Source of the DNA: Loxodes magnus
Taxonomy: Eukaryota > Ciliophora > Karyorelictea > Loxodida > Loxodidae
Assembly (NCBI GenBank): GCA_946699065.1
Contig: CAMPDV010000378.1
Location: 1-64,000 of the forward strand
Length of the DNA: 64,000 bases
Direction of reading: 5' to 3'
How positions within the stretch are numbered: the first letter of the stretch is position 1; the number at the start of each line of letters is the position of its first letter. Below are positions 1 through 64,000 of the stretch, piece by piece. Under the pieces are notes generated by a model. The model did no database searches, was not told the origin of the DNA, and saw nothing but the letters and a program-made list of their open reading frames with translations. The position numbers and the translations under genes are program-made.

Positions 1-679
1 ATTGAACAAGGTTTATCAGTACTGAATAATTATATCAGTATTGAACAAGGTTTATCAGTACTGAATAATTATATCAGTATTGAACAAGGGTTTATCAGTA
101 CTGAATATTTATACCAGTATTGAACAAGGTTTATCAGTACTGAATAATTATACCAGTATTGAACAAGGTTTATCAGTACTGAATAATTATATCAGTATTG
201 AACAAGGTTTATCAGTACTGAATAATTATATCAGTATTGAACAAGGTTTATCAGTACTGAATAATTATACCAGTATTGAACAAGGTTTATCAGTACTGAA
301 TAATTATACCAGTATTGAACAAGGTTTATCAGTACTGAATAATTATATCAGTATTGAACAAGGTTTATCAGTACTGAATAATTATATCAGTATTGAACAA
401 GGTTTATCAGTACTGAATAATTATACCAGTATTGAACAAGGTTTATCAGTACTGAATAATTATACCAGTATTGAACAAGGTTTATCAGTACTGAATAATT
501 ATACCAGTATTGAACAAGGTTTATCAGTACTGAATAATTATACCAGTATTGAACAAGGTTTATCAGTACTGAATAATTATACCAGTATTGAACAAGGTTT
601 ATCAGTACTGAATAATTATACCAGTATTGAACAAGGTTTATCAGTACTGAATAATTTTATCAGTATCTGATAATTTTAT
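1..679 (+). repeat. 39-bp tandem array (about 17 units)
   Basis: About 17 head-to-tail units of 39 bp start at the window edge and decay at 650-700. Each unit is a dimer of about 20 + 19 bp built on CAGTATTGAAC and CAGTACTGAATAA. The core TTATCAGTACTGAATAA is a near-palindrome centred on CAGTACTG. Units differ mainly by ATATCAG versus ATACCAG, and the unit near 80-120 has an extra G. Degenerate singles of the same motif occur at 49710-49800 beside the same 3' stem-loop, so the array looks like an expanded internal repeat of that retroelement family. 39 is a multiple of 3, so the array is trivially open in frame; I do not regard it as coding. Confidence 0.9.
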
Positions 680-775
680 CAGTAACAAACATTCTTGTCA
701 GTATGAAACATTTTTTAAAGAGCTGCGCACCAACGAGAATGCTACGCGCTCTATAATAAAATTTATTTATTTATA
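680..775 (+). mobile_element. 3' end of short retroelement with terminal stem-loop
   Basis: After the array come two more CAGTA-type units, then a GC-rich stem-loop at 720-751 (GAGCTGCGCACC...ACGCGCTC) followed by CTATAATAAAATTTATTTATTT. The same block, in reverse, ends the element at 49651-50124, with matching sequence upstream of the hairpin. The hairpin has an outer GAGC/GCTC stem and an inner GCAC/GTGC-type stem around a loop containing AAYGAG. The position before an AT tail fits a reverse-transcriptase recognition site at a 3' end. The 5' end lies outside the window. Confidence 0.7.
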
Positions 776-1435
776 AATAATAATAAAATAAATATTAATT
801 ATAATAAAATAAGTAAAAATAGAAATAATAATAATACTTATAGTACTAATAGAAATAATTGTAATAAAAGAAAATAAATAATAATAATACTATTATAATA
901 TAATAAATATCAATAATTTTATCAATAATAATAAAATAATTCAAATTATACTAATAATGCTAATTATATTAAATAAAATAGTAATAATAAATATAAATAT
1001 AATAGTAATTCAAATAATAATAAAATATAATTTAATTATCTAAAAATAATTATTATTATATTTATATTATAATAAATAGAAATTATAATTGAAATAATAA
1101 TAATATTAACAATACCAATATTAATAAAAATAATATCATTTCAATAATAATACAAATAAATAACAATAATAATAATTAATATATTAAAATTAATTATTAA
1201 AGTAACTATATAATAAAAATAAAAATATTAAAACTAATAATTTAAAATATAAGAATAATAATAATATAAAAAATAATAATAGAACTAATAATATTACTAA
1301 TAATAATCAAAATATCAATAATAATAATGATAATATTAATAATATTAATAATAATAATAATAATAAATCAATTACTATAATAGTATTTTATAATATCATA
1401 AATAAAAATATAAATTATAACATAACATAATTTAT
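760..1435. repeat. AAT-type low-complexity region
   Basis: Nearly pure A+T built from AAT, ATA and TAATAA runs. No gene is visible. It lies between two retroelement ends and may be an expanded element tail or a microsatellite. Confidence 0.7.
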
Positions 1436-1439
1436 TTAC

Positions 1440-3350
1440 GTGGTGTCAACTTTATTTGATTTTCCACTAATCAAAAAGTTTAGATTTTCACAGAAAATCT
1501 TGCAAATAAGCTAGATTACTCAGATCGTCTTCAATCTCTTCTAAAAACATCAACTTGATCTTCCATCAACCCCATTCACTCTTAACTGAAATTTCTGAAT
1601 CTATTTATTTTAATAAATCATCTTAAATCAAATATGTTCTGCTTTTTATTTATGTCTTTCTATGCATCTGCATCTATCTTTTTTAAGCTACTGAGTCTGT
1701 TAATCTTTTTTTCCGCACATCTATGATTTTGCTAACATTGCTTTAGAATAGATCCAACGCTGACTGATTCAATTTTTGTTTCTTTTCTTTGATCAGTTAG
1801 TAATTAATCAATGTATGCTCTTTTGATCCTGTTCTGTAGTCTTTACCCGATAGTTTTTTAATATGGAAGAATTTCTGAAAAATAAACTATTTTTCTTTGA
1901 CAAGTAGATCTCTTATGAAATCTTTAATATCTTTATCAATTACCTCTTTTATTTTTACTTATAGTGAACGCACTAATTTCTAGAATCTATAGCTACCGAA
2001 GATTATTCTTCAATCCAAGATTTAAGAGGTAAATTTTATTATCCATCTTGCTAATATTAAGATTCGCTAAATTGGGCATTCGTGAATATCTTAATCCTAA
2101 TATTCATTACGTATATTTATGATTTGATTGACATCTTCCACTCCATTATTGTAAAATCTTCAATTTCCATTATCAATAAGGTATCTTTCATAAAGTGCTT
2201 AAGCATCTCCGCTGCAGCTAGCACGTAACCTAAAAAGATAGCATATTTCCTATTTTCGATGCTTATTAAACCTTATATAATTAGGAGGTCCTTATATAAA
2301 AAAATTCCACTCAGTAGCTTCTTAATCATGTGCATGTTTGCATATCTTACATTCTTTTCTATTGTTTAAACATTATTACGGAATTTTATGATTTCTTATA
2401 TTACTGTTTTTATTTCTTTATTATTCCATTGTTCTTGCATAATTATCTCATCTTCTAATTTAATTTATTCCAATGCTTTTCTTGAGTAACTTTCAAATGT
2501 AAAATTATTTCTCTTCGCTACTATACATATTCATCCATCTGCCGTTGATTCCTGATTTAGTAATAGTTTCCTCCTAAACATTAACATACGCTATCATAAA
2601 TAGAATTAAATTTTTACAAATTGTAGTTTATTTCTTAAAATTTCATTTTTTGAGCAAAAAGGCCCCATCTATAATTGCTCTCAGTGATCTTCGCTGTATA
2701 ATTTCTAGTTTATTTAGAATTTCTTACCCTATTATTTCTTCAATAAATGAAATACACTCACTTCCATACCCAAATATTTAGTTGACAAATAATTTTAATA
2801 TCAATGAGGCATTGTATGGGGTGATTCCTTTCTATATGATTAGTTTGCTCAGTATTAATGATTAATTTTTTTGATATTCTAAAATTCTTGATTCAAGATG
2901 CTTCTTATATGAAACATTTTCTTAAATTCTATGTCCTAGATATTTAATTCCCTTACTCTGCTTATATTCATATTTTTTAATGTCACCCCCCTCTTGATTT
3001 ATCACTGAGTTTCCATTTTATAGCATTCATTTGGTCTTTTCGGTAATTTGTATTTATATCTCTTAGATCAAAACTTTAATGCATCTACTATATCTTATAA
3101 GAGATCTGGTTGAACTAGAACTTATACCATCAGTGCTCCTACATATCTTTCTTCTATTGCATATTCTGCTTTCATTTAAATTTTCTAGGTTTCTCCTCCG
3201 ATATTGGAGTAAGCACATGAGTATTTTTCTGAGTCTGTTTCCGTTCTTCGTAGTTCTATTATATTCCAGGTCGCTAAGATTATTAAGAAAAAGTGTTAAG
3301 TGTAAGAAGACTGCCCCGAGATTTGCTTCTGGCTTCTTCTCCTTCTTCTA
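1440..3350 (-). mobile_element. 5'-truncated LINE ORF2 remnant (RT C-terminal half)
   Basis: With TAA/TAG = Gln and TGA = Trp, the minus strand from about 3140 to 2380 reads as the region just after the RT catalytic motif: QPDLLQDIVDALKF, then a KYLGHRI-like block, then IIQRRSLRAI. That order (YLG motif, then an R-R-x-L-R-A-I block) is typical of non-LTR RT C-termini. The copy at 16230-17095 is clearly homologous. Sequence down to 1440 is probably the C-terminal domain and 3' region but has several frame breaks. The endonuclease and most RT motifs are missing. Family placement beyond non-LTR is not claimed. Confidence 0.65.
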
Positions 3351-3359
3351 GAAGGTGGT

Positions 3360-3850
3360 ATAGAAACCCTTTTAAAACCTTTCCATTTTTTAAATTTATA
3401 AAATAGAAGGAGGAATATTAAATAAATTACAAAATAATTAAATTTTAAAATTTATACCTTTTACATTATTTTTTTCCAGGTTTAAATGTTTACATTACGT
3501 TTAAGAATTTTATGATCGTTTAAATTAAAAAATAAAACAAAATAAATATTTTAACAAAATAAAAAAAGCATAAAAATGAAATAGTAAGTTAATATATTTT
3601 TATAAAATAAAAAATGCAAAATAAAAGGTAAATTAAAAAGAAAATAATGCTAAAATTTAAAAAATACATGAAAAGTAAAAAATTATTTTATGTCACAGAA
3701 TTAAACTCTAAGTAATTTGATAAAATAAAATTAGAATTATATAAAATAAAAAAGTAAAGAAAAGAGATAAAAATGAAATTTAATAATGGATTTATCTTTT
3801 ATAGTATAAAAATAAAAAATAAATAAATAAATAAGTACAAATATTTGATA
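3360..3850. other. AT-rich spacer
   Basis: A-rich, low complexity, no recognisable gene, RNA or repeat end on either strand. Confidence 0.5.
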
Positions 3851-3924
3851 ATTAAAAAGATGGTGAGACTGGTTTCTTGACTAAACTTTTTGTTTTATGT
3901 CTAGGAACAGTTCCTTTCCTGTCG

Positions 3925-4060
3925 CTGAGAAGATCCCTGATTAGAGTAAATCTCAGCAAGTGAACAAAATCTTACTGGCTATCCACTAGCTGCTTGAAGT
4001 CTGTCACCCATAGTTATGGGGACTCACGTGACGGAGTATGTTGCTAAATGAATAAAGATC
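3925..4060 (+). other. GC-rich island with strong potential hairpins
   Basis: Roughly 45% G+C in a 20% background. It contains GCTGAGA...TCTCAGC (7-bp stem), a compact CCCATA-GT-TATGGG hairpin and outer GTCAC...GTGAC arms around 4000-4035. It resembles the GC-rich bodies of the SINE-like elements in this window, but I found no second copy. It could be a structured RNA, a retroelement 5' end or a conserved coding exon; the sequence does not decide. A long open frame starting at ATG 3860 runs through it. Confidence 0.35.
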
Positions 4061-5190
4061 CAATTATATAGGGAGACTTTTGAAAGAGATTAAAAATCTA
4101 AATAAATTAAATCGGGACTTATCAATATAAATTCAATATATGGTAAATAAAAGGCACATTATTAGTTTTCCTTGATTAGGATTTTTTTTATTTGTTCAAT
4201 AATGAAATATGAACTCAATAACATTAAAGCCTCTATAGATAGTTTTTCTAAAGAAGAAATATGAGATAATTAATTATGGTAACTTGCAAAATATTAAAAT
4301 GAGTTAAGTTAATAATTAATAGTATTAAATATATAAGCTTAAAAATAAAAACTAAACTTAAACTTAAAATTTAATGGTTAAGTATTATAAAGACTAAAGA
4401 AAGTTACTTATTAGATAAAAATAGCAAGATGTGCTTTGTAAAGTTCAAATTCAATATTTAAGGAATCTTGCTTTGTTGGTAAAAATAAAATGAGTACATT
4501 TTGTTTTTGCTTTGGAGACTTTGATAATAAAATTTAATTTTCCAATGTAAATTTTTAAAACTAAATAAGCATATGATAAGGAAATAATTTGCATTTATAA
4601 ACTCATAATTTTTCTTATAATTTCTAGTATGATTTAAAATAAATATACTACTACATTATGCACTCTAAGATATATATTAAAGGAAATTTTGAAACATACT
4701 TACAGATTTAGAGCATTGAAGTCCTACAAGATGCTATAGAAGGAATTCCAAGACTTTAGAAACTATGACACACTTAATCTCATAACCTATAATTAGAAGC
4801 ATATAAATCATAGTTTACATTTTAGAAGACAACTTTAGCAAATTGATTGGAGAATTAAATTTTTTTCATTCAAAGTTGTTTCAAAGAAGAATTTAAATTC
4901 TAGAACAAGGTGATGAATGGATGGAGGAACTGAATAACTATCTTGAGCATTTGGATAGGAATATAAAAGAATAAAAGAACTGTAAAAAGTTAATGAAGAA
5001 GAATAGAGAGTTGGGAGTTTCTAAAATATATTAATAATCTAAGAGAAATATGTCAAAAGTGTATTAAATATAATTAATTTTTAGATTATTAACTGAAACT
5101 TTATATAAATTATATTGAAAATATATATAAATAGAAATTTAAAACTATCTGCATAAACTAAATACTCTAAGCTATTATTTTAAATTACAT
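4060..5190 (+). other. Open frame of unclear origin upstream of RT remnant
   Basis: Plus strand, open if TAA/TAG/TGA are sense. Translation contains a CFGDFDN stretch near 4510 that may be a degraded GDFNA endonuclease motif, which would make this the 5' part of the LINE remnant that follows. The spacing to the RT motif at 5350 is much shorter than in the complete LINE at 39.5 kb, so a deletion would be required. No other domain is recognisable. Confidence 0.3.
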
Positions 5191-5860
5191 ATACTCTAAT
5201 AAATGGTACACTTTCAAGAAATTTATAATTTAGTAACGGAATATTGTAAGAGAGTTCATGTATTCAGTTCTAGTTATTGTCTCTATGATATTGTCGTTAG
5301 GTATTTAGATACTTATAAAAAAAGGTTTAGCTTTAAAATCTATTTACGAATATTTGTTACTAAAGCTTATGCAGAGGATTTGCTATTTATTTCTAATGAA
5401 GATCATATAAATTTGTTGACTAAAAACAATTTTTAAAATGTTTTGATAAGTAAATTGAACATTAATGATAGTCAGTGTGAGTAATATATGCTTTAGAACT
5501 AAGAATTAAAATAAAGAGGACATAATGTTAGCATAAGTTAGAACAATTAAGAAATTAAATGATCAAAGCAAGCAGATTACTTGGAATATACAATTCATGA
5601 AAACAAATATTATAAAATCTATTGCTAAGAAATATCGTAAAATTATAAGAAGTATGCTTATAAATCTATATTAAAACTGTCAAAATATTAGAATATAATT
5701 CCTTAAATAGTAAATAACTAGTACTTTATTAGGTATCATAAATATAAAAGAAATCTCTAAGCTATTAATTTTAAAATATATAAGAAGATATTCAAATAAA
5801 GAAATATTGAAATAAATTTTTAGTTTGATTATTGAATATTTGATATATAATTAGAAAACT
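5190..5860 (+). mobile_element. LINE ORF2 remnant, RT motif C region
   Basis: In one frame from 5203 the translation aligns by eye with the LINE at 41470-41930: YCLYDIVVRYLDT matches LLYCDIVIRYMES, AYAEDLLFIS matches GWADDLILLS (catalytic A-D-D changed to A-E-D), and LNINDSQCEQ matches LKINVTKSEC. YLEYTIHENK then matches YLGVILHQKK. Gln is encoded mainly by TAA/TAG and one Trp by TGA. The altered catalytic pair and missing endonuclease suggest a dead copy, although the frame runs about 200 codons without a shift. Confidence 0.7.
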
Positions 5861-6077
5861 TTTTATAGATAAGTTGGTTAATTTAATTTTTTATATCTAA
5901 GTAAGTTTTACAAATTCTTTCTTCTTTTATTGATAAATTTATTTTCTAGTAAATTTTAGTTTTTTCAATAATATTCTTTATTTTTTTATTTAAAACGACA
6001 TATAAGAAAAAATAAACCTCTCAAGCAAAATCTAATAACTCTTAGTTAAAAGAAATCAATGATCTCTATTTATTTAG

Positions 6078-6770
6078 ATGGAGAATGAAAATTTAGCGAA
6101 ATCTATTATTAAGTTAATCAATTAATTTTATTATTTAATAAACTATATGTTAATTTTGAAAAAGGAAAACTGAACTTAAACTCAAAAGAGATAGTTCTAA
6201 ATCCATCCCAGTAGCAAATTTAAGGGAAAATTTCATAGACAGAATAGAATGTAAAGGAAATTCAAAATTATCGAAAACATATGGAAGCCTAATAACTCAA
6301 TGACCCAATGGATATAGAAAAATCACTTCTAACATAGAGATTCGCTAATGTAGAATAATGGTATGTTGTTATTACAAAAACCAGGGCATAAAGCATGGAA
6401 TTGCAACATTTTTAATAAAAATAAAAGAAGTGGAAATAAAAATAACCATAAGATATAAATAAAATTTACTGTACAAGGAAAGATTAACTATATAGGAAAA
6501 AAATACCCTAATTAAGCTTAGAAGCCCTCTACATTTAATAATTAATCCTTAAAATCAATAGGAAATAATTAGGGCTAAATCTAACGGAAAAAATAAAAAA
6601 AAACTTTGAAATCATCCTGACTTATTGCATTGAAAACTCAGAAAATATGAAGTGCTTATTTATTTTCTTGCAATAAACTAATATGTGGTAAACCAAATAA
6701 AGATTACGCCACATATTCTGTTTTGTTTTGTTATGTTAATTTTAATTTTATGCTTTTAATTTAATGTTTC
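6078..6770 (+). mobile_element. gag-like LINE ORF1 remnant with zinc knuckle half
   Basis: The frame from ATG 6078 contains PGHKAWNC at 6381-6404, the second half of a CCHC knuckle. The first half (C-Y-Y, 6366-6377) is one base out of frame. Just upstream, in another frame, is NDPMDIE, a motif that also precedes the knuckle in the gag ORFs at 14.5, 22.5 and 62.7 kb. Gag/ORF1 proteins of LINEs bind the element RNA. Frame shifts mark it as degraded or mis-assembled. Confidence 0.6.
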
Positions 6771-6779
6771 ATTAAAGAA

Positions 6780-7455
6780 AAATTTTTATTTTAATAGTAA
6801 TAGTAGATAATAAACTTTATTTTCATTTTTTTCGATTAATTATGAAATAAAAGTTTAAGTTTAACTAAAGAAAATCATTTAAAATTGTTGATTTTTCCTT
6901 TTCCAAAAGTCTTGATGATTTTTAGATTATGTTGCACCATTAAATCAAATATATAAACCCAATCTTTTTTTTTATCAAATAACTGCTTTTTAAATGAAGG
7001 AGATTCTTAATTGGCTTGAAATAAGTTTTTTACTATATTGGCTATCTTCAGATGTACAAAGAGGCTTGATTATGATTTTTCATAATTTATTTTTACTTTT
7101 TTTGCAATTTTTTATATCTTCAATGGTTCTTTCGTATGACTTTTCATTCGAGAGAATTAATAAATAGTTATTCTTCTTTTTATTTCTTGATTAATTGTCT
7201 ATTTTTTTATAATATTTATATATATTTTGAATTAAATAGATGCAAACAATTTTTTAGGTACAGGAATGAGTTTAGGATTTTGCCTTTTATAGTTAGTTAA
7301 TTTTTAAATTTAGATTATTTATATGCTGAATTAATTGCTCCAAAACATCTTATTTTGTTATCTATATTGAGTAAATCCCAACCAAGGTATCATTTTTTAA
7401 TTAGGAGGATGTTTTTATGTGAATTGTTTCTTAGACGTCACTTGATATAATATAT
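6780..7455. other. AT-rich spacer
   Basis: No gene, RNA or element end that I can support. Confidence 0.4.
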
Positions 7456-7460
7456 AAAAA

Positions 7461-8264
7461 ATGTAAAATGTTCTGCTAAAGCCTTAGTATATAAATATCT
7501 GTCCTTTAATATCAGCTCAAGTAAAAAATTTAAATAAGCTTAGATAGTAGGTGAAATCTTTATTAGTATTTCAGTTAACTGGAGCAAATCAAGTACAGAT
7601 AATGATAGAAATCAGTGTCAAGAGACGATTAGAATCTATCTTATGATTCTTCTGTAAAAGAAAAATTATATGTTTTGAAAGGTATATGGAGGTAAATTAG
7701 TGCCACAGATTTATTTAGAAATATATTAAAAAAATGGAAAAAGGATTTAATCAAATAAAAATGCTATCTAAGAGAAAGATAATAAAAATGATTCTATCCA
7801 TATTAAGAGCTCCAAATATTATGGATGTATTGAGAAGATTTGAAAATTGTCAATATGAAGTTGTTTCAAGGTTTTAAAAAATAAATAAGTAGGATATAAG
7901 AATTTATGAATTAAGAAAGGAAAGAGGAATATGATTTCGAAATCTACTGTTTAATAAAAATCTTTGCAACTCTAATTAGTATTAAGCTTTTAGTGATGTT
8001 TTATTAATATATTATTAATATTGGTTTAATCAAAGGCTAAAATTATAATAATATAGTTTGCATAAATAGGAGCAATTATACAATTTAGATCGTTAAAAAA
8101 ATTTAAAAGTAAATAAACATTGGGCGTGAAGAATGACTCAAAACTTCCTGTTAGAAACTAAGGAAGGACAGAATAAAAGGAATTAAAGTGAAATGTTAAA
8201 AGATGGCAAATATTGAGCATATTTGCTGTGGTCATTTGTATCTGGAATGAAAGATTTTAAATGA
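7461..8264 (+). CDS. Hypothetical protein, 267 aa
   Basis: ATG 7461 to TGA 8262-8264 stays in one frame, reading TAA/TAG as Gln and internal TGA as Trp (for example in GIWFRN and KYWAYLLW). It is basic and rich in K, N, Q and I, with aromatic-rich segments near the C-terminus (WAYLLWSFVSGM) but no domain I recognise. If TGA is always stop, the ORF breaks into pieces. It lies 420 bp upstream of the RING-WD40 locus on the same strand. The true end is uncertain, since the frame continues about 85 codons past 8264 to the next TGA. Confidence 0.4.
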
Positions 8265-8681
8265 AAGAGATATATTAATTTATATTGTGATATTTTTAAT
8301 TTTTTTTAAGAGATAATTTACATAATATGTGTGTATACCTTCTCTAATATTTTTTAATTATAATATTTAAATTATAATATTATTTAAATAATTTTAGAAT
8401 ATTGCTAACTATTTAATTATTATTTAATATTATTTTTTTATATAATTAATGTATTAATATTTTAATTTTTATAAAGAGTTAGCATTTAATTAATTTTTAG
8501 TAAAAGTATTATTTTGTATTGAATTGTATATTTTTAATAAAATTTTTAATCATATAAAAAGATTATATTGTATAAAATAATAAATAAGTGATTATTATTT
8601 TTATTTTATTTATTTATAATTTTTATTTTTTTTAGATTTTAGAATTTTTAGGTTTTATTTTTTCAAAGATAATAATAAAAA

Positions 8682-10279
8682 ATGTCCTAGGCGTTAAAAT
8701 GTTAGTTTTGCCAGGAAGATTTTGATAGATAGGAGAGATTGCCAATGTATTACCTTGTAAGCATAATATATGTCATTCGTGTGCTCTCTATTAGTATTAG
8801 AATAATAAGAGTTTTCAGATGTATCTAGTAAGGTTGTTAATAGTTACATAATATACATCTTTCGAAGTTGTAGGAGGACAGTTAGTTGTAGAAGAAATTA
8901 GAGTAAAAATTTTTATTTGACATTATGTCCATTTTGAAAGATCAGGATGGTAGGGTTAAAGCGTTGCGAGGTTAGTTAATAGAGTAACAAGCAAATTTTT
9001 ATATAGTAGGTAGTGAAGCATATAAATGATTATGTGTTTAGGGATAGTATCACAATTTAGAGAGAGTTGGGATAGTTATCTAGGGTAATTGGGTAATAGT
9101 ATGATTAGTTAAGAATATTGTAAAGATAAATGAATTAGTAGGGAAATCAGTTATGGATTTAGTAGACAAGATATGATAATTTTGCGATGGAATAGAGGAT
9201 TTAATAGTTGGTGACTGATGCTTAAGTAGTTTTGTAGAAAAAATCTTAAGTAGCAGTTAAAAGTTTATGAGTAGTTGGATGTTTTGAATAATAATCTATC
9301 CTAGGTTAATTAAAGTTGTTTGAGCTATGAGAATTAGTTAAATATTTTGGGATAAAAAGTTTATAATCTTTAATAAGAGAAGGTTAATTTGGAAAATTAG
9401 ATATAGTATTTGCGGGTTAAAAATTAATAATAGTAGTAATAGGAGGTTAGATTAGTATCTTAGCCTTTCAGTTAATATTAGATAGTATATGATTAAAATT
9501 ATGGTAATTATTTAATATTTTAGATTAAGTATTGAGTGGTCATTCAAGTACAGTTTTATCGGTAGTTATATCTCACGACATGAAATGGATTATCTCAGGC
9601 GTCTGATGATGAAACAATAAAAATATGGAATTTCTAGGATGGGAACCCTCCAGAGAACTTTATAAGGTCATTCTGATTCAGTTTTATAAGTAGTTATATC
9701 TTAAAACATGAAATGGATTATCTCATCAAGTATTGATAAAACAATAAAAAATATGGAATTTCTAAGATGGAACCCTCCAGAGAACTTTATAAGGTCATTC
9801 TGATTCAGTTTTTATCAGTAGTTATATCTTAAAACATGAAATGGATTATCTCATCAAGTATTGATAAAACAATAAAAATATGGAACTTCTAGGATGGATC
9901 CCTCCAGAGAACATTAAAAGGTCATTCTGGTTATGTTTTATCGGTGGTTATATCTCACAACATGAATAGGATTTATCTCAGCCTCTTATGATAAAACAAT
10001 AAAGATATGGGACTTCTCAGCAGGTCTTTTGATTCGAACTATGGAAGGGCATTTAGGTGTTGTTTCAAGTATTTAGATTAGTGTTGATTCGAGTGTAATC
10101 TTTTCTGGATCTTATGATAGTACGATAAAGATATGGAATTTTAAAACGGCTGAGTGTATATAGACTTTATAGGGGCATGCAGATTAAATATTTTCAATAT
10201 CATCGAGTGGCTGATTGTAGATGGTTGGTATCTGGGGGATGGGACTTTTACGTTGAGGAGGTCGAAGATTGCGAGTTGA
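8682..10279 (+). pseudogene. RING finger - WD40 repeat protein, frameshifted
   Basis: ATG 8682 opens a RING finger: C-x2-C at 8700-8711, a one-base shift, then C-x-H-x2-C-x2-C (CKHNICHSC) at 8756-8782. A late C-P-F-[TGA] near 8930 is where the last Cys pair should be. A charged linker follows, then at least five WD40 blades from 9530 with GHSSTVLSVVIS, DETIKIWNF and similar blade endings, and TGA at 10277. RING proteins of this type are usually ubiquitin ligases with the propeller as substrate receptor (family knowledge). Blades near 9660-9890 are almost identical at DNA level, so they were duplicated or converted recently. Several frameshifts argue for a pseudogene unless they are assembly errors. 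All blade tryptophans here are TGG. Confidence 0.75.
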
Positions 10280-10427
10280 TTGAACATTAACATTCAGAAT
10301 TTTAATTTTTACGATTTAAGTTGATTATTTGGTTTGTTAAAGTCTATTTTGAATAATTATTCTATGAGTTTATAAGTTTTAAGGAATTTATTAACAACAT
10401 TACAATATAGGAAAATATGATTTGATT

Positions 10428-11010
10428 ATGTAGTAGGACCACCTCAACTACCTGAAATATAATAAAAATAGAAAAGAAGAAATATGTTACCTATTCAGAA
10501 TAAGAACGATATGTAATGGGAGCTAGGATTGCTTAAAAGAAAGACACCTAGTTATGACAAGGTCAATACTCTTTCCTGTAGCAATGAAAGAGAAAACGAA
10601 AGGGTATATCAGAGAAAAATGTTCAGAATACAAAGAAGGAAGATAATATTTTATATGAAATTTTAGAGCAATAGGAGTAGAGAGATAAGGAATGGAAATA
10701 TTTGATATATTATGAGGAACGGCCAAATTCGAGAAATTCATTATAACCTAAGAAGAGTAAAAAAGAGCTAAAGCCTAGCTTGATAATAAAAGATTATATC
10801 AAAAATATATTAGAAAAAAGGAAAAGAGGATATATTAGAAAAGAAAATTAAATGAAAAAAGAAATAGGAAAATACTATAGAGCAGGAAAAGGATAATTTT
10901 TATGAGTGTATAAAAGCTTGATCAAGAAGAAAAATATAAAAGATTTTCGAGACGGACTAAATAAAAAAAATAAGAGATAGATTTTTAAAAAGGGAATTTT
11001 TTAAAACGAT
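10428..11010 (+). CDS. Hypothetical protein, basic, end undefined
   Basis: From ATG 10428 one frame reads about 190 codons of charged, non-low-complexity sequence with segments such as RSILFPVAMKEKTKGYI and RQGMEIFDILWGTAKF, in which Trp is TGA twice. The C-terminal part is very basic (RKKEKRIYQKRKLNEKR). It starts 149 bp after the WD40 locus on the same strand. No TGA appears before 11300, where the sequence is AT-rich and shares a motif with 52.7 and 53.3 kb, so the real end is unknown. No family recognised. Confidence 0.4.
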
Positions 11011-11461
11011 TATGGAAAACGGAGAGTAATAAAGATACTTCCAAAGTTGCAAAAATATTAGAAGCCTTTTTTTTTGCTCTGAATTTTACACTACATGAAA
11101 ATTTTTGGACAGAACAAAGTTGGAAAAATTTAGGAGGTTTAAATAAAAATTATAAATTTTTTTTAAGAAACGTTTCAAAAAATGCAAATTTTTCATCAAA
11201 AAGAAATAAAATTTCTTTCTCTGAAATATTAACTATTCAAAAAAGAAGAAAACGTGATAAAATGCTAATTTTTCTATTATTTTTTTAGATTAAATTTAAA
11301 GAAATTAAAAAAAATTAATAAATATTGATTTAAATAATCCAATTAAATTAAATTAAATTAATAAGAAGGATAAACATATAAATATCTTTAATGAAAAAAT
11401 TTTTAAATTCTAAAAATATACTACGAAAAAATGATCAAATAAAAATACCCTTTATCTTATA

Positions 11462-11795
11462 TAAAAAATAGGAAGGAGCAATCCTCCAACTGACATTGAC
11501 TTAAGATCTGCCGCCAGGAAGTACCGATGGGCGAAGAGTTGAGCAAGACTCTTGGTAGGAGCCAAAAGAGAAGACAAAGAATAAAAAGGCTATCAAGTCG
11601 CATTATTGATGAAAGATGCCAGATAAAAATTCTATTAGAGAGCATTCTGATCAAGCCCTATGGAAAAAGAGACTCAAAAAGGATGCTAGCACTATGGAAG
11701 ATTTCAGAAAAAAATATAGACTTTAAAAATCTCTATTAAAGACCTGTGCACCATTGAGGTGCAACACTCTCTAATATTATTTATTTATTAATTAT
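11462..11795 (+). mobile_element. SINE-like element, family 2, copy 1
   Basis: About 330 bp, GC-richer than its surroundings, clearly homologous along its length to 23424-23750 in the same orientation (shared blocks include GCCAGGAAGTACC-like, AAGATGCCAGATA and TGTGGAAGATTTCAG). It ends in a stem-loop TGCACC-ATTGA-GGTGCA at 11746-11762 and then an AT tail (ATTATTTATTTATT). No convincing ORF is shared between the two copies, so it is non-coding and presumably mobilised in trans by a LINE. Confidence 0.7.
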
Positions 11796-11799
11796 TATT

Positions 11800-12780
11800 A
11801 TTACTTTTGATTTTCTTAAAAAATTATCAAAATATTAGTTATGCTTAAAATAGCAACAATTTATACTTGCTAAATTTAAGTAAAAAGTGAAAGTATTAAA
11901 AAAAAGAATCATAAGTTAATTCTAAAAATAAACAAAAAATCTTATTTTTAAAAATCAAATTTAAACTGCCTGTTGACAGGTTAGAAGTTTTTCTTCTAAA
12001 GTCTATTTTTAAAAATATATTTTAAAAAAATAAATTAGAATAAAGGTAGTAAAAACAATAAAAGCTTAAATTTTCAATCATAATTATTTTATGATTAAGA
12101 TATCTTTATAAAGTAAAAGCAAATAAGCTATATGAATAATTTTAAATTCAATTATAAATAGAAATATAAAAAGGCACTAAAAATCAGATAACTATAAAAG
12201 CAATCAGAAAGCATAAGAAAACACTAAAAAATTATAAAAGAAAATAAAATTATTAAAAAAATTATACATAAATTAGGTTAAAAACATATTTCCAAGTTAT
12301 GCAAAATATATCAGCTATACTCAAAGAAATATTTAAAAAATTAATTAAAGCAAAAAAATACCAATATTATATATAAAAAAATGAAAAAAATGAAAAGAAA
12401 AAGAAATTCGATTTTATAAATTTTCTATTACAAAGATATTAAATTATTATTTTTTTATTGCATTTAATGATCTATACGATTTGAAGAAAAAAAATAGAAA
12501 TCTAAAAACTTCCTGAATTTCATAAAAATTTCATAAGCATGATATAAAGAGATAGATGCAAAAAATCCAAAAATCTGAATTCCTTATTCCAATTGAATTA
12601 CTAAATGAAAACCACAAATGCTAAAAACAAAAGAAAAACCACATCTTTTAAACTTATTTTTACTTTAAAAAATTTAATTTCAGAAAAATAAAATCAGTAT
12701 CTACAATAAGGACAAATTCTATTAAAAGATAAAATAAATTTATCAATGAAGATCAAACTAAAAGAATCACATAAATAAAT
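11800..12780. other. AT-rich region without a supported gene
   Basis: Two overlapping plus-strand frames (one from ATG 12133) both translate to K/N/I/Q-rich sequence, which shows how weak openness is as evidence here. No motif separates them. The region ends at the reverse SINE-like copy at 12780. Confidence 0.4.
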
Positions 12781-13140
12781 AAATTGTATTATAGAGAGCG
12801 TAGTACTCTCGTTGGTGCGCAGCTCTTTAACTTAATTTTATTTAATGTCAAATTTTTTTTTATGGGTCTCTTTATCCTTGTTTTCTCTTTCTGCAGTACG
12901 TTAATGTAAATTTTTCCTTCCAAAGCATAGGATGCAATATGCGATTACGGGTAGATCTTTCTCCGACCTATGATGAAGAAAGTTTTCTTCTGGCATTTAG
13001 AGTTCTCCAGCTTGTTGAATCTTCCTTCTCTTGTTATTAGTTTCTCTTCCTCCGATTTATCCTCCGTCCGCGCTCATTTTTTAGTTGCCTTGCTGGGCCT
13101 CCAAGCAGCACCCAAAGGAAAGGGCTTTCCACCTAATTTA
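12780..13140 (-). mobile_element. SINE-like element, family 1, copy 1
   Basis: Minus-strand copy of the element at 26152-26490. Reading on the minus strand it starts near 13140 with a GC-rich body containing GGCCCAGCAAGGCAAC, continues through CGGAGGAAGAGAAACTAAT and CATAGGATGCAATATGCG-type blocks (order by homology), and ends in the shared 3' stem-loop at 12794-12825 plus an AATTTATTTATTTA tail. The two copies lie in opposite orientation and differ mainly by point changes and small indels. No shared reading frame is evident. Confidence 0.8.
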
Positions 13141-13449
13141 AAAATTTATATATTATTTAAGAGAAAAATGATAACTCATAAAAAAAAGGAAAATATCTCT
13201 TCCTTTAGTAAATAAAAAAAACAAAAAAGTGAAAAGTGAAAAGAGTTAGAAAAATTTATATTTTAGTTTGTGAAAATGAGTTAATAAGAAAAAATGAGTT
13301 TAAAGAAGATAATTTTTAATATAAGAAAAGTATGTAAAAAAGAAGAATAAATTTTTTAAGATATGATTCCAAATAAATCCAGTATTAGATAATATTGTAA
13401 TAGTATTCAAATTCTTATTCTTAATTCAGAAATTTTGTTGCACAGAAGA

Positions 13450-16190
13450 GATTATAGATTCTCTTTCTCCTAACTACTGCCTAAGTAAAGGAATTACTTC
13501 TTTTAGTTTGCTGGTTGAACCGTTAAAATTAATATTTTAGGTTCACCTTTCCGTTTTAAAAATATTCGTTACTTCATATTTTTTTAGTTTTCTTTTAAGT
13601 ATCTTATATTTCTGTCATTATTTAAAATAGAAAGCCCAGGACTATGAATACTTCCTTGTGGTACTCCATTATTAATTTTAATTGATCTTGTAAAGCAACC
13701 ATCTAAAATAAATTTAACATCAATATTGTCATAAAATTATTCTTAAGCGAATTTAAGTTTAAGAGCAATCTCAGTCTTTACAAATTATCAAAGGCAATTC
13801 CAAGATATAGTATCGAACATTTTCTCAACGCCATATAGAGTGGCACTAAATTTATTTTTATGTAATCATCTGCGATACAGATCAATAATCTATTAATTAC
13901 TTCAAATTTGTTAGGTTGCAGCATTTTATTAATAAATCCACATAAAACTGGATGCAAATAATTTCGCTCATTAAATAATTTATATTAATCTTTAGTTTAT
14001 TGCCTTTTCATATATTCTATAAAAATTTAGTAAAGCAATAGGGCGTCAGTTACGCCAAACACTCTTACTTTCTTATTTAAAAATAGGAAGAATATTTACT
14101 TCCTTCATTGTATTTAGTATAGTAAAAGTTCTTAACATATTATTTATATATAAAAATGGCTTCTAAGAATTAACAGAACTTTGAACAAAACATTTAAACA
14201 GGAAAATTCTCTAAAAAATAAAAAAGCGAAATAATTATAATGAGTGAAAGTGAGAAGTAGATTGATATGACGAACATTAACCACTTGGAAATCCAGAATT
14301 AAAAAAAACTTCCGACACAAACTCAAATAGAAATGTTATCTAAGTCTTTAAAAAGAATTTATGTTTAAAAATAGATACCTCACGGATAAAGTAGAAAAAC
14401 TAATAACGTCTTTACTTGAGAAACAACATTAATCGTCATAAGAAATAGAAAACAAGCTGAAACAAAGAATTATTTAAATTTAATAATAAATTCCGGTAAC
14501 GCCATTTTCGTTTTAAAAAAATTAATCAGATCCTATGGAAATAGAAAATGAAGCCTCAAATTAAAATAAACAGTAAACGTTTATTTAAAATAAGTAGTAA
14601 ATTTAAATTAAATAAGTGCTATAGGAATAATAGTTTTAAAAGAAGAATAAAATGCTACATGTGCAATAAATAACACCAATGAAAATACTGCTACTAACTA
14701 AGCGAAATTTAAAGAAAGAATAAATAAGATATTTTTAGAAAATTATTTAGGATATATCCAACATAATGCGGAAAAATTTGTAGAAAAAAATTCTTTAATT
14801 CAAATCTTAATCCTTGGATAAATAATTAGGAAAGCTTCGTGCAAGATCAAAACTATTAAGAATAATAAAGGATGGTGCACTAATGAAGTGCTACACCGCC
14901 TAACTAAGCCTAGTAGGAATTCAAGACAAACTAATGGAGACAAGCTGATAGAATAGGGTCAGATGGCTGACTACTAAGGCTTTAACAAAGCTTTTTAACT
15001 TTAACTTTAACTTTATAAAATTTGCAATCATTTAATGAAAATATTTTATCCGCATATTTGATAAATTCCGCTTTGATATTAATATTTCTTGAGGTTTTAT
15101 TATTTGCTAGTTTATTGATTATTTTTAAATTTCTAAATCCGTAAAATGAGGCACATTTAAAAAATGACTTAGTTTGTTTACTATAAAAGATTTATTTTTT
15201 ATATATTTCATCAATTTTTGTATTGAAATATCAATTTCTCCTCAATTTAAGTTTTAATGTTTTTAAAAAATTGTTTCTCTCAACTTTCATAAACAATTAT
15301 GTCTAATTAGAATTAAAATTAATTTGATTACGAATTCTTGTATTTATTAGGTTTTTTTACTCTTTCAACATATCTTATAGATTTTTATTTAGATCATTAA
15401 TTTTTCCTTTGTCTCCCGTTTTTTCTATTTTCAAAATTTTGTGAAGATAATGTTTATAGATTTATTTTTCTATTATATCTTCTTGCTTATTATCTTGTGA
15501 TTTTGATATTGTAAAGAATAAAAGTCATTAATATTCTTATTAAAGTCTTTTTAAATCACATTTCAATGTAATATTATTATGAAAATTATCAGTATGTAGT
15601 CCAGAATCTTGAATATCTAGAAAATCTGCAAAATCATCAGAGTTTAGATACTAAATTGTTTACAAGTAGTCATTACAATAAACTTAGTTACGAGTTCTAT
15701 GAAAGTAAATGTTAGTCCTCTTATCGATGTAAAATGATTAATTCATTTGCTGATATAAAATCTAGAAACCTTTAAGTATTATTATTTATTCGAAACTAAG
15801 AGATAAAGCATTAGAATCACCACTAACAATAGTAGAAATTTGATTGCTAAAATTTATTATATTATTAAGTATTCATAAGTTATATCTTTAATCTATATTT
15901 GGTTTTTCGTTCATTAGCATATAACATATCGCGGTAAGTAAGTTTCCAATTTTCACACTCATAAAATATCCAGAAAGTTTGAGAAATCAAGTTCAATTTA
16001 ACAAGAGTTAAGTTATTTTTAAAAGCAAGAAAACTGTCATCACCACCTTGATAATTTACATTTTAAAATCAAGTGAAGTATTGTTCTAAAGCAATAGGAA
16101 AATAAGTTTATTATGCTAAATTTTCTTTTATTGAAAAATAAAAATCATTTTAAAATATAAATTTTTATATGGATTTTATTTGCTAGATAT
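13450..16190 (-). mobile_element. LINE ORF2 (endonuclease + RT), split by nested element
   Basis: On the minus strand, 15.75-16.1 kb encodes the endonuclease (a GDSNALSL block for the usual GDFNA). 15.0-15.6 kb matches the equivalent 28.0-28.6 kb of another LINE copy. After the nested insertion (14150-15014), 14.13-13.62 kb encodes RT, with palm motif A as ATLYGVEKMFDTI near 13820 and motif B as NGVPQGSIHSPGL near 13640. The catalytic A-D-D region is not seen, so the 3' part is missing or degraded. Multiple frame breaks make it a dead copy. Confidence 0.7.
14150..15014 (+). mobile_element. gag-only element nested in LINE
   Basis: About 860 bp inserted in opposite orientation into the LINE, whose halves match 27.8 kb on both sides of the gap. 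TTTATATATAAAA on the left and TTTATAAAA on the right are a plausible target-site duplication. ATG 14240 begins a gag-like ORF with DPMEIENEAS, then a knuckle C-Y-M-C-N-K-Q-H-Q-[TGA]-K-Y-C (CX2CX3HX4C) near 14655. A 3' stem-loop at 14871-14900, about 110 bp of GC-richer 3' sequence and a (TTAACTT)n tail follow. No RT is present, so movement must have been in trans. Confidence 0.75.
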
Positions 16191-16229
16191 AGAATTAATA
16201 TTTATATGTCCTATCTTTATTTTTTCATC

Positions 16230-17095
16230 ATTTTTAAATTCTCTAAGGAAACCCTATTTAGTAAATGCTTAGTCTAAATAAGTAGCATATTTACTGTTTT
16301 ACTGTGTTTGTTGAATCTTAGATAGTTTGGTGTTCCTTGTATGAGTTGTTTCATTCATTCATTTCTATATTTTTAGCAAGTGATCATATTCTACATTCAT
16401 GTAATGGAATTTACATCATTTTGGAACTTTATCGCTTTTTTTATCAATGCTTTTCCATATGTTCCTTTTCAGTTATCTTGTATTATTATTTCATCGTTGA
16501 GCTGAAGTATCTCCATTATCTTCCTGGAGTATGGTTTCAAATATATAGTTATTCCTCTTTTCTAATTGACATAATCATCCATCTAATGTTGATTCTTAGT
16601 TTAGGAACAATTTTCTTCTGAACATTAGCAATCATTATCACGTATAGTATTGTAGTTTTTAGGGATTGCATTTCATTCTCCAGGATTTTGTTTTATGCGC
16701 AAGAAGGTCCATCTATTACTGGTCTTAATGATCTACGCTGCATGATTTCCAATTTATTTAAAGATTTTTCCTATAGCTTTCTCTATGAATGGAATACTTT
16801 CGCTTCGATACTCAAATATTTGATTTATAAAGGATTTTATTATTATAGATACATTATATGGAGTGATTCCTATCTAAATTGTTAATTTACTTAAGATTCA
16901 TGCTTGAGTTTCTGGCATTCTTAGATTCTTGATTCCAGGTGTTTTTAATATGAATTGTTTTCTTATATCAAATGATCCAAACACTTAAATTCCTTAACTT
17001 TCTCTATTATTATTCCATTTATTGTAATTTTCTCTTAATTTTATCATGCATTACCATTTCATACCATTCATTTTATTATGCCCACAATATATAAA
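16230..17095 (-). mobile_element. LINE ORF2 remnant, same family as 1440-3350
   Basis: Collinear with 2330-3040 on the same strand. The minus strand gives the RT C-terminal region after the YLG motif. Only this part survives and it has frame breaks. It ends next to the long ORF starting at 17151. Confidence 0.65.
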
Positions 17096-17150
17096 TTATA
17101 ACATTATAATAATTATTATAGTATATCAGTCATATCTTCTAGTTATAATA

Positions 17151-20100
17151 ATGAAAAATGAATGAAGATTCAAAGCTAAAAATAAATAGATTACCAGTTT
17201 GTAATTATCACAATAGAACATTAAGAGAAATTACCTAATTTAACAAATTAGTAGTTATTAGATTTAGATATTTTAGCTTAATGTAGAAATACATTAAACT
17301 TAGTATGCATAAAATGACTACTACAATTAATAAAATTTGAATGAGTAAAGCTACTTTTGCAAGCAAAGAATAACAAATGTTTAAAGCAAGTAAAAACATT
17401 GAGTATATATATCAGATCTAGTTTATTAACACTATTGTAACATTTTCTATTAAACTGAACTTTATTTTTATATAGATGGTCATTTTAGTAAGAAGGATTG
17501 AAGGCAAGTTTGAAAGAGAATAAAATATCAATGCTTTTTTTAGTTTTAAAAACTATGCAAAAATAAATTGAAGCCATGTCAAAGTTATTCTACTTTTCAT
17601 TAGATAGTTTCTTAAATCAAAATTTTGTACCATTTTAAGAATCAGAAGTAAAGTAATTTGAAATAATTAGAGTTAATATAAAATTTACATCTTAAGAAAG
17701 ATTATGGTTAGTAACTTATCATACAAAACTAAGTTGAGTTATAAAAGAATTATAATAAGTTCTAAAAGTTAAGTTAAGAAAATTATTGCTGTATTTCAGT
17801 AATTTTCTACCTTTCAGATGCTATTTAGAGTACTAAATGCTAAAAAGAACATAATTAATTGAAGCTCCATATATATCTTCACTCAAATAATTACTCAAGC
17901 TAATAATATGTTTGTAAACTAGATAGTCCTTATTTTATATTTTAGTGAGCATCTTTATATTTATTATTGAATCTTTATTATTTTACTTTTTCTAATTTTA
18001 AAGGCTTGCTTTATCCTAATTTATTCATTTTATTTACCTTTATCATCATAATTTCTATACTTTTCAAGACTACTTTATCTCTTAATTTAAACCAATTTAA
18101 TTAAATTAAAAAATTACTTATTGGTCTATAACAAAAAATGCCTTTAGATAATCAATATTAGCTTAAGCTATTTAAAATTGATAGAAATTGTTTTGAAATC
18201 TCCTTTGACAGTTTTAATCAATAACATTTATAAGCATCTTTTGTTTTTAGCCCACCTAATGAATATAAAATCCCTTTAGAAATACCTAAAACCATTTATT
18301 TCTAAATATTATCTTTTAAGATTTACTCTACCTTCTAATTTATAAATTTACATCTTTCTTAACATTTATACTTTTATATTCCTTAATACAACTTTCTTAT
18401 ATCGATATCAAAAAGAGAAATTAAATGTAGTAGTTAAATCAAAGAACAGTATTAATAGAACTAAGTAGAAAAAGATAAAAAAGCTTTTCTATTATCTAAG
18501 ATAATTAGATCTATAGGATATGTTCAACTATAATAAGATTAGCTTGCTATTAAGCAAATAAGATACTAAATATCTATTATTAGTAGTGATAGTAGTAATA
18601 TAAACCATGCTTATTTCAGATTGAGGCAAGCAATATTACTAAAATATTAAGAGTTTGAAATTAAATGCTTCAAATGTTATCACTACAGAGATAAAAAGGA
18701 TCAAATTAATATTTATGGTTTCATTGAAAATCTTCAATTTCATTATTTTTAAATCTAGTTTAATTAAAATAAATCTAATGAAAATTAAAAAGGGCAAAGC
18801 TACCTTACTCAAACATATATTGGATACACTTCGATATATTTACCAAATTGAAACGGATGCAAAGGTTCACAAATCCTTGCATTCCTTTTAGTAGCTTTCA
18901 TTCTGATTTTATCTAATTATGACTCTTTGATTTGTAAGTATACTGCATTAAAATTTTATAGTTAAGTTATTTAAGTTGATTGATAGTAAAAATAGCAATG
19001 ATTGTAGAATATAAATGCAGGCTTTTAAGAAAATGAGACTATTGAGAAAAAAAGAGTAATACTTAGCTTTGCTAACTTTATATTGGATTAAGATAAAATA
19101 AAAGAAATAAATGACTCTATTATGTTGTCATGCTTCTAGGCAAATTAATATAAATAAAAGAGAATAAATTAGACAGGTATAATTTTGTCTTAGTTCTCGA
19201 GATATTCTCAGTAGCTTTACATATTAATAAAAGCTAAAAAGTAAACGATAAAGATTAAAAAGCTTTTGAAACTATGATATTCAAATATCTTACCCTAAAC
19301 ATTAGCATTCATTTTGTCAATATTTAGTTCTATTATTTCTTAAATCTATTTAAAAAGCCTTAGTATTAATTTTACTCATACAGTACTGCTAAACCTATAA
19401 AAATATTTCCTTTTGAAATATTAAAAATCTTATTTCTAGAATCTGATAAAACTAAACTTTTTTTGATTAGTCTCATTAAATTCTACATCATCAAGTCATG
19501 GAATAGATGTTATAAATCAGTCTTATAAATATAACAAAAATGACTGAAAATAAGAGTGTCTATGTTCTCTTAATAAAAAGCCTCCTCAAATTAATTTTAC
19601 CATCTACCATTGTGTCTATTTTTATTTTTATTCCGAAAGAAAATTCGTTAGTCATTTTGATGTGGATGACTCATAAATATTCGTTACCTTTTCATATTAG
19701 ATAGTTAGCATTATAATCTTGATCAATTATGAATAATTTTCTTTGCAAAACCTAGTAAAAGGAAAGTTAAATTAACCTTATTCTCTTTGTTTCTACTCTT
19801 GAAATAATAAAAGCAACTAGCTGATAAATAAGAATATCCTCTCTAATTTTATACTCTGCTTTATTCTGGAGAGATTAAGAAAATTATTAATAGTATTTAT
19901 AAAGTTTGAGATTAAGAGCAAGTTTTCGATATAACTAGTTTTCCGTTGATAGATTGAACAATCTATTTACTTATGATGATTTAACTAGAGATTAAATCTT
20001 AGGATATATCAATTTGATGACTAGACTTAAATATCTTTCCATTCACTATACTAATACTTCTAGTCTATAGTATATTAATCATCTAATTATCATAGCTTTC

Positions 20101-20920
20101 TTTAAACTAAGGTTAGAAGAGAGTTTCCTTATAATACTTCGATTAATACAAATAAACATTCCTTTCTAAATAAGAAGGCATATATGTCAACGGAGGAATG
20201 TAGGTCATTATAAACTGATTATTATCTATCTTCCGAATCTAGTTTTGTACTGTTATCTCATATTATTACTAGTTAATATTTCGATTATTATTATCAGGGG
20301 ATAGAATATTAGACTTAATTGCTCTCTTAAATACTAATTTCAACAAAATCTTCTGATAAAAAAGATTTTAACGTTAGATTTAAAAATTGCTAAGCTTATC
20401 TAAAAGAAGAAGGGATTAAGGCTAAAATAAAGGGAATCTACTTTAGAACTACAAAAAGATAATTAGATGCAATAATCAGAAAAAATAACTAACCTTGGCT
20501 AAATGGAACTATCAACAAAGGTAAAAATAATAAGTGGAAGATGAGATGCTAATACTCAAACTTATTCTTATTAAGATATATTAACCATTTATCAATTTTA
20601 AATACTTAGACCTGTAATAAAAGAGAAATTAAAACTAGCTCAAACTAAAGTTTTTCTTAAGAAAACTTAAATTACTTAAAGCTTAAAAACGAATAATATA
20701 GTTCCTTTGAAATGATTTTAAAAGAGAAGATTTAAAAAATAATAGCAAAATAAGCAATTTACTTTAATATTAAAGGGAATATCTTCATAATGTCTTATCT
20801 CTGTGAAGGTTTAATTAGTTTAATTATAAGTTTTACTTTAGTCTATTTAATTACGACTATTTAAATAGCAAACTGAGAGAATTATCTATTTTAGTAATAA
20901 AAATGCCGAAACCCGGGATT
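17151..20920 (+). CDS. Very long open frame, hypothetical (up to about 1250 codons)
   Basis: One reading frame stays open from ATG 17151 to TGA 20918-20920 if TAA/TAG = Gln and about 15 internal TGA = Trp. Two stretches contain no TGA at all: 18138-18848 (237 codons, starting with its own ATG at 18138) and 19981-20917 (313 codons). That is unlikely by chance at this base composition. Features include KDWRQVWKRIKYQ near 17490, a hydrophobic segment near 18000 (FILFTFIIIISILF), and a basic stretch around 20430-20540 with RTTKRQLDAIIRKNNQPW. If TGA always stops, two or three separate genes (for instance 18138-18851, 237 aa) are the alternative. No family recognised. The end overlaps the tRNA on the other strand, which is suspicious. 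Confidence 0.4.
20899..20903 (-). terminator. Pol III terminator of tRNA-Phe
   Basis: Five T residues on the minus strand immediately follow the tRNA 3' end, the standard RNA polymerase III stop. Confidence 0.8.
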
Positions 20921-20976
20921 GAACCGGGGACCTTTAGATCTTCAGTCTAACGCTCTCCCAACTGAGCTATTTCGGC
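20904..20976 (-). tRNA. tRNA-Phe (GAA)
   Basis: 73 nt on the minus strand with a complete cloverleaf. The acceptor stem is GCCGAAA/TTTCGGC with discriminator A; the D-arm contains AGCTCAGTTGGGAGAGC. The anticodon stem TTAGA/TCTAA holds loop CTGAAGA, giving anticodon GAA. The T-arm is CCGGG-TTCAATC-CCGGG. The A and B boxes are intact, CCA is not encoded and there is no intron. This is the only tRNA I could find in the window; no Trp or suppressor tRNA is visible. Confidence 0.97.
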
Positions 20977-21048
20977 TGTAAATATACTCTCATTGGAGCT
21001 ATTTAAATATAATAACCAAAAAACATCTCTAATCTCTTAACAATAAAA

Positions 21049-21972
21049 ATGATACTCACTAGTAAGAAAAAAATCCAGCATGCTTTCAAACTTAATCAAA
21101 CAAAAATATTTGAATTTCAAACACAAAAGAAAAATAACAAATTTACACTCTCTAGCAGCTAATTCTTTAGATCCTATTTTCTATTTTTTTATCGTTCTTA
21201 TATTGTTTTATCCTTTTATTTAACCAGTTTAATCACTTTTTTACTTAAAAATAACTAATTTACACTACTCTTTTAAAATAACATAAACTCTATTATATTA
21301 CTAATTTTAACTTAAATATTGCTTCACTATCTACTGACTACTATATCAGCTAACTATGCTAAACAATATTAAAAATTGATAATAAACTCTCTTTTATACT
21401 AATCTAAACTAATGATTCTAGCAATCTCTAACTATCTAATCTTTATACTCACTTATCTAAACTTCATCTTTAATTTAATTTCTTTAATTTACTTTATTTC
21501 TCTCAATCTAATAGTATTAATAGATATCAATAATCGACTAAAAGAATTTTAACAGTTTGATTGTTACTTTTGATACCTCTTTTGATAAAAATAGCAACTA
21601 ATAAAATTTTATTTTCCTTATATAATTCTTTTAACAAGCTAGTTCCCTTCAGTATAAACTAATTAAGATAATAGATATTATTAGCTTTAAAATGAGATAT
21701 GCTATTATAGGCTTTCTGTTATCTTAGTTTTCAATAGATACTCTTAATCACTATTTATTAAAGGGCTAGAAGTTTAAAGTGCTTCGTTTACTTTTCTGAC
21801 TTGGTAATTTTATTTCTTAATAGCTTTAAATTTATTTCCTTGTTTAAAGGGAAACAACTTTGGAGTTGCTAGGGTTTATATCATTATGTGTAATTAAGCT
21901 TTAAGAAAGGAAGTTAAAGGAATGCTAATTAGGAGTTAGATTTGGGATAAATTTAAGATTTCGAGGGGATGA
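21049..21972 (+). CDS. Multi-pass membrane protein, 307 aa (7TM-like)
   Basis: ATG 21049 to TGA 21970-21972, 308 codons with no frameshift. It has several hydrophobic helices (around residues 38-65, 78-100, 120-160, 185-200, 245-262 and 272-285), separated by short polar loops. The C-terminus has NQALRKEVKGML directly after the last helix, which resembles helix 8 of G-protein-coupled receptors. Two TGA codons (21571, 21580) lie between helices. If TGA stops, the protein ends at 174 aa and loses the last helices. The membrane topology is seen; the GPCR reading is inference. It begins 72 bp beyond the 5' end of the divergently placed tRNA-Phe. Confidence 0.5.
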
Positions 21973-22099
21973 TACAAGAAGAGATAATGGTAGGAAGAAT
22001 GAAGATCAAGCAAATAAGGGGGTTAGATAAAAGTTACACAGGGTATATTTATTATTATAAAATGAGGATTTAGAAAGTAGCGACTGTGGATATTAATAG

Positions 22100-22831
22100 T
22101 TATCAGTTGATCTAATTTATTTATGTTATTTCACCTTTATTTGATAAATCACAAATCAAAAGTTTATTGTTAAATAAAAGAGACTTAGAATTTGCTTGGA
22201 TCTTGCATATTATTACGTTCTAAAGATTTTTAATCCTATTTTTTCTGAGAGTTTCTGATAGATCGATTCCCATTCATTTAATATTAAATTCGTTATTGCA
22301 TGCCATATGTTTGGAACTTCTTTGTTTAGCTAGAGTTTTTTTCCCTGTATAGTTTACCTTCTTGATTGCAATAGATCCTGAAAATATTTTCCCATTAGTT
22401 CTCTACTATTTTCTTTTATTTTCATTAGAATTGGAAGCAGCTTCTAATTTTGTGCCCTGGTCGCTTGCAGTATCAACATCTTATTGTTTTCCAATTGGGA
22501 ATATAATTTGTTTTAGGCTGTCGCTTTAATATCCATCGGATCATTCATCTTCATTTTTTAGAATAATATGCTTTCAGTTAACTCTGCGAATTGATTAAAT
22601 TTTGTTTCTAATTATATCTATTCTGATAATTCCTAGCTATTTATTTTCAATGTTTTCTCTTATGAATTAATTATCAGGTATTCAATTTTTCTTTCAATTT
22701 TTTGTACAGTTCTTAAATGTTTAACATTTCTAATTGCATGACTTTGAGTTTTTTAAAGTATTTTTTATTAATCATAACTTGACTAAGATGATTCCTTTTG
22801 AGAAGAGATTTTTTACTAGTAATTTTTCCAT
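22100..22831 (-). mobile_element. gag-like ORF1 with zinc knuckle (TGA in knuckle)
   Basis: Minus strand from ATG 22831. The N-terminal part has a coiled-coil-like block (LEMLNIQELYKKLKEKL), then MNDPMDI, then a knuckle at 22437-22478 read as C-[TGA]-Y-C-K-R-P-G-H-K-I-R-S-C. The homologous ORF at 63.7 kb has TGG at the same codon. CX2CX4HX4C knuckles of this kind bind RNA in LINE ORF1 proteins. Frame shifts separate the coiled coil from the knuckle. No endonuclease or RT follows, so this is a gag-only element or a fragment. Confidence 0.7.
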
Positions 22832-22899
22832 TTTTTTTATTATTAATAAGTTTATTTTCCACTTGGAAAAGCTAACGTGACTCACTGAACGAATAGAAT

Positions 22900-22998
22900 G
22901 AATAACATGAATAATGAGAACATTTTTATATTAATATTGAAAGAGTTGCGCACCCAACGAGGTTCTACGCGCTCTATAATTAAATTTATTTATTTTGA
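22900..22998 (+). mobile_element. 3' end with shared stem-loop
   Basis: The stem-loop at 22943-22974 (GAGTTGCGCACC...TCTACGCGCTC) is followed by TATAATTAAATTTATTTATTTT, as in the other copies. Only about 50 bp upstream resembles the element at 49.7 kb, so this is a severely 5'-truncated copy, head to head with the gag ORF on its left. Confidence 0.65.
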
Positions 22999-23423
22999 AA
23001 AATAGAGATAAAATAACCAAATTAAATGAGATAAACTTAGATTATATAAGTTTATTTTATTGTATAATTGTAAATTTTTTTCCATATTCATGTTTTTAAA
23101 GAAATAATTTTAAAAGAAAATAAATAAATTATATCATTTAATTAATTTAATCTAAATACATTTTTTAAATTACTAAAAGTCTTCATTTTTACATAAAAAT
23201 ATGTAGTAGATAGATGCTAAATTTCTTTAAACTTAAGATTTAAACGAACTTTGGTAAATTAATTGAGAAAATTATACTTATAGAAAAATTAGTATGTTTT
23301 TTCTCTAATTATTAAAAATTTAAAAATAGAATTTTCGTATTTTTGTAAAAATTTAAATTAAATACATTATTTGCTGAAATATTTTATCTTATATTCATTT
23401 ATTATACATTATTTATTTTAAAT

Positions 23424-23750
23424 CAGAAGGACCAATTCCACAACTCAGATTGACTAAAATTTTGGGCATCAGGAAATACCCCATGGGCTAAGAACTGAAT
23501 AAGAATTTTGATAGAAGCTAAGAGAAGACAAAATGAAAAGACATCAAGTAGTGTTAATGTTAAAAGATGCCAGATACTAAAATTAAGGTAGCATTCCAAT
23601 CACGGTCCCTATAGAAGACAAGACTCACAAGGGAATGCCAGTACTGTGGAAGATTTCAGTAATAATTTCTTAATTTTAAAATTCTTTATTAAAGAGTTAC
23701 GCATAATTGAAATGTTATGCTTCATAATTTTTTTTAATTTTAATTTATTA
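23424..23750 (+). mobile_element. SINE-like element, family 2, copy 2
   Basis: Homologous to 11462-11795, roughly two thirds identical by eye, same orientation. It ends in a degenerate stem-loop GCATAA...TTATGC at 23701-23720, where both arms changed relative to copy 1 but still pair, then an AT tail. The compensatory changes support an RNA structure. Confidence 0.65.
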
Positions 23751-24830
23751 CTTTTTTTAAAAAATAATTTAGATCAACCTTTCTTCTTTTAAATATTAAA
23801 AAAATAAAAAAATATGATTAAATCTATTCTACTATTCTTCAATTCCTTAATTAATTTTTTCGAATATTTTAATCCAATAAATCCACATTAAACTCAGACA
23901 ATATATTTATTATATTGAAAATAAAAATTAAATTTTATTTATTCTAATTAATATTAAAAGTTTTAATTAATTAGTTGCTTTTAAGCATTTATTCAAAATT
24001 TAATTTCTTATTAATGAAATATTATTGCATTTGCATTTATTATTTTTAGTTTATTACAGAGATTTTTTATTTAACCAATATCTTTTGCTTTAAAACCTGA
24101 TTTTTTGATGATTAAACAAAATTATGTTTATTATTTAAAATCTTAAAAGTTGGTAGTTAAAACTTCCAATTACGATAAATTTAAATTGCTTAATTTTCTT
24201 TTTATATATTATTTTATATATTAAATTATGAAATTTAATTTAAATAAAAGTGAAATTTGTTTTCTTAATTTAACTAAAAAGATAATTTATAGCATTTTAA
24301 ATTAAATCCTTATACAAATATAGTTTCCTTTATATTTGCTTTATAATATTTCTTTTTATATTTAAATATAAAATCAAAATATTTTAGAAATTTTGCAACT
24401 TATTTTAAACTATTTTAACAATTTTTAGTTAGAAATATTTGATTAAAAAATTGGAATAATGTTAATTGTAGGAATGAATATGATTTATTTTGAGTTTATT
24501 AAAGTTAAATTTTAATTTTTATTAGTTAAGATAATATAAATATAAAATCTTTAATTTAAATAAAATATTCTATTTGACAAAAAAAGTAAATTAATATTAT
24601 CCAAAATATTAAACTTATTTGAATATAGTATTTTATAAAGTGTTTAATAATCTTTTTTATTATAAATATTTGAAAAAAAATGTTATTCTCTTTGTTTTAA
24701 TTTTTTACTAAAGAAAATATAAATGCTTAAAAAAATATGAAACTATCAATTTTTAAGTTAAAATGTTTGAAAATATATTTATAAATTAATTTTATTTATT
24801 TGATAAATAAGGATTATATTGTAAACGATA
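23750..24830. other. AT-rich spacer
   Basis: Over 80% A+T, homopolymeric, nothing recognisable. Confidence 0.5.
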
Positions 24831-24839
24831 TTTATACTA

Positions 24840-26760
24840 GTTTTGTGAGGGATAGATTTCTATTTAAGGTCTCTTGAAAGAATGTACTATACATCCAAAT
24901 ATGTAGTATGATACAACTGAAATTCCGGTTTAGATAAGTACTAATTTTATCTTGCTATCTATAATATTTAATAATGCTTACCATGATTATCAAGAGAAAT
25001 CATCACTTCATCTTCGATATTTTCTATCTGTTCTTGTGAGTCAGATTTACTAATTTATCCTTCAAAGACCCAATTTCCTTACATAGTATAGCCTCCAGCC
25101 ACTGCACTGGCTATGATGGACACATTGAAATTGAAATTATAAGAGCCTCCATCTTCTTTCTATTTTTTTAGGAATATCACTGTCTGAGATAATAATTTCC
25201 AGGTAAGAACTTTACTGTAGAAGCCTATTTTAAATCCTTCCTTCACTTAATTTTGCACTTGGACTATTTGATAATCTTAACAGAAGAACCTCCTTTAGTT
25301 TTACAGTTTTCTTTTCATAGCAAGTAAAAGTTAAGTTTTATTCACTTGCTTCACTTGACTCACTTACATGATTAAGCGTGGCATTGATTGTCTCAGTATT
25401 TATTATAGCCCTCAGTACCAAGATTCCCACCAAATGCATTACCTCCTATTTCTTAGTTATTAGGAGCTGGTTAAATTTCATTAGAGTTTCCTCCCTTAAG
25501 AAGTTTTTTCAGTGAATGAGGGTGCAAAAGGTTACACTAAACTATAAAAACTTACCTACTACAAGCTTTCCCCATTTTATTTGCTTAGTATATACTTAAA
25601 AACTAAGTTCATCGCGATAAAAATGAAATCTCTATGATAGTTTACATTATAAGTAGCTGACTTAGTAAAATACTAATTGGTGAAATTAAATAAAATACGA
25701 GTCTTAGAACCTTCTACTTTATCAGATATGAACTAAGAGGGGAAATTAGTACAGTTTGGATTTTAAGTTGAAATTTAGCACATTTATAGAGATCAAGTTA
25801 AGTTACTAAGCTTTAAGGATTTGGTTAAAAGTTATTTCAAACAAGCAGTATTTAGTTTCAGTAATTGCTTCAATTTGATTTTTTTATGCTATTTCGATTT
25901 CTTTCACAATACAACTACTAGAAGGATTATCGTTGTTCCATCCATACTTATATTAAGATGAATCGCAATTACTTTACACAACTATTATTCTTAAAGATAA
26001 TTCCTTATGATGCTAATAAGAATTTATAGTAACTTTCTGATTCGCAGCTTAAGCAATTATTCTAAGTATCACATGTTTTGCATTCGTCTTTACAGTTATT
26101 ACACTACTACAATCTTAGTTATTAAATTATATGTATAATTTAAATAAGATGGAAAACTTTTTCCTTCGGATGCTGGCTTGGAGACCCAGCAAGGCAACAA
26201 AAAAATTGAGCACGGAGAATAAATCGGAGGAAGAGAAACTAATGACAAAAGAAAGAAGATGTGACAAGATGGAGAACTCTGAATGTTAGGAATAAACTTT
26301 GTTCATCATAGGTCAGGGAAATGTACCCGTAATCGCATATTGCATCCTATGCTTTGAAAGGAAAAATTACAGGAATGTACTGCAGGAAGAGAAAACAAGG
26401 ATAGAGACATAAAAATTTTTTTTCGACATTAAATAAAATTAATTTAAAGAGCAGCGCACCAACGAGAGAGCTACGCGCTCTATTAATCTAATTTATTATT
26501 TAACATACTGGTTTTAATTGCATTGAGATACACATTTTCCATAGTCAGATGATTTTTCCTGTATTAAATAATATTTATCACTAGACCAACATGATTAAGT
26601 AGTACAAATTTTTTTTTCTTCAAAAGGATAATTCTTAGATTTATAAGTTCAAAATAGACATTTTGGCAACCACTTTGGACATTTACTCTTCTCATTTATT
26701 CGCCGCTTTTTATTTATGAAGTTGATAAATTAAATCTTGATTTATATAATTTCTTTCTAC
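24840..26760 (-). pseudogene. Cysteine-rich surface-type protein, split by SINE-like insertion
   Basis: Minus strand. Block 1 (26690-26505) has KCPKWLPKC, then CTTQSCW, then KCVSQCNQNQYV. Block 2 (26105-25975) has CNNCKDECKTC, then NNCLSCESESYY, then NNSCV. These are the spaced C-x2-C repeats of furin-like/growth-factor-receptor cysteine-rich domains, common in large ciliate surface proteins (family knowledge). The family 1 SINE-like copy at 26152-26490 sits between the blocks in the opposite orientation. The region 25690-24840 is a C-terminal domain also present at 60.65-61.5 kb. Small indels between the two copies break frame here more often. The 5' end is lost at the LINE ending near 26800. 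Confidence 0.6.
26152..26490 (+). mobile_element. SINE-like element, family 1, copy 2
   Basis: About 335 bp: a GC-rich head with CTTGGAGACCCAGCAAGGC, the middle block CATATTGCATCCTATGCTTT, the shared stem-loop at 26449-26480 and the tail TATTAATCTAATTTATTATTT. It matches 13140-12780 over its full length. It lies inside the cysteine-rich gene between two cysteine blocks. Flanking TTATTAAATTATA and TTATTTAACATA may be a degenerate target-site duplication. Confidence 0.8.
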
Positions 26761-26799
26761 GATTTGTCCTGTCCTTGTTGGTCAGAAGCAGAAGAGTTT

Positions 26800-29165
26800 T
26801 TCTAAGTTTTATTTCTTATTAATTCTTTCAATTTCTGCCTACTTTCAGCATTTTCTTCAGCAGTGATTATTCTAGCATATGTAGCAACGGATCATTCTAT
26901 CGATAGGAATATATCTTATTTATCTCTTATTATTAATATTCTCGATTTCCATTGGAATGCTTGATTATATTTGCTATTATTCTTACTTTCCTAAAGTTAT
27001 TTTTATTTCAAAGTTTTGAAAATTGGAATTAGAAGATTTGAGGAATTTAATTAAATTTTTTATCAATTTATTACAATTTAATTTCTATTCGAATTTATCG
27101 CTTGCTTCTTCCAATGATGGAAATGGAATGATCTAGTGATTAAATAAACTCTTCGTACATTTTTTCTAGTTTTTATATTCTTTATCTTTGTTATTTTAAT
27201 TCAAATTATATAATAGTAATTCGTTGTTACACAGATTATGCAAAAGCTTCCTTAGATTCTATTTCTTAATATTATTTATGTATTCATTTATGTTAGATTA
27301 TTTTTCTTGTTTTTTTTACGAAAGAATCAAGAGAGGATTATTTCTAGGTGCCATTTTTATAATATTCCGTTATTTAACTTAACTGATCTGTAATATTACC
27401 ATCAATAAGGAACTTAGCATCAATATTTTCATAAAAAGATTCAAGTGCCATTATCAATCCCAGAGGTAATCTAAATCTTCTTAGATGGTCAAACAGCATT
27501 TTTCTTGGTATATCTGCCAAACATTTTTTTTCTACGTCTATTAGAGTAGCAATTAACTTTATGACCATCTACAAGGCAAGTCAATAATAAATTAAATTGT
27601 TCAAATTTGTTATGATGTCGATAAAAACCAAACTAAGCTTGATGAATGATATTTCTTCCATATATTAAATTATATAGTCTTTAATTTAATGCTTTATCAT
27701 ATATTTTAAGTAAGCAATTCTATTGGCTTTCAATTTCTTCAGACACTTTTACTTCCTTTTTTGAAAATAGGTAAAATATTAATTCTTTTCAACTAATTTG
27801 GTATAGTGAGTGTTCTTAGCATATTGTTACTAAAGCTTGTAACTATATTATGTAATTCCTATCCTCCATATTTAATTAATTCTGCTTTTAAACCTTCACT
27901 ACCTGAGAATTTGTTATTTTCTAATTGATTTATTATTTTTTTTAATTTCAGATTCTTTAAAAAGATGCGTTTCTTATAAGGACAAAAATCTTAAATTTAC
28001 AATAAAAGGTTTATTTTTTATATATTGTATTAATGTTTCTATTTGAATTTTCAATCTCTTCTTTATTTAAATTTGAATATTATCAAAAACTTAATTTTCT
28101 AATTTTTAAATAAATTGCTATTGCTAAACATAATTTAAATTTCATTTAATTACGTATTTTCGGATTAATTAAAGTTTTCGCTTATTTGAACATTATTTAT
28201 GAATTCTTCTAAAGATTTTTATGCTTTTCTTTAGTTTATCTCTTTTTTCATTTCCAAAATTTATGTAGATATTTTTTATAAGATTGATTTTTTATTCTTC
28301 ATAAATTGACTATTTCTTAATTTTAACGCCCATAAAAGCTTAAAAAATTTTTAGTATTAAATATTATCTTATTTAGCTTAAGAAAAAAGTTTTGCTAGAT
28401 GAACTGGAAGTTTATAATAATTTTTTTTCTACACCTTGCTAGTCAATTGCAATCTCAGCATTAATATTAATTAAATCATAATATAAATTAGTACTACTTT
28501 CAATATTATTTTACTCTATTTGTTTAAATTGTAAGAACTGTCCCCTAATAAAGATTTTGATCTAGTCTTCTTACATTAGGAACCCTACAATTTTGAAATT
28601 TTAAGGAGCAAATGATATTCTTAATTTTGATATATTCTAGTTAAATCATATTTTAGAGTAATAATTAATGGGAAACGATCAGTATGCAAACTCGTGCTTT
28701 GAATCACACAAAAATTAGAGAAATCATCAATATTCAAGTGTTTAGGTTGCTAGAAAATAATCATTACAGTAATATTAGTTGTTTACTCTAAGAGTGAATG
28801 TGTTGTATTATTAGTCATTCAATACTATTAGGTCATTTGCTTTTATGAAATCTACTAGTCTTTAAGTACTATTGCTAATTTGTGATGAATTACTCCAAGT
28901 AAAGCATTGAAATCACCACAAAGAATAGTAGGCCTCTAATTGTCATTATTATTTATTATATTAGAAAGATATTCATAAGCAAGTTCTTTTTAATTGTTTG
29001 GCTTTTCATTTGTAGGCAAATAGCATGAAGCAACTTTTAAATATCCAATTCTTATACTAATAAAACGTCCAGGAAGATTTGAGAAATCTAATTCATTTTA
29101 GCAAGAATAAAGTTACTTCTTTACTAATAGACATACTCGTCCTGCTCTAGTATTAGCATTTTTTC
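26800..29165 (-). mobile_element. LINE ORF2 (endonuclease + partial RT)
   Basis: Minus strand. The endonuclease near 28.95-28.85 kb reads SCYLPTNEKPNNQKELAYEY then ILCGDFNALLG, the conserved APE-type GDFNA block. The RT begins around 27.9 kb and motif A is ATLIDVEKKCLADI at 27545-27505, closely matching the LINE at 41.26 kb. Motifs B and C are absent where expected, so an internal deletion joins to a charged C-terminal segment that ends near 26800. It abuts the gag-only element 29165-30680 on its 5' side. Confidence 0.75.
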
Positions 29166-30680
29166 AAATTGTCATATTCTATTAAAAATTACGATGATGC
29201 TTAATAAAGTTTGAAAAGTTATTTTTTTACTCATTTTTTTCATTTGCATTTTTTTATATCAAGAAAAACTTGACTAAAATCTTATTTATCACAGTATCAG
29301 ATCAGGTTTTTTTTCTCAACTAGAATAAAATGATTAAGTTGAAATGAAATTCATAGTTTATTTAATAATATTATTTTAATTTTTAATTTGTATTATCTAT
29401 ATCCTTTTTTTATATAAGAAATTCCTAATCTTTTATAGGAAATTAAATATTTATGAAATTAATGAGGAGAAAGCGCATACTTTAAATGAAACTATTTGAT
29501 TTTATATTAATTTTAGATAAAGAAGAAAATAATAATTGATGTATTAATAATTATATGAAATTGTTTTTCTGCTATTAAGGAAATTTAAGAAATACAGCGT
29601 TTCTAGCTCCTCGCTGTTCGTTAAAATTTTTTGAGACAACTTTATGATTTCGTGTCTCCATCCATCCGCGATTTTTTTAAATAGTTTTACCTTTCTACAT
29701 TCCTGTCGGGCTTGGTTATAACTCTATATTCTTCCTCTTGTACATACTACCATTCTTGTTGCAAAAAATCTTGTTCAGCCCAATTATTTCTGTTCGCTTT
29801 GCTTATCAGAAATTCCTTTGCTTTTATAGAAAACTTTCTGACAGTTCCGATATAGCATTTATTGATTTTAGCAGCGAAAGCATCTCTTCCTGATCGGAAT
29901 TAGTCTCATTTGAGGTTAATAGGGTTTGATGACCATTGAGGTCGATTCAGTATTTAGCTATTCCATTCTTGATTCTTTTAGGAGTTGAATTTCCTATTCT
30001 TATTTCACTACTTAATCATTCAGTTAAGTTTTATTCTTATCCTAATGGTTAGGATATTGAAGAACGCATCTATTTGGTGCTCATAGTTTTCTATACGATC
30101 CCGGTCCATTAATTTTTCTTTCTGGCTTGAAAATTAGTTTATCGTTCAACTATTTCTACTTTTAAACCTCTTCATTAAAGTTCACCACCATCAATGCAAA
30201 TTACTTAATGTCAATTCTATCTGAGTTTTATTCAAAGAATCATTTCTAGCCATGCAATGCCATCTCCTGCAGATAACGAGGTATGTCTTCCGTTTTTGGA
30301 GTTTACAGAGTTTTTTTTTCTGTCGTTTACCGGCGATGGAAGTTGCTAGGTTCATTATTAAGTTTTTTTTGCTGATCAAAAGGTTGGTCCAATTAAGAAA
30401 AGACGTGAGGTTAGAAGAATGGCATTTCGCTTGCTCTCTTCCTTTTTGTCTTTGGAAGAGGTAGTAAAGAAGCCCTATTGGAAGTTTGACAATTTTTAAA
30501 TTTCAATAAATAGATGTATCTTATAATTATCCAGCTAGAAAAAACTTATAATTTTATAAAGTTAATAATTTAAAATAATTTAATTAATATATTTAACCTT
30601 TTTAAATAAAAATTTAGTTTACAAATAGCTTACTAAATATTATTGCTTTAAGAAAGCATCTTAGACATTTTTTTATTTTA
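29165..30680 (-). mobile_element. gag-only element, copy A
   Basis: Inverted copy of 43685-45205, about 1.5 kb. With TAA/TAG = Gln and TGA = Trp the minus strand gives AWLEMILW then GGELQWRGLKVEIVE, matching AWLGIILW and GDELQWRGLKVEIIE in the other copy. Then comes C-F-R-C-Q-N-Q-Q-M-L-Y-R-N-C, a CCHC knuckle whose His is replaced by Met. The codon for W in AWL is TGG here and TGA in the partner, and the W of ILW is TGA here and TGG there. The start ATG is changed to TTG. No RT is present. Confidence 0.65.
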
Positions 30681-30927
30681 AGTTTTAAAAATTAAATTTT
30701 AAATTAAATTATTAAATTAAATATGTTAAAGTAAATAATCTTAATTAGTTTTAACTTTTAATATTGCTTCATCAAGAGCTTGCAATATTATTAGAATATA
30801 AATATTTAAAAAATAGTTTAATTAAAAGTACTTTTAAAGCTTCTATCTATATAGAGACAAAAATTAAAACTCTATAGATATATTTTAGTAAAAATTGTAA
30901 GGAATAAAGCTATTGGAAGAACTGACA

Positions 30928-32235
30928 ATGAAGAGAAATAGCTCTCTTGAAGCAGCTTTAAAGTATAGAGATTATATAAATTTTCTTCATCCTAGTGACT
31001 ATGAATTCATACTTTATAATATGAGAGATTTAGAAATAGTAAAACATTCTTAAATAACCGACTTATGGTGTTTTGTCTATGGTTTATTTTTTACTCATCA
31101 ATAAAATATAACAGTTGATGGATTATCTGACTAAATCCTAAGAATAATTTAGGTAAGATTTGCTAGAAATATTCCAAGTTTTTAAATGAAAAGCATATTT
31201 GAAGAGACTAACTGATTGAATATTTACACAAAAAGCATGAAGTTTAGTGCAAAATACGACAATAAGTTGAAATTTTTTATTGGGTTGCTTCAGAACAGTA
31301 TTCTAGAGACCGTAAAGAATAGCTAGCTTATATGCTACTTAAAAGAATTTATCTTTAGTAAGGTAAAATAGTAAAAATTTGGCTGAAATTACTACTCTAT
31401 GTTTAGCAATCTTTCCAAGTGGGAAAAGCTCCTTAAATGAAACAGGATTTGCCGAATTTATTCTAGGAGCTAGTAAGTTTAATAGATGTACTGCTTGAGC
31501 AGGAGAGTAGATGCTTAGATTAGTATAATAAAATGCTACCATACTTGTTTAGATTAAAAATACAAATAAAATACTTAAAATGTTCTTAGTACTTAATAAA
31601 CTGAATAAGAAAAAGTAAATCAAACTAAATAAATGTTAAGTATTTATCAAATCTAAAAATCTACCTTTTCAAATTAAAATTCATACTTCTTAAAATAGCA
31701 AAGAATGAAAAATTGTTATTTTCGGTTTAGCAAAAGATTGAAATGAAGAAAATGCTCGAGTTATCTAAGAGAAAATCAGATGATTGTAAAGAAGAAAAAC
31801 CTAATCCACCTTTTGGAGTCAAATTATTTTACTTATAATTGCAAGAAACAGTTTTTTAAATAGCGCAGTATATGAAGTTATCAAGAAAAATTTCCTAAGC
31901 TTAACAGTTACGATATGAATTGTAAAAATAGAAGAAAATCAGGTAAATAATAAGCAAGTCTAATAGCAATGTAATTAAGATAAACTATAAGAAAAAAATC
32001 AAGATGTATAGCAAAATATTTGAAAGAAAGTGAAGAAAAGCAGGAAGAAATACAAGAGGAAACGTAAGAGAAATTGAGTATATTCCTTCAGAAAAAGCTA
32101 TTCAAACAGTAGGCATCTTCGAAAAGTAAAAGAAATAATTCTCAGCAAATAGAAGACGAGGTAGGATATCCTATATGTTTTTCATCTTTTCATAATCTTA
32201 GAAAGTTGCTTTGCATGGTGATCCACGTCATTTGA
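30928..32235 (+). CDS. Hypothetical protein with a P-loop-like segment, frameshifted
   Basis: ATG 30928 opens about 145 codons of varied sequence (for example RDYINFLHPSDYEFILYNM and ITDLWCFVYGLFFTHQQ). A one-base shift near 31365 leads to a second stretch containing LAIFPSGKSSLNETGFAEF, loosely like a Walker A loop, and CTAWAGEQM, with Trp as TGA. A further shift leads to a charged C-terminus ending at TGA 32233-32235. Either tiny introns or indels must join the pieces. The composition (P, G, D, H, C present) is less biased than the spacers, which is why I list it. No family recognised. Confidence 0.4.
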
Positions 32236-32424
32236 AATGTGAATTATATCTATAGAGTTTGAGTTTTTGTTCTCTATATATGAAAAACCTTTTATTTAAT
32301 TAAAAAATATAATGCAAACACCTCATAAAACAACAAATATAATTACCATTAAACATTCATTTAAATGAATAACCAATAATTAATCTTTTAAATTATAATT
32401 AAATTAAGTCAAATTATAAGTTGC

Positions 32425-33515
32425 TCAACTCGAAACCCTCCACTTTCTAACTGTATGGTCCTGTCCTCCTCCCGATACCAACCATCTATTATCAACACTC
32501 AATGCTATAGAATTTATATATGATGTATGTGATTGCAAAGTCTATATGCACACACCCTTATCAAAGTTCCATATCTTGATTGTTTTATCATTTGAACCAG
32601 AAAATATAACACTTGAATCATCGCTTAACTGAATACTACATACAGTGCTTGCATGACCTTGAAGAGTACGAATACACTAACCAGAAGAGAAATCCCATAT
32701 CTTAATAGCCCTGTCCCGAGAACCTGATATGATATACCTATTATCTTTAGACAATATTATCGATAAAACATAGCCTGAATGCCCAGATAGAGTTCGCACA
32801 AGCTGACCAGTCTAGAATTCCCAGATCTTTATAGTTGTATCAGAAATTCCGATATAATATATGTAGAGTCATAGGAGATTACTACTGATCTAACTCAAGA
32901 AGTATTTCCCGTTATAGTTCTTTGGAGAGCTCCATTGTGGAAATTTCAGATCTTGATTGTGTAATCAGCAGATGCTGATACTATATAGCTAGAGTCCGGG
33001 GGTGATTATTAACTAATTAACTGAAGAAGTATGTCCTGTTAAAGTTCTTATGAGAGAACCAGTCTATGAATTTCAGATCTTTATCGTGTTATCACCAGAA
33101 GCTGATACAATATAGTTAGAGTCCGAGGAGATTACTACCGATAAAACCGCAGAAATATGTCCTGTTATAGTTCTTAAAAGAGTACCTGTTTAGAAATTCC
33201 AGATCTTTATCGAATTTTCAGGAATTCCTGAACATGATACAATTCAATTCAGGTCCCTTTATATATCTACCGAATAAACGTCTGAAGTGTGACCAGTAAG
33301 GATTTAGTCTAAAAAATATTAAAGAAATACCTTTACTTTGGTCATATCTGATCTTATTTATAAGTCTTTAGTAACATAAGTTGGGCAGAATTTCATACTT
33401 AAAATGAAGAAGAGATATTTTCCCAAGAATGTGGTTTCTCGCTCTTAAGATTTTTTCTTAAAAAAATACTTTTAGCAAATTGCTTTTCTTTTTTCTCCAT
33501 TTCATTTCTCTCCAT
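32425..33515 (-). pseudogene. WD40 repeat protein, degraded copy
   Basis: Homologue of the intact gene at 51076-52156. It starts at ATG 33515 and ends at TGA 32425-32427 after the same R-V-S-S. The 22-nt GT-AG intron is at 33309-33330. Seven blades can be followed, but there are at least three frame breaks: one extra A in exon 1, one in blade 3 and a small deletion in blade 4. The three Trp codons that are TGA in the 51-kb gene are TGA here too, in the same positions. One blade tryptophan is TGG here but TAG there. Confidence 0.8.
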
Positions 33516-33519
33516 TTTA

Positions 33520-34470
33520 ATTTTTATAATTTACTTTAATAAATATTTAATTAAAATAACTCAATAAATTTTCATGATTTAATTTAAATACAATTTAACA
33601 ATTAAATTATTTATTTATTAAGCTTACTTATAAATATCTTCTAAAACATTTATTTAAAAATTCCACTTTTATCTTAAAACGAGACAGATATAAAACTATC
33701 CATACAGTGTACAAGCTTTTACAATTTTAATTATTTTATTTCTTTTTACTTTTAAATAAAAGGATAATTTATTATATCAAAAGTTTATAACGAAGAATTA
33801 TATCCTTATTATAATAACTTTAATATACATCCATTAATTAAAACTTATTTGTGCTTTAAATCAAAAACTTTTAATAAGAAAACCTTATTTCTTTGTAGAT
33901 CCTTTTAAATGATAATAAAATATTATAATTCTTTTTAAATCTACTGTTATTAATTATTATTTTCACTTACATTTAATCAAAAAAATTATTTATTTAAGCT
34001 ATTTACTAATTAAAAAATATTAAATAAAATAAGTTTCTTATTAATTAGTTTAAATAAATATTAAAAAACATCAAATTACTTAAAATAAAGCATTTTTAGT
34101 ATTCATAAGATAAACTCTTTTAATTGTCCATTTTCTTACTACTATTTCATTAAAACTTTTTATTTATAAAGGTCTCTCTTAAAATAATAAACTAATATAA
34201 TTTATTATAATGTTGGATCTATCAAAGCTATTAAGCAAACTATATTATTTTTAATTTAATTTAATGTTGGATCTAAGAAAATATATAAATATAATAAATA
34301 TAAGTAGTAGAAAGTAAATATTTAAACTAACTATAAATGGTGTATCACTAATTTTATCTTACAATTATTAAATAGTAATATTTAATTTTATTATTAAAAT
34401 AAGCTTTAATATATTTAATTATGTCTATTAAATACTTAATATTTTATCCTTTTAGCTTTATTAGTTATTA
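33520..34470. other. AT-rich upstream region of WD40 copy
   Basis: Matches 50130-51070 in reverse. No gene seen. It may carry the promoter of the WD40 genes, but I see no specific element. Confidence 0.4.
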
Positions 34471-34482
34471 TTTAAATTCTCT

Positions 34483-35320
34483 ATATAAAAAAAATGGAAT
34501 AATCTATTCGCCTTTCCAAAAACCAAATTAAGAACGCAAAAAGGAAAGCTGCGAAACAAATGCAGAGACAACAACAAGAAGAAGATAAATCAAGTTCCTC
34601 CTCTGAAGGAAAAATCATAATTGGAACAATAGAATCGAATCCAGTAAAGGTATAAAAATAATCCGAAATATAAATATAGCTTGACCGAATGAAAACAATA
34701 ATACAAAATTATTAGGAAACAATTTACAACCAAGGGGAAAAAATAAGAGAACTAATGAATACTATCGAAGATTAAAATAACGAGCTTCTAATAATTAGAC
34801 GATAATTGATTTAGAATAATTTAGTCACGGAATAGTAACTATATGAATAATCTCAATCGAATTTTAAGCAAGAACAAAATATGATTATCGAAAATGTTTC
34901 TAAATAAGCAAACGTTTAAGAAAAATAGAATGACTAAAAGATTAATATAGATTTAATCAAAAGAATCGATTAACTTGAAAAGTTGTATTTCTGAAGAGAT
35001 TCAAGAAAAAACAAGGCAAACAATGCTATTATTGCAAATCAAAGTGACACTTATTACAAAATTGCGATTAGTGAAGATAAATTTAGATAAAAGAACAATA
35101 AAGAACGTTAAGCATACTCAGCAGACTCTGAATAACCTAAGCAGGGATTTATAAGAGAAAACTATTCACATAAAAGACAGAAGATCCTCTGTGGTTCCAT
35201 CCACATAAAAAAATGGCGTGGTATCCATCCACGCTAAAAAAATGGTAGCAAAAACCTGGTTGAAAATCCAGGGAATGCTAAACTTTAATTACTTTTAGTT
35301 TACTATTATTATTATTATTA
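34483..35320 (+). mobile_element. gag-only element with target-site duplication
   Basis: 838 bp flanked by TTTAAATTCTCT at 34471-34482 and 35321-35332; the empty site is preserved in the other arm near 49545-49570. ATG 34494 to TGA 34992 encodes 166 aa: a basic N-terminus, a poly-Ser patch, then heptad-rich coiled coil (DRMKTIIQNYQETIYNQ). A knuckle follows one frame over at 35015-35056 (C-Y-Y-C-K-S-K-[TGA]-H-L-L-Q-N-C). The 3' end has three short hairpins at 35190-35270 and an ATT-repeat tail. With no RT, it is non-autonomous, like mammalian HAL1 half-LINEs by analogy. Confidence 0.85.
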
Positions 35321-35824
35321 TTTAAATTCTCTTTAATTAATAAAGATATTAGATTAGTTATAATTAATACATTTAGATAACTTTCTCTTTTATAGCAAAC
35401 TAATATTTATTATTTATGTTATTTTAGTAATTATCATTTCATATTAATAATACCTAAATTATTCTAGATTATTTAAAGATAAAAACTTAATTCTATTATT
35501 CTATACAAATCTATATTATATTGTTACCCCTATTAATACTCTCTTTCTTAAAATTAGTTGTTTGATATAAATAAAATTATAAGCTTTTTAAGAAAGAAAG
35601 CATATTTTTAATATCTTTTATTTTTGTAAGATACACTTAATTAAGAATATTCAAGCATAAGGCTCAAAACTTATATATCCTTGTCATTGCAACTAAAAAA
35701 TAAGTTAACACTATTTTTATTTTAAGAAAGGTGATCAATTAAAACTAAAATTTACTCTTTAATTAATAAGATAGGATATATATTTATAAGGAAGCATTAG
35801 TATAACTTTATATCTAATTATAAA

Positions 35825-38800
35825 ATGAGCAATTAATATTAGCCACATACTAACATAATAGGATGAAGTTAATTAGTTTAAAACAATCTAAATAACTTAG
35901 AAAATTAACATTTAATGAGAATGGAGAGATTATTTGAAGGATAAGAAGCTATGTTGGTAAATTAAAAGAAAATTGAAAGAAAAGAGAAAACTATTAATTA
36001 ATTTCGTTACGTTAGTTCATAGGATTGCTGGAAAACTAGAAATTAACAGAGATTCATTCGTTAATAAACGCATTGATAGATAATCTTAGATCTATTGTCA
36101 TCAATACATTAAGTAAAGTAAATTTTGAATGGAGTTTGATTAAATAACATTTGATGCGAAAGATGTTGTATATGCTTCCAAAATATAAGATAAGATAAAT
36201 GAAATCATAAAGTTAGTTAGATTATGCATAAATTACTTTTAGACATTCATATCTTTCTTGTACTTTTAAATGTTTATCCTTATAAATGAGTTGATATATA
36301 AAATAATATTCTAGTCTACCATACTTAGTAATTAGAAAATAGGCTTCTCATTTTAGTCAATAAAGCTAAACTTCTAGCTTTTATAATTATTGCAGTTTAA
36401 TTTTTTTAATAAAATTTGGTTTTTTCCTTACTTTTATAGAATAAAAAATAAAGACACTGAAGATTGGAGCATCCTGGCTTAATTTACTTATGATTTCAGC
36501 TGTAAGAAAAAGAAATAAAAATGGCAACGAAATTTTTGATTTTATTTTTGAACTATTCTTATAGCAGATGTTGAGGCTTTTCTAAAATTGGATGAGAGAA
36601 TAAATTGCTTCAAAGGTAAATTTACTAACAGATTTGAGAGTCTTTTGTGGAACTGTAAGCAGATCTGAATTTTATACCATAATGAGAAGAAAAGCCAAAG
36701 GTTTCTTGGTATAATGATGAGACAGGACTAATATGTTAGCAAGGCAAGACTCAAAAAGAAATAGCAATAAATGAAAAAATTTGTGCTCTTTAAAAGAAAA
36801 TTTGCTCTATAGAGAATAAAACTGAAAGAGTAAACCAAAGAAAATCATTAAGTTTCCAGTAAAAAAGCTTTTAAAGCAAAATATTATAATCTTCATTAAT
36901 TCAGAAAAGAATGACAATAAATAAAGTGAAGCCAAATAAGTTAGCAACGGCTAATAGAATGAATAGCGATATTATAAATACAGAAATAAAATTATAGAAA
37001 AAAAATGGACGAAATATAGAATTCACTAGTTTTTAATACTGACTCTTCTTTAATTAATTTCAAAGAAGCTGCAAATTCATAGGAAAAACATAGGCAGGTG
37101 CATTAAAATCTCCAAACGAAAGATTTGGAGTAACTACAAATTAAATAAGTAAACCTAATAATGAATTTATTAAGACAACTACTTAAAAATTGTAGTCAAA
37201 AACCGGAAAACAAATTCATACGCGTCCCATTAAAACTACTTAGGAACTCTCTTCAACGTGGATGTTAATTGTAGCGTATTATGAAAGTGAAATCAACCTA
37301 TAAATAGATGAACAGATTAACTGCCTAAAATAATACCGCGAAAGATACGAAACGATTACCTAAGAAATCTTTCCAAAAATAAGATATTATCTTAGATAGT
37401 TAGAATTCTAAAGATATACCTTCAAATCCTAATTAAAATTAAAATAAAGATATCCTTTTATGGTAGTCAAAAATAGCATAAGCTTAAGATTAATTTTTGA
37501 ATAATACTAATTAACAATTCTATTAAATTTCAAATAACTAAATTAGTCAGAAATAAAATAATATTACTAATCCTGATAATTCAAATAATCATTATTTACC
37601 TGATCTTCAGAGCAAACAACCTTAAAATTAAACTGCTTATTTAAGAAATGTAATATAAAATCAAATAATTAATTAGTCTAATGAGAACTTATTTACCTTA
37701 GAAATAAAAGAACTTAAACATAATATATAAAGACTTATAGATAAGAACCAATAATTAAATGAAATGCTAATTAATATAAAAGCAAAATATGAACGAGATA
37801 TTGAAACATTGATAAGTAACTAAGAAATATCCAAAATATATTATAAAACTTATATAAATAAAATTTATTAGAAATATAAACTATTATAGAGCAATTTTTA
37901 GTCAATCAAATCTGATATATAGCAATATCACAAAAAAATGCTACCAAAATAACTAGTTCATAAAATTACTTAAACAAACTTCTCCACTTATTACAGTAAC
38001 TAAATAGTTTAAACAGATGAAATAATTAATATAGTTCAAGAAATTTAGATATAATAGAAAAACTATGAGAACTAAGTCAATTCAAAAGATGAAATATAAT
38101 CTAATTAAGAGATTCAAATTGAAGCCAATGCTAATTAAAGCTTTACTTAAGCTTAAATGATAGGAGCAAATAATTCACTATGCCAAAACTTTAATAAAAT
38201 TAGAAATTTTACTTAGATTGAAATAGATAACTTTCTAAATAAAACTTAGCTAGGATATCAATAGACTATATTAGAATAGAACTAATATTTACTTCAACAA
38301 ATTACCTAATAAAAAATAATAACCGAAATTTAACTCCAAGAGTTATATTCTTAATATTAAAAATTATAAAACTAAAATAAGTAATTTATAGATTAAGAAT
38401 AGAAAGCTTAAATGGAAATTTTAACTTTTAAAATCTAATTAGATAAGTAAAGATAATAAAACTATGAAATAAATATAGCTTTTCAAAATTAAATTCTATT
38501 AAAAATAAGGAAATTCAAATGTATAAAGAATTATTTTAGAAGAAGTAATTTGTAGATGCATAAACTTAGACATTATATGGAAATATTTAAACAAAGGATA
38601 GTATTATCTAAACAGATAATATAAATAAATAATAAACAGCTTTTTTGTGTCAAAAATTTACTCAAACAAATATAATCAAGCAAGACAAGTTAATGTAAAC
38701 TTAAAATAATTAATAGGAAGCATAAACTAATACTATTATAACATAACATAATAATTAATGCTGTCAAATAAAATTGCCAGATGAAGATTTTGTTTTACTA

Positions 38801-39079
38801 TAGCATTAATATCACTAACTCAACTTAAAATTCATTTAAAGTACCCAAAATATGTAGACACTTGAGATAAAAATAGAAGAGTTTTAAAAACTTAATTAAA
38901 ATTTGAAAACAGATATATTTAATTATTCTACTAAAAGATGAAAAAAAGATTAATAAAACTAAACAGATTCGATCGACGCTATTTATCAGAATTAAACCTT
39001 ATCTTCCAATATTAATCTTAAATTCTTAAAAGGAAACATGAAGAAGAAGATAAAACAATTCCGTCAGCAAAACGTATGA
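35825..39079 (+). CDS. Q/N-rich coiled-coil protein, about 1080 codons, frame-shifted
   Basis: ATG 35825 to TGA 39077-39079. The best part (37380-38490) runs about 370 codons without a single TGA while TAA/TAG appear as Gln in nearly every line, for example LFTLEIKELKHNIQRLIDKN. It is coiled coil with S/N/Q-rich linkers such as SNPNQNQNKDILL. Repeated QT motifs (VQTDE, TQTLY, IQTKD, IQTDN, TQTNI, MQTQN) resemble LC8 dynein light-chain binding sites (inference). Single-base shifts near 36015, 36690, 37375 and 38510, mostly in A-runs, must be crossed. A structural or ciliary/cytoskeletal role is possible; no family is assigned. The LINE starts 400 bp downstream on the same strand. Confidence 0.55.
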
Positions 39080-39089
39080 GTAAACATAA

Positions 39090-39479
39090 TAATAAAAAAG
39101 AGTACGATTAAATAATATGTTATTTCAATCTGACTAGTCTATAACTTTAAAAGTTTATTAAATCCGAAACTTGAAGACGTTCATAGTACGAAATGAAAAT
39201 ATATAGGGTAGATATGTCACAGTTACTTAAGATTTAGAATAAGGTACATGTGATAGTGCGAAAAGTAAAATTTATATAGATAGAAAGCTACTTAAAAAAT
39301 ATATGACGTAAGTAATATATATTTTGATACAATATTTTCATTAACATCCTGAGTATGGAAAAAGATTAGTACATATTTAGATTAATCAATAAGGATAAAA
39401 AAGCATTTACATTTACGAAAGTGGTCTACCTGCAGGATCGGAAAAAATTAGAAAGGATTAATAAATTTAAAAAATAAAG
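39090..39479 (+). other. Open segment between coiled-coil gene and LINE ORF2
   Basis: In the LINE frame upstream of ATG 39480 the translation is varied: SITLKVYQIRNLKTFIV, GRYVTVTQDLEQGTCDSAK, ESGLPAGSEKI. It may be the N-terminus of ORF2 or the C-terminus of the preceding gene. No stop separates it from MGHINING of the endonuclease, because TAA is sense. Confidence 0.35.
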
Positions 39480-42400
39480 ATGGGACATATAAATATTAAT
39501 GGAATAGCGAGCAAGTGCTTGAATATTGAAGAATTTATCAGAGATAATAGTATAGATATTTTATCAATAAATGAAACCTGATAAAAAGATGACTTTCCTC
39601 CAATATTGATAAATGGATTTAAAACATATTTTAAGAACTCAGGAAAAGGAGGAGGTGTATGCTTAATTGTAGGAGAAGAATTTAATAGTACAGAAATACA
39701 TATATAAGTTGAAAAAGAAATAAATAGATTCATAACAATTAAACTAGATAATATTTTAATCACGTCTTGTTACATGCCTGATAATGGAAAAAGTTAAGAT
39801 GTTAAAGATTTAGCTTATGAACAACTAAATACATTGCTGAATTTATATAATGATAATCCACATATACTAATGGGAGATTTCAATGCTCTTTTATGAGGTT
39901 TCGGTGATAATCCTGAAAATGCTTATGATAATACTATTAGACTATAAGAATTCTTACTATAAAACGATCTGAAGATAGGGAATGATAGCAACATTAATAC
40001 ATGTATTCACAAAGGAACAGGAAAAATGTATTGTAATGATTATATCATTATAAACAACCATTTGAACGTTAATTAGTTTGCAAATTTCACTGCTCATAAT
40101 AATAGTTTATTTTCTGATCATATTCCAATCACTGTCGACTTTATCAATAATTCTATAGTATATTGGGAAAAGATAACTCAGAGAAAATATAAAATAAATA
40201 GGTTATAAGATGCAATAGATAGGCAAAAATATTAAGAATCTTTCCTACAAACTTATCTAGAATTCTTTTAGATAGATTAAGATAATCTTGAAGATTAAAT
40301 ATGAATGCATCAAAAGTAATATTTAAGACAATGCTGATCAAACATTAGGTTCGTTTATTCCAGACTCAAATTATAACAAACTTCCTCGAGCTCTCACAAA
40401 GAAATATATAGAGGCGAAAAGAGCTAACTCAGAATATAAGGAAGCTCACTTAAAATTTGGAAGAATAAACTAGCAAGTAACTAATCTTCATGAGGAAGCA
40501 AAACGACTTTGGAAAGACTTCAAGTATAATCTATGAAAATTTAAAAAAAACAAAGCAAAAAAGAAATTTCTACTTCTAAATGAAGATTCTAAGGAAATTT
40601 TTTCACAAGCTAAGAAAATTCTAAATCCTTTGAAGAGAAATACTATGAACTTTAATTTTAAAAAAAAATTCATTGAATCATGGGAAAATTTATTTTTAAC
40701 AAACATTCTAATCTAACTCAATAATAAATAAATCTTAGTAATTAAAAAATAGATAAAATATAAGATAATATTTAAGAAATTAAAGATTATCAACTCTTAT
40801 ATTTATAAGGATTTTATCTTTTTACCATACAAGAAATACAAGAATTATAAAAGAAATTCCGAATGGAAAAGCAGTTGTTTCAGCTTGAATAAAAGGTGAA
40901 CTTCTGAAATATGGTGGATAATATTTGATAATAATTCTTCACTCTTTTCTGAATAATATGCTAAGACTTGGAAGAATCCCTTAGGAATTAAATATATCGG
41001 TGATAATTCCAATATTTAAAAAAGGAAATAAAGATGATTGGAAAAACTGACTACCTATTTCTCTTATTAATACTATTCTAAAACTATATGATAAAGCTTT
41101 AACAAAAAGACTATACAATCTGATTTATTAGAGAAATTTGATTAACCCTTCATAAATGAGATTTATGAAAAACAGATAAACAACTTAATAAATTTGAATA
41201 ATATAACAAATAATTGATAACTATCAGAAAAGTACTAAAAGTAAGACTAAATTGATAGCAACACTGATAGACGTTGAAAAAATGTTTGACTCAATAGAAA
41301 GAAGACTCTTGTTTGATTAACTTAAGAGAGTTAAACTACCACTTGGAATAATAATAGCATTAGAATCGTTTTATAAAAACCTAAATTCTTCATTTATCAT
41401 AGATGGTAAGAGCACCAGAACTTTATAATTCAACAATGGAGTTATGTAAGGAAGTTCTCATGGACCAGTTTTAGCATTATTGTATTGTGACATAGTAATT
41501 AGATATATGGAAAGTAAAAGTAACTAATTGGGATTTAAATGCCAGGATTCAAGTATTAGCTTCGCTTGTAGAGGATGGGCAGATGATCTTATTCTTCTTT
41601 CCAAATCTGCAAAGTAGATGTAGAATTTAATAAATGAATCAAATAAAGTTTTTGCATGAACACATTTAAAGATTAATGTTACCAAATCTGAATGCATCTA
41701 ATTTCTAAAGAAGAATCAGAAATAATAAATTTTAAATTTATAATTAGGAAATTAACCAATTGCTTAAAAAGAACAATTAACATATTTAGGAGTTATTCTA
41801 CATTAGAAGAAGAATTTAAATCCCCATTGCAAAGAAGTTGCATTCAAATATATAGCTGCAATGAAGAAAGCTGTTTTTTAATTGATGAGATATAAGAAAG
41901 TAACTCCTTGACATTTTAAACTTTATGTAGACTTTTTTACATTACCTAAAGCAGAATATGGAGGAGACTTAGTACCATGAAGTATTCAAAAAGGAGTAAC
42001 TGGAGTACTGAACAAAATAGAATCAAGCATGAGATTAATTTCAAGAAAAGCTTTTTAAGTAGCAACTTCAACATTTAATGAATCATGTTATATAGACCTG
42101 AATTGATTACCCTTTAAGCACATTATGGCTATAAAATTCTTCAGATTCTACCATAAAATTAAATAAGAAAGTATTTATTTTCCAAGATCAACAATAGGCT
42201 CTCTTTTCATTAATATATGGAAAAAAGGATTTCAATACTACGATAAGTGTAGCAATATCAGACCTTTATAATATCGATCTGCAGAATTAATAGAATAATA
42301 CCAATTTTAAAACTTTTACTAAACATGTAAGAGAAAAAATACAACAATATTTCTACAAAGTAGCTACTAAAAAATTTATGAGAATGAAAGCAGCTAAAGT

Positions 42401-43255
42401 ATATACTGAATAATTTGGTAATCTTTAACAATTTCCACAAATTACTTATACTAAATTAAACAAATAGTATAGACGAGAAATTATCAGTATATATAAACTT
42501 AGAACCTAAGCTTATAATTTCCGTAAGGATCTTTAAGATCGTCATTACCCCATTGATAATCCCTATTGTATGTGTGGAGAGTATGAAACTTTCGAGCATA
42601 TCTTTAAGTGTGTGTAATATTCTAATATAATTAATTGATTATCAAAAAAGATTTTAAATTATGACTTAAGGCGCCTTATATTATACGATCAAGAATATCT
42701 AAACTCATTTTCAAGGTCTAAATTGGAGTATTTAGACTTATAGATCAAAATATTTCATAAGAAGCTAATGACAAGGAGACTTGAGATTCTAGAAATGGAG
42801 AAAGCAAAAAAGGAAGAAACTAAAGATGAATAGAAAGAAGAACTAATTAAAGAAAAATGATGAAATGTAAACAATATTAAAAAACTATTTAAAAACATTT
42901 ACTAACGTCTATAATTGAAAGAAACAATTCTTGCAATTAAAGACGTCAAAAAACTCTTTTAGTTTAAATTTAATTTAAACTTCTTTCCAAAGTCTTATTT
43001 GGGATATTTAGATCCATAAATAAAAATATTTCACAAGAAACTTATATCAAGAAGATTAGAATTATTAGAAATGGAAAAAGTAAAAAAGGAAGACATAAAA
43101 TAGAGACTATAACAAGAGTAATTAAAAATTGATGAGTTCAAGATTATATTAAAAAACATTAAAAATATTTACTAATGTCTATAATTGAAGGAAGCAATTC
43201 ATGCAGTTATAGATGTAAAAAAACTCTTTTAGTTTAAAATTTAAATAAACAGTTT
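39480..43255 (+). mobile_element. LINE, APE endonuclease-reverse transcriptase ORF2 (most complete)
   Basis: ORF2 39480-42863. Endonuclease: MGHININGIASK, INET[TGA] (39579), GDFNALL[TGA]GFG (39873-39902), SDHIPI (40113). RT: WKN[TGA]LPISL near 41045, motif A ATLIDVEKMFDSI (Asp at 41270), motif B GVMQGSSHGPVL (about 41438-41472), catalytic A-D-D at 41579-41587. A C-terminal zinc finger C-x-C-x7-H-x3-C lies at 42567-42611. Nearly all in-frame TGA fall where homologous LINEs have Trp. There are frame shifts near 40300 and 40830. The 3' region, ending in a stem-loop, is present twice (42700-42960 and 43000-43250). No gag ORF lies directly upstream. Confidence 0.9.
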
Positions 43256-43683
43256 CATACAATAACTCTATTATTAAAGTGAAATATTATTACTAAATAG
43301 CTTTAATTTATACCATTTATTTTTATAAATAAATATTAAAATTTAAGTTCTAAAAACTAATTAAATTGCTAATTAAGCCATTTAAAGAACTCTTTATTTA
43401 ACTATAATTAATAAAACATAGATAATATAAATGAAGAAATATCTAAAAGGAATTGAAATTTTAAGTAAACTAAAGAGAACCTTAGCTTTATTACTTTAAT
43501 AATATAAATTCTAAATGATAGCAAAATATAGTTTAAAATAATCCTTTATAATAGTAAGATATTAATATTAAAAATACTATATAAAATAATTAAATAATTA
43601 TATGCTTAGCTAGAATTAATTATCTTTGTATCAATTTAAAATTAATAAAGAGGATGCTTTTCATAATTTTGATAAGAGTTTAA
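40178..43683 (+). repeat. Direct duplication, copy 1 (LINE plus 3' flank)
   Basis: Collinear with 54985-57785 in the same orientation, including about 420 bp of non-LINE sequence after the element (43260-43683). Sharing the flank means the pair arose by DNA duplication of a region, not by two retrotransposition events. Confidence 0.8.
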
Positions 43684-43684
43684 A

Positions 43685-45205
43685 ACTTAGAATAAAAAAT
43701 GTTTAAGATGCTTTCTTAAAAGAAATAATATTTAGTAAGCTATTTGAAAACTAAATTTTATTTAAAAAGGTTAAATCTAATAATTAAATTATTTTAAATT
43801 ATTAACTTCATAAAATTTTAAATTTTTTCTAGCTTGGATAATTATAAATTACATTAATTTATATGTAATTAAAAAAATGTCAAACATCGATAGGGCTTCT
43901 TTGCCACCTCTTCAAAAGACAAAAAGGAAGAGAGGAAGCGAGATGCCATTGTTCTAACCTCACGTCTTTTCTTTAATTAGACCAACCTTTTTATCAGCAA
44001 AAAAACTAATAATAGACCTAACAACTTCCAAAGCCTAGTAAAAGACAGAAACAAACTTGGTAAACTCCAAAAAAGGAAGAGATACCTCATTATCTGCAGG
44101 AGATGGCATTGCGTGACTAGGAATAATCCTTTGGCTTTAACTCTGAGCAATTTGATGTAGCGTAGTTTGCATTAAGGGTGATGAACTTCAATGAAGAGGT
44201 TTAAAAGTTGAAATAATAGAACAAAAAGCTAATTTCAAGCCACAAAAAAAAGAATTAAATGAATGGGAATCGTATAGATGACTATGAACGCAAATGGATG
44301 CGTTCTTCGGCATCCAACACAATTAGGATAAAAACACAACTTAGCTGAGGGATTAAGTAGTGAAATAAGAATAGGAAATTCAACTCCTAAAAGAATCAAG
44401 AATGGAATAGCTAAATAATGGATCGATCTCAATGATCGTCAAACCCTAAGCTTAACCTCGAATGAGACTAATTCCGAATAGGAAGAGAAACTTTCGCTGC
44501 TGAAACCAATAAAAGCTATATTGGAACTGTAAGAAGTTTCAATAGAAACAAAGGAATTTCTGATAAGCAAAGCGAACAGAAGCAATTGGGCTGAACAAGA
44601 TTTTTTGCACGAGAATGGAAGCATGAACAAGAGGAAGAAGATGGAGCTATAACCAATTCCTATGTGAATTATCACGTAAAACCTATTAAAAAAACCCGCA
44701 GATGGGAACTTGTAATTTATCTGTTGCCCCAAGTATTTTAACGAACAGCAAAAAGCTTGAAGCGCTGTATTTTTGAGAGGGTAAAACTCCTTAATAATGG
44801 AGAAACAATTTTATATAATAATAATTACAAAATCTAATATTTGTTGTTTTATCTAAAACTTTATAGTATCAAATGATTTAATTTTAAGTATGTTTTCTCC
44901 TCATTAATTCCAAATATATTTATTTTACTCCAAAAGTTAGAAGCTTTTATATAAAAAAAGGATATCAATAATGCAAATGAAAAATTAAAATAATATTATT
45001 AAATAAACTATGAATTTCATCTAAACTTAATCATTCGATTCTAGTTGAGAAAAAAAGCTTGATCTGATACTGTGGTAAATAAGATTTTAGTCAAATTCTT
45101 CTTGATATAAAAAAATTTAAGTGAAAAAATGAGAAAAATATAACTTTTCTAACTTTATTAAGCACCATCGTAATTTTTTAATAGAATATGCCAATTTGAA
45201 AGAAA
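43685..45205 (+). mobile_element. gag-only element, copy A' (long UGA-as-Trp frame)
   Basis: Inverted partner of 29165-30680. ATG 43877 opens a frame that stays coding-like to about 44800 only if TGA is Trp: basic N-terminus (KTKRKRG), ASLPPLQ, AWLGIILW, GDELQWRGLKVEIIE, a QEQEIQLLKESRMEQL coiled stretch, then the knuckle remnant C-W-N-Q-Q-K-L-Y-W-N-C, in which the first Cys (Asn here) and the His are lost. The other copy conserves the same landmarks. Under TGA = stop the first ORF would be only 79 aa (43877-44116). It is followed by about 400 bp of 3' sequence conserved in both copies. Confidence 0.65.
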
Positions 45206-45559
45206 ATAATTTAAAAATATAAAAAAATAGATTAATTTATTAGTGAAGAAACTTAGCTTATTGGAAGATATTCGCTAGAATTAAATTAATTGGATTCTAA
45301 ATTTTAAGTAATATAATTACGATATAAATAAGTTATTATGACAAGAATTTAACAAATATAAGATAATATTTAATCTAAAAGAATATGATAAAAATTATAA
45401 ATGACACAATTCAATCATAAAATTATTACGAAGAAAAATGTATTTAAACAAATAAAAACTAAATATAAAATTTTACTATTAAAAATATTTAGAATCTATA
45501 ATAAAAACTATAAATAAATAAGCCTAATAAATTAATAATATAATATACTTAAAGTTCAA

Positions 45560-46376
45560 AAGTGTTTATCTTTGACAGGATTTGCAACCTGCTTCCGATG
45601 ACCACTATTTTTTTATGTGGTTGGATTCCACAAGCTTTTTGTGTTGGAAGCTTAACCTAAAAGTTCATGCACAGAATCTTTTGACTGGAACAATTTTCTT
45701 TTATAAACTCCATTTTTAGTTATAAATAGTCTTGTGATCTCTTTTCATGTTTTTTATTCATTATTTCTTTTGAGCATTTAAAAGTTTCAACATTTTCTTA
45801 ATAAGTGATTTTGAGATTAACAAAATAAGCATTTTTTTCTTTAGGTTTTCGTTTAAGTTTTTAAATTCAAAAATCTTTCAATTTAATCAATTCTTGTTTT
45901 CATTTAAATTGTTTCAATTCTATTTCCTTCTTCAACTTGTTGTATTGCAGATTGAGAGATTATTTAGTTTTCTTATACAACTTCGACCTGCATTGCTACA
46001 CTTGATGATGGAGGTTATTAAGATTAAGATCAAATTTATTATCTAGTAATTTACTTGTTATTTACCAATATAGTCTTGAGTTAATCTATTTCATTGTTTA
46101 GTTGATCATAGTTGGTTAAAATTTCTCTAAGTTAAATCGAAAGGTTATAAATAGTTTCCTCTTGTTTCTTAATAACTGATTTAAGTTACCCTATTTGTTC
46201 TGCGTCAATTCCATAAGTTTCAGGACCAACCATGCGCTTACCTTAATAAGGAGATGAGGAGCTTGAGTTCTCAGTGGCTTGTTGTTTTTAATTTTAAATA
46301 AGAAGAGCTTTTTTTTTAGCCTTCTTTTTCTCGCCTTTACTAAGATGTTGCCCGATATGAAATTCCATTTTTTTTT
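45560..46376 (-). mobile_element. gag-only element with intact CCHC knuckle
   Basis: Minus strand from ATG 46368: a basic Lys-rich N-terminus (GEKKKAKKKALL), Ser5 patch, coiled coil (EETIYNLSIQLREIL), one TGA at 46030-46032, then in the same frame C-L-F-C-Q-S-Q-N-H-L-L-R-K-C at 45790-45831, a perfect CX2CX4HX4C knuckle. If TGA is Trp the ORF is a single frame of about 250 codons. The 3' end (45570-45680) has GTGG...CCAC and CAGG-TTGCAAAT-CCTG hairpins, related to those of the element at 34483-35320. No RT. Confidence 0.8.
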
Positions 46377-46399
46377 ATAAATAAGCTTAAACAATAAAA

Positions 46400-46990
46400 A
46401 TAATAAGAAATGAAAATACTATTAAATAAAATTTAAAATAATTATATAAATTTAATTATTTAATCTATAATTTTTATTTAATAGTAATATTTATTTCTAT
46501 ATATAACTTAAAATTATTTAAAACTATGCTTAAAATGTTTAAAAATAAAGAAAATTATTTTTTAAGCTATTTAATTATATTAAATCAGTTTAACTATATT
46601 TTTAAATAGGATACATAAATTTTATAATTTCTTTAATTTCTAATTATATCTTAAAATAATATTATAGTTTTATTACATTTTTAATCATTTTACAAATTAA
46701 ATATTTTAAATTTGATATCTAAATATTTTTTAATTTATAAAGATTTTGTTAAAGTTTAATGAAAAATTAATTAAAACTATTTTGTAAAATATAAAAAATA
46801 TATTATTTTAATATATAATAATAAATTAAATATTTTTATAATAGATAAAAAGAATCCATTCATGATGTAAAATTATTTATTATATTCTTTATTTATTTTA
46901 TAATTTCTTTGTTTAAATTAATTTCTATAAAATACATTTTTTAAAATGCTAGTCTCACTTATATTTTAATTTTTATATATATTTGAAAGT
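46400..46990. other. AT-rich spacer
   Basis: About 85% A+T, no supported feature. Confidence 0.5.
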
Positions 46991-47365
46991 ATGATAACCA
47001 CTTGCTATAATATAGTTAGAAAAAAATTATCTTCGATAAAAGTATAAATATTACTTATCAACTTGATAGAGTTTTTAATTGATTACAAAAGATACCTTTG
47101 CAATTAGTTTCGTAGAAAATGTTTAAAAAATGATTTTTAATAGAAAGGGATATTGTAAACTAAAATAAGAAGGGATTTATACTCTATTGATATAATTTAT
47201 TTTATAAATAAATAATTTTTTCTTATGTAATTTTAATTATCTATTTTAAGTAAAAAATAGCATTTTCCAATCTCTCTATAATTAGACAACTTTGATTTTA
47301 ATTATAAATTGGAAACAATTGCATTAATTATTAAATATTAACTATTATTAATTATTTTTCTATGA
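46991..47365 (+). CDS. Possible small hypothetical ORF, 124 aa
   Basis: ATG 46991 to TGA 47363-47365, no internal TGA, K/I/L/Q-rich with clusters such as RRKCLKNDFQQKG. Length is only about twice the random expectation at this composition, so it may be chance. Confidence 0.2.
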
Positions 47366-47369
47366 AATT

Positions 47370-48390
47370 AAATTTATAAAAATAATAAATATAAGATACG
47401 TAAATAAATTATAAATACTATTATTATAATAATATTATTTTAGCTTATAATTTGTAATTATAAATGAGTAAGTTTTATAAAATTTAATAACAACAAAATT
47501 TAGTTTTAAATTCAAAATATTTAAACAATATTAAATTTTAAATAATCAAGAATGATATTTAAATTTGCTATAATTTATAATTTATTTTTTTAATTAGAAA
47601 TTTATCAACAAATTTAATCTTATTTTATTTGTATTTCTATTTTTCTTAAATAAACTTTAAATCTTCTTATGTATTTTACCATAAATACATCCATAATTGA
47701 TGAAAAATAGTAAAAATAAACTATCTTCGAATAGGTTGATTATAAAAAAATTGAGGGTTAGAGAATTTTTAACATTTTTAACGTTTTTAATTTTTTTGAA
47801 ATTGAAATTGAAAATTTCTAAGAATAATAATTTTTTGTTGAATTTCTTTATTTAAAAAGTCAATCGATGCTAGATTTATAAAATTTGTATTCTTTAATAT
47901 TTATCTTTATCACAAATATTGTTAAATATAAAATTTTAAATTATAATTTTTTTTTATTTTTAAATTAATTAACTTATACTTTATTTTTTCTCTTTTAGTA
48001 ATTCTTTTAAATAATTTAATGAAGTTGATAGTGTCAATTAAATAATTAATAAATTTTATATTAATTTTTTATCGAAAAATTTAATTTCTTAAGTTTTCCT
48101 TATAATTTTTAATTTAACTTTTAAAAATATTTAACTAAATTTCTAAGGTTAAAATCTAGATTACATAATTTATTATATGTTTTATCTAAACATTATTAAA
48201 TATTTAAAATATTTATTTATAATATCATTTAGAATTATAATTTTCTTAATATTTTTTAAATTATATTTAATTAATGTTTTTGCATTTACTTTGGTTTTTT
48301 ATAAAATATTAATAGATTTTATATAAATTATTTTAAATATTTATTAAACAAATAAAAAAATATTAATTTTCCTTATTTTAATTTAAAATA
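47370..48390. other. AT-rich spacer
   Basis: Extended A/T homopolymers and no recognisable feature on either strand. Confidence 0.5.
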
Positions 48391-48397
48391 TTATTCT

Positions 48398-49072
48398 TCA
48401 TTAATTAGAAACGCAATCACAGCTTTATTAAATATTTTATCTAAAGGATAAGAAAATTTCTTATTAGTCTCTAATTAAACCTATCTTTAACTGGTTAAAG
48501 TACTTAGAATATTTGCAAGTGCAGTTAAAGTAAAAAGGAATTTTCTTCTAAGTTTTTATGAATTAATATTACTAAATGAGTTAGTAAAGGAGGCTATATA
48601 TTAAACACTTGATTTAAAGATAAATAGAGTATTTTAGATATATAAATAATTGACTCTATAGAAGATTAAGCTAGCTTTCTTTATTTAATTATATAAAAGA
48701 ATAATGATTTCTCTTTACTATTTATTTTAGTACATATAATTACCTAAATGTTTTTTAGAACTAGTATCATTAATATCATAAATTTAATATATTCTTATAC
48801 TCACTAAAATAAACTTAGATAAATTAAGCTAATTATTTTACAAAATGTATTTTTTTATCAGTTTTCCAAACGAAAGTTAATTACAAAAAGAAAATAATAA
48901 AAAGGAATATATAAATATAATTTAAATTTATGAAAATTATAAATAATCTAAAAATCTAACTCATTTTAATGCCTAAGTTTCAATTAATTCTATAACTATC
49001 TATATCATCTTTTTAGGTTTAAATCTTTTGTAATAAGATTAATAAATAGTGATATGCTATAAAGCAAAACAT
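48398..49072 (-). CDS. Hypothetical membrane protein, 224 aa
   Basis: Minus strand ATG 49072 to TGA 48398-48400, one frame, three internal TGA read as Trp. A strongly hydrophobic segment (IYIFLFIIFFLQLTF) around residues 53-68 suggests one membrane helix, followed by a basic Q/K/Y-rich region and a short cysteine cluster (FNCTCKYSK, CDCVSNQ) near the C-terminus. No family recognised. Evidence is frame coherence only. Confidence 0.35.
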
Positions 49073-49650
49073 GAAGAATTGTTTATTAGGAACAGAAAGA
49101 TATAGAATAATAGTAGACTAATAAAATGTATTAAGAGTAAATAATAATCTGTTTGATTAGTTTTAAATAACTTATATTGTAATCTAATACTTATATTATC
49201 TCATACTACAAAGAAGCATACTATGTTAAGTTTACTCTTTCTATTAATTCAGAAAATAATAATAGAATATACCAAAAATATTTTTTCTTTCTTAAAAAAA
49301 GCTTATAGTTTTCTTAATATAAAACAAGTTATTTTAATAAAGAAAGTATTAATAGTGGTAACTATGTTTTTTAGATTTGTATAGAATAATAGAATTAAGT
49401 TTTTATCTTTAAATAATCTAAATTAATTTAGGTATTATTAATTTGAAATGATAATTACAAAAATAACATAAATAATAAATATAATATTAGTTTGCTATAA
49501 AAAGAGAAAGTTATCTAAATGTATTAATTATAACTAATCTTATATCTTTATTAATTAAAGAGAAAATACAAATTAATAACTAATAAAGCTAAAAGGATAA
49601 AATTTTAAGTATTTAATAGACATAATTAAACATATTAAAGCTTATTTTAA

Positions 49651-50124
49651 TAAAATAAATAAATTTGATTATAGAGCGCGTAGCACTCTCATTGGTGCGC
49701 AGCTCTTTAAAAAAAATGTTTCATACTGACAAGAATGTTTGTTACTGATTAAATTATTCAGTACTGATAAAAATGTTCAATACTGATATAATTTTAGAAT
49801 ACTCGTAATCTTTAATACTTGCTGGAGGTCCAAGGACATGGCAGGATTGTGTCTCATTGCATCGCCAAAGCAGAGGACATGTGTCAATTATGGGTACTTA
49901 AATTCCCCACCTCTGATGAAGCTCGCAATATTATATCTTTTTCGTTCCAGAATTAAAAATAAACTAAGCCAAGCCAGTGTCGAAGGTCTAAGAATTTTAT
50001 GTCTCGAGGCCAAACCAAAGCAGAGGAAGACATAAAGTCGATTATGGGTACTTAACTTCCCCAACCTCTGATGAAGATGACGTTGTTGTTCACCTTCGAA
50101 CAACTATGGCAGCTTTAAAAAAAT
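49651..50124 (-). mobile_element. Short retroelement with stem-loop 3' end and repeated 5' module
   Basis: An insertion of about 470 bp relative to the left arm (junction near 34380-34400). On the minus strand it begins near 50124 with two tandem modules sharing CATCAGAGGT-GGGGAA, AAGTACCCATAAT and CTCTGCTTTGG. It passes through degenerate CAGTACTGAATAA units like the 39-bp array at 1-679 and ends in the stem-loop at 49674-49705 with tail AATCAAATTTATTTATTT. No protein frame is convincing. A SINE-like or 5'-UTR-bearing non-autonomous element is likely. Confidence 0.75.
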
Positions 50125-50696
50125 AATATAATAAAATTAAATATTACTATTTAATAATTGTAAGATAAAATTAGTGATACACCATTACTAGTTAGTTTTA
50201 AATATTTACTTTCTACTACTTATATTTATTACATTTATATGTTTTACTTAGAATCAACATTAAAATAAATTATATTGTTTTATTATTATAAGAGAGACCT
50301 TTATAAATAAAAATTTTTAATTAAATAGTAGTAAGAAAATGGGCAATTAAAAGAGTTTATCTTATAAATTCTAAAAATATTTTGCTTTAAATAATTTGAT
50401 GCTTTTTATATATCTATTCAAACTAATTAACAAGAAACTTATTTTATTTCATTTTTTTTAATTAGTAAATAGCTTAAAGAGCTCACTTTTTTGATTAAAT
50501 ATAAGAGAAAAATAATAATTAATAGCAGTTGATTTAAAAAAATGGCAATATTTTATTTATCATTTAAAAGGGTCTACAACAAATTAAGGTTTATTTATTA
50601 AGAGTCTTTGATTTAAAGCACAAATAAGTAGTAACTAATAAATGCATATTAAAGTTATTATAATAAGGATATAATTCTTCGTTATAAACTTTTGAT

Positions 50697-50828
50697 ATAA
50701 AGTTAAAAGTTAAAAAGTTAAAAAGCTTTGTTAAAGACTTAGTAGTCAGCCATCTGACCTATTCTATCAGCTTGTTTCCATTAGTTTGTCTTGAATTTCT
50801 ACTAGGGTTAGTTAGGCGGTGTAGCATA
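50697..50828 (-). mobile_element. Very short SINE-like insertion (about 130 bp)
   Basis: Reverse of 14889-15014: it starts GCTACACCGCCTAACTAA, contains GACAAACTAATGGA and GATGGCTGACTACTAAG, and ends in a (TTAACTT)n tail. It is absent from the left arm near 33775, giving a clean empty site. It begins exactly inside the 3' stem-loop of the nested gag-only element at 14150-15014, so it is a 5'-truncated copy of that element's 3' end. Confidence 0.75.
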
Positions 50829-51075
50829 ATAATTTATCCTTTTATTTGAAAGTAAAAAGAAATAAAATAATTTAAATTTTAAAAGTTTGTACACTATTAG
50901 TTTAATATCTTATCTTGTTTTAAGTCAAAAAAAGAAAAATAAATGTTTAAGAAATAAGATATTTATAAGTATGCTTAATAAATAATTAAATTGTTTAATT
51001 TTATTGAAATTAAGTAAGTAAAATTAATTGAGTTATTTTAATTAAATAGTTATTGAAGTAAGTTATAAAATTAAA

Positions 51076-52156
51076 ATGGAGATAAAATAAACGGAGAAAA
51101 AAGAAAAGCAATTTACTAAAAGTATTTTTTTAAGAAAACTCTTAAGAGCGAGAAGCCACATCCTGGGGAAAATATCTCTACTTCATTTTAAGTATGAAAT
51201 TCTACCTAACTTATGCTACTAAAAGTTAATAAAAGAGATCAATTATGATCAAAGTAAAGGTATTTCTTTATTATTTTTTAGACTAAATCCTTACTGGTCA
51301 CACTTCACCTGTTTTATCGGTAGCCATATCAAGTGACATGAATTGAATTGTATCAGGTTCAGGATATCCTGAGTATTCGATAAAGATCTGGAATTTCCAG
51401 ACAGGTTCTCTCCTTAGAACTATAGCAGGCCATACTTCTACAGTTTACTCGGTAGTAATCTCCTCTGACTCTAGCTATATAGTATCAGGATCTGATAAAA
51501 CCATAAAGATCTGAAACTTATAGACTGGTTCTCTCATAAGAACTTTAACGGGTCATACTTCCTCAGTTAGATCGGTAGTAATCTCTCTAGACTCTAGATA
51601 TATCGTATCAGGATCTGAAGACAAAACCATAAATATCTGAAATTTCCACAATGGTTCTCTCCAAAGAACTATAACAGAGCATACTACCTCAGTTTTAACG
51701 GTAGTAATCGCCTATGACTCTAGATATATTATATCGGGATCTTAAGATAACATTATAAATATCTAGGATTTCTAGACAGGTCAGCTTGTGCGAACTCTTA
51801 CTGGGCATTCAGATTATGTTAGATCGGTGATAGTGTCTAAGGATAATAGATACATAATATCAGGTTCTTATGACAAGACAATTAAGATATGGGACTTCTC
51901 TTCTGGTTAGTGTATTCGTACTCTTTAAGGTCATTCAAGAGCTGTACTTAGTATTCAGTTAAGTGTTGATTCAAGTGTAATATTTTCTGGTTCATGGGAT
52001 AAAACAATCAAGATCTGGAACTTTGATAAGGGTGAGTGTATATAGATTTTATAAGGACATACAAATTTAATTTAATCTATAGCATTGAGTTTTGATAATA
52101 GATGGTTGGTATCGGGAGAGGACAAGACGATAAGAAAGTGGAGAGTTTCGAGTTGA
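51076..52156 (+). CDS. Seven-blade WD40 repeat protein, 352 aa
   Basis: ATG 51076, 22-nt intron 51260-51281, TGA 52154-52156; spliced length 353 codons with no frameshift. After a basic N-terminal region of about 60 residues come seven WD40 blades ending KIWNFQ, KI[TGA]NLQ, NI[TGA]NFH, NIQDFQ, KIWDFS, KIWNFD and RKWRVSS. GH and SGS-D dipeptides are in register. Blade 1 also has SSDMN[TGA]IVSG where the RING-WD40 locus has HDMKWIISG. A seven-bladed propeller is a protein-interaction scaffold. Internal TGA (51344, 51512, 51638) always replaces the conserved Trp. If TGA were stop here, no blade would be complete. It is unlike the RING-WD40 locus in having no RING. Confidence 0.85.
51260..51281 (+). 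other. 22-nt spliceosomal intron
   Basis: GTATTTCTTT...TTTTTTAG. Removal joins ...YDQSK to DQILTGHTS in frame; retention would shift the frame, since 22 is not a multiple of 3. The degraded copy has the same-length intron with one substitution at 33309-33330. Very short introns are typical of several ciliate groups. Confidence 0.75.
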
Positions 52157-52279
52157 GTAACTTGCTATTTAACTTAATTTAATTTTACGATTAAAGATAT
52201 AAGATATTGGTAATGCATTTAAATAAATGTTGAATGGTAATAATGCTTGTAATTTTATGAAGTTTTTTTTTTTAATTGA

Positions 52280-53540
52280 TTTATTAAAAAGTTGTATATT
52301 CTTAAATATTCTTGGTTTAAAAAAAAGGTTGAGTAATATAGGTTATAGAAATTAGTGAAGTATGTTGATTTAAAGTGGGTAATTTTTAAAAATATTTTAA
52401 ATATAATTTTGTTAAATAAAGACGTAAAATAAGTTTAAGTTTAATTTTATTCTATAAAATTTTATAGATTTATTTTTAGATTTTGTAGAAATTTCAAGTT
52501 AAATATAAATTTTCATTTTTTTTGTGAAGTAATTTAAATATTTCTTATAAGGTTAAAGTTAGTTTATAATTTTGATTATTAATTATTAGTATTAATTATT
52601 ATTAATTATTATTTATTATTATTATTAAATTTTAATATTTAAGTTTAATATTTTATGTTTCCCATTGGAAAATAAAATTTTCTGATTGTAAGTTTTTATT
52701 TTTCAATTTAAGAGCATGAATTTCATGAAAATAAAAAATTTGTTTTTTGCTAAGCGTTTTACACTACCAAAGATTTTCGGCACGGAATAAGATTAATTAT
52801 TTCGAAATAAAAAATGTTAAAATTGGAATAAAAATTTTGAAAGTAGTTTTTAAAAAAGTTTTTAAAATTTCTTTGAAAAATGTTTCTAAAATAATTATGA
52901 AAATAGTTATCTAAAATCGTTTTGGAAATAAAATTTTAAAATTGGAATAAATTTTCAAGAAAAAATTCCACATATAAAAAAATTTTTGAGAAAAAGATAA
53001 GAATAAAAAAATTTTTATAGTCAAAATAGAATTTGGAAATCTTTTTTGTTGAAATGGTATTTTGTAAAAACAAAAACATTTTTTTTGTTAGAAAAATTTT
53101 TTGATTTGAAGAATTTTTAACAAAATTGTTTTGTTTTTGATTTAAAAATATATTTTTTTCGAGTAAAAGAAAAAATTCGCTTTAAAAATTTTTAATATTA
53201 TAAAAATTTACTTAAATGAAAAGGATCTCAAGAAAAAAGGAGATATAATTAAATAAACCATGAAATCGTGAAAAAATTATCCTTTTTTCGCTCTGAATTA
53301 TACGTTACAAAAGATTTCGGGATTGATAAATCTTTTTCTTAAAGGGATATAATTTTAAAAGATTTGAAAAGTTTTTTAAATTACTTTTAAGAAGTAAAGA
53401 TAAAAAAATAAATGACAATTTTAGGAAGAAAAAAAATCAGTAAACAATTTTTTCTATAAGAGGGCTTAAAACTAACTTTTTAATAGATATTGCGAATTTT
53501 TAAAATAACTAATCAAAAAGAGCTAAAAAATCTTTTTATA
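52280..53540. other. AT-rich spacer with a dispersed motif
   Basis: No gene. It contains two diverged copies (about 52740 and 53285) of a motif around GCTCTGAATTTTACACTACA that also occurs near 11075. Confidence 0.4.
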
Positions 53541-53545
53541 AAAAT

Positions 53546-53947
53546 ATGATCAATCAAATAGAAAAAATGAGGTACAATACATCTGCAATAATAAATTTTA
53601 AGCCAATTTACAAAGAATCTAAAAAAAGGAATTCAACAAGGATCTAAATAATATATCTAACCTAACTATATAAAATATAGAAACAAAAATTTATTAAATC
53701 AAGTTTAAAAATATTCTGCTTTATTATAATAATTAGAAAAACATTAAAAATCGAAAAGATGAGTAAAATAATTTTGAAAAGAGCTTACTATGACTAACTA
53801 TCTGTTTTTAGTTTTCGAAAAGATATTAATTTAGGAGAGAAAAACTATTTTTTAAGAAAAAATTTATATATTAAGTATTTTTTCTCTTCAAAATTTTTTC
53901 TCATTTCGTAATATTAAAAGGAATAGCTTTAAAGATAAGCTTTCTGA
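53546..53947 (+). CDS. Possible hypothetical ORF, 133 aa
   Basis: ATG 53546 to TGA 53945-53947, no internal TGA, basic (SKKRNSTR, IIRKTLKIEKMSK). No motif. About twice the length expected by chance. Confidence 0.25.
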
Positions 53948-54359
53948 TTTAAAGCAACTTGAATATATCTACTATGTATATAGAAAATTGATTTTATTTA
54001 TTAATCTTAAAATTTGAATTTTAATGAAGTTATTTTATTAAAATTGAAATATTTGTAAAAAATTGATTGATTATTTATCCCATAAAAAACATTTGCTAGT
54101 AAACTTTATAAATAATTTGAATATATGCAAAATTATAAAAATCTTCACTTTCTTGTAAATTATCTTATATTTCCATGTAAAATAAGAATAAAATTATATT
54201 CTAATATTAAATAATACGAATTACTAAAATGAAAGTGTAAATAATTAAGAAATCAATATAGTTTTCATTATATCAAAAAAGGTTAAAAGAAAAGCTTTAA
54301 TCTTTTGTATTAATTAAAATAATATACAAAGTGTAATTTAATAACTATTATAATAAAAA

Positions 54360-54554
54360 ATGGCAAATATTTCGTACAATATAAAAAGAAACATATATAG
54401 CATAATAAAAAGCAAAGTTTCTACTAAGCCGATAATGCTAATAGTACACAATTTCCCAAATAGCCTTAATAATGAATTATTTTTGTTATATTCTAAATTA
54501 TTAGACAACTAAATTATAATTTATAATTTAAGCATTCCTTTAATAGATGTTTGA
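54360..54554 (+). CDS. Possible small ORF, 64 aa
   Basis: ATG 54360 to TGA 54552-54554. It contains KPIMLIVHNFPNS and LLYSKLLDNQIII, less biased than the surroundings, in an otherwise empty AT-rich stretch. It could be an exon. No confident family. Confidence 0.25.
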
Positions 54555-54984
54555 TTTATTATATAATATAGTATTTTTTAATTTAAGATACTAAATATTC
54601 ATAAACATTAAAGCATTTAAAGTGGTTTAATAAATATGATTTTTAAAAGATTAAGCACTTATTTAAATTTAAAATATCTTATCAAGAAATTAAATTAAAA
54701 TGTTTTAATATTCATTTTATAATTAAATAGTCATTATATTTTGCTTATTTATCTATTTGATTGATGTTTTAAAGATTTTAATTATATTTATTCATAAAGT
54801 ATGATATCAACTGAAAATTGCTAGATTATTTAAAGATAAAAACTTAATTCTTAAAACAATTCTTTTATAAGATAAACAGTATTAAGATGATTATAGTTCA
54901 AAATGAAAATTTTGTCCTGCAAATTGATTTATAAAAAAAACTTAATTTTATGTGAGATTAATTGAAGATGAGCAAGAATTTTAG

Positions 54985-57370
54985 GAAACATAAAATAAAT
55001 AGGTTATAAGAGGCAATAGATAGGCAAAAATATTAAGAATCTTTCCTACAAACTTATCTAGAATTCTTTTAGATAGATTAAGATAATCTTGAAGTTTAAT
55101 ATGAATTTATCAAAAATAACATCTAATACAATGCTGATTAAACATTAGAATCCTTTATTCCAGACTCAAGTTATAACAAATTTCCTCGAGATTTTATTAA
55201 GAAATATGTAGGCCTAAAAGGGCTAACTCAGTATATAAAGAAGCACACATTATATCTGGAAGAATAAAATAATAAGTATCTAATCTTCATGAAACAGCGA
55301 AACGACTTTGGAAAGACTTCAAGTCTAATTAGTGAAAGTTTAAAAAAATAAAGCAAAAAAGAAATTTTTACTTCTAAATGGAGATGCTAAAGAAATATTT
55401 TCACATACTAAAAAAATTAAAAAGCCTAAAAAATTAAATGAACTTTAATTAAGAAATCAAAAATAAATCCATTGATTCATGGAAGAATTTATTTTTAACA
55501 AAAATTTTAATCTAACTAAATAATATAATTCTCAGTAATTAAAAAATAGATAAAATATAAGATAGTATTTAGGAAATTAAAGATTATCGACTCTCATATT
55601 TATAAGGATTTTATCTTTTTACCATACAAGAAATACAATAATTATAAAAGAAACTACGAATGGAAAAGCAGCTTTTTCAGCTTGAATAAAAGGTGAATTT
55701 TTGAAATATGGTGGATAATATATGATAATAATTCTTCAATCTTTTCTGAATAATATGTCAAGATTTAGAAGAATCCCTTAGGAATTTAAATACATTGTCG
55801 GTAATTCCAATATTTAAAAAAGGAAATAAAGATGACTGGAAAAACTGAATACCTATTTCTCTTATTAATATTATTATAAAACTATATGATAAAGCTTTAA
55901 TAAAAAGACTATACAATCTGCTTTATTAGAGAAATTTGATTCACTCTACATAAATGGGATTTATGAAAATTAGATAAGCAACTTAATTAATTTGAATAAT
56001 ATAACAAATAATTGATAACTATCGGAAACGTGCTAAAGGTAAGCATTTTTACATAAAATCAATTAAAGATAAAATTTATCAAATCTGAATGCATCTAAAT
56101 TTTAAAGAAACATTATAAATAATAAAATTTAAATTTATGATTAGATAATTAACCAATTATTTAAAAGGAACTAGTAACATATTTAGATGTAATGCTACAT
56201 TAGAAGAAGAATTTTAATTCTCATTGTAGAGAAGTCGTAATCAAGTATTTAGTTGCAATGAAAAAGCTGTTTTTTAACTTATGAGATATAAGAATGTGAT
56301 TTCTTGGCATTTAAAACTTTATGCAAGTTTTTTACATTACCTAAAGCAGAATATGGAGAGAACTAGTACCATGGTGTATTCAGAGAGGAAAAACATGAGT
56401 TTTGAATAGAATTGAATCAAGTATGAGAATGATTTCAAGAAAAGCATTTTAAGCAGCAATTTCAGCAATTAATATATGTTTCATAGATTTAAACTTGTTA
56501 TCTTTCAAACACATTATGGCAATAAAGTTTTTAAATTCTATTATAAAACGAAATAAGAAATTATTGATTTTCCAACATCGACAATAGACTCTCTTTTCAT
56601 TACCAACTGAAAAAAAGGATTTCGATGCTATGATCAAGTTTAGCAATTGTCAGTTCTCTATAGTATCTAACTGTAGAATTCCAAGATTAGTACAAATTAA
56701 AAAAATTATACTAAATATATAAGAGACAAAATACAACAATATTTCGATAATACAGCTACTCAAAAGTTTAAGAGAAGAAAAAATTTAAAATATATACTGA
56801 AAAATTTCGTATCTTAACCAATTTCTAGCAATTACTTACACTAAGTTGAACAAATAATTTAGACAAGAAATTATCAGTATATATAAGCTTAGAACCCAAT
56901 CTTTTAATTTTCGAAAGGATCTTTAAGATTGTCATTATCCTATTGATAATCCCTACTGTATGTGTGGAGAGTATGGTACATTCAAGCACATTTATATATT
57001 ATTCCAATATAAGAGATTGACTATCGTAAAAGATTGAGAATTATGACTTAAGACGCTTTATAATATATGATTAAATACTTATAAAATTCTTTCCAAAGTC
57101 TTATTTGGAATATTTAGATTTATAAATAAAAATATTTCACAAGAAACTTATATCAAGAAGATTAGAATTATTAGAAATGAAAAAAGTAAAAAAGGAAAAT
57201 ATAAAAGAGAGACTATAACAAGAGTAATTTAAAATTGATGAGATCAAGATTATATTAAAAACATTAAAAAAATTTACTAATGTCTATAATTGAAGGAAGC
57301 AATTCATGCAGTTATAGATGTCAAAAACTCTCTTAATTTAAAATTTAAATAAACAGTTTCATACAATAAC
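54985..57370 (+). mobile_element. LINE ORF2 remnant with RT core deleted
   Basis: Matches 40178-43255 but lacks about 430 bp that include RT motifs A, B and the catalytic A-D-D (junction near 56040), and lacks one of the two 3'-end repeats. The endonuclease is absent (5' truncation at 54985). The C-terminal zinc finger C-x-C...H is still visible near 56955-56990. It cannot encode an active enzyme. Confidence 0.85.
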
Positions 57371-57785
57371 TCTTTTATTAAATTGAAATATTATTACTAA
57401 ATAGCTTTAATTTATACCATTTATTTTTATAAATAAATATTAAAATTTAAGTTCTAAAAACTAATTAAATTGCTAATTAAGCCATTTAAAGAACTCTCTA
57501 TTTAACTATAATTAATAAAACATAGATAATATAAAGGAAGAAATATCTAAAAGGAATTTAAGTTCTAAGTAATCTAAAGGAAACTTTAGCTTTATTACTT
57601 AAATAATATAAAATTCTAAATAATAGTAAAATATAGTAAAAAATAATCCTTTATAATAGTAAGATATTAATATTAAAAGTACTATCTAAAATAATTAAAT
57701 AATTATATGCTTAGCTAGTAATTAATTATCTTTGTATCAATTTAAAACTAATAAAGAGGAAGCTTTTCATAATTTTGATATGAGT
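54985..57785 (+). repeat. Direct duplication, copy 2
   Basis: Partner of 40178-43683, including the shared non-LINE flank 57380-57785. After 57785 similarity stops abruptly, at the point where the gag-only element begins in the other copy (43685). Confidence 0.8.
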
Positions 57786-57789
57786 TTTA

Positions 57790-58470
57790 AATAATGGCTA
57801 ACAATAAGTATTTGATTACTAGATTATAAAAATATAAAAGTTCACATTTGTAATTAATGTCTACAATAATTAAAACAATAATTTAGTAAATTAAAAAGTA
57901 AATATAGTTAAACATATCTTTAGAGATAACTGTATAAAATAAAATTAATAAATAATTATCAATAATTATAAATTTAATGAATGTATAATTTTTAGTTCTA
58001 AATAATATAAGTAATTATAATAATAATCTTAACTAACTTTTATTATATTTTAAAGTTAAGTATAAATTATTAATTTATATAAATTTAATTAAACTTATTA
58101 TAATTATGTAAAATTAATTATTTTATAATTGTCAGTTAAAGAAATTTAAATATAAGCCATTATTATTAATTTGCTAATAACAAGAAAATTATAATTACAT
58201 TAAATATTTAACTATAATTAAATTACTTTATTTCTTTTATTTAAAAACATATTTTAACTAAAACTATTCTTTAATATTATAAATGCTAAAAGATTAAATT
58301 TTATTTATCCTATCATTTTTATTATTTATATATATATCAACAATTATATTAGAAAATTCCCATATTTTAGCTTAAAATAATAAAATAAATGATAATTATT
58401 AAATAATTTATTTTCATTTCTAAAAATTAATAATTTAAAAATCTTATTCACTATTTAAAAATTTAAATAA
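57790..58470. other. AT-rich spacer
   Basis: No supported feature. Confidence 0.5.
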
Positions 58471-58474
58471 TAAG

Positions 58475-59460
58475 TCATAATAATAAATTATAAGAGTTTA
58501 AATATTGAGACATAGATGTATACTTATTGGCATTTAGCCAGGCAAATTACGCTAAATTTAAAATTTTATATATTTCATTCATGGTTCTCTTTCACTCTCA
58601 TCTTGATAAACAATTTTTTAGCTCATTAAATCTGTTTGTGGGTTTTTAATATAATCTATTTTCTATTCACTCTAGTTCTTAAAATCTCTAATGGTCTTCT
58701 AAATATTATTGATGAAATATTTTTATGTACTTATCTAATTTAATTATCTTATCTTTTATAAACTATTTATTAATATAGTTTTAGTCACTATTTTCATTAA
58801 TTATTTTAAGTTTATTAAAATCTTTTAAAATATCTGTAAAAAGATTACGCTTGAAAATGTACTCAAATGTATCAAATTCCTATCTACTTAAGCAAAGTTT
58901 ATTAAATTGAATTTGATATATTGATGATTCAGTTCATATTAAAAATTATAAGTATAAGAATTAGTTTTTAGATGGAAGAAGTTTCTTAAATTAGATGTCT
59001 ATTGTATTTAGCGTATATTATTAAAGAGAAAACTTTTTATATATCTCTTATTAAATCAACAAATCTTTTTGCTGTTGATATGACTGCATTTCTTTAAAGG
59101 CATTTCTTAGAATAAATATTTTTTTATTTAAATATTGCTATGCTTATTAAACTCTTTGAAATCATCAATTATAATATCTATTTGCAAATATTCATAAGTA
59201 AGCAAGGTTTTGATTATCTTGACAACTCTTAATTTTAAAAAAATAGTTATCTTACTTCAGATTTATTTCTTTGCTCTGATTTTGAGAATAAAGATTAAAT
59301 GGCGTAATTTTTATCTTTTTACTAAGTAGAATTATTTTTGCTAAATTGGAGCTAGCATTGCTGATATTATAATGAAAAGTAAAAATAAACTATTATTCCC
59401 AACACTTGTGCAATATTTAATGACTTATAGATTGCTAATCTAAATCTTTCTCTTACACAT
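58475..59460 (-). CDS. Hypothetical protein, about 328 aa, one frameshift
   Basis: Minus strand from ATG 59460 to TGA 58475-58477. The N-terminal part has a hydrophobic stretch (SLFLLFIIISAMLAPI). After a one-base shift near 58880 the frame reads QEFDTFEYIFKRNLFTDIL, then HQQYLEDHQRFQELEWIEN and YQKPTNRFNELKNCL, with D, E, P and T residues unlike the spacers. Trp is TGA several times and TGG once. The C-terminal half is probably helical. No family recognised. Confidence 0.45.
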
Positions 59461-59469
59461 GTTGTTCTT

Positions 59470-60640
59470 ATGCTAAAATACTATTTTAGGAAATAATAGT
59501 ATGTTACATTATAGTAAAGCAAATAATTAAAGTAACGGGTTATTAAGGAGGAAACTTTGAAGCAAACATTTTAAATTTCTAAATTTTAATTATAGAAGTA
59601 CCCTTAAATTTATTGCTGGTTTTTGCTTATTTTAGAAATAGAAATAATTAGAGTGTAGGTTTGATATTAATAGGAATAAAGTAAATGATATTTAGTATTG
59701 AATAATCTAATAACTAGGTATGGGTTTGGATTTAGTAGAAGTAAAATAGGTTATAGTTTTAGTTATAATAGTAGAATGTAATATTTGTATGTTAAATAAT
59801 AAATAGATATTATATAAGTTATTAAAGAATTAATTTGAAATGAGTTATTTAGGTTTGTTAGTAAAAATATGTAAATAGTATATTTGATAGTAGTAATAGT
59901 AGTTTTGATAGTTACTGTTGATATAGTTAAATGTTATTTAAATAATGTTAAATGACTATGAATTGATAAATAAATAATTTTTATATTTAATTTAAAAATA
60001 ATAAAATTAATTAATTAAATTATTATTTTATCAAAAAATATTAATTTAAATTAGTCATCAAAAATATAAAAGCATTATAAAGGATTATACTACTAATATT
60101 TTAAAACTATAAACATTATTATTCAAAATCAATATAATCATTAAATCATTAGTCTATTATTCATTAACTACTTTAAGTCAAAATACTAACTAATCATTTT
60201 ATCCTTTTTAATCAAATTCAATTATCATTTATTAAATAATCCTAATTTACTTTAAATATTCAAAAATTATCACTAAATCATATTCAATTTATTAAAAAGC
60301 CTAATTTAAAACTTTCATAATCAAGGAATCCCTTTTAGAATATTTAACTATATATTAATCAAAGTATTTTAAATCTATTTTATTTATTAACTTAAACAAT
60401 TAATTTTATATTATATTTTTATTACATTTTAGCTAGTTTATACTAAATCAAATAATTATGTAGCATAAGAATTAATTATTTAATAATAATAAAACTTTAG
60501 AAATTCCTTTTTACTTAATAGATTCACTAATATCCTATAAATATTATCTCTTTTAGGATCAACTTTTTTGTATTAGAATTTATTAAATTTTAGATATCTT
60601 TATCGTTCTATTTATTAAATTAAGATAACCTTTTAATTTT
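59470..60640. other. AT-rich spacer
   Basis: Short open stretches on both strands but nothing I can support. Confidence 0.4.
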
Positions 60641-60650
60641 TAATTTCATC

Positions 60651-62290
60651 AATTAGTATTTTACTCAGTCAGCTACTTATAGTGAAACTATCTTAGAGAC
60701 TTCATTTTTATCGCATGAGCTTAGTCTTTAAGTATATACTAAGCAAATAAAATGGGAAAAGCTTGTAGTGGGTAAGTTTTTATAGTTTGTGTGACCTTTT
60801 GCACCCTCATTCACTGAAAAAACTTCTTAAGGAGGAGACTCTAATGAAATTTAACCAGCTCCTAATAACTAAGAAATAGGAGGTAATGCATTTGGTGGAA
60901 ATCTTGGTACTGAGGCTATAATAAATACTGAGATATTCAATGTCACGCTTAATCATGTAAGTGAGTCAAGTGAAGCAAGTGAATAAAATTTAACTCTTAC
61001 TTGCTATGAAAAGAAAAACTGTAAAACTAAAGGAGGTTCTTCTGTTAAGATAAAAAATAGTCCAAGTGCAAAATTAAGTGAAGGAGGGATTTAAAATAGG
61101 CTTCTACAGTAAAGTTCTTACCTGGAAATTATTATCTCAGACAGTGATATTCCTAAAAAATAGAAAGAAGATGGAGGCTCTTATAATTTCAATTTCAATG
61201 TGTCCATCATAGCCAGTGCTGTGGCTGAAAGCTATACTATGTAAGGAAATTGGGTCTTTGAAGGATAAATTAGTAAATCTGACTCACAAGAACAGATAGA
61301 AAATATGGAAGATGAAGTGATAATTTCTCTTGATAATCATGGTAAGCATTATTAAATATTATAGATAGCAAGATAAAATTAGTACTTATCTTAACCGGAA
61401 TTTCAGTTGCATCATGCTACATATTTGGATGTATAGTACATTCTTTCAAGAGATCTTAAATAGAAATCTATCCCTCACAAGACTAGTATAAATATAGGTG
61501 TTTTTTGAATTACTTAGGCCTCTCGATCTTTAGATGTTTGATGCTAATCAAGATAAAGATATTTAGCTCAAGAAGGCTTTGATAGACTTATTAACTTGAA
61601 TAATCCAAGCATTAAATTAAAATTTTAAAATGGTTATTTATTAAATATGCTTAATGCTTTAGATAGCATTAATCTTACATAACTTAATAGCTTATTATCT
61701 AAATGCATCTTTATGTATTATTTACATATTAGGATTTGTATTATACAGCATTTTATAAAAAATAAAAATAAATCTGCATTTTATAAAATATCGAAGAAAT
61801 AAGATAAGTTTCTAGCTGTTCGACTAGCTACCAAAAGGGTAACATAAGAAACAAGATTTCGATTTTTTGTGGTTATTTCATAAAATAATAGTCTATCTTT
61901 CGTCAAGAAGCATTTCTAGTTTTATTTCAGTAAAAAAATCTTAATTTGCTATCAAGTGGGAATAGTTGAAAATTTAAGGAGTGGATATTCAAATAAAAAA
62001 AGCATTTAATTAAGGAAGACAATATCTCAGGAAAAATGAGAATACTAAATTGAATCTGAGTACTAGGATAGAACTAAAAGTATTTTGAAATATAAAAAGA
62101 CTAATTAAATAAAATAATAGTGAACATATAAAACATTAGGAGAATGAATAATAGATTGCTAAAGATATTATATAATTTAATTTTCTTCTTAAATCTAAAG
62201 GCCAACATTTTCAAAATGGAAATAGAGAAAAAATCTTAAAATCACAAGCTGAGCATATAAAACGAATAGGTAGCTAATTTATATAAATAC
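60651..62290 (+). CDS. C-terminal region of Cys-rich gene family, second copy, partial
   Basis: Inverted paralogue of 24840-25690. One frame from about 60651 to 61505 (about 285 codons, a single TGA) reads FAPSFTEKTSQGGDSNEI, NAFGGNLGTEAIINTEIF, NLTLTCYEKKNCKTKGGSS, SYNFNFNVSIIASAVAE and GNWVFEGQISKSDSQ. This is a soluble, probably extracellular-type domain I cannot name. Shifts in T-runs near 61505 and 61563 continue into FDANQDKDI (EF-hand-loop-like) and NLNNPSIKLKFQNGYLLNM, then basic sequence to about 62290. The cysteine-rich part found at 26 kb is absent upstream. Long conservation between copies makes this a real coding region. Confidence 0.55.
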
Positions 62291-62349
62291 AAAATTAAAT
62301 GTTTGGCGTTCTTGGAGGTATTTCAACCTATTTTTCACCAGCCTCTAAA

Positions 62350-63151
62350 TTGTTCTAGAGTCAAATTTAAAAACCTGAAAATTCTACAACTCTTCTACTT
62401 GTCATGAATGCTGTTCTTTAATCTTCTTTCACTTAGATGTTAGATGTCTTTTTTCTTGTAATTTTTTCCATATTTATTGCAATATAATTTTCTCTTTCTC
62501 TTGATAATTTTAGTTGTTAATTTCTCCTCTTTAATTTTTCCAATATCTTCTACTAGTTTCAATGTTCTTACTTGAGAAAAATTTCTACCACCTTTTTCAC
62601 AGATTCTTTTTATAGTTACAATAATAGCGTCTTATTGCTTGTCACTTAGGTTGAAACCTTCAGTTTTTTCACCTTCAATTATCATTGGATCATTCCTTTA
62701 TTCTTTCAGTTCCATTCAACGGTGCAATTTGTACTAATTCTCTTCTATTTTTTCTAACTTGCTGATCAGCTCTTCCTATTGATAGTTTTAAGATTAACTG
62801 CTCTAGTCATGTGAAATATTTCAAAATGCGTTAAGGTTTCTTCTTAGGACATGAGTCTCGATTCTGTTTCCTCTGCAAGTTCGAGTTTTTCCATTAACTT
62901 TTTTATTGTCTTTCTTTAATTTTTTACTTCTTTCTGGAGGTCAGAACAACTTAGTCAATTAATAATTATTTATTTGCTACTTTGTGATGAGATTCGAGAC
63001 TTCCGAGCGCATTATATTTTAAGTCTATTTTAGGTTTTTCTTCAGAAGTGAGAGACTCATCCTGATAGGTGGCCTTTTTTGTACCCTTTTCATGGGCCTA
63101 GCCTTTCTAGGATAGCTCCTGTTTTTTTGTAGCCGCGAAGAATCCTGACAT
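62350..63151 (-). mobile_element. gag-like ORF1 with degraded knuckle
   Basis: Minus strand from ATG 63151: MSGFFAATKKQELSQKG, then a charged, coiled-coil-prone region (IKKLMEKLELAEETES in another frame), NDPMIIEGEKTEG near 62695, and C-N-K-Y-G-K-N-Y-K-K-K-D where a knuckle C-x2-C-x3-H-x4-C should be; TGT to TAT and CAC to TAC would explain two lost ligands. Several frame changes. No RT follows. Confidence 0.6.
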
Positions 63152-63429
63152 CTTTTTTCAGCTTTTTGATTAGATATCTATTTAATAAAAGCATTTTGTT
63201 AGATAGAGCAACAAACTGTAAGGCCTTGAGTGAAAATGATTAATCAAAGTTAAATTTTTCCTTTAAAATATATAAAGAATTCAAAAATATTAATGTAATT
63301 ACATTGAATCTAAAAAAGCAGGATAAAAGAACAAATTAAAAATAAAAATGGATAAATAAATAATAGATTATAGAGGGTCTCCATTTTTAGGCTAATCACT
63401 TTTAAGTTTAAAGTTACGCATAAATATCA

Positions 63430-64000
63430 ACTCTACATCTGTTTGGATTTTTTCTATCATAAGTCTTGGTGACTTTTAGATTGATATTTCTAATATTTTC
63501 CGATAGGTCAAATCCCAGTCACTTTTTATTGAATTCGTAAACCGCCTATTAGATATAAGAAGCTTCACTCTTTAGTTGTAGTATTTTTTCTATATAGTTT
63601 ACCTTCTTAGTTGCAATAGATCCAGAAAATGATTTCCCATTAGTTTTTTATTATTATTTTTTTGTTAAAATTGTAAGCAGCTTCTTAGTTTGTGCCCTAG
63701 TCTCATGCAGTACCAGCATCTGATTATTTTCCGATATGGAATGAAAATTGTTACGGGCTGCTCAACATCCATCGTATCATTCACTTTTTTTTATAGGAAT
63801 ATACTTTCAGTTAACTCTTCGAATTGGTTGAATTTTTCTTCTAATTTTTCTATTCTAATATTTCCTAGCTGTTATTTTCAATTTTTTCTCCTGTGAGTTA
63901 GTCATCAGATATTCTATTTTTCTTTCTAGTTCTTATACTGTTCTTAAGAGTTTAAAATTCTCTAATTGCATAAATTTAAGTTCTTAAAGTACTTTTTATT
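63430..64000 (-). mobile_element. gag-like ORF1 with knuckle, cut by window edge
   Basis: Direct-orientation homologue of 22100-22780. Knuckle C-W-Y-C-M-R-L-G-H-K-L-R-S-C at 63677-63718, complete, with Trp as TGG. It is preceded by NDTMDVEQ, matching NDPMDI elsewhere. By comparison with the 22-kb copy the start codon lies about 50 bases beyond the window. Confidence 0.75.

Follow-up and report, generated by a model that had tools for sequence, protein, structure and literature searches.

The stretch of DNA analysed here (the window, 64,000 nt) almost certainly comes from the macronuclear genome of Loxodes magnus and follows the context-dependent karyorelict code, NCBI table 27. This code has already been published and is not new, and the WD40 gene described below (gene A) is one more example of it. 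According to the part of PMC11441545 that deals with the code (with reference to Seah et al. 2022), table 27 applies to karyorelicts, Loxodes among them: UAA and UAG are read as Gln, while UGA is the only stop and is also read as Trp at a sufficient distance from the poly(A) tail. A codon with both a sense and a stop meaning goes against the principle that a stop codon has one meaning only, and shows that codon reassignment may proceed by way of an ambiguous intermediate, a point that has already been made for karyorelicts including Loxodes. The value of the present work is that of an independent check, in which the right code was found from raw sequence alone.

Structure and codons of the WD40 gene

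The original prediction described a spliced WD40 gene of 353 codons with three internal TGAs and a further TGA at its end, and splicing out the predicted intron gave exactly such a gene, with the stop counted among the 353 codons (Table 1). Read with TGA as Trp and TAA/TAG as Gln, its product matches solved beta-propellers across its repeats, and with TGA read as Trp it scores 243 bits against the Pfam family PF00400 (cut-off 27), with seven passing stretches. The frame of exon 1 is uncertain, since a paralog (B) differs there by a 1-base indel.

The three internal TGAs had been placed on the invariant Trp of the propeller blades. This holds for the TGAs of blades 2 and 3, which occupy the core Trp, but not for that of blade 1, which falls in a second, Trp-rich column. 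Elsewhere in gene A this second column contains Tyr or Val, except that blade 7, the last (DNRWLVSG), has Trp. It is TGG in a third copy of the gene (C, motifs DMKW and NMKW) and in 624 of the 630 repeats of WD40 arrays elsewhere in the genome, so that Trp is the natural reading of the blade 1 TGA as well. What the original prediction overlooked is the TAG at the core Trp position of blade 4.

Table 1. Coordinates of the features discussed, in the window unless another locus (L) is named
Feature	Position	Strand	Remarks
Gene A, exon 1	51076..51259	+	184 nt; N-terminal, no WD40 repeat
Gene A, predicted intron	51260..51281	+	22 nt, GT...AG, GTATTTCTTTATTATTTTTTAG; from sequence only
Gene A, exon 2	51282..52156	+	beta-propeller of 7 WD40 repeats
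In-frame TGA, blade 1	51344..51346	+	Tyr/Trp column (DMN-TGA-IVSG); TGA in B; TGG in same motif of C
In-frame TGA, blade 2	51512..51514	+	core Trp (KI-TGA-NL); TGA in B
In-frame TGA, blade 3	51638..51640	+	core Trp (NI-TGA-NF); TGA in B, inside frameshifted stretch
TAG (Gln), blade 4	51764..51766	+	replaces core Trp; TGG in B; with this code, Gln in A and Trp in B
Terminal TGA	52154..52156	+	172 codons past the last internal TGA
Paralog B	32295..33775	-	83% identical to 50826-52288 (gene A region)
Third WD40 copy C	9538..10172	+	frameshifted, repeats across three frames; TGG at the 51344 column
tRNA-Phe(GAA)	20904..20976	-	sole tRNA of the window by ARAGORN or Rfam
Coding-like stretch	60663-61346	+	no Pfam match
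Coding-like stretch	24765-25808	-
eRF1, first copy	L007, 1456-2766		intronless
eRF1, second copy	L008, 1456-2766		intronless; same contig as L007, about 35 kb apart
eRF3	L019, about 561-3104	-	one in-frame TGA

The window also contains two coding-like stretches that are similar to one another, NHVSESSEASEQNLT and SSYLEIIISDSDIPKK being among the segments they have in common.

Gene A as a witness to the code

It is possible, though we consider it less likely than not, that the genome uses this code while gene A is itself a recent pseudogene, in which case its TGAs would be uninformative by themselves. Three 1-base indels separate A from B; the two in exon 2 disrupt the WD40 frame of B and not that of A, while the one in exon 1 could belong to either copy. 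Exon 2 of A stays open for about 290 codons, with net gaps relative to B of three and six bases, which speaks against decay of A, whereas the frameshifts in both of its relatives in the window (B and C) and a core Trp position that reads TAG in A but TGG in B would fit a decaying copy. All three in-frame TGAs are common to A and B and therefore probably predate the split between the two, at odds with a recent loss of function.

The pattern of substitutions also bears on this question. Changes between A and B in exon 2 fall on the three codon positions 39, 36 and 66 times (third-position excess, P = 0.0006), and after the last internal TGA 25, 21 and 35 times (P = 0.04). This excess, which counts against a pseudogene, together with a dN/dS between A and B of about 0.46, suggests some constraint on the frame of A beyond its internal TGAs, although a dN/dS of this size is also a weak point of gene A. 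In exon 2, A and B are 84% identical; the figure is 89% far upstream and 84% immediately upstream, and 75% immediately downstream. The drop in the downstream flank favours a functional exon, but the upstream flanks match B as well as, or better than, the coding part does, as they might if A were a pseudogene, so that the coding part of A is not distinct from the upstream DNA. Had gene A decayed neutrally, three newly arisen TGAs would all have landed on Trp codons with a probability of 0.003 to 0.22, according to the mutation spectrum assumed; the upper value, reached under strong transition and AT bias, is again compatible with a pseudogene.

Gene A is probably still translated. At the same time, it is a poorer and rather more worn witness than the original prediction held. 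We rejected it as a stand-alone proof of the code, since the mutational null survives a strongly AT-biased spectrum; with a null probability of up to 0.22, gene A alone is weak evidence, and it is the other genes that decide.

Stop, Gln and Trp codons in other genes

We searched the genome (705,730,643 bases in 7843 contigs) for tubulins with Pfam and scored 150 places of 258 candidates, many of them near-identical repeats. The 30 best-scoring full-length tubulins (L020-L049) all stop at a TGA directly after the acidic tail, and none at TAA or TAG, although these 30 form two families or clusters and are far from being 30 independent cases. TAA and TAG make up 192 of the 462 codons read as Gln in the same 30 genes. 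Both copies of eRF1 likewise terminate at TGA, and their 436-aa frames contain 20 (L007) and 21 (L008) in-frame TAA/TAG codons. The original prediction that TAA and TAG encode Gln is thus borne out by the eRF1 frames and by the tubulin Gln codons.

The product of the L007 eRF1 gene aligns to solved eRF1 over residues 6-432. By this alignment and with hand numbering it has Ala at the position of human Ser70 and Phe at that of Tyr125, and the L008 copy appears by eye to be the same. Part of PMC12153298 describes the role of eRF1 Ser70.

As to which of the known ambiguous codes applies, the prediction had named two, that of karyorelicts and that of Condylostoma. The code of Condylostoma magnum is NCBI table 28. 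A code of this type, in which UAA and UAG would also be able to stop, likewise gives UGA the meanings of both Trp and stop, but it is very improbable here, considering that full-length tubulins ended in TGA in 30 of 30 cases and in TAA or TAG in none, albeit in two families only, and that the Loxodes code given in the relevant part of PMC11441545 has UGA as its sole stop. Of the two codes named, it is the karyorelict one that fits.

To see where TGA falls within tubulins we turned to the domains themselves. At least one in-frame TGA was present in 116 of the 150 scored places and none in the other 34 (counted from the table). We aligned 65 tubulin domains, namely the 30 top matches, which have no TGA in the domain, and 35 picked by hand so as to be varied, of which 31 contain TGA; as this sample is not random, the frequency of TGA in it is meaningless, whereas the columns in which TGA occurs are informative. 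Two Trp columns out of about 190 accounted for 39 of the 49 TGA codons, with ten elsewhere. Column 18 had TGG in 43 domains, TGA in 19 and another codon in three, while column 110 had TGG in 11, TGA in 20 and codons for Phe, Tyr and Leu in 27, six and one, respectively. We take these columns to be Trp21 and beta-tubulin Trp101. Clustering at 85% identity gave three clusters and 27 singletons; of the latter, 23 carried TGA at column 18, column 110 or both. The tubulin Trp columns offer a quick test of the code from within the genome. Near-identical tubulin-like places were also seen close together on the same contigs, as in the C441 series, where they are spaced 3342 bases apart.

Trp codons in the 30 best-scoring full-length tubulins were TGG in all 96 cases and never TGA. 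Divergent tubulins, by contrast, often use TGA. Genes with high expression may avoid UGA; alternatively, the TGG-only tubulins may reflect an effect of ranking, as a read-through stop may cost score.

In-frame TGAs were also found in three genes of one further 10-kb stretch (L019), and in each of them homology continues beyond the TGA. The gene for kynurenine aminotransferase has a TGA at the second Trp of its GWKxGW motif, a residue that is Trp in the three solved relatives printed (two of which are the same enzyme), while the other two of its three TGAs fall in columns that are not Trp in solved relatives. Pelota has one in-frame TGA, aligned to Asn or Phe, and that of eRF3 aligns to a Tyr of solved eRF3a. 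These two genes, each with an in-frame TGA, thus share a single 10-kb stretch. The bacterial RF2 gene regulates itself through its own UGA, and by analogy the UGA within eRF3 might act as a feedback sensor that would lower eRF3 synthesis if termination became too strong; such a codon could sense the strength of termination, being contested by tRNA-Trp and eRF1-eRF3. We regard this as a long shot, and the position of the codon may equally be due to chance.

The giant WD40 arrays, with their many TGA-bearing matches, were considered as further support and then dropped. We examined 630 repeats from the arrays in eight 10-kb stretches (L009-L016), one of which, L016, the only stretch checked for this, is a single tandem array of a 126-bp unit in 79.4 copies with a 98% match. 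In the two Trp columns of these repeats TGG occurred 624 and 611 times and TGA not once, all 258 TGAs falling in other columns. Since the repeats have been homogenised and perhaps do not code for protein, we used the arrays neither for nor against the code. Nevertheless, TGAs outside Trp columns do count against a reading of UGA as Trp, and they include ten of 49 in the tubulins, two of three in the aminotransferase, those of eRF3 and Pelota, and all 258 in the arrays.

On the whole, the predicted double meaning of UGA is upheld, as Trp by the Trp columns of the tubulins and the aminotransferase, and as stop by the TGA-ended tubulins (30 of 30) and eRF1 genes (two of two), which represent few families. 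Had the prediction been wrong, conserved Trp in single-copy housekeeping genes was expected never to be TGA; we found 39 TGA codons in the Trp columns of tubulins, which are multicopy genes, and one more at the GWKxGW motif of the aminotransferase. Under the plain ciliate code (table 6) UGA would always be a stop and the TGA-bearing copies would be pseudogenes, in keeping with the absence of internal TGA from the 30 best-scoring tubulins (0 of 96 Trp codons), but the concentration of TGA in the Trp columns of otherwise open tubulin domains (39 of 49), the TGAs inside eRF3, Pelota and aminotransferase, and the Loxodes code as set out in part of PMC11441545 leave this explanation with next to no credibility.

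Decoding near the transcript end and comparison with known codes

On the karyorelict code, UAA and UAG would be decoded as Gln, and, following the literature, UGA would be read as Trp when far from the end of the mRNA and as a stop when close to it, where the 3' UTR, being short and rich in AU, would together with the poly(A) tail favour release at the terminal UGA. Gene A would be an ordinary gene of this genome; the window contains three related copies including it, and the other two are frameshifted. As outlined in part of PMC4967479, the model of Swart et al. has translation as the default at such codons, with release prevailing only near the transcript end, aided by poly(A)-binding protein. 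Gene A is consistent with this model: its last internal TGA precedes the stop by 172 codons and its last TAA by 27, and its final 20 codons are free of both, although this is one gene and no survey. A depletion of TGA and TAA over about 20 codons before the stop is described for table 27 in part of PMC11441545.

As for the tRNA that would read UGA, a Loxodes tRNA-Trp(CCA) with a 4-bp anticodon stem has been reported by work cited in PMC13092985 and PMC12005148, as far as the relevant parts of these two papers go. Under the bacterial code, ARAGORN detected no tRNA other than tRNA-Phe(GAA) in the 64-kb window, in agreement with Rfam, and none in six further loci of the genome.

Gene A resembles what is known of L. 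magnus in its use of UAA/UAG for Gln and of UGA for both Trp and stop, in its short predicted intron and in its AT-rich 3' flank, and we found no difference. Its coding sequence has a GC content of 34.1%, against 18.5% in the next 200 nt; the sections of PMC11441545 on L. magnus give 33.5% for coding sequences and 18.6% for 3' UTRs, and a mean intron length of 19.3 bp, with 93% of introns at most 25 bp long. Condylostoma magnum, in the part of PMC4967479 concerned with its code, is similar in that UGA means Trp or stop depending on position, and differs in that all three codons can stop, whereas the 30 tubulins here all stop at TGA. Blastocrithidia, as presented in part of PMC12153298, likewise has a codon of dual meaning and reads UGA as Trp, but there UAR encodes Glu and UAA is the stop, while here TAA and TAG encode Gln and TGA is the stop.
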